From Sulfurospirillum cavolei (GTDB taxonomy: Bacteria > Campylobacterota > Campylobacteria > Campylobacterales > Sulfurospirillaceae), in assembly GCF_001548055.1 (NCBI RefSeq), contig NZ_AP014724.1, forward strand, positions 2,356,001 to 2,420,000: a stretch of DNA of 64,000 nt. The letters are read 5' to 3'. Each line of letters starts with the position of its first letter. Position 1 is the first letter of the stretch. Made by a program: the position numbers and the translations under genes. Below, in pieces: positions 1 through 64,000 of the stretch. The notes beneath the pieces are model-generated. The model saw nothing but the letters and a program-made list of their open reading frames with translations. It was not told the origin of the DNA and did not search any database.

Positions 1-1
1 A

Positions 2-547
2 GAGTGGATGCAAACGCCTTTATTCGACGCTCCGACATGTAAAGCAATCGAACGTTATAGCGGCGTTGCTTACGATTATTTGGATTATGCTTCTTTAAAT
101 CCTTCGTCCCAAACGTTTCTCGACCAAAACGTGATGATTTTTTCCAATCTTTTCGGACCGATTTTGGCGCAAGACGAAATTCCCAACTACCGAGTTCATC
201 AAGGCGCATCGCTTGAGGGCTTCAAACCTGAAACGTTTTATCATACTTTTTTTTCACAAGCCATTGATGATTGGATTGCGAACGAGACGCTTTTAGATTT
301 ACGCGCCGGCTTTTACGAAAAGTTTTACATGCCGCAAAAACCTTATATCACGATGAAGTTTCTCAAAGGAGGAAAGGTTGTCAGCCATTTTGCCAAAGCA
401 TACCGCGGCAAGGTCTTACGACAGATTGCTTACGAACAACCCGTCGATGATGCGGCACTGCAAACAATTGCTTTTGAACATCTTCGTATCGTCGAAATAC
501 ACCGTAAAAAACTCAAACACGAATATGTTTACGAGATTATTGATTGA
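2..547 (+). CDS. YaaA/DUF328 family protein, 5'-truncated by window edge
   Basis: This is the C-terminal ~180 residues of a YaaA (DUF328, UPF0246) family protein. In E. coli YaaA lowers intracellular iron and protects DNA under peroxide stress. The family pattern is visible: an R-Y-S-G-V-A-Y segment, then a loop-rich F-S-N-L-F-G-P region that aligns with the family's M-L-S-G-L-Y-G-x-L, then a conserved K-A-Y-R-G-K near residue 130. YaaA proteins are about 250 residues, so roughly 70 N-terminal residues lie upstream. The Met codon at base 8 is internal: the frame is open to the left edge (Glu-Trp precedes it). The family assignment is fairly sure; the role here is inferred from E. coli. Confidence 0.7.
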   Translation, partial: EWMQTPLFDAPTCKAIERYSGVAYDYLDYASLNPSSQTFLDQNVMIFSNLFGPILAQDEIPNYRVHQGASLEGFKPETFYHTFFSQAIDDWIANETLLDLRAGFYEKFYMPQKPYITMKFLKGGKVVSHFAKAYRGKVLRQIAYEQPVDDAALQTIAFEHLRIVEIHRKKLKHEYVYEIID

Positions 548-604
548 TTTAGAATAAAAAAGGTACAATTAGCCGCAAATCTATTATTTAGGTAAGGAGA
601 CGCT

Positions 605-826
605 ATGGATATTTTACAATGGATCGTCATCGGTGTATTGGTTTATACGATCTACTATCTTATTAACAAATACGAACAACGCGTCAATGAACTGACTCGT
701 CTTATCGAGCTGAACCGCGAAGAGATTAACCGCAATAAAGAGAATATTGCAAAAAATGCCGACGGTGTCGCAAAAAATAAAGAAAAGCTTGAACTCAACC
801 AAGCGATTATCGAAAAACTCAAATAA
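605..826 (+). CDS. Small membrane-anchored coiled-coil protein with Asn-at-d heptads
   Basis: A 73-residue protein with a hydrophobic N-terminal segment (residues 3-20) followed by a charged coiled coil. Residues 34-69 form a regular heptad array: Ile/Val/Leu at 34, 41, 48, 55, 62, 69 and Asn at 37, 44, 51, 58, 65. This is the I-x-x-N-x-x-x pattern typical of trimeric coiled coils with asparagine core layers, as in trimeric autotransporter stalks. A good ribosome site (AAGGAG, bases 594-599) precedes the ATG. I do not recognise the gene; a small homotrimeric inner-membrane protein with its coil on one side of the membrane is the likely picture. Confidence 0.7.
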   Translation: MDILQWIVIGVLVYTIYYLINKYEQRVNELTRLIELNREEINRNKENIAKNADGVAKNKEKLELNQAIIEKLK

Positions 827-842
827 TCCGATCGAATAGTCT

Positions 843-875
843 AAGAATCAAAGAGCAATACCGCTCTTGATTCTT
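843..875 (+). terminator. Stem-loop after the small coiled-coil gene
   Basis: Two arms at 843-856 and 863-875 pair over 13 bp with one bulged A and a 6-nt loop. It lies 17 bases past the stop codon and between convergent genes. No T-run follows, so it is a weak terminator candidate or an mRNA-end stabiliser. Confidence 0.4.
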
Positions 876-918
876 GGATAGACGACATGCCAAACAATCC
901 GAGAATTCCTTCTCTTCT

Positions 919-3063
919 TTAAAAAGATTCGGCAAATATTCGAAACTCTTCTTGCGGCATCGGTTTAGCGAAATGAAATCCTTGAACCTCATCGCATCCG
1001 TGTCCGCCTAATGCTATCAACGTTTCACCCTCTTCGACGCCTTCGGCGATCGTTTTGAGATTTAGGCTCTTTGCCATTTGTATAACGGCTTTGACGATAG
1101 CGGCGTCTTCTTGATCGTGCAATAAATTCTTAATAAACGATTGGTCGATTTTCAGTTTATCTACGGCAAATTTTTTCAGATACGACAAAGACGAATATCC
1201 CGTTCCAAAATCGTCGATGGAAAGTTTAACCCCGATCGCTTTAAGATTTTGGATCGTCGTTCGTATTTTTTCCGTATCGTACATCATTGCGGATTCCGTG
1301 AGTTCAATTTCAAAGAACGCAGGCGAAAGCCCCGAGCTTGCAAGTGCTTTTTTGACAATTTCTTCTAAATTTCCTCGTTTAAACTGTACGGTCGAAATAT
1401 TAACCGCAACGACGATTTGAATCCCCTGTCGATGCCAAAGCACCGCTTGTTTGCACGCCTCGTTGATGACCCATTCGCCGATTTTAATAATTAAACCGCT
1501 GTTTTCGGCAATCGGTATAAACTTAGAGGGCGCAATCAGCCCTTGCGTCGGGTGAATCCATCGAAGGAGAGCCTCGGCACCCGTAATCGTTTGACTTTGA
1601 ATATCGATTTGCGGCTGGTAATGCAAAATAAACTCTCGATTGGCGATCGCGTTTTTCATATCGTGTAAGATTCGAAAATATTCTATCGTCTCTTCGTTCA
1701 TGGAAGCATCGAAAAAATAAAACATATTTTTACCGAGTTCTTTGGCTTTGTGCATCGCGATGTCGGCTTTTCGTACCAGTGCGTCAAAGTCGTCTCCTTC
1801 GATCGGATAGACCGCAACGCCGATCGAAACGGAAGACGTAAGGTGATGCGCATCAACGCTTAAAGGGGTTTGAAAACTTTCCACGATGCGTTCGCATACC
1901 GACGTAATATCTTCGTTAGAACGGATATTGTTTAAAATAATTAAAAACTCGTCTCCGCTATGCCTTGCTAAAATATCGTTATCCCGAAGATTGTCCTGAA
2001 GCCTTTGCGCCACGCTTTTTAAGAGCATATCTCCGATGGCATGCCCAAAAGAGTCGTTGACGGTTTGAAAGTCGTCCACGTCGATAAATAAAACAGCCAT
2101 TTGGTGGCTATGTTCCGTTTTAGGTTTATGCAAAAGGACTTGCTCTACTTCCAATTTTGCGCGTATGCGATTGGGCAGTTCCGTTAGGTAGTCGTGGTAG
2201 GCTAAAAATTCAACCTTTTTTTCCGCCTTTTTTTGCATGCTTACATCACGCCCTATCGCGATGATGCCGACGACGTTTCCTAATTTATCGAGCTCGGGAA
2301 CCATCTGCATATGATGAACATACTCTTCGTCTTTAAATCGAAACGTTTGGTCGTATTCCATCCCTTTGCCCGTTTGAATAACGGAGTGTAGCTTTTCGAT
2401 ATACTCGGCGTACGTTTCTCCAAAAGTATCTACGCTTACCTCTTTTCCGATTAAAGTTTCGATCGGAACGTCAAAATATTTTTGGATTTGGTAGTTCAAA
2501 TAAACAACCCTGCACTGTGAATCGTACCATGCGATATTGTTCGGAGAGTTATCGACGACGTCTTTAAACTTAAAACAGCTCTCTTTACCGAGCATCTGTT
2601 CCACAAAGCTTTTTTGATCGGCAATTTCTCGACAGACCGCTAACTGGTACGACTTGCCTTCAAAATCAAAACGGCTGATGCTCATGTCTATCAGGATCGT
2701 ATGCCCTTTTTTCGTTTTATGGCGCGTCGTAAAACGAATCGTTTTTTCCTCTTTCATCTTTACAAAAAACTTTTTAGCTATATCGGGTGACCAACTCGGA
2801 TCGATGTCGAAAAGGCTCATGCCGTTTGTCAACTCATCCCGCGAATACCCTAACATTTTTGCCGCCGTTTCGTTCACGTATAAAAAATGAGGACTCTCTT
2901 GATAGGTTAAGAAAATCGCTTCACCCAGATGATCTAACACAACGGGAAGCGCACATTTGGGAGAGGCTTTGGACGCGTAACATTTCATAAACGGAAAATC
3001 GGGGATTTTTTGAAGAATCGTATCAAACAGAAGGTGGCGTTGGTCTTGAGATAGCATGGACAT
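919..3063 (-). CDS. PAS-PAS-GGDEF-EAL cyclic-di-GMP signalling protein
   Basis: A cytoplasmic sensor that is predicted to make and/or break cyclic-di-GMP. Order: a short N-terminal stretch, PAS 1 (about residues 45-160), PAS 2 (about 175-290), GGDEF (about 300-455) and EAL (about 470-720, numbered from the longest reading frame). The GGDEF signature reads S-G-D-E-F, usually active. The EAL domain keeps E-A-L, D-D-F-G-T-G, the K-I-D motif and A-E-G-V-E, so phosphodiesterase activity is expected. There are no membrane segments. Start is uncertain: a GTG at 3096 extends the frame by 11 codons; the ATG at 3063 is used here, but its AAAGG site is 13 bases away. The gene is a single unit converging on the small coiled-coil gene. 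Confidence 0.9.
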   Translation of the reverse strand: MSMLSQDQRHLLFDTILQKIPDFPFMKCYASKASPKCALPVVLDHLGEAIFLTYQESPHFLYVNETAAKMLGYSRDELTNGMSLFDIDPSWSPDIAKKFFVKMKEEKTIRFTTRHKTKKGHTILIDMSISRFDFEGKSYQLAVCREIADQKSFVEQMLGKESCFKFKDVVDNSPNNIAWYDSQCRVVYLNYQIQKYFDVPIETLIGKEVSVDTFGETYAEYIEKLHSVIQTGKGMEYDQTFRFKDEEYVHHMQMVPELDKLGNVVGIIAIGRDVSMQKKAEKKVEFLAYHDYLTELPNRIRAKLEVEQVLLHKPKTEHSHQMAVLFIDVDDFQTVNDSFGHAIGDMLLKSVAQRLQDNLRDNDILARHSGDEFLIILNNIRSNEDITSVCERIVESFQTPLSVDAHHLTSSVSIGVAVYPIEGDDFDALVRKADIAMHKAKELGKNMFYFFDASMNEETIEYFRILHDMKNAIANREFILHYQPQIDIQSQTITGAEALLRWIHPTQGLIAPSKFIPIAENSGLIIKIGEWVINEACKQAVLWHRQGIQIVVAVNISTVQFKRGNLEEIVKKALASSGLSPAFFEIELTESAMMYDTEKIRTTIQNLKAIGVKLSIDDFGTGYSSLSYLKKFAVDKLKIDQSFIKNLLHDQEDAAIVKAVIQMAKSLNLKTIAEGVEEGETLIALGGHGCDEVQGFHFAKPMPQEEFRIFAESF

Positions 3064-3307
3064 AGTTGTATGATAGCCTTTGGGAAAATAATGCACCGAC
3101 GATTTTCATCATTTCGTCACATCTTAGTCACATCATTTTACAAACCTATCCTAAAATTTTATTGAAATGCCGACGATCAAACGCCGTGACGATACGTACA
3201 TGTAGCAAATCGGCATACCTCGTTTCAAACCTTTCGCCGTTTCTGAAATAACACGGTTCAAAAGATTCTTGCATACCGACGCTTTTTGTCGCTACATGTC
3301 ACGCAAA

Positions 3308-3323
3308 GGGGCGGTTTCGCCCC
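3308..3323 (-). terminator. Stem-loop downstream of putA
   Basis: Six-bp GC stem (GGGGCG / CGCCCC) with a 4-nt loop, 11 bases past the putA stop; only three T residues follow on the minus strand. The rest of the 270-base gap (3064-3333) holds two ACATGT words and no gene that I can see. Confidence 0.5.
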
Positions 3324-3333
3324 TAAGGTATTT

Positions 3334-6300
3334 TCACGCTTTAATGCCGCGTGCACCGAGATTTCCGTAACGGTGATAACTGTGAGAAATGCTTTGTTCC
3401 ATAAAATAATGCAACAACTCCAAGCGTCCTTCCATCAACGGTTTTTCCCGAACGATAAACGTGGCACTTTTTGCCGCTTCTTCAAATACGAACGGCGAAA
3501 TACGTGCCGCATCGGCGTAGAAAATCTTTTGTACCGAAGCGAAGCATTGCGCAAACTCGGCTTCGTGTTCGCGTATGAGCGTATCGTGCGCACTAAGCCA
3601 ACGCTCTTTGGTTTCATACATAAATGAAACCACACTGTTTTCCGCCTCCGAAGCGATACTGACATGTAAAGGGACTTGGGCAATTTTCGCCGCTACGATA
3701 CGACTTAAAACGTCGAATAAGCTATCTTCTTGGCAGACGCGTAGGGCGACTTTACGTAAAGGTAAATATTTAAAGATATTGTCTTCACCTCGTACCTTGG
3801 CAAAATCAACCTCTTTGGCGAAAACCTCTTCATAATTTTCAAGATAACTTGCCGTAGCGAAAGAGAGTTTTTCAAACGTCTCTTTAAAAGCACCGTGCGT
3901 TCCGTGTTCGGCTTGGCGAGCCCATTCGCCGACCAAATCGCTCCATGCGTGTTTGAGGGAGCCTTTGATCTTCGGTGTACCGACCTCTTCGATGTCCATA
4001 AAAAGCGTCACGTAGTTATATGCACCCGCTTTGCGTCCCGCACCTACCGCGGATTTTCCCATGCCGCCGAAAGGTTGGCGAAGCACGATTGCACCCGTCG
4101 TTCCGCGATTGACGTAAAGATTGCCTGCTTGAAGATGCGCTTTCCAATACGCCACTTCCCTTTCATCCAAAGATTCGATCCCCGAAGTCAAACCGTATCC
4201 CGTCGCATTGACGATATCGACCGCGTGTTTAAGGTCTTTGGCACACATCACGGACAGTACCGGTCCAAAAAGTTCGTTCATATGGCAAAAACTGCCCTCT
4301 TTGACGCCCCATTTAATCGCTGGTTTTAACATGTAAGGATTACCCTCGACGTATTCGGGTGCTAAAGCCCAGCTCTCGCCGGCTTCCAAACTTTCCAATG
4401 CACGTTTGAGTGCGCCGCTTGGTTGGTTGGCAAGCGTTCCTAAACGATTTTTAAAATCCCAAACGGAACCTACATGTAAGCTTTTCGCGGCGTCGATTAA
4501 CCCTTTTTTAAAATGCGGATCATGGTAGACTTCTTCTTCCAAAACCAAAAGCGAGGTTGCGGAACACTTTTGACCGCTGTTGGAAAACGCCGAATGAATC
4601 ACGTTTTTAATCGCCTGATCGCGATCCGCCATCGCCGTAACGATCGTCGCGTCTTTCCCGCCCGTTTCCGCGCTTAAGAAAAGATTCGGTCTGTCTTTAA
4701 GCATGGCATACGCCGTCTCTTCGCCGCCCGTTAAAATCACGAAATCGACTTTTGAGTTTTTGACGAGGTGTTCACCCGCCAATGCGCCCGAGCACGGAAC
4801 GAATTGAAGCGTATTTTGGCTGATTCCCGCATCCCAAAAACATCGGCACAACTCATACGCGCACAAAGTCGCCGCGCTGGCGGGTTTGACGATAACGCAA
4901 TTGCCCGCCGCCAAAGCCGCAACGATACCGCCTGTGGGAATAGCGATCGGGAAGTTCCACGGAGGCGTGATAACGCCTACGCCTTTTCCGTTAAGAGAGA
5001 GGTTTTCGTACGCTTCAAAAAAGCGTACCGCGTGAGGGTAAAACTCTAAAAAGTCGATTGCTTCGCTGACTTCAACGTCGGTTTCGCTAAACACCTTCCC
5101 CACTTCCGCCGCCGCGACACCGATCAAATCGCCGCGTCTGGTACGTACGTTATTGGCGACTTTGCATAAAATTTCATGGCGAGCCGCATGGCTAAGCGTT
5201 CGCCAGCCGTCCGCATCTTGCACGGCAACCTCAACCGCGCGTTTTAAATCTTCGGGCGTCGCCGTAGCGTATCTTCCGCAAAGCACGCCCTCTTTGAGTT
5301 GCGATTTATCGATAACGTCGTTAAGAGGACGTTCGCGCAACGCTTCGCCGCCGACGACGACAGGTGTCGTCTCTAGCGTCTGGGCTGCTCGTTTCATCCA
5401 ACGCGTTCGAATCTGTTTTGCCCACTCTTTGTTGGGGCTTAGGATAAAGTCCGTATCGCTCTCTCCGTGAAACATTCCGGTGTAAAAACTACCGCCTTTA
5501 AAATCGTTCCATTCCTCTTCCAAACGATTTTGGCGACGTTTTGAGCCGATGAACACCTGTTTGGCATTTTCAAACGAAGCGATAAAACGCTCTTTTTGCG
5601 CTTCCCATTCGGGAGTGCCGACTTTCAATCCGAACGAGTAACGAATAAAGTTTTCCGTGCCCGTATTTTCATCCAAACGGCGCACCAAATAGCCGATGGC
5701 GTTGGTAAACTGCTCTTTTTTTGCCGTCGGCGCGTACAAAATAATCTCTTGACTGATTTGTTTAATCGCCAAACGTGCCGACTCGCTCATACCCTCCAAC
5801 ATCTCCATCGTAAAGTATTCTCCGGTACCGTATTGTTTCGCCAATTCGTATCCGTAGGCATGCTCAAAGAGGTTGTGTGAGGCGATTCCGATATTGACAA
5901 ACGGTGCATTTTCGGGGCGCAAAGCAAACTCCGCCATGATTTTGTAGTTGCTGTCGGTGTCGATTTTTTTCGTATGCGTGACCATTTCCCAATGGCGAAG
6001 TGCCGCCTCGGTCTCTTCCATTTCCATATTTGCGCCCTTTACCAAACGCATCTTCACGGGTTTTCCGCCCGCTTGAACCCGCTTACGTGCCCATTCGACC
6101 AATTTTTGTTGCCACAAATGCGAATCGGGTAAATACGCCTGAAGGACGATACCCGCATAAAAATCTTGAAATTCAGGCTGTTCGAGCGTTTTGGTAAAGG
6201 CATAGAACGTTAACGCCAAATCGCGATACTCTTCCATATCGAGGTTGATAAATTTATTTTCTTTTTCGCCTTTGGCATTGGTAAAGCTGTATTTTTTTGC

Positions 6301-6930
6301 TTGCGCATAAATGAGGCTCAAACGTTTCACCAGTTCGTCGATCGTGTCTTCGAACGAAAGCGCGTTGATTTGCGAAAAAATCGTCGAGATTTTGATGGAA
6401 ATATAATCGACGTTGGGATTTTCAAGCACTTTGAGGTATTTTTCAATGCGCTCCTGCGCTTCGTCTTCGCCCAAAACAATTTCGCCGATCAAGTTGATAT
6501 TCACGCGCGTTCCTTCGGCACGTCGTTTTTCAAGGTGCGCGTTCAAGGCCTCTTCCTCGCCTTTTAAGACGACCGTTTTGGTATCTTCGCGAACGTTTTT
6601 CACAAAAAGCGGTACGGAAATTTGCGGCAGATAAATCCCTGCATGTAAAAATAAAAAGACCAAAAATCGCTCGCTCGTCGTAAAAAACGACGCCATACCG
6701 TATTTGTCGAACAGGTATTCGATCTGATTGGCCACACGTGCGGGATTCGCGCTACGAAAGCTCTGATCCATCAGTTCGATTAAAAAAACTTTGTCTTTAG
6801 GATGGCTGAGCATCGTGTTCATTTTGATAGCAAAATTGCGATCAAAATCACTGACAAGCTCGCTTGCTCGGTTTTGCCATATCTCGGCCAAGGCAATAGC
6901 CCGTTGAATCACTTCGGTATCTGGTTGCAT
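3334..6930 (-). CDS. putA: Bifunctional proline dehydrogenase / glutamate-semialdehyde dehydrogenase
   Basis: Oxidises proline to P5C (FAD-dependent) and then to glutamate (NAD-dependent), feeding electrons to quinone. Length is 1198 residues. The N-terminal ~450 residues are the proline-dehydrogenase barrel (V-K-G-A-N-M-E-M, and the F-T-M-E-M-L-E-G-M segment near the flavin). An aldehyde-dehydrogenase domain follows (P-P-W-N-F-P, E-T-G-G-K-D, and catalytic Cys789 in S-G-Q-K-C-S-A). A C-terminal extension of about 200 residues resembles that of other campylobacterotal PutAs. The ribbon-helix-helix DNA-binding domain of enterobacterial PutA is absent, so the enzyme cannot autorepress in that way. 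AAAGGAGC lies 5 bases before the ATG. The neighbouring liv operon for amino-acid import fits a role in amino-acid catabolism. Confidence 0.97.
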   Translation of the reverse strand: MQPDTEVIQRAIALAEIWQNRASELVSDFDRNFAIKMNTMLSHPKDKVFLIELMDQSFRSANPARVANQIEYLFDKYGMASFFTTSERFLVFLFLHAGIYLPQISVPLFVKNVREDTKTVVLKGEEEALNAHLEKRRAEGTRVNINLIGEIVLGEDEAQERIEKYLKVLENPNVDYISIKISTIFSQINALSFEDTIDELVKRLSLIYAQAKKYSFTNAKGEKENKFINLDMEEYRDLALTFYAFTKTLEQPEFQDFYAGIVLQAYLPDSHLWQQKLVEWARKRVQAGGKPVKMRLVKGANMEMEETEAALRHWEMVTHTKKIDTDSNYKIMAEFALRPENAPFVNIGIASHNLFEHAYGYELAKQYGTGEYFTMEMLEGMSESARLAIKQISQEIILYAPTAKKEQFTNAIGYLVRRLDENTGTENFIRYSFGLKVGTPEWEAQKERFIASFENAKQVFIGSKRRQNRLEEEWNDFKGGSFYTGMFHGESDTDFILSPNKEWAKQIRTRWMKRAAQTLETTPVVVGGEALRERPLNDVIDKSQLKEGVLCGRYATATPEDLKRAVEVAVQDADGWRTLSHAARHEILCKVANNVRTRRGDLIGVAAAEVGKVFSETDVEVSEAIDFLEFYPHAVRFFEAYENLSLNGKGVGVITPPWNFPIAIPTGGIVAALAAGNCVIVKPASAATLCAYELCRCFWDAGISQNTLQFVPCSGALAGEHLVKNSKVDFVILTGGEETAYAMLKDRPNLFLSAETGGKDATIVTAMADRDQAIKNVIHSAFSNSGQKCSATSLLVLEEEVYHDPHFKKGLIDAAKSLHVGSVWDFKNRLGTLANQPSGALKRALESLEAGESWALAPEYVEGNPYMLKPAIKWGVKEGSFCHMNELFGPVLSVMCAKDLKHAVDIVNATGYGLTSGIESLDEREVAYWKAHLQAGNLYVNRGTTGAIVLRQPFGGMGKSAVGAGRKAGAYNYVTLFMDIEEVGTPKIKGSLKHAWSDLVGEWARQAEHGTHGAFKETFEKLSFATASYLENYEEVFAKEVDFAKVRGEDNIFKYLPLRKVALRVCQEDSLFDVLSRIVAAKIAQVPLHVSIASEAENSVVSFMYETKERWLSAHDTLIREHEAEFAQCFASVQKIFYADAARISPFVFEEAAKSATFIVREKPLMEGRLELLHYFMEQSISHSYHRYGNLGARGIKA

Positions 6931-6993
6931 GTTCGCTCCTTTAGCGGTTTATAATTAATGTCAATGTTTCTAAAACTTTTTATATCAAATCTA

Positions 6994-7024
6994 TTTTTAG
7001 TATTCCTATTTGTACTACTTTTTT
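6994..7024. promoter_or_regulatory. Candidate operator shared between putA and the RHH gene
   Basis: In the 153-base gap upstream of putA the words TTTTAGTATTCC (6995-7006) and TACTACTTTT (7013-7022) occur. Both words recur overlapped, in the other order, upstream of the ribbon-helix-helix gene (12636-12655, complementary strand). I infer a common regulatory site; no consensus promoter is obvious by eye. Confidence 0.35.
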
Positions 7025-7043
7025 TATCATAGGAAAATCGGCC

Positions 7044-7073
7044 AAAAAAAACCGCCTGCCAAACGGCAGACGG
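7044..7073 (-). terminator. Rho-independent terminator of the liv operon
   Basis: On the minus strand a GC-rich stem (arms 7064-7073 and 7052-7060) with a short loop is followed by eight T residues (7051-7044), about 11 bases after the livF stop. It is a classic intrinsic terminator. Confidence 0.85.
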
Positions 7074-7083
7074 TCACGATACC

Positions 7084-7800
7084 TTACTTTTTCTTACCCA
7101 AATACGCTTCTTGAATGACTTCAGAGTTGAGCAGCTCTTCACTGCTTCCCGTATGGGTAATCTTTCCTAATTCCAAAACATACCCTCGATCGGCGAGTTT
7201 AAGCGCGGCTTTGGCATTTTGCTCGACGAGCAAGACCGTCACGCCGCTTTTAGCAATCGCTTTAATCGCCTTGAAAATCACTTTGACCAAAACGGGAGCC
7301 AACCCTAAACTCGGCTCGTCCAAGATTAAAAGTTTGGGCTTGCTCATGATCGCCCGACCGATGGCAAGCATCTGTTGCTCGCCGCCGCTTAGCGTTCCGG
7401 CAAGCTGTTTGCGTCGCTCTTTCAAACGCGGCAAAATCTCGTAAATCCAATCTAAAGTCGCTTGATCGTACTTTTTCAACGTATAAGCGCCCATCATCAA
7501 ATTTTCTTCGACGCTGAGCGTGCTAAAAACGCGTCTGCCCTCGGGAGAATGGCTCATACCCAACGCAACGATTTCGTGCGCTTGGAGTTTACTCAATTCT
7601 CTTCCTTCAAAAACGATGCTTCCCGAAGCGGCTTTAAGCAAGCCGCTGATCGTTCGGAGAGTGGTCGTTTTTCCGGCACCGTTCGCGCCTAAAATCGTTA
7701 CGACTTCGCCTCGTGCGACGTTAAGATCGATACCTTTAATCGCGGCAATCGCACCGTAATTGACATGTAAGTCTTTCACTTCAAGAAGCATATTATGCAT
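7084..7800 (-). CDS. livF: Branched-chain amino-acid ABC transporter ATP-binding protein LivF
   Basis: One of the two cytoplasmic ATPases that drive leucine/isoleucine/valine import. About 238 residues with Walker A G-A-N-G-A-G-K-T-T, the signature L-S-G-G-E-Q-Q and Walker B L-L-I-L-D-E-P-S-L-G-L-A. The ATG at 7800 is chosen because GAGGAGGA stands 6-7 bases upstream; it overlaps the livG stop by 8 bases. A second ATG at 7791 is possible. The longer open frame (to 7890) runs inside livG and has no ribosome site. Last gene of livKHMGF. Confidence 0.93.
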   Translation of the reverse strand: MHNMLLEVKDLHVNYGAIAAIKGIDLNVARGEVVTILGANGAGKTTTLRTISGLLKAASGSIVFEGRELSKLQAHEIVALGMSHSPEGRRVFSTLSVEENLMMGAYTLKKYDQATLDWIYEILPRLKERRKQLAGTLSGGEQQMLAIGRAIMSKPKLLILDEPSLGLAPVLVKVIFKAIKAIAKSGVTVLLVEQNAKAALKLADRGYVLELGKITHTGSSEELLNSEVIQEAYLGKKK

Positions 7801-8575
7801 CTTCGTCCTCCTCGTCGCTTCCGATGTACGCTTCGACGACTTTCGGATCGGCTTGTACAAAAGAGGGGACGCCTTCGCTGATTTTCGCACCGAAGTTGAT
7901 CACCGTGATGTATTCGCTAAGACTCATCACCATCTCCATATCGTGTTCGATCATCATGATCGTCACGCCCATCGCTTGAATTTTACGTATCATTTCGGTC
8001 AACTCAATCGTCTCGTTCTCGTTGAGTCCGGCGGCGGGTTCGTCCAAAATTAGAAGTTCAGGCTCAGCCGCCAAAGCGCGCGCCATCTCGATACGTCGTT
8101 GAATGCCGTACGACAAATCGCCCGCGGGCGTGGTCGCATAGAGCGATAGATTGAAAAACTCCATCAACTCGCCGACTTTCGTCCATTGGTATTTTTCGTC
8201 TTTAAAATAGGCGGGTGTGGGAATGATGCCGTTATACCAGCGTTGTTTGGATTTGATGTGGCGTCCGGACATAATATTCTCCGCAACGCTCATTTCGGAA
8301 AAGAGTCGAATCGTCTGAAACGTACGTAAAATGCCCAGTCCCGCAATTTTATACGGGCTGATGCCCTTAATATCTTTGCCTTTCCATAAAATCTGTCCGA
8401 TTTCGGGCGTATAAATACCCGTAATACAGTTAAACAACGTGGTTTTACCTGCTCCGTTGGGTCCGATAATGCCGTAAATCTGCCCTTTTTTGACTTTCAT
8501 CGAAAGGTTGTCGATTGCTACGAGACCGGAAAAAAGTTTGCTGACGTTTTGAATTTCTAAAAGATACTCGCTCAT
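7793..8575 (-). CDS. livG: Branched-chain amino-acid ABC transporter ATP-binding protein LivG
   Basis: Second ATPase of the LIV transporter, about 260 residues. Walker A is G-P-N-G-A-G-K-T-T, Walker B is L-L-I-L-D-E-P-A-A-G-L-N, and the family-specific insert before the signature motif is present (Y-G-I-Q-R-R-I-E replaces L-S-G-G-Q-Q). The ATG at 8575 overlaps the livM TGA (ATGA), which indicates translational coupling. The frame extends 17 codons further into livM but without a ribosome site. Confidence 0.93.
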   Translation of the reverse strand: MSEYLLEIQNVSKLFSGLVAIDNLSMKVKKGQIYGIIGPNGAGKTTLFNCITGIYTPEIGQILWKGKDIKGISPYKIAGLGILRTFQTIRLFSEMSVAENIMSGRHIKSKQRWYNGIIPTPAYFKDEKYQWTKVGELMEFFNLSLYATTPAGDLSYGIQRRIEMARALAAEPELLILDEPAAGLNENETIELTEMIRKIQAMGVTIMMIEHDMEMVMSLSEYITVINFGAKISEGVPSFVQADPKVVEAYIGSDEEDEDA

Positions 8576-9522
8576 TTCGCCCCCTTTTTGAGGAAGCTCG
8601 GAATATTGCCGAATTTCACCGGCCAAATACCTCGAGGTCTTAAAATCATCGTTAAAATCATCGCGACGCCGAACACCAAATAGCGTGCCGTTTCAAACTC
8701 CCTGAACACCTCGGGCAAAACAAACATCACAAACGTTCCAATTAAAACGCCGGGCAACGATGCCGAGCCTCCAACCAATACGATCGTAAAAAACATAATC
8801 GACTGCGTTACGTTAAAGGCTTCGGGGCTAACCGCGGAATACTGCACGGAAAACATACTCCCGGCAGCCCCCGCAATGCCCGCACCCAAGATAAATGCAT
8901 ACAATTTATAATAGCGCAAACTGATTCCCATGCTTTGCGCCGCAATATCGTCTTTGTGAATGTAAAACATCGCGCGTCCGAACTTACTGCGATCCAGACT
9001 CCGCATAATAAACAACGTGATACCGAGTAAAATAAATGCCATATAGTACATATGAATTTGACTTGAAAAGTCGTAACCGAAAACGTGCACGACGTCGATT
9101 CCGAACAGTCCGTTTGGACCTCCGGTCAAGCCGAAAACGTCGTTTTCCAATATTTGAATAAAAATGATATTAAATCCGATCGTAGCGACCAAAAGATAAT
9201 CGCCTCTCAGATGAATAATCGGCGCGACCAAGGCAAACGCACATGCCATCGGAATCACAACCGAAGGAATCCACGTCGCTAAAATCGCCCATCCGAACTG
9301 CACGTTCAAAATCGCGGTCGTATACGCACCCAAACCGAAAAACATGGCGTGTCCCATGTGAAAAACGCCCGCCCGTCCTAAGATAATATCTTGCGAAAAC
9401 GCGACGCAGGCGAACACCAAAAAGGTCGTTCCGACGGCTAACCACGCCGAATCGACAAAGAGCGGATACAAACCCGCGAACCCTAAAAGTAAAAGAGCGA
9501 TTAAACCGGTTTTATTCATCAT
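8572..9522 (-). CDS. livM: Branched-chain amino-acid ABC permease LivM
   Basis: A 316-residue integral membrane permease with about eight to nine hydrophobic segments, and the family hallmark region H-M-G-H-A-M-F-F-G-L-G-A-Y near residue 60. G-L-T-G-G-P-N-G-L is also typical of LivM. It pairs with LivH to form the channel. The ATG at 9522 overlaps the livH stop by four bases (ATGA); GGAG lies 5 bases upstream. Confidence 0.93.
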   Translation of the reverse strand: MMNKTGLIALLLLGFAGLYPLFVDSAWLAVGTTFLVFACVAFSQDIILGRAGVFHMGHAMFFGLGAYTTAILNVQFGWAILATWIPSVVIPMACAFALVAPIIHLRGDYLLVATIGFNIIFIQILENDVFGLTGGPNGLFGIDVVHVFGYDFSSQIHMYYMAFILLGITLFIMRSLDRSKFGRAMFYIHKDDIAAQSMGISLRYYKLYAFILGAGIAGAAGSMFSVQYSAVSPEAFNVTQSIMFFTIVLVGGSASLPGVLIGTFVMFVLPEVFREFETARYLVFGVAMILTMILRPRGIWPVKFGNIPSFLKKGAK

Positions 9523-10421
9523 ACTTTCTCCGCTACTTTTTCGCCGAGAATTCCGGTCGGTCTAAAAACCAAAATAACGATCAACAAAACAAAGGTAAAC
9601 GTCTCTGCCCACTGCGTCGAGATGTAACCGGTAATCATGGCATTGAAAAGTCCTAGCAAAAGACCTCCGAGCATAGCTCCGGGAATATTGCCGATACCGC
9701 CCATAATGGCGGCTACAAACGCATTGAGTCCGTACATCCATCCCATATCGAAGGTAATGCCGCGGTAATACGCTCCGATAAAAAGTCCCGCAACCGCACC
9801 GAGTGCCGAGCCGATGATGAAAATAATCATAACGATACGATTGACGTTAATTCCCATCAATTTAGCCGCATCCTGATCGATAGCAACCGCGCGAATCGCC
9901 GTTCCGATTTTGGTTTGATTGATAAAGAAGTACAGTCCGACCATTAAAACCGAGGAGAGGCTCAAAATCATCACTTGCGTAAATGTAATGACGATTCCGC
10001 CTACGCTCCAAAGCGTCGAGGGGAAAAAATCGGTCGGGAAAATCTTCATATTGGGTCCCCAAATTAACATCACGGAATTTTGGATCACTAAACCCGCGCC
10101 GAGAGCCGAAACAACGGCACTTAGCCTCGGAGCCGTTCGCAAAGGCCGATACGCCAAGCGTTCGAGTAAAACGCCCACGAACGCGACGACCAACGCACTT
10201 AAAAGAAATACCGACACCACCGCTAAAAGCGACGTCGTTCCTTCCGAAAAGAGCGAACCGTAAACACTCAAACCGACAAAAGCCGAAAAGGCGACGAGGT
10301 CTCCGTGAGCGAAGTTGATGAGACGCATCACCCCGTACACCATCGTATATCCTAAAGCGACTAAAGCGTATAAGCTTCCGATCGTTAAACCGTTGACCAT
10401 TTGTTGAAGAAAAATATCCAT
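9519..10421 (-). CDS. livH: Branched-chain amino-acid ABC permease LivH
   Basis: A 300-residue inner-membrane permease beginning with the typical G-L-T-I-G-S-L-Y-A-L-V-A-L-G-Y-T-M-V-Y-G run and containing R-L-I-N-F-A-H-G-D. About eight membrane segments. It forms the translocation path with LivM. It follows livK after a 123-base gap holding a strong stem-loop, a common arrangement that lets the binding protein be made in excess over the membrane components. Confidence 0.94.
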   Translation of the reverse strand: MDIFLQQMVNGLTIGSLYALVALGYTMVYGVMRLINFAHGDLVAFSAFVGLSVYGSLFSEGTTSLLAVVSVFLLSALVVAFVGVLLERLAYRPLRTAPRLSAVVSALGAGLVIQNSVMLIWGPNMKIFPTDFFPSTLWSVGGIVITFTQVMILSLSSVLMVGLYFFINQTKIGTAIRAVAIDQDAAKLMGINVNRIVMIIFIIGSALGAVAGLFIGAYYRGITFDMGWMYGLNAFVAAIMGGIGNIPGAMLGGLLLGLFNAMITGYISTQWAETFTFVLLIVILVFRPTGILGEKVAEKV

Positions 10422-10462
10422 GGACGTTACTCTATCCTTTTCACAGTATAAAAGTGCCGAAA

Positions 10463-10492
10463 ATGCAAGGTTTAATCGAAAAAACCTTGCAT
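10463..10492 (-). terminator. Attenuator-like stem-loop between livK and livH
   Basis: Eleven-bp perfect stem (10463-10473 with 10482-10492), 8-nt loop, followed on the minus strand by TTTT. Placed between the binding-protein gene and the permease genes, it probably ends most livK transcripts and protects their 3' ends, letting a minority read through to livHMGF. Confidence 0.6.
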
Positions 10493-10544
10493 CGGCGTGC
10501 TTGAAAAGCGTGACGCGACAAGCCTATTTTTACATGTTACCTTT

Positions 10545-11672
10545 TTATTGGTAAACGATTTTATAGCTTTTGTCCGCTTGAACTTCATAGGTCATATAAC
10601 CGCCGCCGATACGCTCGCCGTCTTCTCTAAACGTCACAGGACCCGTGATGCCGGGGAAATCTTTGAGTTTATGCATCGCTTCGGCAACCACTTTGGTATC
10701 TTCGGATTTGGTTTGTTCCATCGCATGTAAAATCGCGCGCAAGCCGTCCACGTTCATCAAAGACCAAATCGAAGCGGGCATCGCGTTATACTTGGCTTTG
10801 TAATCGACTAAAAACGTTTTAGCGATGTCGTAAGGTAAAATGTCCGGAGTCGGCACGTTAATCATAAACGTTCCTTTCGCACTCTCTCCCGCTAGTTTCA
10901 TAAAATCAGGGTTGTCGTTCGAGTCGCCGCCGACGAAATCGGCTTTAATACCGAGTTGTTGTTGTTGCGCCCTTAGCAATCCGCCGTCGGTATAGTAACC
11001 GCTAAAGTAGATGACGTCCGGTTCCATCGCTTTGATTTTGGTCAACGTGGCGGTGAAATTTTGCGTGCCGGATTTGATTTTTCCTTCGTAAACGATGTTG
11101 GCGTTTTTCGCTTTTAACGCTTTAATCGTCGCATCGCCTAAGTCGGTCGAATAGCTTGAATAATCGGAGAGAACGACGATTTTTTTGTACTGTTTACCGT
11201 CGACGAAATATTTTGCCGTAAAATCGGCTTCCGCACTGTTGGGGAAGGAGTTTCTAAAAAACGTCCAATATTTATGCGCGATCAACGAGTCGCTCGTACC
11301 GTCGCTGGTTTGAAGAACACCGGCTCTAAAATAGGTCGTTTGCGCCGCTTCAGTCGCTCCCGAAGTGTAAGAACCGATGACCGCTTTCACGCCTTCGTTG
11401 ACCAATTTTTTAGCACAAATCGCCGCTTGTTGCGCCGTACCTTGATCGTCACATGTTACGACTTCGATTTTTTTACCGAGTATGCCGCCTTTGGCATTGT
11501 ATTGCTCAACGATCAATTTAACGCCGTTATCGATACTTTGTCCCTCGCTGGCGTACGATCCCGTAATCGGTGCTTGAACCCCGATTTTAATAACGTCTGC
11601 GGCAACGCTCGCACCGGCTAAAATAGAACAAACCGCTAGCGAAGCGGCAATTTTTGGTAACATTTTCTTCAT
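10545..11672 (-). CDS. livK: Branched-chain amino-acid ABC transporter substrate-binding protein
   Basis: A 375-residue periplasmic binding protein: a signal peptide of about 24 residues with cleavage after A-S-V-A-A, then the Peripla_BP_6 fold starting I-K-I-G-V-Q-A-P-I-T-G-S-Y-A. It delivers branched-chain amino acids (or a related ligand) to LivHMGF. AGGAG lies six bases before the ATG. It is first in the operon; its own 3' stem-loop suggests higher expression. The substrate is inferred from family and operon; members can bind amides or aromatic compounds too. Confidence 0.93.
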   Translation of the reverse strand: MKKMLPKIAASLAVCSILAGASVAADVIKIGVQAPITGSYASEGQSIDNGVKLIVEQYNAKGGILGKKIEVVTCDDQGTAQQAAICAKKLVNEGVKAVIGSYTSGATEAAQTTYFRAGVLQTSDGTSDSLIAHKYWTFFRNSFPNSAEADFTAKYFVDGKQYKKIVVLSDYSSYSTDLGDATIKALKAKNANIVYEGKIKSGTQNFTATLTKIKAMEPDVIYFSGYYTDGGLLRAQQQQLGIKADFVGGDSNDNPDFMKLAGESAKGTFMINVPTPDILPYDIAKTFLVDYKAKYNAMPASIWSLMNVDGLRAILHAMEQTKSEDTKVVAEAMHKLKDFPGITGPVTFREDGERIGGGYMTYEVQADKSYKIVYQ

Positions 11673-11739
11673 CCCTTCTCCTTTTAAAAATTTTGAAACG
11701 ACTTTTAAAGGCTTACATGTAAGCGTTCAAAACTCGTTT

Positions 11740-12396
11740 CTACTTTGGAAAAATGACGTAACAGCCCGCCGCCCACTCTCCGAGTTCTTCCACCTGCGTA
11801 ATCGGCGTAGCGTAAAAACGTGACGAAAGCGAAGGAAAACGGTTGACGACTTCATCGAAACTGTGCACGATTTCGGGAATACGCTTGGCAAGTTTTTTAC
11901 GCGCTTGCGTCGAAATATCCGCATAAAACGCAAAAATACCGTAATCAAGCAACGATTCATTCCTACTTTTGCGCTGAAGCATCTTGCACAAACGCTCGAT
12001 TTCGAAAGTATACTCGGCTTTTGCGTTACACACGCCGTTTTTAAGCGTCATAATCACACGTGAAATCGAATCGTTGTGGTTGTGGTGAACGAAACGTTCA
12101 TCGAGCGTAATGCTAAACGCCCCTTGGGAAAGCGCGTTTTTTTCCATAAACGTTTTAAACGCTTTACGATTGGGAAGCGAACAGCGTAAAATATCCGAAA
12201 CACTCGCATCGATAAAGACTTCGGGGGCGTTTTCGATTAAGCCGAGTGCTTGTGCGACGTGAATACAGAGGATTTTTTGAGGACCGCTGGAGAGGCTCAA
12301 ACGGTTATTTGTCCAAAATAAAAAATTTTTCTCCGCTTGCGTAATACCTTCTAAGACGGCTTGAACGACGCGCTCTTGGCTTGGAAAGTTACTCAT
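11740..12396 (-). CDS. Hypothetical protein co-transcribed with an RHH regulator
   Basis: 218 residues, no signal peptide, no membrane segment and no family that I recognise. It is predicted to be cytoplasmic with mixed alpha/beta content. Its start (GAGGAGAA, then ATG) overlaps the stop of the upstream ribbon-helix-helix gene by 8 bases, so the two are translated together. Such pairs are often toxin-antitoxin or autoregulated enzyme modules, but I see no toxin motif, so no function is assigned. Confidence 0.65.
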   Translation of the reverse strand: MSNFPSQERVVQAVLEGITQAEKNFLFWTNNRLSLSSGPQKILCIHVAQALGLIENAPEVFIDASVSDILRCSLPNRKAFKTFMEKNALSQGAFSITLDERFVHHNHNDSISRVIMTLKNGVCNAKAEYTFEIERLCKMLQRKSRNESLLDYGIFAFYADISTQARKKLAKRIPEIVHSFDEVVNRFPSLSSRFYATPITQVEELGEWAAGCYVIFPK

Positions 12397-12613
12397 AATA
12401 ATTCTCCTCGACCTCTTGCACGATGCCGCTTTCGGTTAGAATATCTTCGATCAGGCGATTTTTGGAGATGTTGAGCGCATTGGCAAGTTTTCCCAAAGCA
12501 TTGTCCAAATTGGCATCGATCTTAATCGTCAGTTGCGCAATTTCACGTTTTTTGGTTTGATGCTTTTCGATCACGCTTTGAATGACGTCTCGTCCGAGCT
12601 TCTGTTTTGCCAC
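12389..12613 (-). CDS. Ribbon-helix-helix (CopG/Arc-type) DNA-binding protein
   Basis: 74 residues. Residues 27-60 have the RHH pattern: a beta strand (Q-L-T-I-K-I-D), a helix (L-D-N-A-L-G-K-L-A-N-A-L) and a second helix beginning N-I-S-K-N-R-L-I. This fold binds DNA as a dimer through the strand. It starts at a GTG with AAAGGA upstream. It could be an antitoxin/autoregulator for the overlapping 218-residue gene. Because putA here lacks its own RHH domain, and its upstream region shares two long words with this promoter, it could instead (or also) regulate putA; that is inference. Confidence 0.7.
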   Translation of the reverse strand: MAKQKLGRDVIQSVIEKHQTKKREIAQLTIKIDANLDNALGKLANALNISKNRLIEDILTESGIVQEVEENYYE

Positions 12614-12631
12614 GTGCGTCCTTTAGTAAAA

Positions 12632-12696
12632 TTTTGGAATACTAAAAGTAGTACCTTTTAACCGACACGAAAATCTTAATATATTTTTGGAATATT
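12632..12696. promoter_or_regulatory. Repeat-bearing promoter region of the RHH operon
   Basis: Two direct copies of TTTTGGAATA (12632-12641 and 12685-12694) flank the word also found upstream of putA (12636-12655, read on the complementary strand as GGTACTACTTTTAGTATTCC). The arrangement is what an RHH autoregulator would bind. The rest of the 273-base gap (12614-12886) is AT-rich and serves the divergent SDR gene. Confidence 0.35.
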
Positions 12697-12886
12697 GCGT
12701 CAATTTCGGATGATGAAATTTTATACATTACGTATGATTTGGTTGAATTTTAACGCTCAAAACGGCTATTTTAAGGCTATATTTAGAATAAACAGGACAC
12801 GGAACGGTTTTTTTAAAGAGTTACCAAAGGTATCATTATGGCTTGAAAGATTATAATACGCTTATCTTTTTTGTGAAAGGACGTAC

Positions 12887-13639
12887 ATGTCAAAAGTCGT
12901 TTTAATTACGGGAGCAACTTCGGGGTTCGGCGAAGCAACCGCCGAAAAATTTGCCGTTTCGGGCTATAAAGTGATTATTACGGGACGTAGGCGTGAACGG
13001 TTAGATGCTTTCAAAGCCAAATTTCCCACATGCGATATTTTACCGATCTGCTTTGACGTCCGCGATAAACAAGCAGTTTTCGACGCCATCGCTTCTTTAC
13101 CCGAAGCGTATAAAAACATCGATATTCTCGTCAATAACGCCGGACTTGCCTTAGGACTCGGGCACGCGAACGAAGTCGATATCGAAGATTGGGAGACGAT
13201 GGTCGATACGAATATCAAAGGGTTACTTTACGTGACACGTGCTGTTTTGCCGATCATGGTCGAGCGCAAAAGCGGTTACATCTTCAATCTCGGCTCCATC
13301 GCCGGAAACTGGCCGTATGAAGGCGGAAACGTTTACGGAGCGACCAAAGCGTTCGTAAAACAATTTTCACTCAACCTACGCACCGATCTTCGCGGCACCA
13401 ACGTACGCGTGACCAATATCGAGCCGGGATTTTCCGAAACGGAATTTTCCGATGTGCGTTTCAAAGGCGACACAACCAAAGCCAAAAAAGTCTACGAGGG
13501 CACGAAAGCACTCGATAAAGAAGACATCGCCGATACGATCTTTACCTTGGCACACTTGCCGCCGCACGTCAACGTCAACCGCATCGAAATTATGCCGACG
13601 ATGCAAAGCTGCGGCGGACTTTTCGTCGAACGACGCTAA
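12887..13639 (+). CDS. Short-chain dehydrogenase, YdfG-type
   Basis: 250-residue classical SDR, probably NADP-dependent. Cofactor motif T-G-A-T-S-G-F-G-E-A (residues 8-17), N-N-A-G near 87, a catalytic Ser (L-G-S-I-A-G), and Y-G-A-T-K with the catalytic Tyr/Lys. The C-terminal E-P-G-F-S-E-T-E-F segment matches E. coli YdfG, which oxidises L-allo-threonine and other 3-hydroxy acids. R-R-R after the second strand favours NADP. AAAGGA precedes the ATG, which itself lies inside an ACATGT word. The substrate is inferred from YdfG only. Confidence 0.88.
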   Translation: MSKVVLITGATSGFGEATAEKFAVSGYKVIITGRRRERLDAFKAKFPTCDILPICFDVRDKQAVFDAIASLPEAYKNIDILVNNAGLALGLGHANEVDIEDWETMVDTNIKGLLYVTRAVLPIMVERKSGYIFNLGSIAGNWPYEGGNVYGATKAFVKQFSLNLRTDLRGTNVRVTNIEPGFSETEFSDVRFKGDTTKAKKVYEGTKALDKEDIADTIFTLAHLPPHVNVNRIEIMPTMQSCGGLFVERR

Positions 13640-13648
13640 TGGATATCG

Positions 13649-13679
13649 TGACATGTAAGCCTTAAAACCTTACATGTCA
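13649..13679. repeat. Hairpin made of two TKACATGTMA words
   Basis: TGACATGTAAG (13649-13659) and CTTACATGTCA (13669-13679) form an 11-bp perfect inverted repeat with a 9-nt loop. It sits between the SDR stop and the next gene's ribosome site. No T-run follows; it may be a processing or stability element, or simply two copies of the genome-wide word. Confidence 0.6.
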
Positions 13680-13694
13680 TTCTTTGAGGAACCC

Positions 13695-13919
13695 ATGAAT
13701 CAACACCCGAACAACCCTTTACACGGCATCACCCTAGAAGCAATGCTTAAAGAGCTCCAATCGCACTACGGCTGGGAAAAACTGGATGAGATGATGCGCG
13801 TCAACTGTTTTCACGACAATCCAAGCATTGCCTCAAGCCTTAAATTTTTCCGTAAAACGCCGTGGGCAAGAGCAAAACTTGAAAAGCTCTACCTCGATTT
13901 TCGCAAAGCTTCCCGATAA
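13695..13919 (+). CDS. VF530 (DUF2132) family protein
   Basis: 74 residues; nearly the whole chain matches the VF530 family (N-P-L-H-G-I-T-L-E near the start, H-Y-G-W-E, and S-S-L-K-F-F-R-K-T-P-W-A-R near the end), a small DNA-binding-like fold of unknown role. The ATG at 13695 is chosen because GAGGA ends 4 bases before it; the frame also opens at 13674, inside the hairpin arm. The function is not known for the family. Confidence 0.85.
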   Translation: MNQHPNNPLHGITLEAMLKELQSHYGWEKLDEMMRVNCFHDNPSIASSLKFFRKTPWARAKLEKLYLDFRKASR

Positions 13920-13923
13920 CACG

Positions 13924-14790
13924 ATGTCGTATACGAAAGCATTTTGGATTACCTCTTTAGGTATGTTTTTGATGAGCTTTGAATCGCCGCTGATCAAAAT
14001 GACGCACGTGAGCGCACAAAATTTCACGTTTTATTTCGGTCTTTGTATGTTTCTAAGCCTCAATACCGTTTTACTTTTTCAGTACAAAACGGCGATTTTT
14101 GCTCTGTATCGCCGACATGTCGTTTCGATTCTGGCGTGCGCGTTTTGCATCGCACTCAGCAATTTTTTGTTTATCCTCGCCATCAAACATACCAGCGTCG
14201 CAAGTGCGGTTTTTATTTTGAGTACCGGTCCGTTGATCAGCGCACTCTTTTCGTTTCTCTTGTTTCGCACCAAAACGCCGCTTCGTACGTTTGTTGCAAT
14301 CTTTTTTGTCTTTGTCGGTCTTTTTATTATTCTGTTTAACGACTTGGGATTAGGCAATATGGAGGGAAATCTTTACGCTTTCGGATGCGTTTTTGCGTTT
14401 ATTTCGATGCTGTTTATTTTGGAAAGAGATAAAGAAGTCAACCGCTTGGCGTGTTTTGGGACAGGCACGCTCATGGCATCGCTTTTAGCACTCTTAAGCA
14501 CGCCTATCGTTCTGCCCGATACCTATTCGTTGAGTATTATCGTCTTTATGGGAGGCGTGCTAACACCTTTGTCCCGCGCGTTTATCGGTACGGGGACGAA
14601 AGTGCTTCCATCCGTGGAAGTAGCACTTTTAACGATTATCGAGCCGGTCTTGGCCCCCGTTTGGGTGTGGTGTTTCATCGACGAAAAACCGCATCCCAAT
14701 ACGTTGATCGGAGGCGTGATTATTTTAATCACCCTCGTACTGCACTCGCTCAAAGCGCATCAAGACGCTATGCGTTTGCGTTCGAATTAG
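13924..14790 (+). CDS. DMT-superfamily (EamA) transporter
   Basis: 288 residues with about ten hydrophobic segments in two EamA repeats: drug/metabolite exporter type. The second repeat shows the usual F-I-G-T-G-T-K, V-A-L-L-T-I-I-E-P-V-L-A-P motif. The ATG at 13924 follows the DUF2132 stop by 4 bases; the longer frame to 13828 lies within that gene. Its 3' end overlaps the convergent cyclase-like gene by 23 bases. Substrate unknown. Confidence 0.85.
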   Translation: MSYTKAFWITSLGMFLMSFESPLIKMTHVSAQNFTFYFGLCMFLSLNTVLLFQYKTAIFALYRRHVVSILACAFCIALSNFLFILAIKHTSVASAVFILSTGPLISALFSFLLFRTKTPLRTFVAIFFVFVGLFIILFNDLGLGNMEGNLYAFGCVFAFISMLFILERDKEVNRLACFGTGTLMASLLALLSTPIVLPDTYSLSIIVFMGGVLTPLSRAFIGTGTKVLPSVEVALLTIIEPVLAPVWVWCFIDEKPHPNTLIGGVIILITLVLHSLKAHQDAMRLRSN

Positions 14791-15193
14791 CGATGTTAAT
14801 TTGTCCGTAGAGTGCGTTTAAGTCGCCCAAAACCCAGGCATCGACGATCTTTTCGTTTTCAAATTTAAAAAAGCACGCGCCCGAATACCGAATACGATTG
14901 CCCGTGGGTTCAAACCCGAAAAGCTTACCCGAGTGCGTGCCCGTATACACGAGCCTCACTGCGGCTTTATCGCCCTCAACGACGATGTCTTCGATGACAT
15001 GGTACAAATTGGGAAATGCGCTAAAAAGCATTTTCGCATAATCGCAAAAACCGTTGATGCTATCCACACGCATCCCTAAAGAACCTCTAAAATTAAACGA
15101 AGGGTCGAAAAAGCGGTGTGCTTGATCGAGTTTTTTCTCGTTCCAGAGCACGTCGTAATACTCTTCAACCAACTGTCGTATCTGCTTTGCCAT
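14768..15193 (-). CDS. SnoaL-like (NTF2-fold) ester-cyclase family protein
   Basis: 141 residues with the NTF2-like alpha+beta barrel pattern of SnoaL-like polyketide cyclases/ester cyclases: an N-terminal E-E-Y-Y-D-V-L-W helix, F-D-P-S-F-N-F-R-G, Y-H-V-I-E-D-I-V-V-E-G-D-K-A-A-V-R, and G-T-H-S-G. These proteins often bind or isomerise small hydrophobic ligands; no substrate can be read. The start codon directly follows the stop of the upstream 82-residue gene and AAAAGGAC lies inside that gene, so the two form an operon. Confidence 0.8.
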   Translation of the reverse strand: MAKQIRQLVEEYYDVLWNEKKLDQAHRFFDPSFNFRGSLGMRVDSINGFCDYAKMLFSAFPNLYHVIEDIVVEGDKAAVRLVYTGTHSGKLFGFEPTGNRIRYSGACFFKFENEKIVDAWVLGDLNALYGQINIANSNANA

Positions 15194-15442
15194 CTATTTT
15201 TTGTCCTTTTCAAGCCCTTGTTTCGCAGGTGCTTTATGGGAAGCGGCAGAATTTTGGTCATACCAACTTTCGCTTGCATCGTACTCAAATTCGAAGACTT
15301 TATCCAAGCCTCGCTTTTCAAGTTCTTGGTCTATATTTTGCGGGGTAATCCCCTTTTTCTTGCATGCATCAAGAATCGCCTCAATATCTTCTTCGGGAAT
15401 TCCGTTGTAACGCATTTCTAAAACTGCTTCGTTAGCCGTCAT
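15194..15442 (-). CDS. Small hypothetical protein upstream of SnoaL-like gene
   Basis: 82 residues, highly charged, no signal peptide. An N-terminal helix pair (about residues 3-45, with a G-I-P-E-E-D-I turn) looks like a small helical domain, then a low-complexity Lys/Ala tail. It is immediately upstream of, and abutting, the SnoaL-like gene. I do not recognise it. Confidence 0.55.
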   Translation of the reverse strand: MTANEAVLEMRYNGIPEEDIEAILDACKKKGITPQNIDQELEKRGLDKVFEFEYDASESWYDQNSAASHKAPAKQGLEKDKK

Positions 15443-15586
15443 ACTCTATTCTCGTCAAAACATTGAACTTATCGCTTAAGTTTCCAATTTGGTCTGAAAG
15501 CTCAAACACCGCCGTGTCATACAGGTACGAAATTATAATCATTTTTTTTCAAAAAATAGCTAAAATTCTTTTGAAAGGATTCGAAC

Positions 15587-16480
15587 ATGCTCAAAACGAT
15601 TTTTCTTGTACTGTGCGCGGGACTTCATCTCTTCGCGCTGGAGAACTACACGCTTGATGCGCGGCAATTTTGGAAAGACAAAACCCTTTTTTTGGTTATT
15701 CGTCGTTTCGAGCAAAACGATCGCATACGTTACCTCACGCTCAATACCCAAACCCTTCAAACACAGCTTATGAACTTGGACGAAAGCATGCTAGAGCCGA
15801 TTGCTCCTCGCGCTTTAGCCCAAACGCCTTTTGCACAAACCCTGAACGCCGCCACGGCACTTTGGCAAAAAGGCGGTATCGATCATGCGTCGAGGAGGCT
15901 CGACGCGACGCTGTTTTTGACGATGGATTTATGCCCTTCGTCCAAAAAAGGCTATGAAAGCGAGTTTCTTCGTACGCTAACGCGGCAAAACGGCAAAACA
16001 CCGATCGCCGTAGCGATCAGTTCGGCGTGGTTGGAGCATCACGAAGCAGAGTTTGAGGCACTGCGAAACGACCCAAATCTTAGCATCACGTGGGTCAATC
16101 ACACGCATACGCATTTTTACGATCGAGCTTTACCGGATCGAAAAAACTTTATGTTGCATCAAGGTACCGACGTTCAAGCCGAGATTTTAAACGTCGAACA
16201 ACGCTTGATCGAAAAAGGGGTAACGCCTTCGGTTTTTTTCCGTTTTCCCGGTCTCATTGCCGATGAACGCTTGATGCGGGCATTGCGTGAGCACTACTTT
16301 TTGATTCCGCTCTCCGCCGATGCGTGGATTGCAAAAAACCAACGTCCCGAAAACGGAAGTTTGATCTTGATTCACGGCAATAAAAACGAACCTTTGGGAA
16401 TCGACATGTTAGAACACATGCTTCCCGATCTGCTGAAACGTTATCGCTTTCAAGCGATCGAAGAAGCGTTTGTGCCTTAA
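15587..16480 (+). CDS. Secreted polysaccharide-deacetylase-like protein
   Basis: 297 residues, signal peptide of about 17 residues (ends H-L-F-A-L). The rest resembles the NodB/polysaccharide deacetylase barrel: L-T-M-D-L-C near residue 110 at the place of the T-F-D-D metal/catalytic motif, N-H-T-H-T-H near 170 (His-x-x-x-His metal motif), F-F-R-F-P-G (third motif) and L-I-L-I-H-G-N at the end. The first motif is unusual (a single Asp followed by Leu-Cys), so catalysis is uncertain. AAAGGA lies 8 bases before the ATG. It is divergent from the preceding gene. Confidence 0.72.
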   Translation: MLKTIFLVLCAGLHLFALENYTLDARQFWKDKTLFLVIRRFEQNDRIRYLTLNTQTLQTQLMNLDESMLEPIAPRALAQTPFAQTLNAATALWQKGGIDHASRRLDATLFLTMDLCPSSKKGYESEFLRTLTRQNGKTPIAVAISSAWLEHHEAEFEALRNDPNLSITWVNHTHTHFYDRALPDRKNFMLHQGTDVQAEILNVEQRLIEKGVTPSVFFRFPGLIADERLMRALREHYFLIPLSADAWIAKNQRPENGSLILIHGNKNEPLGIDMLEHMLPDLLKRYRFQAIEEAFVP

Positions 16481-17248
16481 TTATTCGTAGTATTCGCTGT
16501 CTTTGCGGTCGGTCACGAACATATGACCCGGCGCGTGCGTAATCGCAAACGGCAGTTTCATCTTCGTAATCACGTTTTGGGGCGTCACGCCGCAAGGCCA
16601 AAAAAGCGGAACTTCGCCCTCTTTAATCTCGATAGGATCGCCGTAATCGGGACGGGTAATATCGCCGATGCCGATGACTTCCGGTGATCCCGAGTGAATG
16701 GGCGCACCGTGCATTTGCGGAAAGTGCCCCGTCACTTCATACGCGTCGGCGACCTTTTCACGCTTGATCGGGCGCATGCTCACGACCATTTCTCCCTCAA
16801 ACCCCTCAACCGGCGTCAGCCGAACGTTGGTGTTGTACATAGCAACGTTTTTTTGCATGTCGACGTGACGAAGCGGCATACCGTTTTCGATGAGTGCCGT
16901 CTCGAACGAAAAGCTGCATCCGATCAGGAAAAAAACCAGATCGGGCGTATAATAAGGCGTAATGTCTCTTACCGTTTCGACCAAAACGCCCTCACGTAAA
17001 ATATTGTACTTGGGAATCTCGGTTAAAAGATCGGCACGGTCGGCTAAAATCTTGGTATGATGCCCTTCTTTGACGATCTCTAAAACGGGAATCGCTTTTG
17101 AGTTTGCTTTGGCAAACGCTTCAAAGCCTTCAGCGTATTGCCTCGGTAACGCCACCATATTCATCTGAATGTATCCCGGACATTCACCCGCCGTAGGTCT
17201 TGAAAATTCGCCTTTTGCGATTTTGGCACGTAATTCTTTAGGAGTCAT
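16481..17248 (-). CDS. DUF1445 putative hydro-lyase (D-glutamate cyclase N-domain homologue)
   Basis: 255 residues, DUF1445/YcsI family (C-P-G-Y-I-Q-M-N-M-V near residue 23, F-F-L-I-G-C-S-F-S-F-E, N-V-A-M-Y-N-T-N, and W-P-C-G-V-T-P-Q near the end). The same domain forms the N-terminal half of animal D-glutamate cyclase (DGLUCY), which interconverts D-glutamate and 5-oxo-D-proline. The divergent gene on its other side encodes the other DGLUCY domain. The start at 17248 has AAGGAAAG upstream; the frame extends 11 codons further. The reaction here is inferred. Confidence 0.85.
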   Translation of the reverse strand: MTPKELRAKIAKGEFSRPTAGECPGYIQMNMVALPRQYAEGFEAFAKANSKAIPVLEIVKEGHHTKILADRADLLTEIPKYNILREGVLVETVRDITPYYTPDLVFFLIGCSFSFETALIENGMPLRHVDMQKNVAMYNTNVRLTPVEGFEGEMVVSMRPIKREKVADAYEVTGHFPQMHGAPIHSGSPEVIGIGDITRPDYGDPIEIKEGEVPLFWPCGVTPQNVITKMKLPFAITHAPGHMFVTDRKDSEYYE

Positions 17249-17355
17249 CGCTTTCCTTCTTTCCGACAAATTTGCCCTCAAACGCTCAATAGGTCAAAGG
17301 CTTTGCATCAAAATCTTGCATCAAACTGCTCGTCAAACTCGTTTTTCACGAAGAA

Positions 17356-17443
17356 AAAGCACTCAAGGTGCATGGGCATCGCGCCAAGGACGACTCGATG
17401 GTAGGGGAGGCTTTGACGTTTTAGGGTAAAGTTCTGCAAGAAC
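17356..17443 (+). repeat. Degenerate intergenic repeat, copy 1
   Basis: Bases 17356-17378 match 41287-41309 at 20 of 23 positions, and a further word TGCAAGAAC recurs about 80-100 bases downstream in both copies. No open frame. The 272-base gap holding it (17249-17520) otherwise carries only the promoters of two divergent genes. Confidence 0.4.
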
Positions 17444-17520
17444 GCTCTTGATTAATCGCATTGTACCCAATTTTTAGGTACAATTTTTCACGATAAGATT
17501 TTGAAAATAAAAAGGTTTTT

Positions 17521-18357
17521 ATGAACGCATTTTCTTCGATTGAGGCGATTACGCTTCAACACTCCACTCGCCATATGGATAAGATTCAAGCGCAATTTCC
17601 CCAAGCACACACGCAAAAAGCCGTTGAAGCTTTTGTGAAACTCGATAAAGGGGTCGTTTTTATTTACACGGGATTTTACGTTGCGGGCTTCGCCGAAACG
17701 GACGGGCCCATAGGTGCTTATTTTCTTGCAAAAACGTTTCAAACCTTAGGCTTCACGCCCGTCATCATTACCGACCACTTTTGCGAAGACTACTTTTTCG
17801 AATTTAAAACGCTCTACATTCCTCTTGAGGGACTTTTTAAAGAGCAATACGAACTCTTGCTTCATACCTACAAACCCGTATGCCATTTTGCGATCGAACG
17901 TTGCGGACAAAACAAAGAGGGCAAATACCTCAATGCGCGCGGCGTCGATATTAAGGAGTTTACCGCACCCGTAGACGAACTCTTCAAACTGGGCTCTAAA
18001 ACCGCTCCGAGTTTCGGTATCGGCGACGGCGGTAACGAAATAGGTATGGGAAGCTTCGCCGAAGTGCTCAAAAACAAAGAATTTTTTTACGACTATTGCG
18101 TCATTGCTTGCGACTACCCGATGATCGCTTCGGTCTCCAACTGGGGTGGATACGGCTTTATCGCCGAGCTTGAAAAAGTCTTACATGTAAACGTTTTACC
18201 TAGCTTTGAAGAGGTTGAAAATTACCTTGCATTTATCGTTTCAAAAGGCTCGGTGGACGGCATCAAGCGCGAATCCACCATGTCCGTGGACGGTAAAGAA
18301 TGGTCGATAGAACCCCAAATACTTCAAGCACTCAAAGAGTACGCTACGAAAGGATAA
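17521..18357 (+). CDS. DUF4392 protein (D-glutamate cyclase C-domain homologue)
   Basis: 278 residues matching the DUF4392 domain that forms the C-terminal half of animal DGLUCY. Visible features: an F-I-Y-T-G-F-Y segment, E-T-D-G-P-I-G-A, a G-I-G-D-G-G-N-E-I-G-M-G loop near residue 165-175 typical of the domain, and A-C-D-Y-P-M-I-A-S-V-S-N-W-G-G-Y. No membrane segment. The DUF1445 gene lies divergently across 272 bases, so the two halves of the eukaryotic fusion are neighbours here. AAAGG precedes the ATG. The next gene follows after 3 bases. Confidence 0.85.
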   Translation: MNAFSSIEAITLQHSTRHMDKIQAQFPQAHTQKAVEAFVKLDKGVVFIYTGFYVAGFAETDGPIGAYFLAKTFQTLGFTPVIITDHFCEDYFFEFKTLYIPLEGLFKEQYELLLHTYKPVCHFAIERCGQNKEGKYLNARGVDIKEFTAPVDELFKLGSKTAPSFGIGDGGNEIGMGSFAEVLKNKEFFYDYCVIACDYPMIASVSNWGGYGFIAELEKVLHVNVLPSFEEVENYLAFIVSKGSVDGIKRESTMSVDGKEWSIEPQILQALKEYATKG

Positions 18358-18360
18358 ACG

Positions 18361-18783
18361 ATGAAAGTCATCTGTCCCAACTGCTTGGCAACCAACAACG
18401 TTCCCAAACTCGAAGTCTATAAAAAAGCCAATTGCGGCAAATGCAAAGAGAGTTTGCTCGACCCTCATCCCATCGCCCTCTCAAGCGATACGATCGATGC
18501 GATTTTGGAAAGTACCGACGTACCCGTCATCGTCGACTTTTGGGCGCCGTGGTGCGGACCGTGCAAAGCCTTCGCCCCCACCTTCCAACAAGCCGCCCGC
18601 GCCTACCCGCTTCGTGTTTTGTTCGCTAAAGTCGACACCGAAGCCGAACAGTTTTTAGCTTCTCGCTTCAAAATCCGCTCGATTCCGACATTGATCGTTT
18701 TTAAAGACGGCGTTGAAGTTGAGCGCGTGAGCGGAGCCATGAGCGATGAAGATTTGGACGCTTTTGTGGAGAGGTTTTTGTAA
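18361..18783 (+). CDS. trxC: Thioredoxin 2 (zinc-ribbon type)
   Basis: 140 residues. An N-terminal zinc ribbon (Cys5, Cys8, Cys25, Cys28) precedes a thioredoxin domain with the active site W-C-G-P-C (Cys65, Cys68). TrxC-type thioredoxins reduce protein disulfides and are linked to oxidative stress; the zinc ribbon tunes redox state. It follows the DUF4392 gene by 3 bases and is probably co-transcribed with it. Confidence 0.92.
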   Translation: MKVICPNCLATNNVPKLEVYKKANCGKCKESLLDPHPIALSSDTIDAILESTDVPVIVDFWAPWCGPCKAFAPTFQQAARAYPLRVLFAKVDTEAEQFLASRFKIRSIPTLIVFKDGVEVERVSGAMSDEDLDAFVERFL

Positions 18784-18803
18784 TTCTTACATGTAAGAAT
18801 TAC
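18780..18803. repeat. 24-bp perfect palindrome centred on ACATGT
   Basis: A perfect 24-bp palindrome overlaps the trxC stop codon; its central 10 bases are TTACATGTAA. It may fold as a terminator-like hairpin in RNA only with a very tight loop, so a protein-binding dyad is at least as likely. Confidence 0.6.
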
Positions 18804-18887
18804 GGACAGACAAAAAGGCTATTCAAAATGTTGTGTTTAAAGGCTCTGCCAATTTTTTCTTGATCTCTGCAAGTTCTATTTTATATC

Positions 18888-19313
18888 CTAAACTTCAAAA
18901 TTCGTTAAGAATCTCAAAACCTGCTCGTTCTTCACATTCTCTACTTTAGCGTGTGCGATGGCGTTTTCAAGCATAATCTTTTCTGTCGTAACAAGAAAAA
19001 TTAACTCTTTTTGATATTCAGGCAATTTGTGCGTTATTACTTCCCAAACGATCTCTTCATCAATGCCAAAATAGCCATGATTGATTTGGTTACGAAAATC
19101 GACGATGCGACGGTATTCACTTTTTAGAAGTCCACTGTTTAACAGTGCTTTGGTAGCTTCGCCGATGAGCTCAAGTTCTCTGATGCACGCATCCCATGCC
19201 ATTTCATGAGAGAGCAGTTCAGTGCCGTTTTGAATCTTACATGTAAAGCGGGAAATTTTATCAATAGCAATGAAAATATCGACGATGTAGAGGCTTATAT
19301 CGCGGTTAGACAT
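18888..19313 (-). CDS. hepT: HepT (DUF86) HEPN-domain toxin
   Basis: 141 residues, all-helical HEPN protein with the HepT motif R-x4-H-x-Y (Arg74, His79, Tyr81 in F-R-N-Q-I-N-H-G-Y-F). HepT is an RNase toxin; its partner MntA silences it by adding AMP to the motif tyrosine. The ATG at 19313 overlaps the mntA stop region by 8 bases; the longer frame to 19505 is a shadow inside mntA. Confidence 0.88.
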   Translation of the reverse strand: MSNRDISLYIVDIFIAIDKISRFTCKIQNGTELLSHEMAWDACIRELELIGEATKALLNSGLLKSEYRRIVDFRNQINHGYFGIDEEIVWEVITHKLPEYQKELIFLVTTEKIMLENAIAHAKVENVKNEQVLRFLTNFEV

Positions 19314-19590
19314 AAAGCACTTCGTGGGCGATTTTCTCTTTGATGAGATTGCGAATGGACTTTTCAAGCCCCAAATCGACTTTCGCTCCCAACTCTTTTT
19401 CGAGAAGTTCTTTAAGCGCATAGTAGTTGTCAAAACTAGAGGGCATATCGACGATGATGTCGATGTCGCTTTGTGGGGTTTGTTGCTCTTTGGCGTAACT
19501 TCCAAAAAGCCCTATTTTTTTGACATTAAACTGCTCTTGTAAGAAAGGTTTGTGCGTTTTGAGATAGTCTAAAATCAACTCTTTGGTCAT
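19306..19590 (-). CDS. mntA: MntA-type nucleotidyltransferase antitoxin
   Basis: 94 residues, minimal nucleotidyltransferase with G-S-x10-D-x-D (Gly30, Ser31, Asp42, Asp44). In MntA-HepT modules this enzyme AMPylates and inactivates HepT. The start at 19590 is used because the residues upstream (to 19647) are Lys/Arg-rich and not family-like. The promoter should lie in 19591-19725, an AT-rich gap with poly-A tracts, shared with the divergent zinc-ribbon gene. Confidence 0.87.
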   Translation of the reverse strand: MTKELILDYLKTHKPFLQEQFNVKKIGLFGSYAKEQQTPQSDIDIIVDMPSSFDNYYALKELLEKELGAKVDLGLEKSIRNLIKEKIAHEVLYV

Positions 19591-19728
19591 ATGCCGCTTC
19601 CTCTTTTTAGTGCTTCTATTGTAGCAAAAAAAGAGTTTTTTGTGCATTATCTTTCATTCTGAAATATTTTCAACCCCTCTTTTCTCACTTTGCTACCATA
19701 ACCTCATAAATCAAAACTGAGGTGTGTG

Positions 19729-20079
19729 ATGGTTCTTGGCAAATGTCCGTATTGCGGTGGTTCGGTCATCTCGCAAAAGCTGACCATTCAAGGTCAAAAG
19801 GTCAACCTTTATGCGTGTGAGCATGCGAAAAAAGAGCGGGACATCAACGATGATTATGTGTTTAGCAGTGAGGCAACGTGTCGGTTTCGGGTTTACTCGA
19901 ACACCTTTTTGCGCTGGAATAAACGAAGTTTGAGTGAGTATGAGATGAAACAGCTTTTAAAAGAAGGGCAGATCGCGGTGCGGTTGCATGGGCGAAAAGG
20001 CACGGGAGAGTATTTTAAATACGTTATCCCCGATCCCGAATACGGTGTGAGTATTGTGTGGGATAGCGAGGTTGCTTAG
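19729..20079 (+). CDS. Stand-alone topoisomerase C-terminal-repeat-like zinc-ribbon protein
   Basis: 116 residues. C-P-Y-C-G-G at residue 6 starts a zinc ribbon, with later Cys in Y-A-C-E-H and A-T-C-R-F; then S-L-S-E-Y-E-M-K-Q-L-L-K-E-G. This order (Cys pair, Tyr-x-Cys, Cys-x-Phe, then helix and L-L-x-x-G) is that of the Topo_C_Rpt repeat found at the tail of type IA topoisomerases such as TopB. Here it stands alone, next to the mntA-hepT pair. The role is unknown; nucleic-acid binding is plausible. The ATG at 19729 follows TGAGG; a GTG three bases earlier is possible. Confidence 0.65.
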   Translation: MVLGKCPYCGGSVISQKLTIQGQKVNLYACEHAKKERDINDDYVFSSEATCRFRVYSNTFLRWNKRSLSEYEMKQLLKEGQIAVRLHGRKGTGEYFKYVIPDPEYGVSIVWDSEVA

Positions 20080-20097
20080 GGCTTACATGTCACGATT

Positions 20098-21405
20098 TTA
20101 CGGGTTGATTTGAGGGGACGGCATATCGATGAAATAGCCTTGCGAATAGTCGATGCCGAGCTGTTTAACGGTGGAGAGAACCGTGCTAGAGTGCACAAAC
20201 TCCGCGACCGTTTTAATGCCCATTTTTTTGGAAAACGCGACGATGGTTTCGACGACGATTTGGGCATTTTTGTCTTTGTCGATGTCTTTGATGAGGCTTC
20301 CGTCGATCTTGATAAAATCGGGATTGAGTTTGATGATGTACGAAAAGTTGGAAAACCCGCTTCCAAAATCGTCGATGGCGACTTTGGCACCGTAGCGTTT
20401 GATCTCGTTGAAAAAATGGACGACTTTATTATAATCGTTCACTCTTTCCGATTCTAAAAGTTCGAAGGTCAAACGCTCTCCCATACGAGAATCGTGAAGT
20501 TTTTGAATAATAAAATCGTAAATGTCTTGATTGACGATGTCTTCAAACGAGAGGTTGATGCTAAAGTCATAACTATTGTGCTCGAAAATCTCAAATGTTT
20601 TTTCGATGATCGTCGTCGTAATTTTGTCGTAAACTTTGATCATTTTGGCAACGGGAATGAAGTTGTGCGGCGTGTGAATAATGCCCTCTTCATCAATCAT
20701 ACGCGAAAGCGACTCGAACTTAACTACAATGCCCGTTTCGTTGTCGATAATCGGCTGAAAATAAGGAACAATGCCCGAGCAATCAACGATGGCTTTGCGC
20801 ACTTTGGTCGCGTATTTGAGGTTATTTTCGTACTCTTGCGCAAACGGCATCGAGTCTTCGAAAATCCAGTATTTGAGTTGCTTTTTTTTGGCAAACTTTT
20901 GCGCCATGCTGACTTTGGAAAAAATATCGTCGTTGCTCTCGCTTGCGCTGGAAGATAAAGTCGAATCGACGTAAATTTCCGTTTGTGCGTACGCATACTT
21001 GATGTGCGTCAGTTTTTTACACAATTGGCTAACGTAGGCTTTCAGCGTGTAAAAATTCATTTTTTCCGAAAGCAAGATCGCAAATTCGTCTCCGGCGATG
21101 CGGTAAACGCGCGTATCGCCTAGCTCGCTTTTCAGTGTTTTTGCAAACGACTCCAAGATAAAATCGCCCACGACAAAACCGTAAAAATCGTTTAAAAGCT
21201 TGAAATTATCAATATTTGCGATGATTAACGTAAAGCGCGTCGCCTCTTCAAGATCATGGCGCAATTGGTACAGATTGGGAAGACGCGTCAAAGGGTCGAT
21301 GTAAAATTGCTCGATAAGGCTTTGCTGCACGACGTGAAGCTCGCGACTGAGAAGTTTGACTTTGTCTTGCAACACCGTTGCGCTCGATACATCCCTATTC
21401 ATCAC
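20098..21405 (-). CDS. GGDEF-EAL protein with modified signatures
   Basis: 435 residues, cytoplasmic. A short coiled-coil N-terminus (residues 10-35) leads into GGDEF (about 36-165; motif A-G-D-E-F) and EAL (about 190-430). The EAL triplet reads E-S-L. The other metal and catalytic residues look present (D-D-F-G-S-G, K-I-D, A-E-F), though A-E-G-V-E is replaced by A-E-F-V-H. So it could be a weak phosphodiesterase or a cyclic-di-GMP-binding regulator. A monocistronic gene converging on the zinc-ribbon gene. Confidence 0.88.
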   Translation of the reverse strand: MMNRDVSSATVLQDKVKLLSRELHVVQQSLIEQFYIDPLTRLPNLYQLRHDLEEATRFTLIIANIDNFKLLNDFYGFVVGDFILESFAKTLKSELGDTRVYRIAGDEFAILLSEKMNFYTLKAYVSQLCKKLTHIKYAYAQTEIYVDSTLSSSASESNDDIFSKVSMAQKFAKKKQLKYWIFEDSMPFAQEYENNLKYATKVRKAIVDCSGIVPYFQPIIDNETGIVVKFESLSRMIDEEGIIHTPHNFIPVAKMIKVYDKITTTIIEKTFEIFEHNSYDFSINLSFEDIVNQDIYDFIIQKLHDSRMGERLTFELLESERVNDYNKVVHFFNEIKRYGAKVAIDDFGSGFSNFSYIIKLNPDFIKIDGSLIKDIDKDKNAQIVVETIVAFSKKMGIKTVAEFVHSSTVLSTVKQLGIDYSQGYFIDMPSPQINP

Positions 21406-21539
21406 ATGACCTTATGGCATTTTTTGAGATTCGCTTATAATTGTACCGAAAAAGAGAGAAATTTAAAGCGTGCCGTTTTGCTATCGTATTTTACGAAAGG
21501 TTTTGCTAGAATCATTGCTAAAAACATCAAGGAAAAACT

Positions 21540-21887
21540 ATGAAACGTTTATGTCTAATGATGACTATTTTCTTTCTTCTCAACGCCTATGCCGCGCCTA
21601 AGACGAAAGAAGTCGAGGTGCCTAGAACGGCGTATCAAGATATTTATAAATATTACGTCCTTGAAGAAAGCAAGAAAGCTACTAATTTTCAAGTGATTTA
21701 TAAACGCGTGGGTGCAAGCTCGTTTGACTACGGTATCGTCGAAATCAATTGCGCGGGAAAAGTGATTCGCTTGCTCGGGAAAAGTGTCAAATCCGTACGC
21801 GACATCAATACCGACAATCCTTCTCCTTGGATCGCGCCTCCGCTTAGAACGATCGAATCGGATATGATCGCTTACGTTTGCCGTTAA
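21540..21887 (+). CDS. Secreted hypothetical protein
   Basis: 115 residues with a clear signal peptide (residues 1-18, cleavage after Y-A-A). The mature part has two Cys (I-N-C-A-G and the penultimate residue), which may form a disulfide. AAGGA lies 6-7 bases before the ATG. It converges on and overlaps the next gene by 4 bases. No family recognised. Confidence 0.65.
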   Translation: MKRLCLMMTIFFLLNAYAAPKTKEVEVPRTAYQDIYKYYVLEESKKATNFQVIYKRVGASSFDYGIVEINCAGKVIRLLGKSVKSVRDINTDNPSPWIAPPLRTIESDMIAYVCR

Positions 21888-22246
21888 GAGAGCAGTTGTT
21901 GTAAAAGCGGTTTCATTTGAGCGTAATCGTCACGTTTGCTAAACGCTTCCATCAGTTGCATTTTTGCCGCATACACCTGTGAATCAAAATAGGTCATAGA
22001 CGTACCAAAATCAAGTCCGCTTATGCCCAATGCATGCATGGCTTCCCAAACTTCAGGAGTACTGAAAGCCTGCGTCGTTTTTTCGACCGCAAGACGGCTT
22101 AGCCACGCGTTATCGCCTTTGTTCGCACCCGTCGAATCGTAGTGCAATAAAAAGTCTTCAAAGCTTGCATCTTCGCCTTTGACGGAAGTGTAAAGTGCAT
22201 AACTTGCACCCGCGTACGGGTCAATCTCGAAAAGTCGGCTGTCCAT
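21884..22246 (-). CDS. Hypothetical cytoplasmic protein
   Basis: 120 residues from the ATG at 22246 (good site, AAGGAG in the upstream bases); the frame extends 17 codons further. Predicted mostly helical, no signal or membrane segment. It sits downstream of the PhoX-like gene on the same strand, behind a stem-loop. No family recognised. Confidence 0.65.
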   Translation of the reverse strand: MDSRLFEIDPYAGASYALYTSVKGEDASFEDFLLHYDSTGANKGDNAWLSRLAVEKTTQAFSTPEVWEAMHALGISGLDFGTSMTYFDSQVYAAKMQLMEAFSKRDDYAQMKPLLQQLLS

Positions 22247-22296
22247 GATGTGCTCCTTGTTCTTCGTTAAAAGCAAGCAAAAAACATACCTTTTCA

Positions 22297-22326
22297 AGCC
22301 TCAGGGAAACGACTCCCCGAGGCTTC
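22297..22326. terminator. Stem-loop between PhoX-like gene and hypothetical gene
   Basis: Arms 22297-22307 and 22316-22326 pair over 11 positions with one mismatch; no T-run. Probably an mRNA 3'-end structure for the PhoX-like gene. Confidence 0.4.
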
Positions 22327-22331
22327 GGATC

Positions 22332-24152
22332 TTATTCAAACGCCGGGAACGGTCCTACGACGCCGACCCACGACTCAATGTCTTGCGGCGAGCTTTTTTT
22401 GTCTTTATCGCTCTCGCCGTAAGGATGTTGCACGACCGCAGTCAAATAAGCGTTCCCACCGATGTTAGGGTACCAAAACGGAGAGGTCGTTTCAGAACCG
22501 TAAGGGGTTGTAAAAATACGCGTTAGCTTCTTCGTTTCGACGTTATACGCCCACATGTAATCGATTTGGCGTAGATTCGTATCTTCTCCGATAATGAGAA
22601 GGTTGGAGTTTTTGATAAACGTCAGATTGTCCGGCTCGGCAATCGCGTCGACGGAGCATTTATTGCCCTCGTAATCGCTCCCTTTAGGATAGGTCTTCAT
22701 TTCGCCCATCACTTCGCCGACAAAAGTCGTCGCGACCATCGCACTCGCAAGCGGCGCACCGTTTGCGTCTTTTTGTCCGGAGGCAATATCTAAACGGTAA
22801 ACCCCGCCGCAGTCGTTACGCGGAAGTTTGATGTGATTTCCGCCGCCTTGGTCGTACTTATCGCTTGCTTCACCGCTTTTTTTGTAGTCTTCCATCCCGT
22901 AAAGTACGCGGCTAATCGCGATATAGAGCTGATTGGTTTTTGGATTGAACGTAATGCCCTCTTTTTTATTGAACTCCGTCGTCACACCGAGGTATGCCGC
23001 GTAACGTCGCGCTTCGAGGCGTGAAGCGGCTATTTCCATACCTTCTTTGAGTTTCAAACATTCAAAACCCCATGAAGTATTGACGGAACGAAAATCCGCC
23101 GGACATTTGCCGTTCATGTCTTTGGCGACTTCAAACATAGCGTCGATGGAGAGCTTTTTATCGACGTAACTTCTGATTTGGGCGTCGCTTGCATGTCCAA
23201 GATTGATCCACGTAAGGTTAAAAGCACCTCCGTTGCGATCGCTTTTTTGTTCCAACTTTGCCGAATAAAGCGTTCCGGCACTAAGATCTTTGGGCTGATC
23301 GGCAATAAACATAAACAATGCGCCGTTCACGCCGTCATCGGTTAGGTAGACGGTTTTTTCATCGGGCATAACGTAACCTAACTCATGCGCAAAGCGTCCC
23401 ATCGCATAGTGCTTGACGTATTTCGTGTCGCCTTTGTCGCTGGTGATGGTCACTTCGGGCATCCAACCCCAGTAGTAAGGATTGAGTGCTTTTTCGCCTT
23501 CTTTAAAGTAGAGCGTGAAGTTAAAGTAGTATTCGTCTTTAGCTAAAGCTCTCGCGTTAGGTTCATACTCTTCGCTACCGAGATGGCTTCCCCACGGCGT
23601 TTTCATACCTGCACAGTGAACCCAACCGCCGTAATAATCTGCTTGGGAAATCAGGCTGGTTGCAACGGCTTTTAACCCGCCCTCAGCCGTTTTTTCGAGT
23701 CTGGAAATGTACATCGCGCCCGGTCCGCATTCAAATTGGGTAATCGCGTACAATTGTCCGTTGCGTTCATGCAAGGTCGTATGATCGGGGCCTGAACCGT
23801 CTTTACTCGTTTTACAGACGAAAGGGCTTCCGTCTTTGTGGTTGATCGGCACACCCGCTTCATTTTTGATTTGACCGAAAATCTCGGTTGTTTTGCCGTC
23901 TAAACTCGGTAAAACTTGACCTGTTCGAGCAATCGTATGCCAACCGATTTTATAACTTTTGCCGTTAATCGTCACCTCTTCGGAGGTTAGGATTTGCCTT
24001 TTTTGCGCATCGCTAATCGGTGCGTCGACGGATTTGAACGCAACATCGTTCAAGGATTGCGACGAGACGGAGGGTTGAGTCGTGCTACAGGCCGTGAAAA
24101 CCAAGCCGAGCAACGCCGCACCGGTAACGCTTTTTAAAACGGTGTAAGCCAT
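22332..24152 (-). CDS. PhoX/DUF839-family lipoprotein (putative alkaline phosphatase)
   Basis: 606 residues, DUF839/PhoX beta-propeller family: G-P-D-H-T-T near residue 120, E-C-G-P-G-A, a Y-G-G-W-V-H-C-A-G-M-K-T-P-W-G-S-H-L-G-S-E-E-Y-E-P-N segment with the Cys and Glu that hold iron/calcium in PhoX, and C-S-V-D-A-I-A-E-P-D-N-L near the end. PhoX is a periplasmic phosphatase using Ca and Fe. Unlike usual PhoX there is no twin-arginine signal; the N-terminus is a lipoprotein signal ending V-F-T-A-C (Cys22). Export by Sec as an apoprotein is therefore implied. AAAGGAAAA precedes the ATG. Divergent from the diheme gene. Confidence 0.82.
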   Translation of the reverse strand: MAYTVLKSVTGAALLGLVFTACSTTQPSVSSQSLNDVAFKSVDAPISDAQKRQILTSEEVTINGKSYKIGWHTIARTGQVLPSLDGKTTEIFGQIKNEAGVPINHKDGSPFVCKTSKDGSGPDHTTLHERNGQLYAITQFECGPGAMYISRLEKTAEGGLKAVATSLISQADYYGGWVHCAGMKTPWGSHLGSEEYEPNARALAKDEYYFNFTLYFKEGEKALNPYYWGWMPEVTITSDKGDTKYVKHYAMGRFAHELGYVMPDEKTVYLTDDGVNGALFMFIADQPKDLSAGTLYSAKLEQKSDRNGGAFNLTWINLGHASDAQIRSYVDKKLSIDAMFEVAKDMNGKCPADFRSVNTSWGFECLKLKEGMEIAASRLEARRYAAYLGVTTEFNKKEGITFNPKTNQLYIAISRVLYGMEDYKKSGEASDKYDQGGGNHIKLPRNDCGGVYRLDIASGQKDANGAPLASAMVATTFVGEVMGEMKTYPKGSDYEGNKCSVDAIAEPDNLTFIKNSNLLIIGEDTNLRQIDYMWAYNVETKKLTRIFTTPYGSETTSPFWYPNIGGNAYLTAVVQHPYGESDKDKKSSPQDIESWVGVVGPFPAFE

Positions 24153-24313
24153 AGTTTTTTCCTTTCAATCGTAATTAAAGTCTACTGCGTAATCTTAAAA
24201 TCAATTCATTACGGCTCTATTACAAACGTGTGACATTTTACAGTCTCAAAGACGTAATCAAATCGAAACCCTTGCACTTTATAATGAAGCCATCCCAATA
24301 CAAGAGCGACACG

Positions 24314-26062
24314 ATGCTAAAACCATCTCTTTTTTTAAGCACTTTTTGCGCACTTCTACTGACTGCCGACGAGGTCGATCTAAAAAACACGCACCTTGTC
24401 AACGAAACGGCGTATATTACAAGCCAGTGTTACACAAAAACCGAGGACGAACACCACAAAAATATCCTGCACAACCCCTGTTTTAGTTGCCATATTAAAA
24501 ATAAAATTCCCAATTACACGCTTTACGACGACGATTTACAACTTGCTTACGACTTTCCTTCTTCCGCACTGAAAAACCCGTGGACCAATCTCTTTTTAGA
24601 CCGAAGCGAAGCGGTGCGTAACATCACCGATGAAGAAATCTTGCGCTACGTCAGGGAAGACAACTACCGAAGAAACGGTCAAATCATTTTGAAAGAAAAG
24701 CTCACGCATCTCCCTTCGGCTTGGGACGCCGACGATAACGGCGTTTGGGACGGGTATATTCCCGATTGTTATTTTACGTTCGATCACGAAGGTTTTGATA
24801 AAGACCCAAGCGGTGCGTACACGGGTTGGAGGGCGTTTGCTTATTACCCTTTTTTAGGAACGTTTTGGCCGACAAACGGTAGTACCGACGACGTGATGAT
24901 TCGCCTCGATTCGCCTTTTAGGCAAGACGAAAACGGAAGGTTTAATAAAGAAGTTTACACGCTCAATCTTTTGATCGTCGAAGCGTTAATCAAACAAAAA
25001 AGCCTTGCGATCGACCCCGTAGACGAAAGACGTTACGGCGTCGATTTGAACCAAAACGGCATTCTCGATACCGCACGTGAAATCGTCTTTCGCTGGGAAC
25101 AACCGACGTACGACGCTACCGCGATGAAACTTTCCAACTTTAGCATGAGTTACGTCGGCAAAGCCAAAGCCTTATTGGAGTCCAACGACTACCTCATCGC
25201 GCCGGGGCTTTACCCGAAAAATACGGAATTTCTCCACTCCGTTCGCTACATCGACGTCAATCCCAAAGGCGAAATCGTCTTAGCTCCCCGCATGAAAGAG
25301 CTGCGCTACGCCAAAAAGCTCTTTTGGTATCCTTACTTTCAGCTCTCAAATGCCGGAATGGAAGAGGTCAAGGAGAAAGAAAGCTCTCCCGATAACGTCG
25401 ACAAGTACGTCGGGAACATCGAAACGGGTCTGAACAACAAACTCGGTTGGTACTATCAAGGGTTCATCGAAGATGCCCGAGGTGAACTACGCCCACAAAG
25501 TTATGAAGAGACGCTTTTTTGCATGGGATGTCATAGCAATATCGGAGCGATTGCCGATAGTACCTTTGTGTTTCAACGAAAATTCGAAAAAGGAACGTAT
25601 CAAAACGGGTGGTACCATTGGAGTCAAAAAGGGTTTAAAAATATTCGCGATCGTATGCTACCTAACGGCGAAAGCGAGTACGTCCGCTACCTCAAAAACA
25701 ACAACGCCGGCGACGAATTTAGAGACAATCGCGAGATTATGGAGAAGTTTTTCGTCAAAGGATGGGAAAAAGACGAAGCGAACGTTCAAAAAGAGTTGCT
25801 CGCCAAGCTCGAAAACCAAGACGTGCGCCTAGACGCATTTTGGAAGCTCAAAAAAGAGGCGATCAAACGCTTGCAAAACGATATATCGTACCTACTTTTA
25901 CCCTCTCTCCCCCGTGCGCTAACGCTCGATAAAGCTTACAAGATCATTGTCGAAGAACAAAGTTTTCGCTACGGTCGAGACGCACATGTCACACCCGTAA
26001 CCAACGTGCATCGGGAAGTAAAATCCAAACAAATGACGCACCTTGAAAAAATAGAGCAATGA
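24314..26062 (+). CDS. Exported diheme c-type cytochrome of unknown role
   Basis: 582 residues from the ATG at 24314, which starts a signal peptide (L-F-L-S-T-F-C-A-L-L-L-T-A). Two C-x-x-C-H heme sites: C-F-S-C-H about 55 residues into the mature protein and C-M-G-C-H near residue 410. Between them lie stretches with D-x-D-x-D-G-like loops (W-D-A-D-D-N-G-V-W-D-G and D-L-N-Q-N-G-I-L-D) that look like calcium sites. A large periplasmic redox enzyme or electron carrier is likely; no catalytic family recognised. The frame upstream of 24314 (to 24230) has no signal sequence at its start. Divergent from the PhoX-like gene across ~160 bases. Confidence 0.75.
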   Translation: MLKPSLFLSTFCALLLTADEVDLKNTHLVNETAYITSQCYTKTEDEHHKNILHNPCFSCHIKNKIPNYTLYDDDLQLAYDFPSSALKNPWTNLFLDRSEAVRNITDEEILRYVREDNYRRNGQIILKEKLTHLPSAWDADDNGVWDGYIPDCYFTFDHEGFDKDPSGAYTGWRAFAYYPFLGTFWPTNGSTDDVMIRLDSPFRQDENGRFNKEVYTLNLLIVEALIKQKSLAIDPVDERRYGVDLNQNGILDTAREIVFRWEQPTYDATAMKLSNFSMSYVGKAKALLESNDYLIAPGLYPKNTEFLHSVRYIDVNPKGEIVLAPRMKELRYAKKLFWYPYFQLSNAGMEEVKEKESSPDNVDKYVGNIETGLNNKLGWYYQGFIEDARGELRPQSYEETLFCMGCHSNIGAIADSTFVFQRKFEKGTYQNGWYHWSQKGFKNIRDRMLPNGESEYVRYLKNNNAGDEFRDNREIMEKFFVKGWEKDEANVQKELLAKLENQDVRLDAFWKLKKEAIKRLQNDISYLLLPSLPRALTLDKAYKIIVEEQSFRYGRDAHVTPVTNVHREVKSKQMTHLEKIEQ

Positions 26063-26150
26063 AGGTTATTTTGGATTAAACGGCAAATAAAATCTTTTCA
26101 TTGATAAAAATTGGTTATAATCTAATCACTATCACTTTAAAGGAGACATC

Positions 26151-26729
26151 ATGGCAAAGAAGATTTTGTTTATCGTCGGAGATTTCGTAGAGGACTACGA
26201 GATTATGGTGCCTTTCCAAGCATTAGCGGCCGTAGGTCATCACGTTACCGCCGTTTGCCCTCACAAGAAAGCGGGCGAATTCGTGCGTACCGCCGTGCAT
26301 GATTTTGAGGGAGACCAAACCTACAGCGAAAAACCCGGTCACAACTTTACCCTTAACGGTACGTTTGATGCGATCCATGCCGCCGATTTTGACGCTTTGG
26401 TCATTCCAGGAGGCAGAGCACCCGAATACCTACGGCTCGATGCAAACGTCTTGGAACTCGTGCGTCATTTTGCCGCATCCAATAAACCCATCGCCGCGAT
26501 CTGCCACGGTGCGCAACTCTTAGCCGCCGCCGATGTTTTGGGCGGAAAAAGTTGCTCGGCGTATCCCGCGTGCGCTCCTGAAGTTACCAAAGCGGGAGGC
26601 ACGTACGCGTCCATCGAAGTAACCGAAGCCGCAGTCGACGGCAATCTCGTCACAGCACCCGCTTGGCCCGCCCATCCGCAATGGATCGCCAAATTTTTAG
26701 AGGTTTTAGGTACGAAAATCACCTTGTAA
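26151..26729 (+). CDS. DJ-1/PfpI family protein
   Basis: 192 residues with the class I glutamine-amidotransferase-like fold. The nucleophile elbow is A-I-C-H-G-A-Q (Cys near residue 118), and G-D-F-V-E-D-Y-E carries the conserved Glu near residue 15. The sequence resembles plant DJ-1D/YhbO-like glyoxalase III-type members rather than transcription regulators. It probably acts on glyoxal-type carbonyl stress. AAAGGAGA precedes the ATG. Followed by a strong stem-loop, then a second, only distantly related DJ-1 protein. Confidence 0.88.
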
Positions 26730-26737
26730 TCTTTACA

Positions 26738-26770
26738 TGTAAGAAAAGAGAAGGCGTCTCTTTTCTTACA
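26738..26770 (+). terminator. Stem-loop between the two DJ-1 family genes
   Basis: Perfect 14-bp inverted repeat (26738-26751 and 26757-26770) with a 5-nt loop. The left arm begins inside a TTACATGTAA word. No T-run beyond the stem. Confidence 0.6.
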
Positions 26771-26819
26771 CAACGACGTTGAAGCATCTCGCAAGTAACA
26801 ATAAAAGGAGAAAACCGGT

Positions 26820-27422
26820 ATGTTACGTATAGGCATTTATATCTTCGATCAGGTCGAAGTGCTCGATTTTGCCGGACCGTTTGAGGTTTTTACGACGGCG
26901 ACGCGCGTGTTTTTAAAGCATGAAAAAGGCACAAACGCTCCTTTTGAAGTCGTCACGATCGCACGTACGAAAGCGGCGATTCGCGCACGCGCGGGATTGG
27001 TTATTGCTCCCGATTTTACGATCGAGAACCACCCGAAACTCGATGCGCTCTTGATTCCCGGCGGCGTCGTGGACGAAGAACTCAAAAGCCAAGCGTTGCG
27101 CGAGTGGATTCAAACCGTCGTACCGACGACGAAACTCAGTGCTTCCGTTTGCACGGGTGCTTTTTTATTAGCCCATGCGGGATTGCTTGAAGGGAAAAAA
27201 GCGACCACGCATTGGGAAGACATCGATGATTTAAAAGCGATGTTTCCCAACACGAACGTCGTCGAAAATGTCCGATGGGTCGATGAAGGGCATATCGTCA
27301 CATCTGCGGGTATCTCTGCGGGCATCGATATGAGCTTGCATTTGGTGCGTCGCCTTGTCGATAACGATTTAGCCGAAAAAACGGCACGCCAGTTGGAATT
27401 CGACTGGACGCAAAACGGATAA
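26820..27422 (+). CDS. DJ-1/PfpI family protein, isonitrile-hydratase-like
   Basis: 200 residues. F-D-Q-V-E-V-L-D-F-A-G-P-F-E-V-F at the N-terminus and A-S-V-C-T-G-A-F-L-L-A (Cys near 120) are typical of the isonitrile hydratase/GATase1-like subgroup (the regulatory half of AraC-type GlxA proteins, here without HTH). H-W-E-D and T-S-A-G-I-S-A-G-I-D-M are also family hallmarks. AAAGGAGAAAA precedes the ATG. The substrate cannot be read. It is the last gene with core-like composition before the island. Confidence 0.87.
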   Translation: MLRIGIYIFDQVEVLDFAGPFEVFTTATRVFLKHEKGTNAPFEVVTIARTKAAIRARAGLVIAPDFTIENHPKLDALLIPGGVVDEELKSQALREWIQTVVPTTKLSASVCTGAFLLAHAGLLEGKKATTHWEDIDDLKAMFPNTNVVENVRWVDEGHIVTSAGISAGIDMSLHLVRRLVDNDLAEKTARQLEFDWTQNG

Positions 27423-27444
27423 CAGCACTAAAGCACACCATTTA

Positions 27445-27473
27445 TGGTATGATTATGCCGTCTAATCATACCA
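27445..27473. promoter_or_regulatory. 11-bp inverted repeat upstream of fic gene
   Basis: TGGTATGATTA (27445-27455) and TAATCATACCA (27463-27473) form a perfect dyad ending 16 bases before the Fic start codon. It is likely an operator or a 5'-leader hairpin that masks the ribosome site. The word ACACCATTTATG (27435-27446) adjoining it recurs upstream of the GTPase gene (29915-29926). Confidence 0.5.
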
Positions 27474-27489
27474 ATTTGGAAGAACTACC

Positions 27490-28617
27490 ATGAAACGATG
27501 GATCTGGCAATACGAAAACTATCCACACTTTACCTATCAATTTGAAAAGCTAGAATATTTACTTCAAAAAATTGCCATGGAGCAAGGCTATCTACTAGCA
27601 CTTTCGCAAACACTCAGCCAAGATACTATTCTTCAACGGCAATGTGATGCCTTGCTCAATGAAACATTGAGTACTGCTGCCATTGAAGGAGAGATACTCA
27701 ATAGAGATAGCGTTAAAGCATCCATCGCTAAAAAATTTGGATTGAGAGAGATTGACGATAAAAAGATTATTGATTCAACAGATAATCTTGTTTCAATCCT
27801 TATTGATGCCAATACCAACTATGATAAAGCCTTAACCTTAGAGAGACTCTTTGGATGGCACAATGCACTCTTTCCTAAAGGGTACAGTGGCTTACGTAAA
27901 ATCAATACGGCTTCTTTGAGAGGTGAAGAGACGATGCAAATCGTTGGTGGCTCAATGGGCAAAGAAATTGTCTATTATGAAGCACCGCCTCGTGATAGAC
28001 TAGAACAAGAGATGCAACGTTTCTTAGAGTGGTTTAATAGTGAAAAACCAAGCCTTATTAAAGCTTGTATTGCTCATCTATGGTTTGTTATTATTCACCC
28101 TTTTGACGATGGTAATGGAAGGATCACACGAGCTATTACCGATTTAGTGCTCTCCAATATTGAAAATTCTAAAATATCACGGCTTTACTCGATGTCAAGT
28201 ACAATTAATGAGCATAGAAAAGCTTACTATACAGCCCTTGAAAATACAACGGGGTATATTCAAAAAAAAGATAATCACCTTGACATTACACTGTGGTGCG
28301 AGTGGTTTTTAACTACCCTCTATCAAGCCCTATTGGATGCCAAGAGCAAACTCAATCATATTGTGTTTAAAACACAGTTTTGGGATAAGCATAGAGAGCA
28401 ACCATTGAATGCTAGACAGATCAAAGTATTGAACTTCATTTTAGATATAGGGATAGAAAATTTCAAAGGGAATTTGAGTAAGAAAAAATACATGAGCATT
28501 GCCGATACTGCTTCAACCACAGCATCAAGGGATATTGCAGAATTATTGGAGTTTGGGTGTATTGAGCAGATTGAAGGGACGGCGGGTAGGAATGTGAGTT
28601 ATAAAATTGTGATGTAA
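27490..28617 (+). CDS. Fic family protein (DUF4172-type, self-inhibited)
   Basis: 375 residues. An N-terminal DUF4172-like domain (W-I-W-Q-Y-E-N-Y-P-H-F) precedes a Fic core with the full active-site motif H-P-F-D-D-G-N-G-R (His203), so transfer of AMP from ATP to a protein hydroxyl is expected. An inhibitory helix of the class II type, T-A-A-I-E-G (Thr62-Gly67, with Glu66), lies before the core. The C-terminal ~90 residues look like a winged helix (S-I-A-D-T-A-S-T-T-A-S-R-D-I-A-E-L), suggesting self-regulation at the upstream dyad. First gene of the AT-rich island; target protein unknown. Confidence 0.9.
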   Translation: MKRWIWQYENYPHFTYQFEKLEYLLQKIAMEQGYLLALSQTLSQDTILQRQCDALLNETLSTAAIEGEILNRDSVKASIAKKFGLREIDDKKIIDSTDNLVSILIDANTNYDKALTLERLFGWHNALFPKGYSGLRKINTASLRGEETMQIVGGSMGKEIVYYEAPPRDRLEQEMQRFLEWFNSEKPSLIKACIAHLWFVIIHPFDDGNGRITRAITDLVLSNIENSKISRLYSMSSTINEHRKAYYTALENTTGYIQKKDNHLDITLWCEWFLTTLYQALLDAKSKLNHIVFKTQFWDKHREQPLNARQIKVLNFILDIGIENFKGNLSKKKYMSIADTASTTASRDIAELLEFGCIEQIEGTAGRNVSYKIVM

Positions 28618-28652
28618 TTATCTGTAAAAAAAGACTAAAAAGAGATACCAGT

Positions 28653-29537
28653 ATGTTGAAAAAAGCACATGATAAGATTGCTGCGAGATTAGCACAAATT
28701 ATTTCTAAACTTAACAATGGCGAGCGTTTTACACAGCAAGAGTTGATTGAAGAATTTAACGTAGATATTAGGACTATACAACGTGATCTACATGAGAGAT
28801 TAATATCTCTACCGATAGAAAAGAATAATGGCTATTATTCTCTTGCAAGCTATGCACTTGGTAAATTAACGATGCGAGATATACAAAATTTTGCAATTCT
28901 TAGTGGCATTCAATCGTTATATCCTGCCTTGGATCAAAAGTTTATGAGTGATTTGCTATCGATCAAATTAAATACCTCTTATTTGGTTAAACACCAAGGA
29001 TTTGAAGATATTTCTAATAAGCGAGATATCTTTGAGCAAATCAGTGGAGCAATAGTTCGTCACAGCCCCATTGTTTTTCAATACAAAGAAAAACAACGAA
29101 AAGTTAACCCCTATAAGTTAGTTAATAACAATGGAATATGGTATCTTCTAGCAGATGAAAATGATCAACTTAAAAACTATACATTCTCAAAAATTAAACA
29201 GATGGAGTGGGATTTTCAAGAAGAGTTTACTCCTAACAAAGCGTTTTTAGAACTCATCGCTAAAAATGATACCAATTGGTTCTCAAACCAAACGATAGAA
29301 GTCATTTTGGAGATTAAACAAGAAGCAATGGAATATTTTTTACGCAAAGAAACATTGCCTAATAAGAAAATTTTAGAACAAACACCTTCTAACCTCATCC
29401 TTTCTACGAATGTCTCCTACGATGATGAGATACTACGTATTGTCAAATACTGGATACCCTACATCAAAATACAATCCCCAAGTTATTTACAAGAAAAATT
29501 ATCAATCATTCTACAAGAGTATTTAAAAACGACATAA
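28653..29537 (+). CDS. HTH-WYL transcriptional regulator
   Basis: 294 residues: an N-terminal winged helix (residues 8-60, with F-N-V-D-I-R-T-I-Q-R-D-L as recognition helix), then a WYL ligand-sensing domain (V-N-P-Y-K-L-V-N-N-N-G-I-W-Y-L-L-A, where W-Y-L-L replaces the usual W-Y-L) and a WCX-like C-terminal part. Such regulators control many phage-defence loci (CapW and BrxR types) and sense nucleic acid or nucleotide signals. It lies between fic and the GTPase operon, on the same strand, 35 bases after fic. Regulation of this island is inferred. Confidence 0.88.
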   Translation: MLKKAHDKIAARLAQIISKLNNGERFTQQELIEEFNVDIRTIQRDLHERLISLPIEKNNGYYSLASYALGKLTMRDIQNFAILSGIQSLYPALDQKFMSDLLSIKLNTSYLVKHQGFEDISNKRDIFEQISGAIVRHSPIVFQYKEKQRKVNPYKLVNNNGIWYLLADENDQLKNYTFSKIKQMEWDFQEEFTPNKAFLELIAKNDTNWFSNQTIEVILEIKQEAMEYFLRKETLPNKKILEQTPSNLILSTNVSYDDEILRIVKYWIPYIKIQSPSYLQEKLSIILQEYLKTT

Positions 29538-29593
29538 CCTGTCATATGCTTGAGGCATTCTTCTATAAATAAAATTGTTTATAGGAGGATGTT

Positions 29594-29860
29594 ATGTTAC
29601 CTTTACTTATTGGAGGTGTTGCTCTTGCTGCAACAGGTTATGGCATTAAAAAATACTTTGAGAGCGATGAGAACTGTGAAAAAGCCCAAGAAGCAATTTT
29701 TAAAGGGTGTGAATTACTAGATGACTTGAGTGAAAAGTCTGAGCGATTTTTCGATGGCATCAATCAATGTGTTGAAGAGTATTTTGAAGAAAAAGAAGAT
29801 GAAAAAGCGTTAGAAGAAGATGACATTGAAGGCACAGATTCAGAGGTGCATCATGAATAG
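29594..29860 (+). CDS. Small acidic membrane-anchored protein of the island
   Basis: 88 residues. A Gly/Ala-rich hydrophobic N-terminus (residues 2-18, one short membrane helix), two Cys pairs separated by helix (E-N-C-E-K, K-G-C-E-L, N-Q-C-V-E), then a very acidic tail (E-E-K-E-D-E-K-A-L-E-E-D-D). AGGAGG precedes the ATG, following a small CTATAAA/TTTATAG dyad. No family recognised. Position directly upstream of the dynamin-like gene suggests a membrane partner. Confidence 0.6.
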   Translation: MLPLLIGGVALAATGYGIKKYFESDENCEKAQEAIFKGCELLDDLSEKSERFFDGINQCVEEYFEEKEDEKALEEDDIEGTDSEVHHE

Positions 29861-29899
29861 AAACATTCTATTTCAACTTTGTGTGTAAAAACATAAAGA

Positions 29900-29965
29900 T
29901 TTTAATTTTTCTTAACACCATTTATGTTCTAATACTTTCATCGTATAGACTATACAAGTTTTTTA
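29900..29965 (+). promoter_or_regulatory. Candidate promoter of the GTPase-patatin operon
   Basis: The 115-base gap (29861-29975) is very AT-rich and holds ACACCATTTATG (29915-29926), also found upstream of fic, and TATAGACTATAC dyad-like sequence further down. AAAGG lies just before the GTPase ATG. Promoter elements are not certain by eye. Confidence 0.35.
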
Positions 29966-29975
29966 AAGGCATAGT

Positions 29976-32300
29976 ATGCATAGCAAAAATATAACTCGCA
30001 TTCAAAATGAAACATTGAAAATTTTAGAAGAAACTCAAACCATTCTTCCAAAAACCCAAGAACTCGAAGCATTGTATAAAGAAGTTTTGAACAATGAAAA
30101 ACTAAAACTCAATCATTTAGAATATGTTATTGCCGTTGTAGGAACTGTCAAAGCGGGCAAATCAACAACAATCAACGCTATTGTAGGGAAAGAAGTCCTA
30201 CCCCATCGAACAGAAGCTATGACAACATTGCCAACCCTTATTACGCATGCGTTGGGACAGATTGAACCTATTTTGAAACTCCCTAAAATAGAACCATTGA
30301 AAATGTTACTGACTGCTATAAAACAAAAGCTACATGAAGATATAAAAAGCAATTTTTTAAAGACGGATGAAGGTAAAGAATTTATACAAAATACTATAAA
30401 GTCAGATTTTGCATTTTTAGCAACTTACCAAGGAGAAAAACGTATTTTTGAGTTTTTAAAGACTCTAAACGATATGATGAGAGCCGCAAAAGAATTAGAC
30501 CTACAACCCCCTTTTAAAGAGTTTGAAAATGTTGATCAACTCCCTCGTATTGAAGTAGAATTTAAGTACCTAAAAGATCAAGAAGCCATTTCTCATGCGA
30601 AATTATCTCTTTTAGATACACCTGGAACCAATGAGTATCAACACTCAGAATATCTCAACGAAATTCTAACAGCACAATTAAAAAAAGCATCATCTGTTGT
30701 TTTAGTCATCAACTACCCACAAATAAGCAGTCAGGAAAGCGGAGAGCTTCGAGAACGCTTTAGTCAAACGGTTGATTTTGTGGGTAAAGAAAATATGTTT
30801 GTTTTTGGCAATCAACTTGATAATGTAAAAAAAGACGAAGCAGATCCAGAAAAAATAAAGCATAATATTGCTGAAAATAAGTTAGATGGCAATATTAGCA
30901 AAGATCATGTCTTCCCAATATCTGCGAAAAGAGCTTTTTTCGCACAATTAGGACTGATTGAACTTGAAAAAAATAAAACGTTAGATTTATTATTACCATG
31001 GATTGAAGATTTTGGAGAAACCGTTATCGGACCAAGATGGAAAAAATATATCGATGATAGAGAAGAAGTCAAAGAAGCATGTCATGAAGTATGGAAAGAT
31101 TCTTTGTTTGAAACACCGCTAAAAGCGGTTATCGCTAACGCACATGTCAAAGCTTCGCTTCATTCGATTAAAGGTACGTTAAATAAACTGGCACAAATTA
31201 CCAACGAACTCCAAAATAGTTTTAAAGTACAAGAAAATGCCCTTAGCGAGACTATTGAAAAGCTAAAACACGATATCGAGACCTTGAAAAATGATATTGA
31301 AAAGATGAAAGAAATCTCTCAACATCTTACACACGAAGTCGATACCCACTTAAAAGAGATCAAAAGTGAACTCAATGCATTGCTAGAACATGAACTTAAC
31401 AATGCCTCACACACAATTATGGCTATTTTTGATCAACAAGAAGACAAGCTCCTTTTAGAAAATAAAGAGAAGGATAAAAAAGTAAATCTTTACAACAACA
31501 ACTTTTTTGCGAGTCTATTGCGACAAAAGTCCGAAACTTTTCCTGAACGTATAAAAGAGCTAAAAGAGAGCGGAACCCTAAAGTTTTATTCTAAAGAAGA
31601 TGCTCATGAATTTAAAAGTAGCATTGTAGAAATTTCACAACAACATACACTCAACATTATCGAAGCTATAGAGCAAAAATTTGCTGAGAAGTCAGGTGTG
31701 TTGATTGAAAATATTAATCATTTGATTAACTCCAACCTTGGTGATTTACTTAATGCTATAAAAACCAATTTAGGAACCAACATCAACCTAGAATTTCCAC
31801 ATATTGTATTCAAAACCAATGATCTTAATGTTAAAAGAGGTTTTGATGGGATTATTCATACAGAATCCGAACAAAGAAGTAGGAAAGTTGAAGCAGATTA
31901 TTTTGGATCGTCAATCACACGAGCAATTGATTTTTTTGATTACGAATGGGGCTACGAAAGGGAAGACTATACAGAGGAAAATATAAGTATTCGTAAAAAT
32001 GACTTAGAAAAAGCGCTTCACGCACTTTTTGAAAAGATTTCAAAGAGTGTTCAAGAGAATAGCCACACAATTTATACCAATACCATTAGTGTAGAAGCAA
32101 AAAAATTATTGGATAATCTGATCTTTGAAATAGAAAACTATCGAGCAGAAAAGCTTACTATTGCAGAAAAGCGTAAAGCTGATGCAATTGACACCCAAAA
32201 AGAGATTATGTTGGCACGGCTTTTACAAGCTATTACTGTAAGACTCCAAAAAAGAGTGGAGACAGTGCAAAGCATTTTAAAAGAAACGAGTCGTGCATGA
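29976..32300 (+). CDS. Dynamin-like GTPase, CrfC/RdcA (YjdA) family
   Basis: 774 residues. P-loop G-T-V-K-A-G-K-S-T (Gly56-Thr64), D-T-P-G switch (near residue 212) and a G4-like N-Q-L-D in place of N-K-x-D. The GTPase domain and the following helical region align, from memory, along most of their length with E. coli CrfC/RdcA (V-G-T-x-K-A-G-K-S-T-T-I-N-A-I-V-G-x-E-V-L-P is shared). A long coiled coil covers about residues 400-470, and the rest is helical, as in bacterial dynamins. In E. coli this family affects replication-fork colocalisation and, with RdcB, the diguanylate cyclase DgcE. Here it starts a tight operon with an RdcB-like gene and a patatin. No membrane helix; lipid or polymer binding is inferred. 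Confidence 0.88.
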   Translation: MHSKNITRIQNETLKILEETQTILPKTQELEALYKEVLNNEKLKLNHLEYVIAVVGTVKAGKSTTINAIVGKEVLPHRTEAMTTLPTLITHALGQIEPILKLPKIEPLKMLLTAIKQKLHEDIKSNFLKTDEGKEFIQNTIKSDFAFLATYQGEKRIFEFLKTLNDMMRAAKELDLQPPFKEFENVDQLPRIEVEFKYLKDQEAISHAKLSLLDTPGTNEYQHSEYLNEILTAQLKKASSVVLVINYPQISSQESGELRERFSQTVDFVGKENMFVFGNQLDNVKKDEADPEKIKHNIAENKLDGNISKDHVFPISAKRAFFAQLGLIELEKNKTLDLLLPWIEDFGETVIGPRWKKYIDDREEVKEACHEVWKDSLFETPLKAVIANAHVKASLHSIKGTLNKLAQITNELQNSFKVQENALSETIEKLKHDIETLKNDIEKMKEISQHLTHEVDTHLKEIKSELNALLEHELNNASHTIMAIFDQQEDKLLLENKEKDKKVNLYNNNFFASLLRQKSETFPERIKELKESGTLKFYSKEDAHEFKSSIVEISQQHTLNIIEAIEQKFAEKSGVLIENINHLINSNLGDLLNAIKTNLGTNINLEFPHIVFKTNDLNVKRGFDGIIHTESEQRSRKVEADYFGSSITRAIDFFDYEWGYEREDYTEENISIRKNDLEKALHALFEKISKSVQENSHTIYTNTISVEAKKLLDNLIFEIENYRAEKLTIAEKRKADAIDTQKEIMLARLLQAITVRLQKRVETVQSILKETSRA

Positions 32301-33286
32301 GTAAAAAGTATAAAATAGTACAAGCGTTTAACCTACCCGTTGAATATGAAACATTAGAACAGATAGAAGAAACACATAACTATATTAGCGATAAACTGAT
32401 TCTTGATGCTGTCAATGGTGTCAATGTCGTTGCTAGGGATTTACATGAAGTCAGTAAATTAAGACAATCTTGGTTGCAAAGAACTACAGATACACTATTT
32501 GGAAATTCCAAAAAGAGACAAGACTTAATTAATGAAAATCTCATTGAAGGACTTAATGCTTGTAGCCAATGGCTACAAGATCATGATCAGCATATTTCAC
32601 GCATTGACCATAAAATCAGTATCGTTGCTAGTGAACTTAGTAGAACACAAGATGAAATTCTCAAATTTTATGCACAACATCAAACATTGAAAAGTAGAGT
32701 TACTGAGTTAAAGGAAGTCTTTTTTGAATTTGAAACAAGCACCAAGCAGCAAATTTCTTACTTAAGAGATTATATTAGAAATATTGATATTAGAACCCAA
32801 GCTATGGATGCATTAGATTTAGAAATTTCAAGGCTTACTGCAAATAAATATGATACTCTAGCACTTCCTTTACAAATATATACGGCACTCGATAATATCA
32901 AAAGTGGCTATGGTGGAATGTATTATGATTCTCTTACCAATGAAAAAGAAAAAAAGGAATTTCAAGAACGCATAGCGAATGAATTTATCACTCATTTTAA
33001 ATCAAAATGTGATTTAGACAGTTATATGGATTATGAACAATTAGCAGAAAAAATCAGCACATTGCAACCTATTCAGAAAGACTCTTTAGCGTTTATTAGT
33101 ACGCAACATTACAACACTATGATCACAAATAATGGGTACCCAGAAGCAACTGATTTAGTAAGCATTATGACTTCATATGAAAAAAATGTTGCACTACAAG
33201 AAGTTGATAAAAAATCAAATATAGCAAATTTTATCACTTATAATGATTATCTTACAGTGACACTTCAAGAACATTTGAAAGCATAA
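32297..33286 (+). CDS. RdcB (YjcZ)-like coiled-coil partner of the GTPase
   Basis: 329 residues, almost wholly helical, with coiled-coil stretches around residues 90-170. Its ATG overlaps the GTPase stop (ATGA), so the two are made together. Size, helical content and position next to a CrfC/RdcA homologue point to the RdcB/YjcZ family, which in E. coli binds RdcA and the diguanylate cyclase DgcE; I judge this mainly from context and general resemblance. No enzyme motif, no signal peptide. Confidence 0.65.
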   Translation: MSKKYKIVQAFNLPVEYETLEQIEETHNYISDKLILDAVNGVNVVARDLHEVSKLRQSWLQRTTDTLFGNSKKRQDLINENLIEGLNACSQWLQDHDQHISRIDHKISIVASELSRTQDEILKFYAQHQTLKSRVTELKEVFFEFETSTKQQISYLRDYIRNIDIRTQAMDALDLEISRLTANKYDTLALPLQIYTALDNIKSGYGGMYYDSLTNEKEKKEFQERIANEFITHFKSKCDLDSYMDYEQLAEKISTLQPIQKDSLAFISTQHYNTMITNNGYPEATDLVSIMTSYEKNVALQEVDKKSNIANFITYNDYLTVTLQEHLKA

Positions 33287-33290
33287 AGCC

Positions 33291-34304
33291 ATGGAAATGA
33301 AAAAAACAAAATTGGGCATCGTTCTTTCAGGTGGTGGCGCAAAAGGTGCTTATGAAGCAGGCTTCCTCAAAGCGCTGTCTGAACTCAATATACAACCAGA
33401 TGCACTCGCAGGAACAAGTATAGGAGCATTGAATGGCTCGGTGTATGCGGCACAAAAAGATACCAAAAATGTTGCCAAAATGCTTGAAGATATTTGGCAC
33501 GATATGGCTTCATCAGAAGCATTGAAATTTGACAAGAAAAAAGCCTTTTTAAATATCGTAGAAGTCATAGCATTTTTTTCTCCTTTGGCTCCTGTTCATA
33601 GGGTTGTCAAAACAACTACTACTATCTTGAGAGGATGTCGAAGTCAAGAAGGTGTACTAACAACAGAGCCAGCAGAAAATATTTTAGAGAAATATGCACC
33701 TGTAGAGAAACTGCTAAAAGGATTACCTTTTTATGTAGGTGTTACTGAATCATCAGGAAACATGATCGATACGCTAAGATTTCTAGGCTTATCTCATTCG
33801 GGTATAACCGATTATATTAAAGTGCAATCTTTAAATACAGAAGATATGTACAAAATTATTTTGGCATCTGCGGCACTTCCACTACTGTTTGATGCCGTTA
33901 CAGTCAATGGTAAAAATTATAGAGATGGTTGTTTAAGTTCTTTAGATAATGCAGGGGGAAACACACCAATAAAACCGTTGGTAGAGAATGAACAATGTAC
34001 GCACATAATCATATGTCATTTGGATCATGGAAGCTACTTTAATCGTCATGAATGGAAAAATGTCAACATCATTGAGATTCGCCCTACATTTGGGACGTTT
34101 TCGTCAGATTTAGATCCGCTACGTTTTAGCATCGATAAAATAGATCTTTGGATTGAACAGGGGTATAAAGATGCAGTAAAAATTCTTAAAGACACATTTG
34201 CTGCTTTAAATGGTAAATATGAAAGAATTACTTCTGAATATCGTTCCGATCAAGCCATCCAAAGCTTAATCAATAAAAAATTTTCAATACCCGATGATTA
34301 TTAA
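33291..34304 (+). CDS. Patatin-like phospholipase
   Basis: 337 residues with all patatin features: oxyanion-hole G-G-G-A-K-G (residues 14-19), the nucleophile elbow G-T-S-I-G (Ser43) and catalytic Asp212 in Y-R-D-G. It should cleave acyl chains from membrane phospholipids. No signal peptide, so the inner membrane from the cytoplasmic side would be the target. The gene begins 4 bases after the RdcB-like stop. Patatins serve as membrane-killing effectors in CBASS (CapV); no cyclase of that type is nearby, so control by the GTPase pair is the working idea. Confidence 0.9.
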   Translation: MEMKKTKLGIVLSGGGAKGAYEAGFLKALSELNIQPDALAGTSIGALNGSVYAAQKDTKNVAKMLEDIWHDMASSEALKFDKKKAFLNIVEVIAFFSPLAPVHRVVKTTTTILRGCRSQEGVLTTEPAENILEKYAPVEKLLKGLPFYVGVTESSGNMIDTLRFLGLSHSGITDYIKVQSLNTEDMYKIILASAALPLLFDAVTVNGKNYRDGCLSSLDNAGGNTPIKPLVENEQCTHIIICHLDHGSYFNRHEWKNVNIIEIRPTFGTFSSDLDPLRFSIDKIDLWIEQGYKDAVKILKDTFAALNGKYERITSEYRSDQAIQSLINKKFSIPDDY

Positions 34305-34319
34305 GTTTTACACAATAGC

Positions 34320-34553
34320 ATGTATCTTGATTTTTTTCTGAAAGCTATTATTCTTTTGGTTGGGGTCTATTGGTTAACGAAGAGTTTCTCCTATCAAATG
34401 AGTTTCCTAGGGATACCAAAAAAGCTATGGAGTTTCATAATAATGGTGGGATTTTTCTTTATCCCACCACCCCTTCAAGCAATCATAATCATTATAGTAA
34501 GTGCTACTTTTTTGATTAAAATGATTAATGAAAAATTTTTCACGAAACCTTAA
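34320..34553 (+). CDS. Small two-helix membrane protein ending the patatin operon
   Basis: 77 residues with two strongly hydrophobic stretches (about residues 5-20 and 38-65), separated by a short polar loop with Lys. It begins 15 bases after the patatin stop and overlaps the convergent HEPN gene by 4 bases. No clear ribosome site. It may be a membrane anchor, or an immunity partner of the phospholipase; unrecognised. Confidence 0.55.
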   Translation: MYLDFFLKAIILLVGVYWLTKSFSYQMSFLGIPKKLWSFIIMVGFFFIPPPLQAIIIIIVSATFLIKMINEKFFTKP

Positions 34554-35668
34554 TTTATTTTTTGACTCAATTCTTTTGTTCTTATTTTTACAATTTCTAA
34601 GATCATGCTCTCGCAACAAACTCCAATAACTTTTTCTCTTAATGTTCTAACTTCTTCAAAAGAAGGTGCTCTGCCATGAACTGTTTCATTTCGTATATCT
34701 TGAATCACATTGATATAATAAGGCACGCTTTTTGAGATATAAAATTTTAGCTGTTTTGAACAATACCTCTCTAAACAGTCTTGAATCAGTTCATGTCTTA
34801 GAAGAAATTTATATGCACCTAAGTTAGATTTATTGTTGAATAAATCTTTGGTAAGATATTCATGTCCTTGGACGTTATAAGTAATTTTAAAAATTTTATT
34901 TTCATATTGTGATAAATACTGAAATAAATATTTGGTAAATATGTAAATTTCTTGTTCCATTGTTTTAGAGTATTTAACAATTACACTACTAAAATCATAA
35001 AGCGGGTTGGTACAATTTTTTTGGTATTCTATTTCAGCCGAGATGATATTATTCATTGTATCAGGATGCATAAAATTCACATATTGTGAGCCAAAACTGT
35101 ATTTTACTAAATTGTCTTTAATCTCTAAAAACTCTTTAGATTTGTAAACATTTGGATAGTATCTATCATTTTTATCTTGATTGGCAAAATAATCCGTTTC
35201 ATGTTTCATATCCACAATGAGCGGATAGACATAGCTGTTGCCATAGATCGCATAGGTATGATTTCGGAAATTTGGTGTAGTGAAATTCGCTAAATAGTTA
35301 TCTCTTACGGACTCAAAATCATTTCTAACTAACTCTCTTATGTCCTTAATGACAAACCATTGTTCTACCTCAAGTTCCTTATCTTTATAGTAACTAGGGG
35401 CAAGATGAGACATGTCTGCGCTTGTTACTTCAGTCACTTTTGCAACAAAAAGACTTGAATAGTCCGTTAAAAAAAGCTGTAAATATTTAGAATCATTTGT
35501 AAAAGCATAGATCTCATTGAGTTCGTCTAAAAATTCATTTTCTACTACTTTTATCTTCGATTTTATCTTTCCAAAAGCTACCGTCTCTTTATCGATAAGT
35601 ACTTTTAAATGTTGTTCTATAACATCACTTTGATAGTATGGATTATAAAGGATGACTAAATTATTCAT
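34550..35668 (-). CDS. HEPN-motif protein, putative RNase/abortive-infection effector
   Basis: 372 residues, no signal or membrane segment. The C-terminal ~110 residues are helical and carry R-x4-H (Arg326-N-E-T-V-His331) followed by a helix-rich tail, the signature of HEPN domains, many of which are ribonucleases in defence or toxin systems. The N-terminal ~250 residues (Y-N-P-Y-Y-Q near the start, then aromatic-rich) are not familiar to me. The ATG overlaps the stop of the zinc-ribbon gene (ATGA). The HEPN call rests on the motif and helical context only. Confidence 0.6.
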   Translation of the reverse strand: MNNLVILYNPYYQSDVIEQHLKVLIDKETVAFGKIKSKIKVVENEFLDELNEIYAFTNDSKYLQLFLTDYSSLFVAKVTEVTSADMSHLAPSYYKDKELEVEQWFVIKDIRELVRNDFESVRDNYLANFTTPNFRNHTYAIYGNSYVYPLIVDMKHETDYFANQDKNDRYYPNVYKSKEFLEIKDNLVKYSFGSQYVNFMHPDTMNNIISAEIEYQKNCTNPLYDFSSVIVKYSKTMEQEIYIFTKYLFQYLSQYENKIFKITYNVQGHEYLTKDLFNNKSNLGAYKFLLRHELIQDCLERYCSKQLKFYISKSVPYYINVIQDIRNETVHGRAPSFEEVRTLREKVIGVCCESMILEIVKIRTKELSQKIN

Positions 35669-35844
35669 TTGAAAATACTTATAAAGAGATCAAAGGCATT
35701 GATCTCTTTATGTTCCATTTTTGTTTGGCATTTTGGACAAATGTTCATCATATCAAGTAGACTTAATGCGTCACTTTTTGGCTTTACCACTTTTGAATAT
35801 CCACATTGTGGACATACAAATTTAAAAGGTCTAGGTTGTATCAT
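35665..35844 (-). CDS. 59-residue zinc-ribbon protein coupled to the HEPN gene
   Basis: A short gene read directly from the minus strand: ATG at 35844, stop TGA at 35665-35667 that overlaps the next ATG. Two C-P-x-C knuckles, Cys11-Cys14 and Cys36-Cys39, 21 residues apart, form a complete four-cysteine zinc ribbon; a short Lys-rich link and a hydrophobic tail (F-D-L-F-I-S-I-F-K) follow. AGAGGA lies about 8 bases upstream. Likely a nucleic-acid-binding or regulatory partner of the HEPN protein. Confidence 0.7.
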   Translation of the reverse strand: MIQPRPFKFVCPQCGYSKVVKPKSDALSLLDMMNICPKCQTKMEHKEINAFDLFISIFK

Positions 35845-35984
35845 GGGCTATTCCTCTCTTTGGATTTATTGACATTATAGAATCAGTATTTTATAGTAAT
35901 TATAAATTTATTTTGAATTGCTTCATATCCTTGAAAAAATAGAATAATCTATTAATATTCAAATGAATTATTCAGCAAGAATAA

Positions 35985-36740
35985 TTATTGAAAGGTATAA
36001 GCAAAATTCCCTAAATTTGTTTTGATAGCAGCATCTAATAATGTGCTACATGTTGGAGAAGATACTAAAGGTATGGTTTTTTCCTCACCATAAACCATCT
36101 GTTTTTTTAGTTTATCGAGTCCATATGAAGTCACTTTGCAATTACCTTTATTGACGATGAGCTCTTGTATTGAAATAGGCTTTTCGCTTAATGAGACTAA
36201 ATGAACTACTGGTACAGTTATAGGAACATTCCCTATACTTGTTTTTTCATAATGTACACTGACTTTGAATAACGACTTTGTTGCTTGCTGCGGTGCATTT
36301 TGTTGTGATATTGGGTTATTCTCGATCTCATCATAAGCAGTACATGTTTGCGCTATGTCTGATAGCTTTTCAGAGTTATTTGGCTCAAATTTTTTGTTGT
36401 TGATTGTGATGGATTTGGATTTAGGAAGAGAATAAATAAAATTTCCCCATGCTGTTTTATCGCCATTTGTACTTGTGGCATCAATACTGGTTGGAACCGT
36501 CATTTTAGTGGTATTAACACCAATGGAAACTGCTTGACCAAGTTTGATTTCATTTCGTTTTTCATCTCTTAAGTATAAAAATCCCCCTTGATCATTACAC
36601 TCTATGAGCAACTGATTGTTCTCTTTATCGTTGATGGCATATGTGGATGTTCCACCCATTGCCCAGCCGGTTTCCCAAGGCGTAGCAGCCAAACAGTTAA
36701 ACCCTACAATAGATAAAACTACCATTTTTTTCATTAGCAT
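35985..36740 (-). CDS. Periplasmic hypothetical protein of the island
   Basis: 251 residues with a signal peptide (M-K-K-M-V-V-L-S-I-V-G-F-N-C-L-A-A). Mature part is beta-rich with four Cys that could form disulfides (E-C-N-D, Q-T-C-T, G-N-C-K, P-T-C-S). An N-terminal W-E-T-G-W segment follows cleavage. AAGGAG lies 6 bases before the ATG at 36740. Family not recognised. Downstream, 35845-35984 is a 140-base AT-rich gap with no visible gene. Confidence 0.65.
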   Translation of the reverse strand: MLMKKMVVLSIVGFNCLAATPWETGWAMGGTSTYAINDKENNQLLIECNDQGGFLYLRDEKRNEIKLGQAVSIGVNTTKMTVPTSIDATSTNGDKTAWGNFIYSLPKSKSITINNKKFEPNNSEKLSDIAQTCTAYDEIENNPISQQNAPQQATKSLFKVSVHYEKTSIGNVPITVPVVHLVSLSEKPISIQELIVNKGNCKVTSYGLDKLKKQMVYGEEKTIPLVSSPTCSTLLDAAIKTNLGNFAYTFQ

Positions 36741-36771
36741 CAGATGCTCCTTATCGTTAGATTTTTGTACT

Positions 36772-36960
36772 TTACTTGTCTATGTTTTGTTTGTTATCTA
36801 AAGCTTGTTTAATTGCCTCGTAACTTAATGAATCATCGTTTTGATTATTTTCAGAAGAGGAATTTATTTCTGATTCAATCGTCGATATGTCTTTTTTGAA
36901 TTTTTTCAGAATATATCCAGCAATCAGGATAAAAATACTTCCTATAATGATTGAAATCAT
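36772..36960 (-). CDS. Small single-pass membrane protein
   Basis: 62 residues from the ATG at 36960. An N-terminal membrane helix (I-S-I-I-I-G-S-I-F-I-L-I-A-G-Y-I-L) precedes a basic stop (K-K-F-K-K) and a polar Ser/Asn-rich tail. The frame extends to a TTG at 36981. It sits 31 bases upstream of the periplasmic-protein gene on the same strand and may be its partner. Unrecognised. Confidence 0.5.
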   Translation of the reverse strand: MISIIIGSIFILIAGYILKKFKKDISTIESEINSSSENNQNDDSLSYEAIKQALDNKQNIDK

Positions 36961-36972
36961 CGAGGCTCGACC

Positions 36973-36995
36973 TTCTTCCAAATGTTATGGAAGAA
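36973..36995. promoter_or_regulatory. Inverted repeat at the right end of the island
   Basis: TTCTTCCA (36973-36980) and TGGAAGAA (36988-36995), a perfect 8-bp dyad with a 7-nt spacer, just upstream of the small membrane protein. Operator or boundary sequence; no matching copy seen at the left end of the island. Confidence 0.35.
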
Positions 36996-37125
36996 GTGTA
37001 TCGAGAGTGTCTGACAGGTTGTGTCGCGGTAGTAAGAAATTTATTCAATGTATCACTAAAGATTTAGAACTTCAACCCTAAATCCCTACATGTAAGAAAC
37101 CAAAATCCTTTTCTTTTCAACCACC

Positions 37126-37890
37126 TCAACCGTTAAACGGTACACTCATACATGTAAGCCCCGCTTCGGCTTTGACAAATTCAGTGATGTCGCAGGAGTC
37201 GACGTTGTAGCCGAGTGATTTTACAAGGGCGATGCTTTTGGGGAAGGCTTCGTTCATACAAAGGACGTCGCCTATTTTAAGGACGTTTGCGCCGAAAGGT
37301 TCATCCTCTGGCACGGCGATTTGCGTAAAACCTTCAAAGGCATTAGCGTCCACCCACGCGGCGTTGATCAGTACGGTTTTGTCATCGAGCGCGGTGCATC
37401 CGGTTTTGAGGTGCAAACACCCCGTGACGTTGACAGGAATGACGCTGTAGCCGTAAGGTTTGATGATGGACTCCAAGGCTTGGATGCCTTCCTTATTCGT
37501 GCGAGGCGAAAGTCCTACGAAAATTTTCTTGCCGACTTTAAGCACGTCGCCGCCTTCGATTTTGGCGGGAAGTTCGATGCGTCTAACCGTGCGATACTTC
37601 GCAAAAACTCGTGCCATCGCTTCGCTCTCTTTTCTTCGCGACGCCACGCCCATGGAGGTCAAAACGGCGATCTCGTCAAAGACGATAACAGGGTCTTCTA
37701 CAAAGACGCTGTCGGGACAATCTTGATTTTCGTCCAAAACGACGACGGTTGCGCCGCATCGCTCCAACATCGCGCAATACGCCGCGTGCTGGGCGGTCGC
37801 TTTTAGCATATCGATCGATTCGCTTTGTAAAAACGTGAGTTCACAGTTTTGCAGTTTTGGGGAGGGTAGGTGCGTTATGGCGTAAAGCAT
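37126..37890 (-). CDS. DDAH/amidinotransferase-family hydrolase
   Basis: 254 residues with the dimethylarginine dimethylaminohydrolase-type fold: V-F-V-E-D-P-V-I-V-F-D, E-G-G-D-V-L, a catalytic His in G-C-L-H-L-K-T-G and the nucleophile Cys247 near the C-terminus (G-L-T-C-M-S-V). DDAH-type enzymes hydrolyse methylated arginines to citrulline; bacterial relatives act on other guanidino compounds. Substrate uncertain. It overlaps the upstream 303-residue gene by one base (TAATG). Confidence 0.85.
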   Translation of the reverse strand: MLYAITHLPSPKLQNCELTFLQSESIDMLKATAQHAAYCAMLERCGATVVVLDENQDCPDSVFVEDPVIVFDEIAVLTSMGVASRRKESEAMARVFAKYRTVRRIELPAKIEGGDVLKVGKKIFVGLSPRTNKEGIQALESIIKPYGYSVIPVNVTGCLHLKTGCTALDDKTVLINAAWVDANAFEGFTQIAVPEDEPFGANVLKIGDVLCMNEAFPKSIALVKSLGYNVDSCDITEFVKAEAGLTCMSVPFNG

Positions 37891-38801
37891 TAAAAAAACT
37901 CCAATTCTTCTTCATCGTTCGAAGGCGTGAGCAGCATCTCAAATTGAATAATGCTCGAAAAAAGCGATGCGTCGAGATAGTGAATATCCACGGCGGTTTT
38001 TTCTTTCAACACCGCGTCCGTCCACGCGATTAAATCCTCGACGATCGCGTTTAATATCACCAAAATTTTCTTGTGATCGCCGTGCGTTTCCAACAAAGGC
38101 ATATGCGCTGACAATAACGTAGAAAGCTTCGAGAGGGTAAATCCCAAGTCGCGAAATTCCATATTTTTTTCCAAAACGGCGGCATAGGATTGAAATCGTT
38201 CGTTGACATGTAAGAAATACGCCTCATCATGCGCAATCGTTTCGTCTTGTACGCTTTGAGCAAGATCGTCGCAACTTTCCAAGATATCTTCAATATCCAA
38301 CTCGTCGATGCTACCCTCGGCACAAAAATCAACGGCGCTTATTTTCACCGCGTCTTCGTAGTGCATCTTTTGCATATCCGAAGAGAGCACTTCCGAATCG
38401 TAGATGAAAAACTCCTCTTTGCTTTCGTTTTCTTTGGCAAACGATTCGTAAACGAACTGCTCGATGCTCTCTATATTTTTTCCGAAGCGGTCTTCGTTTT
38501 CGAAATGCTTTTGGTTCCACTCTTTGCACAACGTAAAATAGAGCGAATAAAACTCTCTTAGGTTTTCAACCGGAATAAACTTCTCTTTATGCCTGAGCGC
38601 ACCCTCTTGGATGTAAGCCCGCGCTCTTTTGAGATTCGCGTAAATATAAACGGTCAACTTCGACACGGCAAGATTATGAACTTTGGCGACTTCGGGGTCT
38701 AAAAGATACTCCGAAAGCCTCGGATCTTCGATAATAAATTTTTCAAAAGGTAAAACGACGTCGTCTACCAATGCCTCAAGATTTTTCCTGCTAATTCCCA
38801 T
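37890..38801 (-). CDS. Hypothetical helical protein coupled to the DDAH gene
   Basis: 303 residues, acidic, almost all helical, no signal or membrane segment and no recognised family. AAAGGG lies before the ATG. Translationally coupled to the amidinohydrolase. The gap upstream (38802-38920) carries the divergent promoter for the phosphoketolase. Confidence 0.65.
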   Translation of the reverse strand: MGISRKNLEALVDDVVLPFEKFIIEDPRLSEYLLDPEVAKVHNLAVSKLTVYIYANLKRARAYIQEGALRHKEKFIPVENLREFYSLYFTLCKEWNQKHFENEDRFGKNIESIEQFVYESFAKENESKEEFFIYDSEVLSSDMQKMHYEDAVKISAVDFCAEGSIDELDIEDILESCDDLAQSVQDETIAHDEAYFLHVNERFQSYAAVLEKNMEFRDLGFTLSKLSTLLSAHMPLLETHGDHKKILVILNAIVEDLIAWTDAVLKEKTAVDIHYLDASLFSSIIQFEMLLTPSNDEEELEFF

Positions 38802-38920
38802 GCCAACCCTTTCCGTTTAAATCAAAAAAAGCATTGTAGCATAGCTTTAAAGCCTCACGCTCTTTTTCTTTTAAGCCGAATCGAAGTAGCATACAGACGC
38901 GTGAACATAAAGGAGATACG

Positions 38921-41281
38921 ATGAACGAGTACGAGCTTTCCTTATCCGAAGTTGAAGCTATCGACGCGTATTGGCGTGCGGCAAATTACCTTTCTGTGGG
39001 ACAAATTTACCTTTTGGACAACCCGCTTTTAAAAGAGCCTTTAGCGTCAAAGCATATCAAACCGCGCCTTTTGGGGCATTGGGGGACGACGCCGGGGCTC
39101 AATTTTATCTACGCACATATGAACCGGCTGATCCTCAAATACGACCTTAACGTCCTGTTTATCGCAGGTCCAGGACACGGAGGCCCCGCCCTCGTCGCCA
39201 ATACCTATTTGGAAGGCACGTACAGTGAATTTTATCCCGATATTACCCGTGACGAAAAGGGACTTCAAAAGCTCTTTAAACAGTTTTCCTTTCCCGGAGG
39301 CATTCCCAGCCACGCCTCACCCGAAACGCCCGGTTCCATTCACGAAGGGGGCGAATTGGGTTATGCGCTTTCGCATGCCTACGGAGCGGTTTTCGACAAT
39401 CCCGATCTGATCGCGTGTTGCGTGGTCGGCGACGGCGAAGCGGAGACGGGAGCCTTAGCGACCGCATGGCACTCGAACAAATTTTTAAACCCCAAACGCG
39501 ACGGTGCCGTTCTTCCGATCTTACATCTCAACGGCTACAAAATCGCCAATCCGACCATTTTGGCGCGCATCTCGCACGATGAACTTGAAAAGCTTTTTAT
39601 CGGCTACGGGTACGAGCCTTTTTTCGTTGAAGGCGACGAGCCTATGAGCATGCATCAAAAAATGGCGCACATCCTCGAAACCGTTACGCTAAAAATTAAA
39701 ACGATTCAGCATGAAGCACGAAACGAAGGCAAAACGGCGCGTCCTATGTGGCCTATGATCGTGCTCAAAACGCCCAAAGGCTGGAGCGGTCCCAAAGAAG
39801 TGGACGGACTTCCAACCGAAGGGTCGTGGCGTTCGCATCAAGTCCCGCTTGCCAATCTCGATCACAATCCCGAACACATCGCTCTTCTTGAACGCTGGCT
39901 CAAAAGCTATCGCCCCGAAGAGCTTTTCGACGAAAACGGCACGCTCGTAGCAAAACTTGCCGCCTTAGCCCCCAAAGCCAAGCGACGCATGGGAGCCAAT
40001 CCGCACGCCAACGGCGGCTTACTTTTAAAACCTTTAGCCCTGCCTCCTTTTAAAGATTACGGCGTTTCCATCGACGCGCACGGTACGACGACCGCCGAAT
40101 CTACCCGCGTTTTAGGCAACTTTTTACGTGACGTTATGCAAGGCAATTCCGACACGTTTCGCGTTTTCGGCCCCGATGAGACGGCATCGAACCGTCTCAG
40201 TGCCCTCTTTGAAGTTACCGAACGCACATGGATGGCGGAACGCCTCGACACCGACGATCATTTAGCACCGCACGGACGGGTGATGGAGATACTCTCCGAA
40301 CATACATGTCAAGGGTGGCTTGAGGGCTATTTGCTCACGGGAAGGCACGGTTTTTTCTCATGTTACGAAGCGTTTATTCACATTATCGACTCAATGTTCA
40401 ACCAACACGCCAAATGGCTAAAAGTCACGAGCCGCGAAATTGCGTGGCGCAAACCCGTCGCATCGCTGAACTACCTTTTGAGCTCACACGTCTGGCGACA
40501 AGACCACAACGGCTTTTCGCACCAAGACCCCGGATTTATCGACGTCGTCGTCAATAAAAAAGCGTACATCGTCAACGTTTACTTTCCGCCCGACGCCAAC
40601 ACGCTCTTACATGTCGCCGCGCGTTGCTTAAGCAGTTACGATGCCATCAACGTCATCGTCGCCGGAAAACAACCCGAATTGCAATGGCTGGGCATCGAAG
40701 AAGCGGTGCTTCATTGCGAAAAAGGAATGGACGTTTGGGCGTGGGCTAGCAACGACGCCAACCAAACGCCCGACGTCGTGATGGCGTGTTGCGGAGACGT
40801 TCCTACCTTAGAGACGCTTGCCGCCGTGACGCTTTTACGCACGCTTGTACCGGAATTGATCGTACGCGTGGTCAATATCGTCGATTTGATGTGCCTGCAA
40901 AAAGAGCATCCTCACGGTTTTAGCGACGAGGCGTTCGATGCGCTTTTCCTCAAAGACGTACCGTGCATCTTCGCGTATCACGGCTATCCGTGGTTGATTC
41001 ACCGCCTAACGTACAAAAGAGCGTTTCACGACCACTTACATGTCAGAGGCTACAAAGAAGAGGGAACGACCACAACGCCTTTTGATATGGTCGTTTTAAA
41101 CGATATGGATCGGTTTCATTTGGTCATGGACGTCATGGAACGCGTCGATAAAATGCACCCTTACGCCGAAACAATCAAAGCGTCGATGCACGAAAAGCTG
41201 ACATGTCATAAAGAGTACATCCAAACCTACGGTCAAGATATGCCCGAAATCCGAGAATGGCAATGGAAACCTTACCTTTAA
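38921..41281 (+). CDS. xfp: Phosphoketolase (xylulose-5-P / fructose-6-P)
   Basis: 786 residues, thiamine-diphosphate enzyme splitting xylulose 5-phosphate and/or fructose 6-phosphate with phosphate to acetyl phosphate. Family hallmarks: G-H-W-G-T-T-P-G-L (residue ~50), [36 protein letters not shown], and the ThDP motif G-D-G-E-A-E-T-G. Full length for the family (780-830). AAAGGAGA precedes the ATG. Acetyl phosphate made here can yield ATP by acetate kinase (not in this window). Four ACATGT words lie within it. Confidence 0.96.
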
Positions 41282-41286
41282 TAGAT

Positions 41287-41395
41287 AAAGCACCGAAGGT
41301 GCGTGGGCACTCTGCCGAAGAGAACCCAGTGTTAACGTAGTCTTTGGAGCTTAGCTCTAAAGGCGTGTCAAAAGTTTTTGCGTTTTTGCAAGAAC
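41287..41395 (+). repeat. Degenerate intergenic repeat, copy 2
   Basis: Bases 41287-41309 match 17356-17378 at 20 of 23 positions, and TGCAAGAAC recurs at 41387-41395 (17435-17443 in copy 1). It contains a short GCACC/GGTGC hairpin. Fills most of the gap after the phosphoketolase. Confidence 0.4.
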
Positions 41396-41446
41396 TTTAA
41401 TGTTATATGCTACGATACGTTCTTCAAAACACGTCAAGGATACACG

Positions 41447-42013
41447 ATGAGATCTATGTTTATACTGCTTTTTGCCTTTTTAACGCTCTTTGCCGCCGAC
41501 AAAAGTTACGAATACGGCGATTTGGAAGAGCGACACGACGGCCTTTTAATCGAGGTTAAAACCCACAACCTTGCCAACGGCATAGGGAAATTTTACTACG
41601 CTTCGGGAAAACTCCGCGGTGAAACGCCCTTTAAAGACGGTAAACGCGAAGGAATGGGAAAAACGTATTACGAAAGCGGCGAATTACAAGGCGAAGCACC
41701 TTTTAAAAACGACGTGATCGAAGGTGTTAAAAAGAGCTATTTTACCTCCGGACGCCTCCAAAGCGAAACGCCGTTTCAAAACGACCAAGCCGAAGGAATC
41801 GCCACCTTGTACTACGAGTCGGGAAAAATCCAAAGCCAAACGCCTTTTCATGCCAATAAAGCCGAGGGCGTCGCCAAGCTTTTTGACGAAAACGGTAAGC
41901 TGTCTTACGAAGTTACGTTTGAGCACAGCGTCGCGATCAAAGGTTTTGCTTACGATGCCAAAGGCTCCAAAACCCCGATGAGCGAAAACGAACTCAAAAC
42001 CGTCGGTCTATAA
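41447..42013 (+). CDS. Exported YwqK/MORN-like repeat protein
   Basis: 188 residues from the ATG at 41447 (AAGGA 8 bases upstream); signal peptide I-L-L-F-A-F-L-T-L-F-A-A. Five or so ~23-residue repeats of the form Y-Y-x-S-G-K-L-x-x-E-T-P-F-K-(D/N)-x-x-x-E-G follow: the YwqK/MORN_2 type beta-hairpin repeat. Databases often name this family an antitoxin, but nothing toxin-like is nearby; a periplasmic structural or binding role is more likely. The frame upstream of 41447 is not exported-protein-like. Confidence 0.75.
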   Translation: MRSMFILLFAFLTLFAADKSYEYGDLEERHDGLLIEVKTHNLANGIGKFYYASGKLRGETPFKDGKREGMGKTYYESGELQGEAPFKNDVIEGVKKSYFTSGRLQSETPFQNDQAEGIATLYYESGKIQSQTPFHANKAEGVAKLFDENGKLSYEVTFEHSVAIKGFAYDAKGSKTPMSENELKTVGL

Positions 42014-42937
42014 AACCGTGCGCGCCAACGCTTGCATAGTTTTTGCGCTGACATGTAAGGCTTCAAGCTCTTCGGGGAGGAGCTTGTAGTTTAATATTTT
42101 CGTAGCACCCTTTCGCGTCATGACGACCGGCACGTTGAGTACGACGTCGGTCAAACCGTACTCTCCTTGCAAATAAACCCCCAAAGGAAGCACCGAATGT
42201 TCGTCGTTGGCAATCGCGCGAATAATGCGAAACACGCTTGCGGCAGTACTGTGGTTGGTGTTGCCTTTATGTTTGAAAACCTCAAATCCAGCGTTAATCA
42301 CGTCTTGATAAATCTGCGCGCGATCGAGTAAGGCTAAACCGTTGAGTTCGCAAAACGTATCGACGTCTAGCCCGCAAATATTGCAAATACTCCACGGAAG
42401 CGTGCTTCCTTTGCCGTGTTCGCCCAAAATATAGCCGTTGATATTTTTAGGATCGATACCTACTTTTTTGCTCACGATTTTCATAAAACGTGCCGTATCG
42501 ACCAACGTTCCGGCACTGATCAACCGCTCTTTAGGATACAATCCCTCTTTATAAGCGATGTGCGTTAAGACGTCGACGGGATTCGTGACCATAATGACGA
42601 TCGCTTGCGGCGCATACATGTAGAGTTCGCGAATGATTTTTTGAATCAGCGCGGCGTTTTCACCCAAAAGCTCGTCCCTGCTTTGTCCCTCTTTGAGCGT
42701 AATGCCCGCCGTAACGACGATAACGTCGCAATGCGCGCAATCGACGTAATCGCCGCTATGCAAATGCGTATTGCGGGCATAGGTAAACGACTCGACGAAC
42801 GAAAAATCCGCTACTTCGCCTTGTGCTTTTTCTTGGTTACGATTGACCAAAACGATCTCGCTCGTACTGCCTAACGTTAAGAGGTAATTAACCAATTCGA
42901 CGCCCACGCCGCCCGCTCCGATAATTCCAACACGCAT
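42008..42937 (-). CDS. Lactate/malate dehydrogenase-family protein with unusual specificity loop
   Basis: 309 residues from the ATG at 42937 (A-G-G-V-G cofactor loop starts at residue 8); the frame extends 16 codons upstream. The catalytic His (G-E-H-G-K-G-S) and the Arg residues (Arg87 in Q-S-R, and T-A-R) are kept. The specificity position is Leu81 where lactate dehydrogenases have Gln and malate dehydrogenases Arg. At the end of the second strand Asn replaces the Asp that normally holds the NAD ribose (L-V-N-R-N). So it is an NAD(P)-dependent 2-hydroxyacid dehydrogenase with a hydrophobic or otherwise changed substrate. Overlaps the preceding gene's end by 6 bases. Confidence 0.82.
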   Translation of the reverse strand: MRVGIIGAGGVGVELVNYLLTLGSTSEIVLVNRNQEKAQGEVADFSFVESFTYARNTHLHSGDYVDCAHCDVIVVTAGITLKEGQSRDELLGENAALIQKIIRELYMYAPQAIVIMVTNPVDVLTHIAYKEGLYPKERLISAGTLVDTARFMKIVSKKVGIDPKNINGYILGEHGKGSTLPWSICNICGLDVDTFCELNGLALLDRAQIYQDVINAGFEVFKHKGNTNHSTAASVFRIIRAIANDEHSVLPLGVYLQGEYGLTDVVLNVPVVMTRKGATKILNYKLLPEELEALHVSAKTMQALARTVL

Positions 42938-43010
42938 CTTTTGTTCCTTGATGAAAATGGAAAAGTATAGCACGCTTGCGCTCAAAAAAGATCGTAAAAA
43001 TTAAGCAGTC

Positions 43011-44687
43011 TCAAAGTGCCGCCGAAGGAACGGGGCGACTCAAAAAATAGCCTTGAAAAAAACGACACCCCATGTCGCATAAGAGGGCGTATTGCTCGTA
43101 CGTTTCCACGCCCTCGGCAACGACGTCGAGGTGAAATTGCCGAGCGATACCCAAAATCGTCCGCACCAAAATAACGTCGGCAGAATCAAACGTCAAATCA
43201 CGAATAAAGGTTTTATCAATTTTGAGCTCATGAATCGGCAAACGTTTCAAATAGGCTAAGGAAGAATACCCCGTTCCAAAATCGTCGATCGAGAACGAAA
43301 TACCGAGTTTGCTTAGCGTATGAATTTTACGCAACGAGCTTTTTAAATCTTGAATCAAAAGGCTCTCGGTCAACTCAAAACGCACTTTGGTCGGGTCGCA
43401 TTGCACATGTGAAAGCAACGCTTGGACAGTGGGAATAAAATCTTCTTGCTCGAATTGTTTGACGCTGATATTGATCGAAAGTTGCCAACGGCGTTTCACA
43501 GGATCTTTTTCCCAACGCTTTAGCTCGCGAAACGCTTCGCTTAAGATCCATTTCCCAAGCGGTACGATCAATCCGCTCTCCTCGGAGAGCGCGATAAAAC
43601 GATCGGGCGCGACCTCTCCTTCGCCCTCTTTGTACCAACGCACCAAAGCCTCTGCGCCTATCACGCTCGCCGGTGCGTCTTTTGCGTCGCTCGTCCACTG
43701 TTTTTGGTACACCAAACGCATATGACCCAAAGCAATCGCATCGCGCAATTGCGCCAATAAATCGACCCTTTCTTCCAATTTGCGTTGAATCGAGGGATCA
43801 AAAAAAGCGATCGTATTGCGTCCCGCTTTTTTTGCTTCGTATAACGCGTTATCGGCATATTGGATGATGTGATCGACCGTGTATTCGTCTTGGTTGAAAA
43901 CGACGATACCGATGCTAGACGTTAAGAGAAACGTATGCCCTTGCACGTCCAAAGGTTCGGCAAGCACTTTGAGAAACGAAGCGGCGTGCCGACGCATTTG
44001 AGCTACCGTATCGTCAAAAGTACCGAATTGCGAGTGCAAGACGATGGCAAACTCGTCGCCGTTTAGATGCTCCAACTCCGAAAATTTCACCAGCGACGCC
44101 AAGCGTTTCGTGATTAACGATAACACTTCATCGCCGATTGCATACCCGTGTACGTGATTGATCGTTTTGAAATGGTCGATATCGAGTAGACATAATGCAC
44201 TTAAGCTTTGATGCAACGCGTTATAGCGCATGGCTTCTTGCAGCATCGCATGTAAAAATAAAAAACGGTTAGGAAACTGCGCTAAAAAATAACGCTTCAA
44301 AGGAAAACGCGTCTGCGTCTTTTTTTGCAACACCAAAAGCATTAAAGTAGACCCGCTTGGATGCAACAGTCTTTGGTAAACGACGACGGGGACACATTCG
44401 CCCCGTAGGTTCAATAAGGTCGAGTATTGCGGGTGATCTTTTTGAAAGACCAAGTGATCGTCCGCAAAAAACGTGAGAACGCTTGGATACGGATGTGTCT
44501 TCTCAAAAGAAGCCAAAGCGTCTTGAAGCGACCGGCTGAGTGCCAGCACGCGGTACGCTTCGTCGCAAGCAAAAACACCCTCACAAAAGAGCTCGGGCAT
44601 CGCATCGCAAGAAGCGACGATCTCTTCCGCCGTTTCTTCAAGCGACGCTGTTTGCCGTGCTTTTTCCGTCGTATAGGGCGTCGTCAT
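43011..44687 (-). CDS. GGDEF-EAL protein with degenerate GGDEF
   Basis: 558 residues, cytoplasmic. The N-terminal ~150 residues look PAS-like but weak. The GGDEF domain (about 155-310) has N-G-D-E-F, so cyclase activity is doubtful. The EAL domain (about 320-555) keeps E-A-L, D-D-F-G-T-G-Y-S-S, K-I-D and A-E-G-V-E, so phosphodiesterase activity is expected. It lies 10 bases downstream of the chemoreceptor gene on the same strand and is probably co-transcribed with it. Confidence 0.9.
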   Translation of the reverse strand: MTTPYTTEKARQTASLEETAEEIVASCDAMPELFCEGVFACDEAYRVLALSRSLQDALASFEKTHPYPSVLTFFADDHLVFQKDHPQYSTLLNLRGECVPVVVYQRLLHPSGSTLMLLVLQKKTQTRFPLKRYFLAQFPNRFLFLHAMLQEAMRYNALHQSLSALCLLDIDHFKTINHVHGYAIGDEVLSLITKRLASLVKFSELEHLNGDEFAIVLHSQFGTFDDTVAQMRRHAASFLKVLAEPLDVQGHTFLLTSSIGIVVFNQDEYTVDHIIQYADNALYEAKKAGRNTIAFFDPSIQRKLEERVDLLAQLRDAIALGHMRLVYQKQWTSDAKDAPASVIGAEALVRWYKEGEGEVAPDRFIALSEESGLIVPLGKWILSEAFRELKRWEKDPVKRRWQLSINISVKQFEQEDFIPTVQALLSHVQCDPTKVRFELTESLLIQDLKSSLRKIHTLSKLGISFSIDDFGTGYSSLAYLKRLPIHELKIDKTFIRDLTFDSADVILVRTILGIARQFHLDVVAEGVETYEQYALLCDMGCRFFQGYFLSRPVPSAAL

Positions 44688-44697
44688 GACCTCACGC

Positions 44698-46299
44698 TCA
44701 CGCCGTTTTAAACTCTGAAAGCGTCACGCTGAGCCCCTCGGACAACTTCGCCAAATGTTCGGCGGCGGAAGCGACCTCCTCGACGCTACGAGCATTGGTG
44801 TTAGAGAGTTGGCTGATGTTTTGAATGCGTGCAATCACTTCGGACGTTTTGATGCGACCCGTTTTGGTATCTTCTACCGTCTGATGCGCCATCGCTTTTG
44901 CTTCGTCCATATTGTTGACCGTTTGAAGCATCATGGTTTGCGCACTTTGTGCCTTCTCGCCCAAAGCTTTGATCTGTGTCGCGCCCGTTTTCATCATCTC
45001 CGCCGTCGTGTTAACAGACTGAACGATAATCGCCACTGTGGCGTTGCTTTCTATCAAACTTTTTTGCGTTCGCTCGGCTAATTTACGAACCTCGTCGGCA
45101 ACCACCGCAAACCCGCGTCCGTGGTCTCCCGCACGCGCGGCTTCGATCGCGGCATTCAGTGCTAATAGATTTGTCTGTTCGGCAATATCCGCGATGACCG
45201 ATAAAATTTGCTTGACTTGTTCGACATCGCGATCCAACTGTTCCAAGCGCGTCGACAAGTCCATTTGCGTGACCACGACCTCTTGCAAATCGGTTGAAAC
45301 GGTTAAAACTTCCTGAGCCGAGCTTTGCAGTTCGGTAGCGACTTTGGTAATCAGCAATCCCGAATGATTGGAACTCTCTTCGCTTTTAAGCAAAATTTCC
45401 GCGACGGCCTTGGTCGCTTGCGTCGTCTCCTCGACGTCTTTAGCGGTCTCTTCGCTTCGAACGCCTATTTGCATCGACGTACTCGAAAGCTCTTCGGAAA
45501 CCGCCGCATTTTCGACCGCCGTTTTTTTGGCGTCGTCTAAGGCTTTTGCCAACTGCTTCAAAAGGTGGTTGAGCACAGAGGTAATGTTCGAAATTTCATC
45601 TTTATTCCCCGTGTCGATGACATAGTGCAAATCTTTATGCTCCTCGATATAACGGCATCCTTCGATCGCTTTTTCGATGGCACGGCGAATCGCTCGATTA
45701 ATCACGAAAAAAATGAAAGAGGCAACGATAAAAACCGCCAACGCAAAGGCAAGTCCCGTGGTTTTCGATTGATCCAACTCGTCAAACGAACGTTTTTCGA
45801 TTTGTTCTACCAAATTTTTTACCTGTTCTAAGGTTTTATAATAATACGTATTGGCGTCTTGATTGATTTGTTCCAACTTCTTTCCGTCCGCCGAAGCGCG
45901 AAATTCCGCCGTTTTAATTGCGTCTTTATACTGTCCGACCAGTGCGAAACGTGCAAGGTTGACTTTGTGGTACGCCTCAAGCGTTTGATACGTGTCTTGA
46001 AGCATTTTTTGCGTCTCTTCGCTTTTCAATAAAGGAAGCAAAGCTTCGGCTTGTTGCAAAACCGCTCGGTACGTTTTGGTGTAATTATCGAGCATTCGCT
46101 CTTCGTAAAAAATTTGATAACCCCTCGTATGCACCGCAAGTTGGGAACTAAGCATCTGCATCTCTCCGGCGCGTTTAATCTTATCCGCCGCAACTTTGGC
46201 TCCGTCGGTGTTGTGCGAAAGCAAATACCCTAAACTCACGATAGCCACTAAAAAAACCAAGAACAAAAAAATCAATTTAGCACGAATTGTCTGAAGCAT
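44698..46299 (-). CDS. Methyl-accepting chemotaxis protein
   Basis: 533 residues from the ATG at 46299 (GAAGGA site). Membrane helix 1 (residues 8-28), a periplasmic helical domain of ~160 residues with the pattern of the PilJ/nitrate-sensor type ([11 protein letters not shown] near its start), membrane helix 2 (about 180-200), a HAMP region, then the signalling coiled coil with the hairpin tip [18 protein letters not shown]. No terminal pentapeptide for CheR. The frame extends 48 codons further (to 46443) without a ribosome site. Ligand unknown; nitrate/nitrite sensing is only suggested by the N-terminal motif. Confidence 0.92.
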
Positions 46300-46459
46300 A
46301 GAAGTCCTTCGATGAGAGTTTTGAACGGTCGTTTTTTCATGCATTGCGACGCTAAAACGTGTTTTGAGGCTTACATGTGAAAACGCTATCCTTTGAAAAG
46401 CACTGGAAAAATCATACATGTACTTTCGTCCCAAAAGCGTCATTGATTTTTCTTTGCAT

Positions 46460-46479
46460 TATGACTTTAATATGACTTT
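46460..46479 (+). promoter_or_regulatory. 11-bp-spaced direct repeats upstream of response regulator
   Basis: TATGACTTT occurs at 46460-46468 and 46471-46479, one helical turn apart, with a TAGAAT -10-like hexamer 9 bases beyond. This is the layout bound by OmpR/PhoB-type regulators, so autoregulation by the following gene is likely. The gap 46300-46544 also holds two ACATGT words. Confidence 0.45.
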
Positions 46480-46544
46480 CGTATGCTAGAATTTAAGAGC
46501 ATCCATCTATAATGGTTATCCGAATTTGGAATCAAGGACGTATC

Positions 46545-47258
46545 GTGCAAAGCAATCTTCTCATGATGAAACATAAATCGATTTTATTCGTCGAAGATGA
46601 TCTCATCGTAAGCACGCATATCGCAAGCACGCTACAAATGCTCTTTCGCAACGTTTATTGCGCGCAAAACGGCGAAGAGGGATTTAACATGTACGAAGAT
46701 TCCCGTCCCGACATCGTCTTGACGGATATTCAGATGCCGCGTCAAGACGGTATGAAGCTGATAACGCAGATTCGCCGTATCGATTATGCGACGCCGATCG
46801 TGATTTTAACCGGCTACGACGATAAACACCTTGTTTTAAAAGCCGCCAATCTTGCCGTCGACGGCTATTTGATCAAGCCGGTCGAATTTTCGTCGCTTGT
46901 GAAGACGCTTTCGCAGGCGATCAAACGCATGCACAACACGCCCAACCTGATCACGCTCAACGAGCATCTTTTTTTCAACCGCGACACCAAAGAATTTTAT
47001 TATAATAATGCGATTTATCGTCTGAGTACCAAAGAGTTAGAACTGGTCGAACTCTTAATCGACAATCACCACCGTATTCTCTCCAAACAAGACATTGAAC
47101 TCTCGTTATGGAACCGTGATGTCCCGTGCGAATCGGCCGTAAAAAACTTGGTTTTGCGTATTCGAAAAAAGCTCGGAGATACGCTTATTTTTTCACAAAG
47201 AGGCCTTGGATATCGCATCAACATCAACGACGCACGGTATTTCGGCGATATGGGGTGA
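46545..47258 (+). CDS. OmpR-family response regulator
   Basis: 237 residues, read from a GTG at 46545 with AAGGA six bases upstream (an ATG at 46563 has no site). Receiver domain with the acidic pair E-D-D and phospho-Asp in V-L-T-D-I-Q-M-P, the Lys in L-I-K-P-V; then a winged helix (Y-R-L-S-T-K-E-L-E-L-V-E-L-L ... G-L-G-Y-R-I). The histidine-kinase gene follows 46 bases downstream, so they form one two-component system; DNA target probably its own promoter and unknown genes. Confidence 0.92.
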   Translation: MQSNLLMMKHKSILFVEDDLIVSTHIASTLQMLFRNVYCAQNGEEGFNMYEDSRPDIVLTDIQMPRQDGMKLITQIRRIDYATPIVILTGYDDKHLVLKAANLAVDGYLIKPVEFSSLVKTLSQAIKRMHNTPNLITLNEHLFFNRDTKEFYYNNAIYRLSTKELELVELLIDNHHRILSKQDIELSLWNRDVPCESAVKNLVLRIRKKLGDTLIFSQRGLGYRININDARYFGDMG

Positions 47259-47304
47259 CGGGCATTTCCCTGCCGAAAACTTCACACGCAAAGCGACCGT
47301 TTTT

Positions 47305-49178
47305 ATGAAATCTTGGGTCTTCCTTTTTTGCTTCTTCGCATCTTTCGTATACGGTATTGAAACTCCGCAACCGTCCCGCCCACGTCTTGAAAACGTCTCT
47401 TTTTTACGCGACACCGCCGCTTTATCGCACGAAGACGCACGGATGCTCCTTCGCTACGGTACGTATCGAGCTTTACCGAACGAAGCGATCAGCTTCGGTG
47501 CCGACGATGCAACGTACTGGGTCGCGTTTAACCTCCCGCCCAACCCTTCGCAACGTTTTTATCTGGAATTTCTTTACGACCAACTCAGCCGCGTCGAAAG
47601 CTTCGTTTACGACGACGATCGACTCGTGCATACGTCGATCAACGGTAATAGCGTCCCTATCGAACAACGAGAAGTACACCATCCCTCAACCCGTTTTATG
47701 CTTTTTAGCTCGGAAAAAACGCTGACGTATCTCTTTAAAATCAACTCCCGTCGTCCCTTAATCCTTGCGCTTTACGTCGGGACGCAAGCCGAATTGGACT
47801 ATCAAACGTATCAAAACGTCTTGCCGATTATCTTTTTTTTAGGCGGAGTCGTTTTGGTTTTTTTCGTCAATTTAATGCTTTTTTACGAGTTTAAGATGAA
47901 AGCTTACGGCTATTATGCGCTCTATCTGATGAGCGTGTGCTTCTTTGTCTTGTGCGTGAACAACTTTATCGTTTATGCCATGCACTCGTCGGAGAGTTTA
48001 GATCAATGGTTCAAAATGCTCAGTATTACCGGAGTGTACGTTTCCATGCTACTCTTTACGATTCACGTACTGGATTTACGACGTTTTTCTTTGTTTTGGT
48101 TAAAATCGACTTATCTGTTTTGTTGTGTCATTGCGCTTTTATTTCCGCTTTTCTTCGTACACCGTATGCTCTTTGCGATTTTTGCGACAGTGCGTTCATC
48201 CTGCCGCTTTATACCCTTTTGATCGCTTTTTTTGCCGTTTTAAAGCGTATCCGATTTGCCGTTTTATATACGATCGGACTTTGCGGTTTTCACGCGGGCA
48301 TGCTCGTGTATTGGTTAACGCAAATGGGGTTTATACCGCTTTTCCCGTTGGCAAAAACGGGCATTATCGTCGGCAGTTTTTGGGAAATGATTTTTTTTAT
48401 TTGGATATTGGTTTTACAAAGCAAACAGACGCAAAGGCAGTACCATAGCGCTTTGATGCGCATCCGTGAAAAAGAGCAAGAACAACTCAATAATGCCAAA
48501 TTTATCTCGATCGGTCGTACGATCGGCAACGTCACCCACCAATGGAGGCAACCGCTCAATGCTTTAGGTGCCGTTTTAACACACGTCAAAGCTTCGCTTC
48601 TTTTACAAAATACGGTGCGAAAACAACCGCTTCTCGACTCGCTCGACACGAGTTTCGAAATACTCCAACACCTTTCCGAAACGATCGATACTTTTTACCG
48701 ATTTTTATTGAAAGCCAAAAGTAACGATCAAACGTTTTGCGTCTCCAAGCAAATGGAAATTCTGCTCAATATGCTCGCATTTTCCTTTAAAAATCTCGGC
48801 ATCGAGATACAACTGCGTATCCAAAGCGACGCGATATTGTTAGGAAACGCCAATGAATTTATGCAAGCGATTTTAAATATCCTGCAAAATGCGAAAGATC
48901 AATTTGAGATCGTTCGCGTACCGCATCCGATGATTCGTATCGTCGTCAAACAACGGTGCCGCCGATGCCGTATCGTCATTATCGATAACGCCGGAGGGAT
49001 TCGTATTCATCCGATTGAGAGAATTTTTCTTCCGCACGTCTGTGCCAAAGCCGATAATTCGGGCATTGGTTTATTTTTGGTCAAAGAGATTATCGAAAAA
49101 CGTTTTCACGGTACGATTAGCGTTCGAAACTATCCTAAAGGCGCGCTTTTTATCATGCGACTTCCGACGGTTGAATGA
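47305..49178 (+). pseudogene. 7TMR-DISM histidine kinase broken by a one-base frameshift
   Basis: The 5' part (47305-48222) encodes a signal peptide, a 7TMR-DISMED2 extracellular domain and the first membrane helices of a 7TMR-DISM module; the remaining helices and kinase (H-box N-V-T-H-Q-W-R-Q-P-L-N, N-box I-L-Q-N-A-K-D-Q, G-box D-N-A-G-G-I and G-I-G-L-F-L) run to 49178 in the -1 frame. The two frames join naturally at a run of five T (48179-48183): one more T gives a continuous protein of about 624 residues. So it is a recent mutation, a phase-variable tract, or a sequencing error. The N-terminal frame also opens earlier (47206), inside the regulator gene. Confidence 0.85.
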
Positions 49179-49189
49179 AAAAATAGAAG

Positions 49190-49219
49190 AAACGCTCGGA
49201 TCGGGCAATCCGAGCGTTT
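49190..49219 (+). terminator. Terminator after histidine kinase
   Basis: Perfect 12-bp stem (49190-49201 with 49208-49219), 6-nt loop, 11 bases after the kinase stop. Few T residues follow. The rest of the gap to the tRNA (49220-49451) shows no gene. Confidence 0.7.
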
Positions 49220-49451
49220 AAAAACAAGTAGGTAATCACAAAAAGGAGGTTTGTGTCTTGACATTGAAAGTATAATCGTTTAGCTTAAACAAGACGTGAA
49301 TCCTTTTTAAACAAACGGTAAATCACAGCGAAATGAATAACGGTTTTCAACCAAAAGGCAATATTCTAACCATTGATAATGGTATATGAAATGATGACAA
49401 TGTGAGGTATTTAGAGAGTTTGTAGATGTTGATTGTATGAATTAAAGAAAG

Positions 49452-49526
<75 letters not shown>

Positions 49527-49700
49527 ACAATCTGAATGAGGTCGAAATTATAGTCAAAAAATAGTGTATTGTCAAGACATATAAGAGCTTCTTCTAAAAA
49601 AATACTAAAAAGCACAAAATGTCACCGGTTTATTCAAGATAAGGTAAGACGAAACATTGTAGGATTAAACGATTTAATTCTTAACGACTAAGGAGTCTCC

Positions 49701-50654
49701 ATGCAAAAGAAACTGATCGGCTTGGCATTGGCGGGAACACTCAGCGTTCCTATGTTTGCGGCGGAATTCATTACGATCGGCACGGGCGGCGTTACGGGAA
49801 CGTACTATCCCACAGGCGGCGCGATTTGCCAAATGGTTAATAAAAACAAGAAAGAGACCAATATTCGTTGTTCCGTAGAATCAACCGGCGGATCGGTCTA
49901 TAACGTCAACACGATCAAAGCGGGCGAGCTGGATTTCGGTATCTCTCAAAGCGACACGGCGTACCAAGCCTATAAAGGCGAAGGCAAATTTGAAGGCGCG
50001 GCATCCGTACCCGAGCTTCGCAGTGCGATTGCGATTTATCCGGAACTTTTGGCACTGGTCGTCAGCCAAAAATCGGGTATTAAAACCATGGCGGATTTAA
50101 AAGGTAAAAAGATCAATTTAGACTCTCCAGGATCGGGCACCAATATGACGGTCGACGTCGTGTTTGAAGCTTTGGGTATCAAACGTTCCGACTTGGCGCT
50201 CGCCAACGAACTTAAATCGACCGAAGGTCCGACGATGCTTCAAGACAACCACATCGACGGTTATTTCTTCGTAGCGGGTCACCCGACGGCCAACATTAAA
50301 GACGCCGCCAATTCCGTAGATATTAACATCGTTCCTATTGAAGGTCCCGCCATCGACGCATTGGTCAAAAAATACCCTTATTACGCTAAGGGCATTATCT
50401 CGGGTACCTACTACAAAGGTGTTCCGAACGATGTTCCGAGCATCGGTGTTAAAGCGGTTCTTGTGACCAGCAGCAAAGTCAAAGACGAAGTGGTGTATCA
50501 AGTCGTTAAAACCATCTTGGACAACTTCGACAAATTTAAAGAGCTTCATCCCTCCTATAAAACGATTACCAAAGAGAGTTTGTTGGAAGGCTTAAGCGTA
50601 CCTCAACATCCCGGTGCTATTAAAGCATTTAAAGAAGCGGGATTGCTAAAATAA
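49701..50654 (+). CDS. TAXI-family TRAP transporter solute-binding protein
   Basis: 317 residues with a signal peptide (cleavage after M-F-A-A), then the TAXI family start: I-T-I-G-T-G-G-V-T-G-T-Y-Y-P-T-G-G-A-I-C. Periplasmic binding protein that hands its ligand to the fused TRAP permease encoded downstream. TAXI ligands are often glutamate or other organic acids; not readable here. AAGGAG lies 6 bases before the ATG. A hairpin of two ACATGT words separates it from the permease gene. Confidence 0.93.
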   Translation: MQKKLIGLALAGTLSVPMFAAEFITIGTGGVTGTYYPTGGAICQMVNKNKKETNIRCSVESTGGSVYNVNTIKAGELDFGISQSDTAYQAYKGEGKFEGAASVPELRSAIAIYPELLALVVSQKSGIKTMADLKGKKINLDSPGSGTNMTVDVVFEALGIKRSDLALANELKSTEGPTMLQDNHIDGYFFVAGHPTANIKDAANSVDINIVPIEGPAIDALVKKYPYYAKGIISGTYYKGVPNDVPSIGVKAVLVTSSKVKDEVVYQVVKTILDNFDKFKELHPSYKTITKESLLEGLSVPQHPGAIKAFKEAGLLK

Positions 50655-50666
50655 CTCTAGAAAAGT

Positions 50667-50702
50667 TACATGTAAGGCTGCACGTTAAAAGCCTTACATG
50701 TA
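50667..50702 (+). repeat. Hairpin of two ACATGT words between TRAP genes
   Basis: A 12-bp perfect stem (50667-50678 with 50691-50702; TACATGTAAGGC against its complement) and a 12-nt loop. It follows the binding-protein stop by 12 bases, so it may stabilise that mRNA and reduce read-through into the permease. Confidence 0.6.
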
Positions 50703-50720
50703 CGACAGAAAGGTTTACGC

Positions 50721-52796
50721 GTGAAAACACTTGAAGAACGACTTGATGACGCAAAGCTCATCAGCGAATTCGAAGGTCATAGAGATTTTGAAAGCACGAC
50801 GTGGCACTATTGGTTTGTCGCTGCTATCGCTTTTTGCTGGTCTTTATACCAACTCTACATTGTCGTCGATCCGGGGAACAGTGCGCATGTAAGGGCAATT
50901 CACTTGGCATTCGGACTGATCCTCGCATTTTCGATGCATGCTATTCGCAAAAGTGCCAAACTTCGATCGACGATTACATGGTACGATTTTCTTTTTATGA
51001 TCATCGGCGCGGCCGCCGTTTTATACCAATGGTACGCCTATAAAGAGCTTGCGATGCGTGCAGGGGCATGGACGCAAACCGACATTATCGTGGGTATCGC
51101 AACGATTTTAATCGTCCTTGAAGCTTCACGAAGGGTCATGGGACTTCCTTTAATGCTTGCCGCGGTTTTGTTTTTACTTTACGACTATTTTGGTCCGTAT
51201 CTTCCCGATATGATCGCTCACAAAGGTGCTAGCATTACTAAAATTATGGGACAAATGGTGTTAACGACGGAAGGGATTTTCGGCGTCCCGCTCGGCGTAA
51301 GTGCTAGCTTTGTCTTTTTATTCGTCCTTTTCGGCGCATTGCTCGATCGCGCCGGAGCGGGTGAATATTTTATCAAAGTCTCCTACACCATTTTAGGTAA
51401 ATACGACGGCGGTCCGGCGAAGGCTGCCATTGCGGCTTCGGGAATGTTCGGTATGATTTCCGGTTCGTCCATCGCAAACACCGTCACGGTCGGTACGTTT
51501 ACGATTCCGCTCATGAAACGCCTCGGTTTTAGTTCCCATAAAGCCGCCGCCGTCGAGACGGCCGCTTCGGTCAACGGGCAATTAATGCCTCCGATTATGG
51601 GTGCGGCGGCGTTTATTATGGCGGAATTTCTCGGTTTGGATTATACCGACATCGTTTTTGCGGCGTTTATTCCGGCGTTTACCTGTTATGCGGCACTCTT
51701 TTATATCGTCCATATCGAAGCTAAAAAACAAGGGCTTAAAGGTGAAGACGCAAGCGTTTTAGGGCGAACGTGGCCTATTTTTATTCGAGGCATTCACTAT
51801 CTCATCCCGATCTTCTTTTTGATCTATACGCTCATCGTTTTAAGGCAATCCGCGCAAAGTGCCGCTTTTAGCGCCATTATGTTTTTAATGCTCATCATGG
51901 TCGTGCAAAAACCCTTTAAAGCGTACCTCAATAAAGAAAAAATTACGCGCTACGTTGTCCTTGAAGGCTTTGCCGACATCGGATACGGCATGGTCGCCGG
52001 AGCAAAAAACATGGTTTCTATCGCCGTAGCTACGGCGGTTGCCGGCATTATCGTCGGTTCGGTGACGCTTACGGGTATCGGCTTGGTTTTAGCCGAAGTC
52101 ATCGACAACCTTTCCGGCGGTTACATTGTTGCGGTGTTATTTATGACGGCCTTCGTATCGTTAATTTTGGGTATGGGGCTTCCGACAACGGCAAATTACA
52201 TCGTTATGGCGGCACTGACCGCACCGATTATTATGGAACTGGCGGGCAATAACGGTTATTTGATTCCGACGATTGCAGCGCACATGTTCGTCTTTTATTT
52301 CGGTATCTTAGCCGACGACACACCTCCTGTGGGAATGGCGGCATACGCTTCGGCGGCAATTGCGAAGAGCGATCCGATCATTACGGGTATTCAGTCGTTT
52401 ATCTACGACATACGAACGGGCATTTTACCGTTTATGTTCTTCTTCAACAACGAACTTTTACTGATCGGCGGCGTTGACCCGAACGATCCAAACGACGCCT
52501 CAAAATGGCAATGGATTACCAATCCGTTTGAAATTGCACTCATTTTCGGTGGAGCCATACTCGGTATGTTTGCCTTTACTTCGGTAACACAAGGGTTTAT
52601 TTTAAAGAAAATCACGGTAATCGAGCGTATCGGATTGATCGTTGTTATTCCGTTTTTGATGCTTCCCAAACTCGTAGCCGCTAAACTCGGATTACCGAGC
52701 CATTACGTCGCTTATGCGATCGGTCTTGGTATTTACGGCTTTATCTACCTCAATCAACGCCTTTGGTATAAAAAAAACCAAGGTATTCTTGCCTAA
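50721..52796 (+). CDS. TRAP transporter fused (DctQM) permease
   Basis: 691 residues, sodium-coupled uptake with the TAXI protein. A small Q-like membrane domain (about residues 30-150) is fused to the large M domain (about 155-640), with some 16-18 membrane helices. M-domain hallmarks: G-M-F-G-M-I-S-G-S-S-I-A-N-T-V, N-G-Q-L-M-P-P-I-M-G-A-A-A-F and G-M-G-L-P-T-T-A-N-Y-I. It starts at GTG (AAAGG 7 bases upstream). A perfect 10-bp hairpin follows the stop. Confidence 0.94.
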   Translation: MKTLEERLDDAKLISEFEGHRDFESTTWHYWFVAAIAFCWSLYQLYIVVDPGNSAHVRAIHLAFGLILAFSMHAIRKSAKLRSTITWYDFLFMIIGAAAVLYQWYAYKELAMRAGAWTQTDIIVGIATILIVLEASRRVMGLPLMLAAVLFLLYDYFGPYLPDMIAHKGASITKIMGQMVLTTEGIFGVPLGVSASFVFLFVLFGALLDRAGAGEYFIKVSYTILGKYDGGPAKAAIAASGMFGMISGSSIANTVTVGTFTIPLMKRLGFSSHKAAAVETAASVNGQLMPPIMGAAAFIMAEFLGLDYTDIVFAAFIPAFTCYAALFYIVHIEAKKQGLKGEDASVLGRTWPIFIRGIHYLIPIFFLIYTLIVLRQSAQSAAFSAIMFLMLIMVVQKPFKAYLNKEKITRYVVLEGFADIGYGMVAGAKNMVSIAVATAVAGIIVGSVTLTGIGLVLAEVIDNLSGGYIVAVLFMTAFVSLILGMGLPTTANYIVMAALTAPIIMELAGNNGYLIPTIAAHMFVFYFGILADDTPPVGMAAYASAAIAKSDPIITGIQSFIYDIRTGILPFMFFFNNELLLIGGVDPNDPNDASKWQWITNPFEIALIFGGAILGMFAFTSVTQGFILKKITVIERIGLIVVIPFLMLPKLVAAKLGLPSHYVAYAIGLGIYGFIYLNQRLWYKKNQGILA

Positions 52797-52800
52797 ATAC

Positions 52801-52824
52801 GTAGCGGACAGCCTTGTCCGCTAC
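52801..52824. terminator. Bidirectional hairpin between convergent genes
   Basis: GTAGCGGACA and TGTCCGCTAC (10 bp, 4-nt loop) four bases after the permease stop, overlapping the 3' end of the convergent radical SAM gene. Confidence 0.7.
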
Positions 52825-53732
52825 ACGACTTTGTAAAAATCGACCCCTGCAATATTTTTCACATGTAAGCGTTTTTCGGCAAGCAAACGATTAAGGCAAA
52901 CAAGGCTTTGCTCATCAAAACAAAAGGCGACGTCTTCCGTACTTTGAGGCCTTCGCTTGAGAAGTTCTAAAATTTCCTCTTCGCTAAAACGACGTTTGGG
53001 TGCATCGTAACTTTTCCGATACGCAATATTGACATGTAAGCCCTCCAACGCGCTTGTAAGCTCGACCAAACGCTCGATGCTCACGCCCCTGACCGCGTAT
53101 GCCGGAGGACGATCGATCGTTCCTACGTCGATGCGGTCGGGTCGTATCTTTCGTAAAGCCGCACTTAACGCTTCAAATTCCGCTTGCGTATCGTTAAGCC
53201 CTTCAACGACCAATATCTCGATCACCAATTCGCCTTGATAGTGTTTTCGAAACGTTTGCATTCCTTCCATAATGCTTTCGATGTCAATGCCTTTGCGGGC
53301 ACGGTCCAATTTCTTAAAGCACTGAGGCGTTGCGCAATCAAGCGAAAGTTTGACGATATCCAAAGGATAAAGTGCTTCTTGAACCAACAAATCGCCGATC
53401 GTCGAACCGTTCGAGAGTATCAACAACTTTGGACGATTCACAAGCGCATGCATCGCTTCGATCAAAGGTTTCAAGTCGGGATAAAGCGTGGGTTCCCCGT
53501 TGGCGGTGAGCGTAACGACGTCGAGATTACGATGTATTTGTAAAGCTTTTTGCAAGGCATCTAAGACGCTTTGAACGCTCGGTGCATCGTGGATGGTATC
53601 GACCGTTTTAGCACCTTTGAGCTCACAATACAAGCAGTCGAAGTTACATTGTTTGGTCGAAGGACTTAAATCGATGCCGAGGGATTGTCCGAAACGTCTG
53701 GAGGTAACGGGACCGAAAATAATCTGACTGAT
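52821..53732 (-). CDS. Radical SAM protein with apparent AUC start codon
   Basis: About 303 residues. The iron-sulfur motif C-N-F-D-C-L-Y-C lies near residue 30 and L-T-A-N-G-E-P-T follows, as in radical SAM (MoaA/DUF-type, elongator-like) enzymes that act on unknown substrates. A start at the internal TTG (53633) would cut the cluster motif, so the true start is upstream. There is no ATG, GTG or TTG in that stretch. AAAGGA (53739-53744) stands six bases before an in-frame ATC (53732), and the sequence from there (S-Q-I-I-F-G-P-V-T-S-R-R-F) matches the usual N-terminus of the family. Confidence 0.82.
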   Translation of the reverse strand: MSQIIFGPVTSRRFGQSLGIDLSPSTKQCNFDCLYCELKGAKTVDTIHDAPSVQSVLDALQKALQIHRNLDVVTLTANGEPTLYPDLKPLIEAMHALVNRPKLLILSNGSTIGDLLVQEALYPLDIVKLSLDCATPQCFKKLDRARKGIDIESIMEGMQTFRKHYQGELVIEILVVEGLNDTQAEFEALSAALRKIRPDRIDVGTIDRPPAYAVRGVSIERLVELTSALEGLHVNIAYRKSYDAPKRRFSEEEILELLKRRPQSTEDVAFCFDEQSLVCLNRLLAEKRLHVKNIAGVDFYKVV

Positions 53733-53757
53733 GGAAAATCCTTTACATGTGAAGAAG

Positions 53758-53780
53758 TTTGCCCTCTTTTAGAGGGCAAA
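53758..53780 (-). terminator. Hairpin after hemE
   Basis: Ten-bp perfect inverted repeat (53758-53767 and 53771-53780), four bases past the hemE stop and upstream of the radical SAM gene. The loop is short and there is no T-run; likely a weak terminator. Confidence 0.5.
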
Positions 53781-53783
53781 TCA

Positions 53784-54806
53784 TTAGATTTTCGTGCGGG
53801 TTTGAACCTGTTCGATAAAATACTTGGCATGTTCAACCGGAATGTCCGGCAAAATACCGTGTCCGAGATTAAAAATATGCCTTTCGTTTTTCATCACGTC
53901 GACAATGTGCGCAATGCCTTCGTCTATGGCGTCTTTAGTGTAAAGACGGGTCGGTTCCATATTGCCTTGAAGAACGTATTTGTGTCCGAGTTTTGCTTTG
54001 GCAAGCTCGATCGGCGTCGACCAATCCACGCCGAACACGTCAAATTCGCCGTCAATTTTGTCCAGATAACCGCTAATGCCCTTCGGAAATAAAATGACCG
54101 GTACATGCGGAAATTGTGCTTTTAAATAGGCACTAATCTCTTTCATATACGACCAACTAAATTCAAAATAAGCACTCTGCTCAAGTGCCGCCGCCCATGA
54201 ATCAAAGATCATCACGACGTTCGCACCGTTTTCGATCTGTCTTTGCATATAGCCTTTAAGCACTTCGGTCACTTTTTTCAAAAAGGCATGCATAAATTGA
54301 GGATTCGAATAGATCATTTTCTTTACAAGAGCGTAGGTTTTCGTTCCTTGCCCTTCGATCATATACGTCGCGAGCGTCCACGGCGCACCGCAAAAACCGA
54401 TCAAAGCTTTGTCTGCGGCTAACTTGCCTCGAATCAGACGAATCGTCTCGTAAACGTATTCTAAGTTCTCGATCGCTTTTTGAACATCAAGTTTGTCAAG
54501 ATCGGCTTGGTCTTTAATAGGGCGTGAAAATACCGGTCCTTCGCCTTTTAAAAACTGAAGTTCCATACCCATTTCCAAAGGCACGACCAAAATATCGCTA
54601 AACAAAATCGCCGCATCCACACCCAAAATATCCACGGGTTGAAGCGTCACTTCACACGCTTTTTGCGGGTCTTTGCACAATGAGAGAAAATCTCCGGCTT
54701 GTGCTCTAACTTTCATATATTCGGGCAAATAGCGTCCGGCTTGGCGCATCATCCATACGGGCGTATACGCCGTTTTTTTTCCGAAACACGCATCGACAAA
54801 AATCAT
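53784..54806 (-). CDS. hemE: Uroporphyrinogen decarboxylase
   Basis: 340 residues, converts uroporphyrinogen III to coproporphyrinogen III in heme synthesis. Signatures: [13 protein letters not shown] near residue 18 and [13 protein letters not shown] near 140. The length is typical. The ATG overlaps the stop of the yqhA-like gene by one base, so hemE is coupled to the asd-yqhA transcript. Confidence 0.97.
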
Positions 54807-55318
54807 CAGTGCTTTCCTCCGTTTTTATGAAGAAAATAGAGTCCCAAAGAGAGTGCTAAAATCGAAAACGAAAGGTAAAGCATCTCTAGGGCGCCTTTAT
54901 ACTCGGCATGAAGGACGCGCTGAAAAAAACTAACGATCAAAACCATAACGATAACTTTTGCAATTTTATCTTTTAGTTCGTCCAAAGAGCTAACGTATAA
55001 AATCTTATCGCCGCCCGTACCTTTGGCTACGTCGATTTCGGAAACAAACAACTCATAAATACCGAAACCGAAAATCAGCAACACGACGGCAATCAGATAA
55101 AGATCGATTGCACCGATAATATCCGCGACGATGTCGGCGTGAAAGTTTTCGGGATGAAATCCCGCAAAGAAATACTGATACGTCTGTATCAAAACGTGGT
55201 ACAAATCGGCACTGGCTAAAAAGAAAAGCGCAAATGCCGCAAAAATACTAAAAATGACCGCTAAAAGGGTCATAAGTCTTGTCGACCACAACCCTTTCTC
55301 AAATAGTTTTTCAAACAT
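54806..55318 (-). CDS. YqhA (UPF0114) family membrane protein
   Basis: 170 residues with three to four membrane helices (about residues 16-36, 70-90, 115-135, 140-160) and the family-like middle [21 protein letters not shown]. Function unknown. The ATG at 55318 overlaps the asd stop by one base. C. jejuni has a similar gene after asd. Confidence 0.82.
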
Positions 55319-56346
55319 TAAGCCTCTTCTCTTTGAATCCATTTTTGAGCGATTCGAACCGCATTGGTTGCGGCACCCACACGAATTTGATCGGCGACGC
55401 ACCATAAATGAAGCACGTTATCGCGGTTAATGTCTTTACGAATTCTTCCGACATACGTTTCGTTGGTATCGGTCGAAATAATCGGCATCGGATACTCTTT
55501 TTTCGCCGGATTGTCGATCACGACGACGTTTTCGGCGTTTTGAAGTGCTTCAACCGCTTTTTCGACGTTCACGTCTTTTTCAAAATGAATCGTAATCGCT
55601 TCCGAATGGCTTCTCATAACGGGAACCCTAACGCACGTTGCGCTGATTTCCATCGTTTTACCCAAGATTTTTTGGGTTTCGTTAACCATTTTCATCTCTT
55701 CTTTGGTATAGTCGTTCTCCACGAAAACGTCGATATGAGGGATAACGTTTAACGCAATTTGATGAGCAAACGTTTTGGGTTCGCATTGATCCAATTTAAA
55801 CGCAAAAAAGTCTTGCATTTGATTGACCAACTCTTCCATACCGCCCTTACCCGCACCGCTAACGGCTTGATAAGTCGCAACGTCCACGCGCGTAATATTA
55901 AAAAGTTCGTCCAAAGGTTTTAAAACCTGTACCATTTGAATCGTAGAACAGTTCGGATTGGCGATAATGCCCCGATTTTGCCATTGATCGATTGCTTCGG
56001 GATTGCATTCTGGAACAACCAACGGAACGTCCGGATCCATTCTAAAGTGGCTCGTATTGTCGATTACGACCGCTCCCGCTTCCGCCGCATAGGGTGCGTA
56101 ATGCGCTGAAATATCGCCACCGGCACTAAAAAATGCTATCTCGACATCGTTCTCTTCAAACGATTTTTCCGTTAATTCTAAAACTTTATAGGTTTTATCT
56201 TTAAATTCGATTTCAATGCCCACGCTTTTGCTACTTGCCAAGGGGACTAAATTATTTACGGGAAAATCCACTTCTTCAAGAACCCTAAAAAGTTCTTCGC
56301 CAACCGCACCCGTCGCTCCGACGACGGCTACATTGTACTTTTTCAT
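55318..56346 (-). CDS. asd: Aspartate-semialdehyde dehydrogenase
   Basis: 342 residues; reduces aspartyl phosphate with NADPH, the branch point to lysine/diaminopimelate, threonine and methionine. N-terminal G-A-T-G-A-V-G-E-E-L, catalytic Cys in N-P-N-C-S-T-I-Q-M, and H-S-E-A-I-T near residue 240. AAAGG precedes the ATG. Separated from flgR by a long hairpin but followed directly by yqhA-like and hemE. Confidence 0.97.
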   Translation of the reverse strand: MKKYNVAVVGATGAVGEELFRVLEEVDFPVNNLVPLASSKSVGIEIEFKDKTYKVLELTEKSFEENDVEIAFFSAGGDISAHYAPYAAEAGAVVIDNTSHFRMDPDVPLVVPECNPEAIDQWQNRGIIANPNCSTIQMVQVLKPLDELFNITRVDVATYQAVSGAGKGGMEELVNQMQDFFAFKLDQCEPKTFAHQIALNVIPHIDVFVENDYTKEEMKMVNETQKILGKTMEISATCVRVPVMRSHSEAITIHFEKDVNVEKAVEALQNAENVVVIDNPAKKEYPMPIISTDTNETYVGRIRKDINRDNVLHLWCVADQIRVGAATNAVRIAQKWIQREEA

Positions 56347-56368
56347 CCATTTACCTTTTTATGATGTG

Positions 56369-56416
56369 AGACTTTTTTAATAACCCAATAACGCTATTAA
56401 GTTATCAAAAAAGTCT
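56369..56416. terminator. Hairpin between flgR and asd
   Basis: Sixteen-bp arms (56369-56384 with 56401-56416) with a single mismatch; A and T runs at the base could end transcription in either direction. It separates flagellar genes from the amino-acid/heme block. Confidence 0.65.
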
Positions 56417-56432
56417 AAAGTATCTTGCCTTT

Positions 56433-57596
56433 TTAGGCACTAAACCAACTGCGACTCTCTAAAAAGAGATCTTCCTTACTGATCGCTTCGCTATCGCTTA
56501 AAATAACGGCGCGTTCAACGACCGAAATAAGCTCACGAATATTTCCCGGCCAACGATAGCTCATCAACGACTCAATCGCTTCCTCGGAAAAATAACGTTT
56601 TGCAAGACCGTATTTTTGGATGACGCGTGCCAAAACCGTCTCGCCGATCGGTAAAATTTCCTCTTTTCGTTGACGAAGCGGAGGAATTTCCACGGGAATC
56701 GTATTAAGCCTGTAGTAAAGATCTTCTCGAAAACGTCCCTCTTTAATACTCTTTTTAATATCGGCATTGGTTGCGGAGACGATGCGTACGTCGATGGGAA
56801 TTTCTTTGGTACCTCCCACGCGTACCATCACGCGCTCTTGAATGACGCGAAGCAGTTTTGCCTGAAGCATAATCGGCATTTCGCCGATTTCGTCCAAAAA
56901 GAGCGTACCGCCGTTGGCAACCTCAAAATAGCCTTTTTTTTCGCTCGTCGCATCGGTAAATGCGCCTTTTTCATAGCCGAACAATTCGCTTTCTAAAAGA
57001 TTTTCCGGAATCGCCGCCATATTGATCGCCACAAACGCGTTTTTTGCCCTCGGCGAATTCTTATGCACGTAATTGGCGAAAAGCTCTTTCCCCACGCCGC
57101 TTTCACCCAATAGTAAGATGCTTACGTCCGTTTTTGCGGCTTTTTTGGCGATATTCAACGCTTTATCCAACTCCGGAGAGGTGGCGACGAAATCACCGTC
57201 GTTTTCGTTCGTATTTTCTGTTTTTTCAGGATTTTCTTTAACTTTCGTACGGATTTTATCATGGCGTTTAATCGCCTCGACTAAAGTCTCGATTTCAAAA
57301 GGTTTCGTTAAAAAATCTTTGACACCCAAACGTACCGATTCGATGGCACGGCTGAGCGTCGCGTTACCCGTAATAACGATAATATCGTATTGTCCGTCAA
57401 GTTTTTTGATAAACTCGATTCCGTCCATACCGGGCATATTGATGTCCGTTACGATCAAATCGACGTTTTGGTCAATTTTTTTAAGAGCATCGATCGCACT
57501 TTTGTACGTTGAAATTTTAAATTCTTCATACTCCCCAAGTGCTATTTCGAGGGATTTTCTCATATTAATATCGTCTTCTACAATCACAACGTGCAT
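56433..57596 (-). CDS. flgR: Flagellar NtrC-type response regulator FlgR lacking DNA-binding domain
   Basis: 387 residues. Receiver (residues 1-115, phospho-Asp51), linker, then a sigma-54-interacting AAA+ domain (Walker A G-E-S-G-V-G-K-E, the G-A-F-T-D-A loop that contacts sigma-54, Walker B L-F-L-D-E-I). The chain ends at D-L-F-L-E-S-R-S-W-F-S-A, where other NtrC proteins continue with a Fis-type helix-turn-helix. H. pylori FlgR ends at the same place, activating sigma-54 flagellar promoters without enhancer DNA. Probably driven by the kinase FlgS (not here). The order gyrA-flgP-flgQ-flgR-asd is the same as in C. jejuni. Confidence 0.93.
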   Translation of the reverse strand: MHVVIVEDDINMRKSLEIALGEYEEFKISTYKSAIDALKKIDQNVDLIVTDINMPGMDGIEFIKKLDGQYDIIVITGNATLSRAIESVRLGVKDFLTKPFEIETLVEAIKRHDKIRTKVKENPEKTENTNENDGDFVATSPELDKALNIAKKAAKTDVSILLLGESGVGKELFANYVHKNSPRAKNAFVAINMAAIPENLLESELFGYEKGAFTDATSEKKGYFEVANGGTLFLDEIGEMPIMLQAKLLRVIQERVMVRVGGTKEIPIDVRIVSATNADIKKSIKEGRFREDLYYRLNTIPVEIPPLRQRKEEILPIGETVLARVIQKYGLAKRYFSEEAIESLMSYRWPGNIRELISVVERAVILSDSEAISKEDLFLESRSWFSA

Positions 57597-57619
57597 ATGC
57601 GGTATGTCCTAAAAAAGTT

Positions 57620-58012
57620 TTACCTAACCGCATTTATGGTAGCAAATTCATCTTTAAAGTCTACTGTAAAGCGCACCGGCTCGATGATTAATTCGATTCT
57701 GTCTTGCTGATGCTTGAGGTTACGTTCGTTTAAAGAGAGCATGTGCGTCGAGAGCCGATAAAAACAGGGCAAAATCGTATCAAAATGTTTTCTAAGAAAA
57801 GCTTCTTTCGACAAGGTTGTATCGAACGGCAGGGGAAGCGTACATAAAAGAGTCGATTGCCCGTCATACGGAACCATGACGGGCGCAATATTTTTTTCTT
57901 CGTAAACGACAAGACCGTTTAAAGTGGCGATTTTATAAGAAAACCAAAAAAGATCGCCGCTAAACAGTGCTTGCGTACAGAGCACTATTAGTATGCAAAA
58001 AGTTCTTGCCAC
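57620..58012 (-). CDS. flgQ: Flagellar protein FlgQ-like
   Basis: 130 residues with a signal peptide (L-C-T-Q-A-L-F-S-G). It has few recognisable motifs; the name rests on size, export, and its position between flgP and flgR as in C. jejuni, where FlgP and FlgQ build the basal disks of the flagellar motor and are needed for torque. It overlaps flgP by 25 bases. Confidence 0.65.
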   Translation of the reverse strand: MARTFCILIVLCTQALFSGDLFWFSYKIATLNGLVVYEEKNIAPVMVPYDGQSTLLCTLPLPFDTTLSKEAFLRKHFDTILPCFYRLSTHMLSLNERNLKHQQDRIELIIEPVRFTVDFKDEFATINAVR

Positions 58013-58428
58013 CTGCGTCCGCTCATGGAAACTTCCATTCTCACGCTATACAGCCCGTCTTTAAACGTCGCATCCGTTACAACCGCATCTTTGATTAATG
58101 CGTTGACTTGCGCCGTAACGCGAGAGTCGCGTAACATCGCGTCTCTGACGGTTTCGGTAGAGTTAATTTTTACGCCGTACAACTTCTCGCCGAGTTGACG
58201 ATACCCGTCGGTAATCGCGGCACGTTTTGCCAAAGCAATCGCTTGTGCGGGAGAAACCGTATTTTGCGGTGCAATGCCCTCACCGTAAACGACAATCGAT
58301 TTATCGCTATTAAAATCGTACAATGCCGCTTTGGGGTCTTTGACGGGTTCTTCTTTTTTCGCCGCACATCCCACGATCAGAAGCAATACACATAAGCTTG
58401 CCGTACATGTCACAAGTCTTTTCAACAT
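57988..58428 (-). CDS. flgP: LPP20-type lipoprotein FlgP
   Basis: 146 residues: lipoprotein signal ending I-V-G-C (Cys21), then an LPP20 domain (A-I-A-L-A-K-R-A-A-I-T-D-G-Y-R-Q-L-G-E near residue 65, V-R-M-E-V-S-M near the end). FlgP forms the large outer-membrane-attached disk of the Campylobacter flagellar motor. The gene position next to gyrA and flgQ-flgR supports this. AAAGGC lies 6 bases before the ATG. Confidence 0.85.
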   Translation of the reverse strand: MLKRLVTCTASLCVLLLIVGCAAKKEEPVKDPKAALYDFNSDKSIVVYGEGIAPQNTVSPAQAIALAKRAAITDGYRQLGEKLYGVKINSTETVRDAMLRDSRVTAQVNALIKDAVVTDATFKDGLYSVRMEVSMSGRRWQELFAY

Positions 58429-58467
58429 AGCTACGCCTTTTTAGAATTTTTTAATGAAAAGCAACTA

Positions 58468-61002
58468 CTATTCCACCTCATCGGTCGCTCCGGTCTCCTC
58501 CGAGAGTAAAGAAGCTTCGTTATTCTCTCCGCCTTCTTCGTCGAGCAATTCCGTCTCTTCGTCTTCTTCTTTCGGACAACGTGCAATACTGGCTACAACG
58601 TCGTTTCCTTCGATCGAAACCACTTTGACGCCGCTTGTGTTACGTCCCGCTTTGCGAATCGTTTCCATATCGACGCGAATCATTTTACCGCTACTGCTTA
58701 ATGCCATCAAATCTTTGTCTTCATCCACGATAACGACACCGACTAAATCGGCCGTTTTCGCTGTAAGTTTCATAGCGATGACGCCTTTTCCGCCGCGATT
58801 TTGTAAACGATACTCTTCAGCGGTCGTTCGCTTGCCGATACCTTTTTCCGTGACGGTCAATAACTCTTCTTGATCGTTATAAATGACTGCCGCACCGACG
58901 ACGCAATCGTTTTCTTCTTTAAAACGAATTCCCGTAACGCCTCTTGCGGTTCTGCCGATCTCTCGTGCGTCACTAACTTCAAAACGGATACACATCCCTT
59001 TTTTCGTAACGATAAAGAGGAATTGCGCCTCTTGCGTGACGATTTTTGCGGTTACTAAATTATCGTCGTCGTCTAAAGTAATCGCACGTACGCCTACGGA
59101 ACGAATGTTTTTAAATTCGCTTAAATTCGTACGTTTGATAATACCGTTTTTCGTAAAGAAGGCTAGCGATTTGGTTTCGTCAAAATCGGTCGTCGGAATA
59201 ATCGCCATAATTTTTTCTTCGGCTTGAAGCTGAATAAGATTAACGACCGCCTTACCTTTTGCCGTACGGCTACCTTCTGGAATTTTATAGACTTTAAGCC
59301 AATAAAGCTGCCCTTTGTCCGTTACGAACATCAGCGTATCGTGCGTATCGGAGACGAAGAAACTTTCGATAAAGTCGTCGTCGTACGTCGTAACGGCAAT
59401 TTTGCCTTTTCCGCCGCGTTTTTGTTTTTCGTATTGTTTGAGCGGAACGCGTTTAATGTAGCCGCGGTGCGTAATAGTCACGACCATCGGCTCGTTCGCG
59501 ATCAAATCTTCGACGTCGATGTCGTCGTAGTCGTCTACGATTTCGGTAATTCGTTTGGATTTGAATTTGTCTTTAAGCTCGATCAACTCTTCTTTAATCA
59601 AATCGTTCAATAACGCTTCGCTGCGTAAAATATCGCTTAAACGTTGAATCTCTTTGAGCAATTCGGCCAATTCGTTTTCAATTTTATCGCGCTCCAAGCC
59701 TGTTAAGCGTTGTAAGCGCATATCTAAAATCGCACCCGCTTGGACTTCGCTTAAGTGAAAACGCTCGATTAAGCCCTCTTTCGCACTTTTCGTATCGGCA
59801 CTGCCTTTAATTAGCGCGATGATTTCGTCGATGTTGTCAAGCGCGATTTTCAGACCTTCTAAAATGTGCGCTTTGGCTTTGGCTTTTTCAAGATCGAAAA
59901 TCGTACGTCGGATAATGACCGTCTTTCTGTGACGTAAAAAGAGTTGTAGCAACTCGATAAGCGTAAAAATTTTTGGCTCTTTATTGTAAATCGCCAACAA
60001 AATAACGCCAAACGTTACTTCCATATTCGTCGATTTGTAGAGGTTGTTCAAAACGATGTCGCTCATCGCTTCGCGTTTAAGTTCGATTACCAAACGAATA
60101 CCGTCGCGATCGCTTTCGTCTCGGATCTCGCTGATGCCTTCGATCATCTTCTCTTTCACGAGGGCTACGATTTGCTCGATCAAACGGACTTTATTGACTT
60201 GATAGGGTAGTTCGTCTAGGACGATAATGTCTTTGTTGCCTTTTTTTTCGATATGCGTCTTAGCACGAATTCTCACGCGACCTCGTCCGGTGCGATACGC
60301 TTCGATGATACCTTTTTTACCGAAAATGATACCGCTGGTCGGGAAATCGGGACCTTTGATAAATTCCATGATCTCTTCAAGCGTGGCTTCGGGATTGTCG
60401 ATGAGCAACAAAAGACCGTCTAAGAGTTCGTCCAAACAGTGCGGAGGGATATTGGTCGCCATACCGACGGCAATACCGCTAGAGCCGTTTAACAGCAAGT
60501 TAGGAACGCGACTGGGCAAAACGTCCGGTTCGACCATACTGTCATCGTAGTTCGGTACGAAATCGACCGTATCTTTATCAAGGTCGCGTAAAAGCTCTTC
60601 CGCAAGCGGTGTCATACGCGCTTCGGTATAACGCATCGCCGCCGCGTTGTCACCGTCGATGGAACCGAAGTTTCCTTGCCCGTCGACCATCGGAATACGC
60701 ATCGAAAAGGGTTGCGCCATACGAACCAGCGCATCGTAAACCGCCGTATCGCCGTGCGGGTGATACTTACCGATAACGTCGCCCACGATACGCGCCGACT
60801 TTTTATACGGACTTCGAGACGATACCGCCAAATCGTTCATCGCGTATAAAATACGTCGGTGAACCGGTTTGAGACCGTCTCTGGCATCGGGAAGCGCACG
60901 CCCGATAATAACGCTCATCGAGTAATCGAGGTAACTCGTTTTAATCGACTCTTCGATGTTAATCGTTTTAATATCTTGGTTGGCATCAAAAATAGTATCC
61001 AT
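58468..61002 (-). CDS. gyrA: DNA gyrase subunit A
   Basis: 844 residues, breaks and rejoins DNA for negative supercoiling with GyrB. The winged-helix/tower domain holds A-A-A-M-R-Y-T-E with the catalytic Tyr (near residue 125). The quinolone region reads P-H-G-D-T-A-V-Y-D with Thr86 and Asp90, the same numbering as in Campylobacter and the sensitive form. The C-terminal beta-pinwheel has the GyrA box-like Q-(K/N)-R-G-G-K-G twice, with an acidic tail. AAGG lies before the ATG. Confidence 0.98.
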
Positions 61003-61061
61003 TCATTAACCTTACAATATAAATTAATTTGATTATACTTTACTTTTCTTTTGTTTTCCAT

Positions 61062-61907
61062 AGGGGTCAGGGCTAAACTTTTAACTTTTGAGGATTTTGC
61101 TCACTCCTGCAACGCTTAAAAGCAAATACCGCGCAATTTCACTTTTACTGTAACCGTCCGCATAAGCTTTTTTGATAGCATCGTTACGTTCTGTTTTATG
61201 AACCGCATAGGCAAAATGGGTCGTAAGCTCTTTGACATGTAAAGCGACAATCGCATCGTCTTCTTTTTTGTACCGCGTACGATGAAACCGTTCGATCGAA
61301 GAACGCTCGTTATCGCTTAAAGGAATTGCCAATAAGTTAAATAACTCCCCTGTAGGATAGTCCCTTAAAACAAAGGAATTTTGCAAAAACGCAGGAATCG
61401 CATCTTTTAAAATCGCATAAGTGGCGCAATAAGGATAAAGACCTATTTTAGAACTTATTCCGGCTTTAACGGGATTGTTTTCGATGTATTTGAACAACGT
61501 CAAAAGATAGTTTTCATCCAAGACGTACCACGACTTGAAGCGATCTTGCCATAGATGTCCTACGCGATTATGCCGCTTGTTAAAATACGAAGCGTACTGT
61601 GAATTGAGCTGACGCATCGCCGAGGAGAGATTTTCACGCTTGTTTTCAACCAAAAGGTGGTAATGATTGTCCATCAGACAAAACGCATGAATGTTGAGTT
61701 TGAACTCACGCGCGATACTTGCCATCAGCTCAATAAACTTCACTTTATCGTTTTCGTCTTCAAAAACATTGCTTTTGGCAACGCCTCGGTTGTACACATG
61801 ATGGTAGCCTAAATTCTCAATACGTAATCTTCGCGGCATAATGACTCTTTTTTTGCTAAAATTATAACACGAAACGCTAAAAAGTAAAAAGTTTAGCCCT
61901 GACCCCT
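61062..61907. mobile_element. RAYT element with 28-bp terminal inverted repeats
   Basis: Left end 61062-61089 and right end 61880-61907 match as inverted repeats at 27 of 28 positions; both begin AGGGGTCAGGGCTAAACTTTT. They bracket the transposase gene by 19 and 40 bases. This word is common at the ends of REP-associated tyrosine transposases. It lies between gyrA and a membrane-protein gene, whose start is only 15 bases from the right end, so that gene's promoter may have been displaced. Confidence 0.85.
61081..61839 (-). CDS. REP-associated tyrosine transposase (Y1_Tnp/HUH)
   Basis: 252 residues. HUH metal motif as H-Y-H (His59-His61, in M-D-N-H-Y-H-L-L), candidate nucleophile Tyr82 or Tyr85 (Q-Y-A-S-Y-F-N-K), and G-H-L-W-Q-D-R-F-K-S, all typical of RAYT proteins. 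The C-terminal ~60 residues look like a helix-turn-helix (S-K-S-E-I-A-R-Y-L-L-L-S-V-A-G-V-S-K-I-L-K). Full length and intact, so the element may still be active. Confidence 0.92.
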   Translation of the reverse strand: MPRRLRIENLGYHHVYNRGVAKSNVFEDENDKVKFIELMASIAREFKLNIHAFCLMDNHYHLLVENKRENLSSAMRQLNSQYASYFNKRHNRVGHLWQDRFKSWYVLDENYLLTLFKYIENNPVKAGISSKIGLYPYCATYAILKDAIPAFLQNSFVLRDYPTGELFNLLAIPLSDNERSSIERFHRTRYKKEDDAIVALHVKELTTHFAYAVHKTERNDAIKKAYADGYSKSEIARYLLLSVAGVSKILKS

Positions 61908-61922
61908 TTTGAAAGAAAACCG

Positions 61923-62408
61923 ATGAATGAAACCGTTTTAAAAGTCGTGGTTATTATAGCGATCTTAATGATGTTTGTGCTTCTTTACGTCACGGGCATT
62001 GCCTTTGTATTGAACCACTCGACGACCGGCACGCTTTTTGGGCACAAACTTGCCGCATTGATTATTCTTATTCTCTTGGGCATTCACGCGTATTTGCGAC
62101 GTTGTACGATTCGAAGGCTTTTACAAGAGTGTATCGCTATCGCGCGTAACAAGCACATTCGCCATGAAGATAATGTCGAATTTTTAATCCGTAATACTAA
62201 AAATCAATCGTTTCAAGAGCTCTGTACGTGGTTTGGTTGCGATGCTTCTTTGCTGCGGCAAAAGCTCTTAGAAAATCACGTTCTCATCCAACGTACGGAA
62301 GATTCTCTCAAAACCATTGCCAAAGAGAACGATAAAGATTTGTATGAAATTTTTTTGCTGATGATAAAGCTACATGTAGAGCAAAAAAACGCCCCTTGTG
62401 AAGATTGA
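61923..62408 (+). CDS. Hypothetical membrane protein beside the RAYT element
   Basis: 161 residues: two N-terminal membrane helices (residues 7-31 and 42-58), then a helical, His/Arg/Cys-containing cytoplasmic part. The second helix is followed by R-R-C-T-I-R-R. The start lies 15 bases from the transposon end and its ribosome site is weak. No family recognised. Confidence 0.65.
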   Translation: MNETVLKVVVIIAILMMFVLLYVTGIAFVLNHSTTGTLFGHKLAALIILILLGIHAYLRRCTIRRLLQECIAIARNKHIRHEDNVEFLIRNTKNQSFQELCTWFGCDASLLRQKLLENHVLIQRTEDSLKTIAKENDKDLYEIFLLMIKLHVEQKNAPCED

Positions 62409-62464
62409 CTCGCTTTTAAGCAGATTATTACTATGATTAAAAATAAAATTAAAGGACATGTATA

Positions 62465-62740
62465 ATGAAAAAGTTAATACCGATACTATTATTAAACTCA
62501 ATGATGTTTGGATGGGATTGTAGTTACGTCACCAACTCAGCCAAAGTATCGGACGATCTAATATGCCGAAGAGCCGCTTATCTTGAGACATCGATCCATA
62601 CGGACAACTACCGAGATAACACAAGTTTTAGCGTCTCTCAATTAAAAAATGAAAAACATAGCGAAGTTGTACAACTTTTAATGCAAGAAGCCGAAACATG
62701 TTTCACTTCGTGTATGAAAGCATTAAAATCACGAAAATAA
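62465..62740 (+). CDS. Small exported hypothetical protein
   Basis: 91 residues with a signal peptide (K-K-L-I-P-I-L-L-L-N-S-M-M-F-G). Four Cys in the mature part (D-C-S, I-C-R, T-C-F, S-C-M) could form two disulfides. AAAGGA precedes the ATG, overlapping an ACATGT word. Family not recognised. Confidence 0.6.
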   Translation: MKKLIPILLLNSMMFGWDCSYVTNSAKVSDDLICRRAAYLETSIHTDNYRDNTSFSVSQLKNEKHSEVVQLLMQEAETCFTSCMKALKSRK

Positions 62741-62750
62741 AAGCTCTTTC

Positions 62751-62787
62751 AAGACGATTGGGTGCGTACGCCTCCGGTCGTCTTTTT
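62751..62787 (+). terminator. Rho-independent terminator
   Basis: AAGACGA (62751-62757) pairs with TCGTCTT (62778-62784), with an inner GC-rich hairpin, and a run of T residues follows (to 62787). It ends the 61923-62740 unit and faces comF. Confidence 0.7.
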
Positions 62788-62822
62788 CTATCAACGCACG
62801 CTTTCAACTCCAAACTCCGTAT

Positions 62823-63395
62823 TTACCCCTCTTTGGCATCTGCCAACACCAGCGCAAACAAAACATTGATACCGTGCTTTTTGAGTGTCTCATGCGCCTC
62901 TTCCAACGTACTTCCCGTGGTCACAATATCGTCGATCAAAATAGCGTCTATTGCATCTTTACATGTAACACTAAAATCGCGTTTATGCGCTTGTCTGAAA
63001 GCTCTGCTTTTGCCCGAATAACTCTCATAATTTTGCGCTCGTAAACTTCCGTACAACGGTGTTAAAAAAGGGTGGGTTGCTTTGGCTAAGATCGCGCTGT
63101 GCGAATAGCCGTGCCTCACATGATCATCGACGGGAACGGCACAAATGCCGTTTGGAAGTTCAAAGGTTTTTAAAAACTCAAAAAACGTATGCTTCCCCAG
63201 TTGTGCGAAAATCTTTGCGCCGATGTAGGTATGTTTGGTATGAAGCAGTGGAGCAATATCAGAATAGTTGTAAAAAGAGTAGACCTTAAGTCCGCTCGGT
63301 AAAATTCGAAAAGCAGGCATTGGGGCTAAAAGGGTTTGCAGACATGTTTTACAAATCGGTTGCCAACTGAGTTTTAAACAAAGATGGCAACGCAT
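62823..63395 (-). CDS. comF: ComF-family phosphoribosyltransferase-like protein
   Basis: 190 residues. An N-terminal four-Cys zinc finger (C-H-L-C ... C-K-T-C) precedes a phosphoribosyltransferase-like domain with the PRPP loop I-L-I-D-D-I-V-T-T-G-S-T. ComF proteins are needed for DNA uptake after the translocation step in naturally competent bacteria, and here might serve the same end. Next to lepA on the same strand (12-base gap). Confidence 0.88.
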   Translation of the reverse strand: MRCHLCLKLSWQPICKTCLQTLLAPMPAFRILPSGLKVYSFYNYSDIAPLLHTKHTYIGAKIFAQLGKHTFFEFLKTFELPNGICAVPVDDHVRHGYSHSAILAKATHPFLTPLYGSLRAQNYESYSGKSRAFRQAHKRDFSVTCKDAIDAILIDDIVTTGSTLEEAHETLKKHGINVLFALVLADAKEG

Positions 63396-63407
63396 GACAT
63401 GTAAGGA

Positions 63408-64000
63408 TCAATCGATTTTAAGAATGGTCAAAAACGCTTCTTGCGGGAGTTGGACTTTCCCGATCGATTTCATACGCTTTTTGCCCTCTTTTTGTTTTTC
63501 CAATAACTTTCGTTTTCGGGTAATATCGCCTCCGTAACATTTTGCCGTGACGTTTTTTCCCATGGATTTGACGGTCTCTCTGGCAATAACTTTGTTTCCG
63601 ATGCTCGCTTGAATCGCCACTTCGAAAAGTTGGCGTGGCACGATCTCTTTCATTGCTTTGACAAAGTCACGTCCTCTACTTTGCGCGCTGATGCGAGGCA
63701 CGATAATCGAAAGGGCATCCACGACTTCGCCCGCCACCAAGACGTCGAGTTTGACAAGATCGCCCGCTTGATAGCCGATCGGCTCGTAATCAAAACTCGC
63801 GTATCCTTTGCTGACCGACTTGAGCTTATCGTAAAAATCCATCACGATTTCATTGAGCGGAATCTCATACTCCAGAAGCACGCGCTCGGGACTCAAATAG
63901 TCCATCTTTTTTTGAAGCCCGCGTTTGTTGTTCATCAAAATGATAATATTGCCTAAAAATTCACTCGGCGTTAAAACGGTTGCTTTGACGTAAGGCTCTT
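63408..64000 (-). CDS. lepA: Elongation factor 4 (LepA), C-terminal part
   Basis: About 197 residues of the ~595-residue LepA GTPase, cut by the right edge. The C-terminal domain is intact: [10 protein letters not shown] near the edge, the G-L-Q-K-K-M-D-Y-L motif, Y-A-S-F-D-Y-E, and the LepA-specific tail [24 protein letters not shown]. LepA back-translocates or remodels stalled ribosomes. The frame continues past base 64000; the Met at 63938 is internal. Confidence 0.95.

Follow-up and report, generated by a model that had tools for sequence, protein, structure and literature searches.

Translation initiation at codons of the AUH type, i.e. ATA, ATC or ATT as compared with the NUG codons, is known from infC, which is reported to start with ATT in Escherichia coli and with ATC in Streptomyces (PMC5472188), and with AUA in Staphylococcus aureus (PMC13009471). 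In addition, S. aureus is described to harbor two further genes of this kind, cvfC1 (AUU) and ccpN (AUA), the reporters of which reached about 10% of the AUG level in RPMI, with up to 30% for ccpN in BHI (PMC13009471). A related case is provided by sigR of Streptomyces, whose GTC start is repressed by IF3, an effect of the factor that was shown in that system, and the same source points out that ATG, GTG and TTG are the codons on which the prediction of starts relies (PMC5472188). On an evolutionary scale, a survey based on ancestral reconstruction reports that 1 of 61,358 AUG starts and 1 of 5,080 GUG starts became AUU (PMC5622118).

The locus considered here lies in a window of 64,000 nucleotides from Sulfurospirillum cavolei (the whole stretch of DNA that was analysed, to which all positions refer unless stated otherwise) and comprises a gene for a radical SAM protein with a putative AUC start. 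A close parallel is infC of E. coli, Streptomyces and S. aureus, with which it shares a conserved start codon mismatched at the third base and an accompanying Shine-Dalgarno (SD) sequence; however, its product is not IF3, so that no direct feedback would arise, and infC of Sulfurospirillum itself, which also served as a control, has a TTG start in all 23 genus loci (L090-L112). Like cvfC1 and ccpN of S. aureus, it represents a conserved AUH start with an SD sequence in an ordinary gene. Unlike these, it flips between AUH and NUG within a single genus, belongs to another phylum and another set of genes, and is known here from sequence. With sigR it would have in common that a non-canonical start sets the protein dose, and in the Streptomyces case the annotated starts turned out to be wrong (PMC5472188), but GTC is not an AUH codon.

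Thus, the kind of start is already known, while according to the literature searches the member genes, their number per genus, the strict use of AUA in one of them and the switching between AUH and AUG are new. AUH starts in Sulfurospirillum or in the genes treated below appear in none of the listed titles and abstract openings of the open-licence literature. For a corresponding check in Campylobacter jejuni, Cj0133 and Cj1244 were used as gene numbers. As whole words, ATA, ATT, AUU, Cj0133 and Cj1244 are all absent from the main text of a start-profiling paper on this organism (PMC11955535).

Start codon and reading frame of the radical SAM gene

The stop-to-stop frame of the radical SAM gene extends from 53768 to 52821 on the minus strand (315 aa), of which the part from the ATC codon to the stop codon (52821..53732) encodes 303 aa with a Pfam Radical_SAM domain. 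Following an in-frame TAA 13 codons upstream of the ATC, the frame reads AAG AGG GCA AAC TTC TTC ACA TGT AAA GGA TTT TCC ATC AGT CAG ATT ATT TTC GGT, and in this sequence (L001, the window's own) none of ATG, GTG, TTG and CTG occurs between the TAA and the first cysteine of the CX3CX2C iron-sulfur motif CNFDCLYC (53625..53648, minus strand). TTG 53633, the earliest of the standard in-frame starts, is located inside this motif and would yield a protein of 270 aa (MYCELKG...). This candidate was rejected because it cuts the iron-sulfur motif and loses two of the three cysteines of CNFDCLYC, and the statement of the preliminary description that the conserved N-terminus and the first cysteine lie upstream of every standard start thus holds.

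Counted from the ATC as residue 1, F6, G7, P8, S11, R12, R13, F14 and G15 are invariant among 39 aligned relatives, and so are Cys 29, 33 and 36; the alignment comprises 39 of the 43 prepared references, the near-copies L005, L006, L016 and L017 being left out. Moreover, the predicted model of the 303 residues encoded from the ATC reaches a mean pLDDT of 91.4 and features a strand at residues 5-11. Taken together, the invariant N-terminal residues and the predicted strand require the protein to begin at ATC 53732 or close to it. This codon (53730..53732, minus strand) is preceded by an SD-like AAAGGA (53739..53744, minus strand) with a spacer of 6 bases, just as had been described before, and the same or a close form of it is present in all of the 23 genus sequences.

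Comparative evidence argues well for a real initiation of the radical SAM gene at AUC 53732. Hence, it is very probable that the gene is initiated at this codon by a 30S subunit placed by the SD sequence, despite a mismatch at the third base, and that the genus keeps AUH starts in this gene and in at least two others.

Start codon usage among Sulfurospirillum and its relatives

The radical SAM gene is present in 23 of the 24 genomes of the genus set, which consists of Sulfurospirillum. At the homologous codon these 23 genomes carry ATC in 11, ATT in four, ATG in seven and GTG in a single case, i.e. AUH in 15, more than chance would account for, and NUG in eight. The proposal of an AUC start is therefore borne out by AUC or AUU in 15 of 23 species at a position that is occupied by AUG or GUG in the remaining ones, and the suggested inspection of relatives for ATG at this very codon was likewise successful, given that ATG is also found there in 7 of 7 family members from other genera (L024-L030). 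Among more distant Campylobacterota loci (L033-L082), which were viewed by eye and not tabulated, ATG prevails at or near the site and some loci show GTG or TTG. The upstream gene hemE, used as a control, begins with ATG in all 23 of the same loci.

The AUC start of the window has proper SD spacing, and the AUH genomes generally lack a usable standard start: 11 of the 15, the window's own among them, have no NTG from the in-frame stop to the first cysteine, and the other four have one. In four of the 15 (L019, L020, L022, L023), the in-frame stop is located only 4 codons before the ATC or ATT, so that little alternative start is left there. Judged by eye, AUH genomes do not possess a stronger SD sequence than NUG genomes, and compensation of the kind reported for GUG and UUG is thus not evident. 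It should be considered that several internal isoleucine columns are also devoid of ATA, and some also contain ATG; hence, codon choice alone is no marker of the start of the radical SAM gene or of the sensor gene described below.

On the protein tree, at least six changes between AUH and NUG are required, three of which are forced by well supported branches. Shuffled labels need 10.3 changes on average, and 4 of 500 shuffles were as low as the observed number. The simplest story would be a single gain of AUH followed by several returns to NUG, with the tree being midpoint-rooted for drawing. Sulfurospirillum would thus keep an AUC/AUU start in this gene and have exchanged it with AUG/GUG, in one direction or the other, more than once.

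Further genes with AUH starts

In the search for further members, six genus genomes were compared over 400 kb each, which gave 311 ortholog groups of 4 to 6 sequences. The criteria were coding sequence that is conserved ahead of the first standard start, columns combining an SD sequence and AUH without a rival, and members in which no standard start lies close to where conservation sets in; the codons were then read. The screen for upstream conservation flagged 101 of 1771 rows and the last screen yielded 21 of 311 groups. Three of the 311 groups use AUH starts, namely group 109 (the radical SAM gene), group 197 (a TsaB-like gene) and group 132 (a sensor gene); since 17 groups (9 + 8) were inspected codon by codon and the others from their peptides, this count could miss one or two AUH genes, as well as genes in which a standard codon lies close to the AUH start. 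Besides the three genes, the screen for SD and AUH columns left group 45, which has no rival start column; it was set aside, its peptide having a methionine upstream. As a separate observation, a kinase-like membrane gene (group 121) has ATA in genome G023 and ATG at the same codon in the five other genomes.

The TsaB-like gene is located at 2493901-2494392 of contig C1 of genome G000 (locus L124, 15578-16069), on the minus strand, flanked by genes that by eye resemble lpxC and thrB, and it closely follows its upstream gene. Its assignment stays below the curated cut-offs, with 26.5 versus 69.3 bits for TIGR03725 and 18.2 versus 24.8 bits for PF00814. Of the 58 genomes that were matched, 30 were read, with G003 of the genus among the other 28. 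Within the 30 loci read (L235-L264), of which 21 belong to the genus and nine to four further genera of this family, the aligned start codon is ATA throughout. Between the in-frame stop and codon +5, all 30 loci are free of NTG; the stop lies within 5 codons in 19 of them, and an SD-like AGG or GGG is present in all. Two fully conserved internal isoleucine columns of the same gene are mixed, with ATT in 22 and 23, ATA in six and six, and ATC in two and one of the 30 loci, respectively. Because these columns vary while the start is always ATA, it is the codon itself that is conserved at the start, rather than just an amino acid.

The third gene, whose product is a membrane protein carrying a dCache_3 sensor domain, is located at 2482267-2483220 of contig C1 of G000 (locus L124, 3944-4897; plus strand). 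Its start is ATC in 15 and ATT in five of 21 genus loci (L265-L285), and the remaining locus, L277, has ATC in the DNA with an indel that shifts the frame. In 15 of the 20 loci found by pattern, no NTG occurs from the in-frame stop to codon +8. In G000, a TATAAT can be seen by eye about 20 bases before the SD sequence, and the gene upstream is oriented in the opposite direction. Genome G015, to which L277 belongs, also shows an infC with an internal TGA (L112) and a TsaB-like gene in two pieces (L253), so that genes of this genome look frame-shifted, which suggests that the G015 assembly carries indel errors.

The view that AUC starts are very rare calls for some qualification, as three of 311 groups use AUH starts in the bacteria investigated here. 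Elsewhere, the change from AUG to AUU is very rare, with the 1 of 61,358 starts in the survey cited above (PMC5622118). Measured against that survey, this proportion and the at least six changes within one gene are unusual, although annotation bias in the survey may account for part of the contrast.

The hemE-radical SAM intergenic region and alternative explanations

Upstream of the radical SAM gene lies hemE (53784..54806, minus strand, ATG start), which runs in the same direction and ends 51 bases ahead of the radical SAM start. An RNA hairpin of 10 pairs with a loop of 3 (53758..53780, minus strand) is located between the hemE stop codon and the SD sequence. The stem was found in 23 of 23 genus sequences, where it comprises 8 to 13 pairs, lies 19 to 27 bases before the start and features 17 different left arms, and the folded upstream stretch in Sulfurospirillum ranges from -12.6 to -18.9 kcal/mol. 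Among the other genera, L024, L025 and L028 possess a hairpin of 7 to 9 pairs, and L026, L027, L029 and L030, which stand outside the stem comparison, fold into weak stems only (-3.4 to -9.4 kcal/mol). That pairing is maintained while the arms change speaks for a function of the hairpin; as it also occurs with AUG starts, it is not tied to AUC. A terminator scan lists it on the plus strand only and not on the strand of hemE, with the stem being kept across the genus. No Rfam match was obtained in 53500-54000, and a promoter scan found none in 53500-54950.

Given the short distance and common direction of the two genes, the AUC might be used only through coupling, that is by reinitiation of ribosomes that finish hemE. 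This is reminiscent of L026, L027, L029 and L030 from other genera, where hemE, as seen by eye, reaches or enters the ATG. However, the hairpin intervenes in all 23 Sulfurospirillum genomes, the radical SAM gene has an SD sequence of its own, and the AUC/AUU start of the sensor gene in G000 does without coupling owing to its oppositely directed neighbor. Reinitiation is therefore an unlikely explanation, even though it fares best among the alternatives.

Somewhat less probable still is a decay of the start codon in a gene drifting toward silence, in which AUH would be tolerated because the product hardly matters. The repeated exchange of NUG and AUH would be in line with such a drift, as would the single genus genome without a match, though it is 78% complete. 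On the other hand, the protein is well conserved, the reading frame of the genus loci is uninterrupted between its start and its stop codon, and AUH codons are present across the deep splits of the genus. Furthermore, drift would not produce the invariable ATA of the TsaB-like gene.

Quite improbable is a true start elsewhere, either downstream at ATT 53723 or ATT 53720, both of which come before the invariant FGP, or at an in-frame TTG or CTG further upstream in some species. The spacing of the SD sequence suits ATC 53732, with 6 bases, but not ATT 53723, with 15, and ATG or GTG appears exactly at the ATC codon in eight of the 23 genus genomes, as does ATG in 7 of 7 family members from other genera. 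Upstream codons come into question in three of the 15 AUH genomes only: L003 and L008 possess in-frame CTG and TTG 16 and 14 codons upstream, with an additional CTG at +21 in L003, and L012 has a TTG 13 codons upstream, all of these upstream candidates falling within the hairpin or at its margin. They are absent in the other 12 and were rejected as a general start; the TTG of L020 is placed 17 codons downstream. Finally, a sequencing or assembly error, named at the outset as the observation that would overturn the AUC start, is practically excluded, for ATC and ATG do differ by a single base but AUH stands at this codon in 15 species-level genomes.

Identity of the radical SAM product

Membership of the product in the radical SAM superfamily is evident from PF04055 Radical_SAM, which scores 57.2 bits versus a cut-off of 29.5, and from the presence of CNFDCLYC. 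A finer assignment is less straightforward, as the matching NCBIfam models are all far below their cut-offs. The best Foldseek match in the PDB is TYW1 of P. horikoshii (2yx0, E 7.8e-10), and NifB, PFL-activase and viperin match the model about as well as TYW1. We take the product to resemble the COG0731/TYW1-like proteins, with which it shares the radical SAM core. It differs from TYW1 (4-demethylwyosine synthase) proper in that it scores 44.7 bits with the equivalog model, far under the cut-off of 317.95.

Proposed mechanism and regulation

According to the preferred reading, namely initiation at AUC 53732, AAAGGA would place the 30S subunit at this codon, and fMet-tRNA would pair with its A and U, leaving a mismatch at the third base. 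Since known AUH starts give weak, IF3-sensitive initiation, output is expected to be low and dependent on the fidelity of initiation: initiation at the AUC would probably be weak, amounting to roughly a tenth of that at AUG, and IF3 would presumably discriminate against it. Selection probably keeps the AUH start. A weak start might be retained either because little protein is wanted or because synthesis is meant to respond to how the initiation machinery is working, and the genes described above suggest that these bacteria retain weak starts for a purpose.

A possible, albeit doubtful, extension of this concept is a start-codon regulon of Sulfurospirillum and its family, in which about 1% of the screened genes, among them the TsaB-like gene with its probable role in tRNA modification and the flipping radical SAM gene, would have selected AUA, AUC or AUU starts and thereby follow IF3 activity or initiation fidelity. 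A feedback loop of IF3 via AUU, as in E. coli, is absent in the genus given the TTG start of infC, and infC was accordingly rejected as a fellow AUH gene. A tRNA scan of 400 kb of G000 yielded eight tRNAs, none of them with CAU. Together with relatives that naturally start with AUG, these genes allow comparative tests of what weak start codons are for, and their N-termini may well be misannotated.

An iterated palindrome in Sulfurospirillum

Immediately upstream of the radical SAM gene, a copy of the palindrome TTACATGTAA with one mismatch (53743..53752) runs into the SD sequence and on the minus strand holds an ATG-TAA (53748-53743). As this copy is one of many, its ATG-TAA need not be a leader ORF; the candidate was set aside since it lies within the palindrome and L010, L013, L020 and L022 have no ATG. 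Among the paper titles listed on such palindromes, none concerns Sulfurospirillum, and PMC4390886, which deals with highly iterated palindromes, does not name the genus.

TTACATGTAA is a highly iterated, HIP-like palindrome in most Sulfurospirillum genomes. Per 400 kb, it occurs 144-206 times in G008, G014, G016 and G023 versus 0.5-0.6 expected copies, and 44 times in G000 versus 0.37 expected; G009, with 1 copy per 400 kb, does not share this iteration. The sequence TTTACATGTAAA is present in 144 copies in the genome of the window itself and in 14 (G009) to 792 (G015) copies among the 24 genus genomes, while its reversed control amounts to 0 to 3 copies. The window contains 27 sites of TTACATGTAA at no more than one mismatch versus 2.25 expected, for instance at 11713-11722 and 18181-18190 besides the one at the radical SAM gene.
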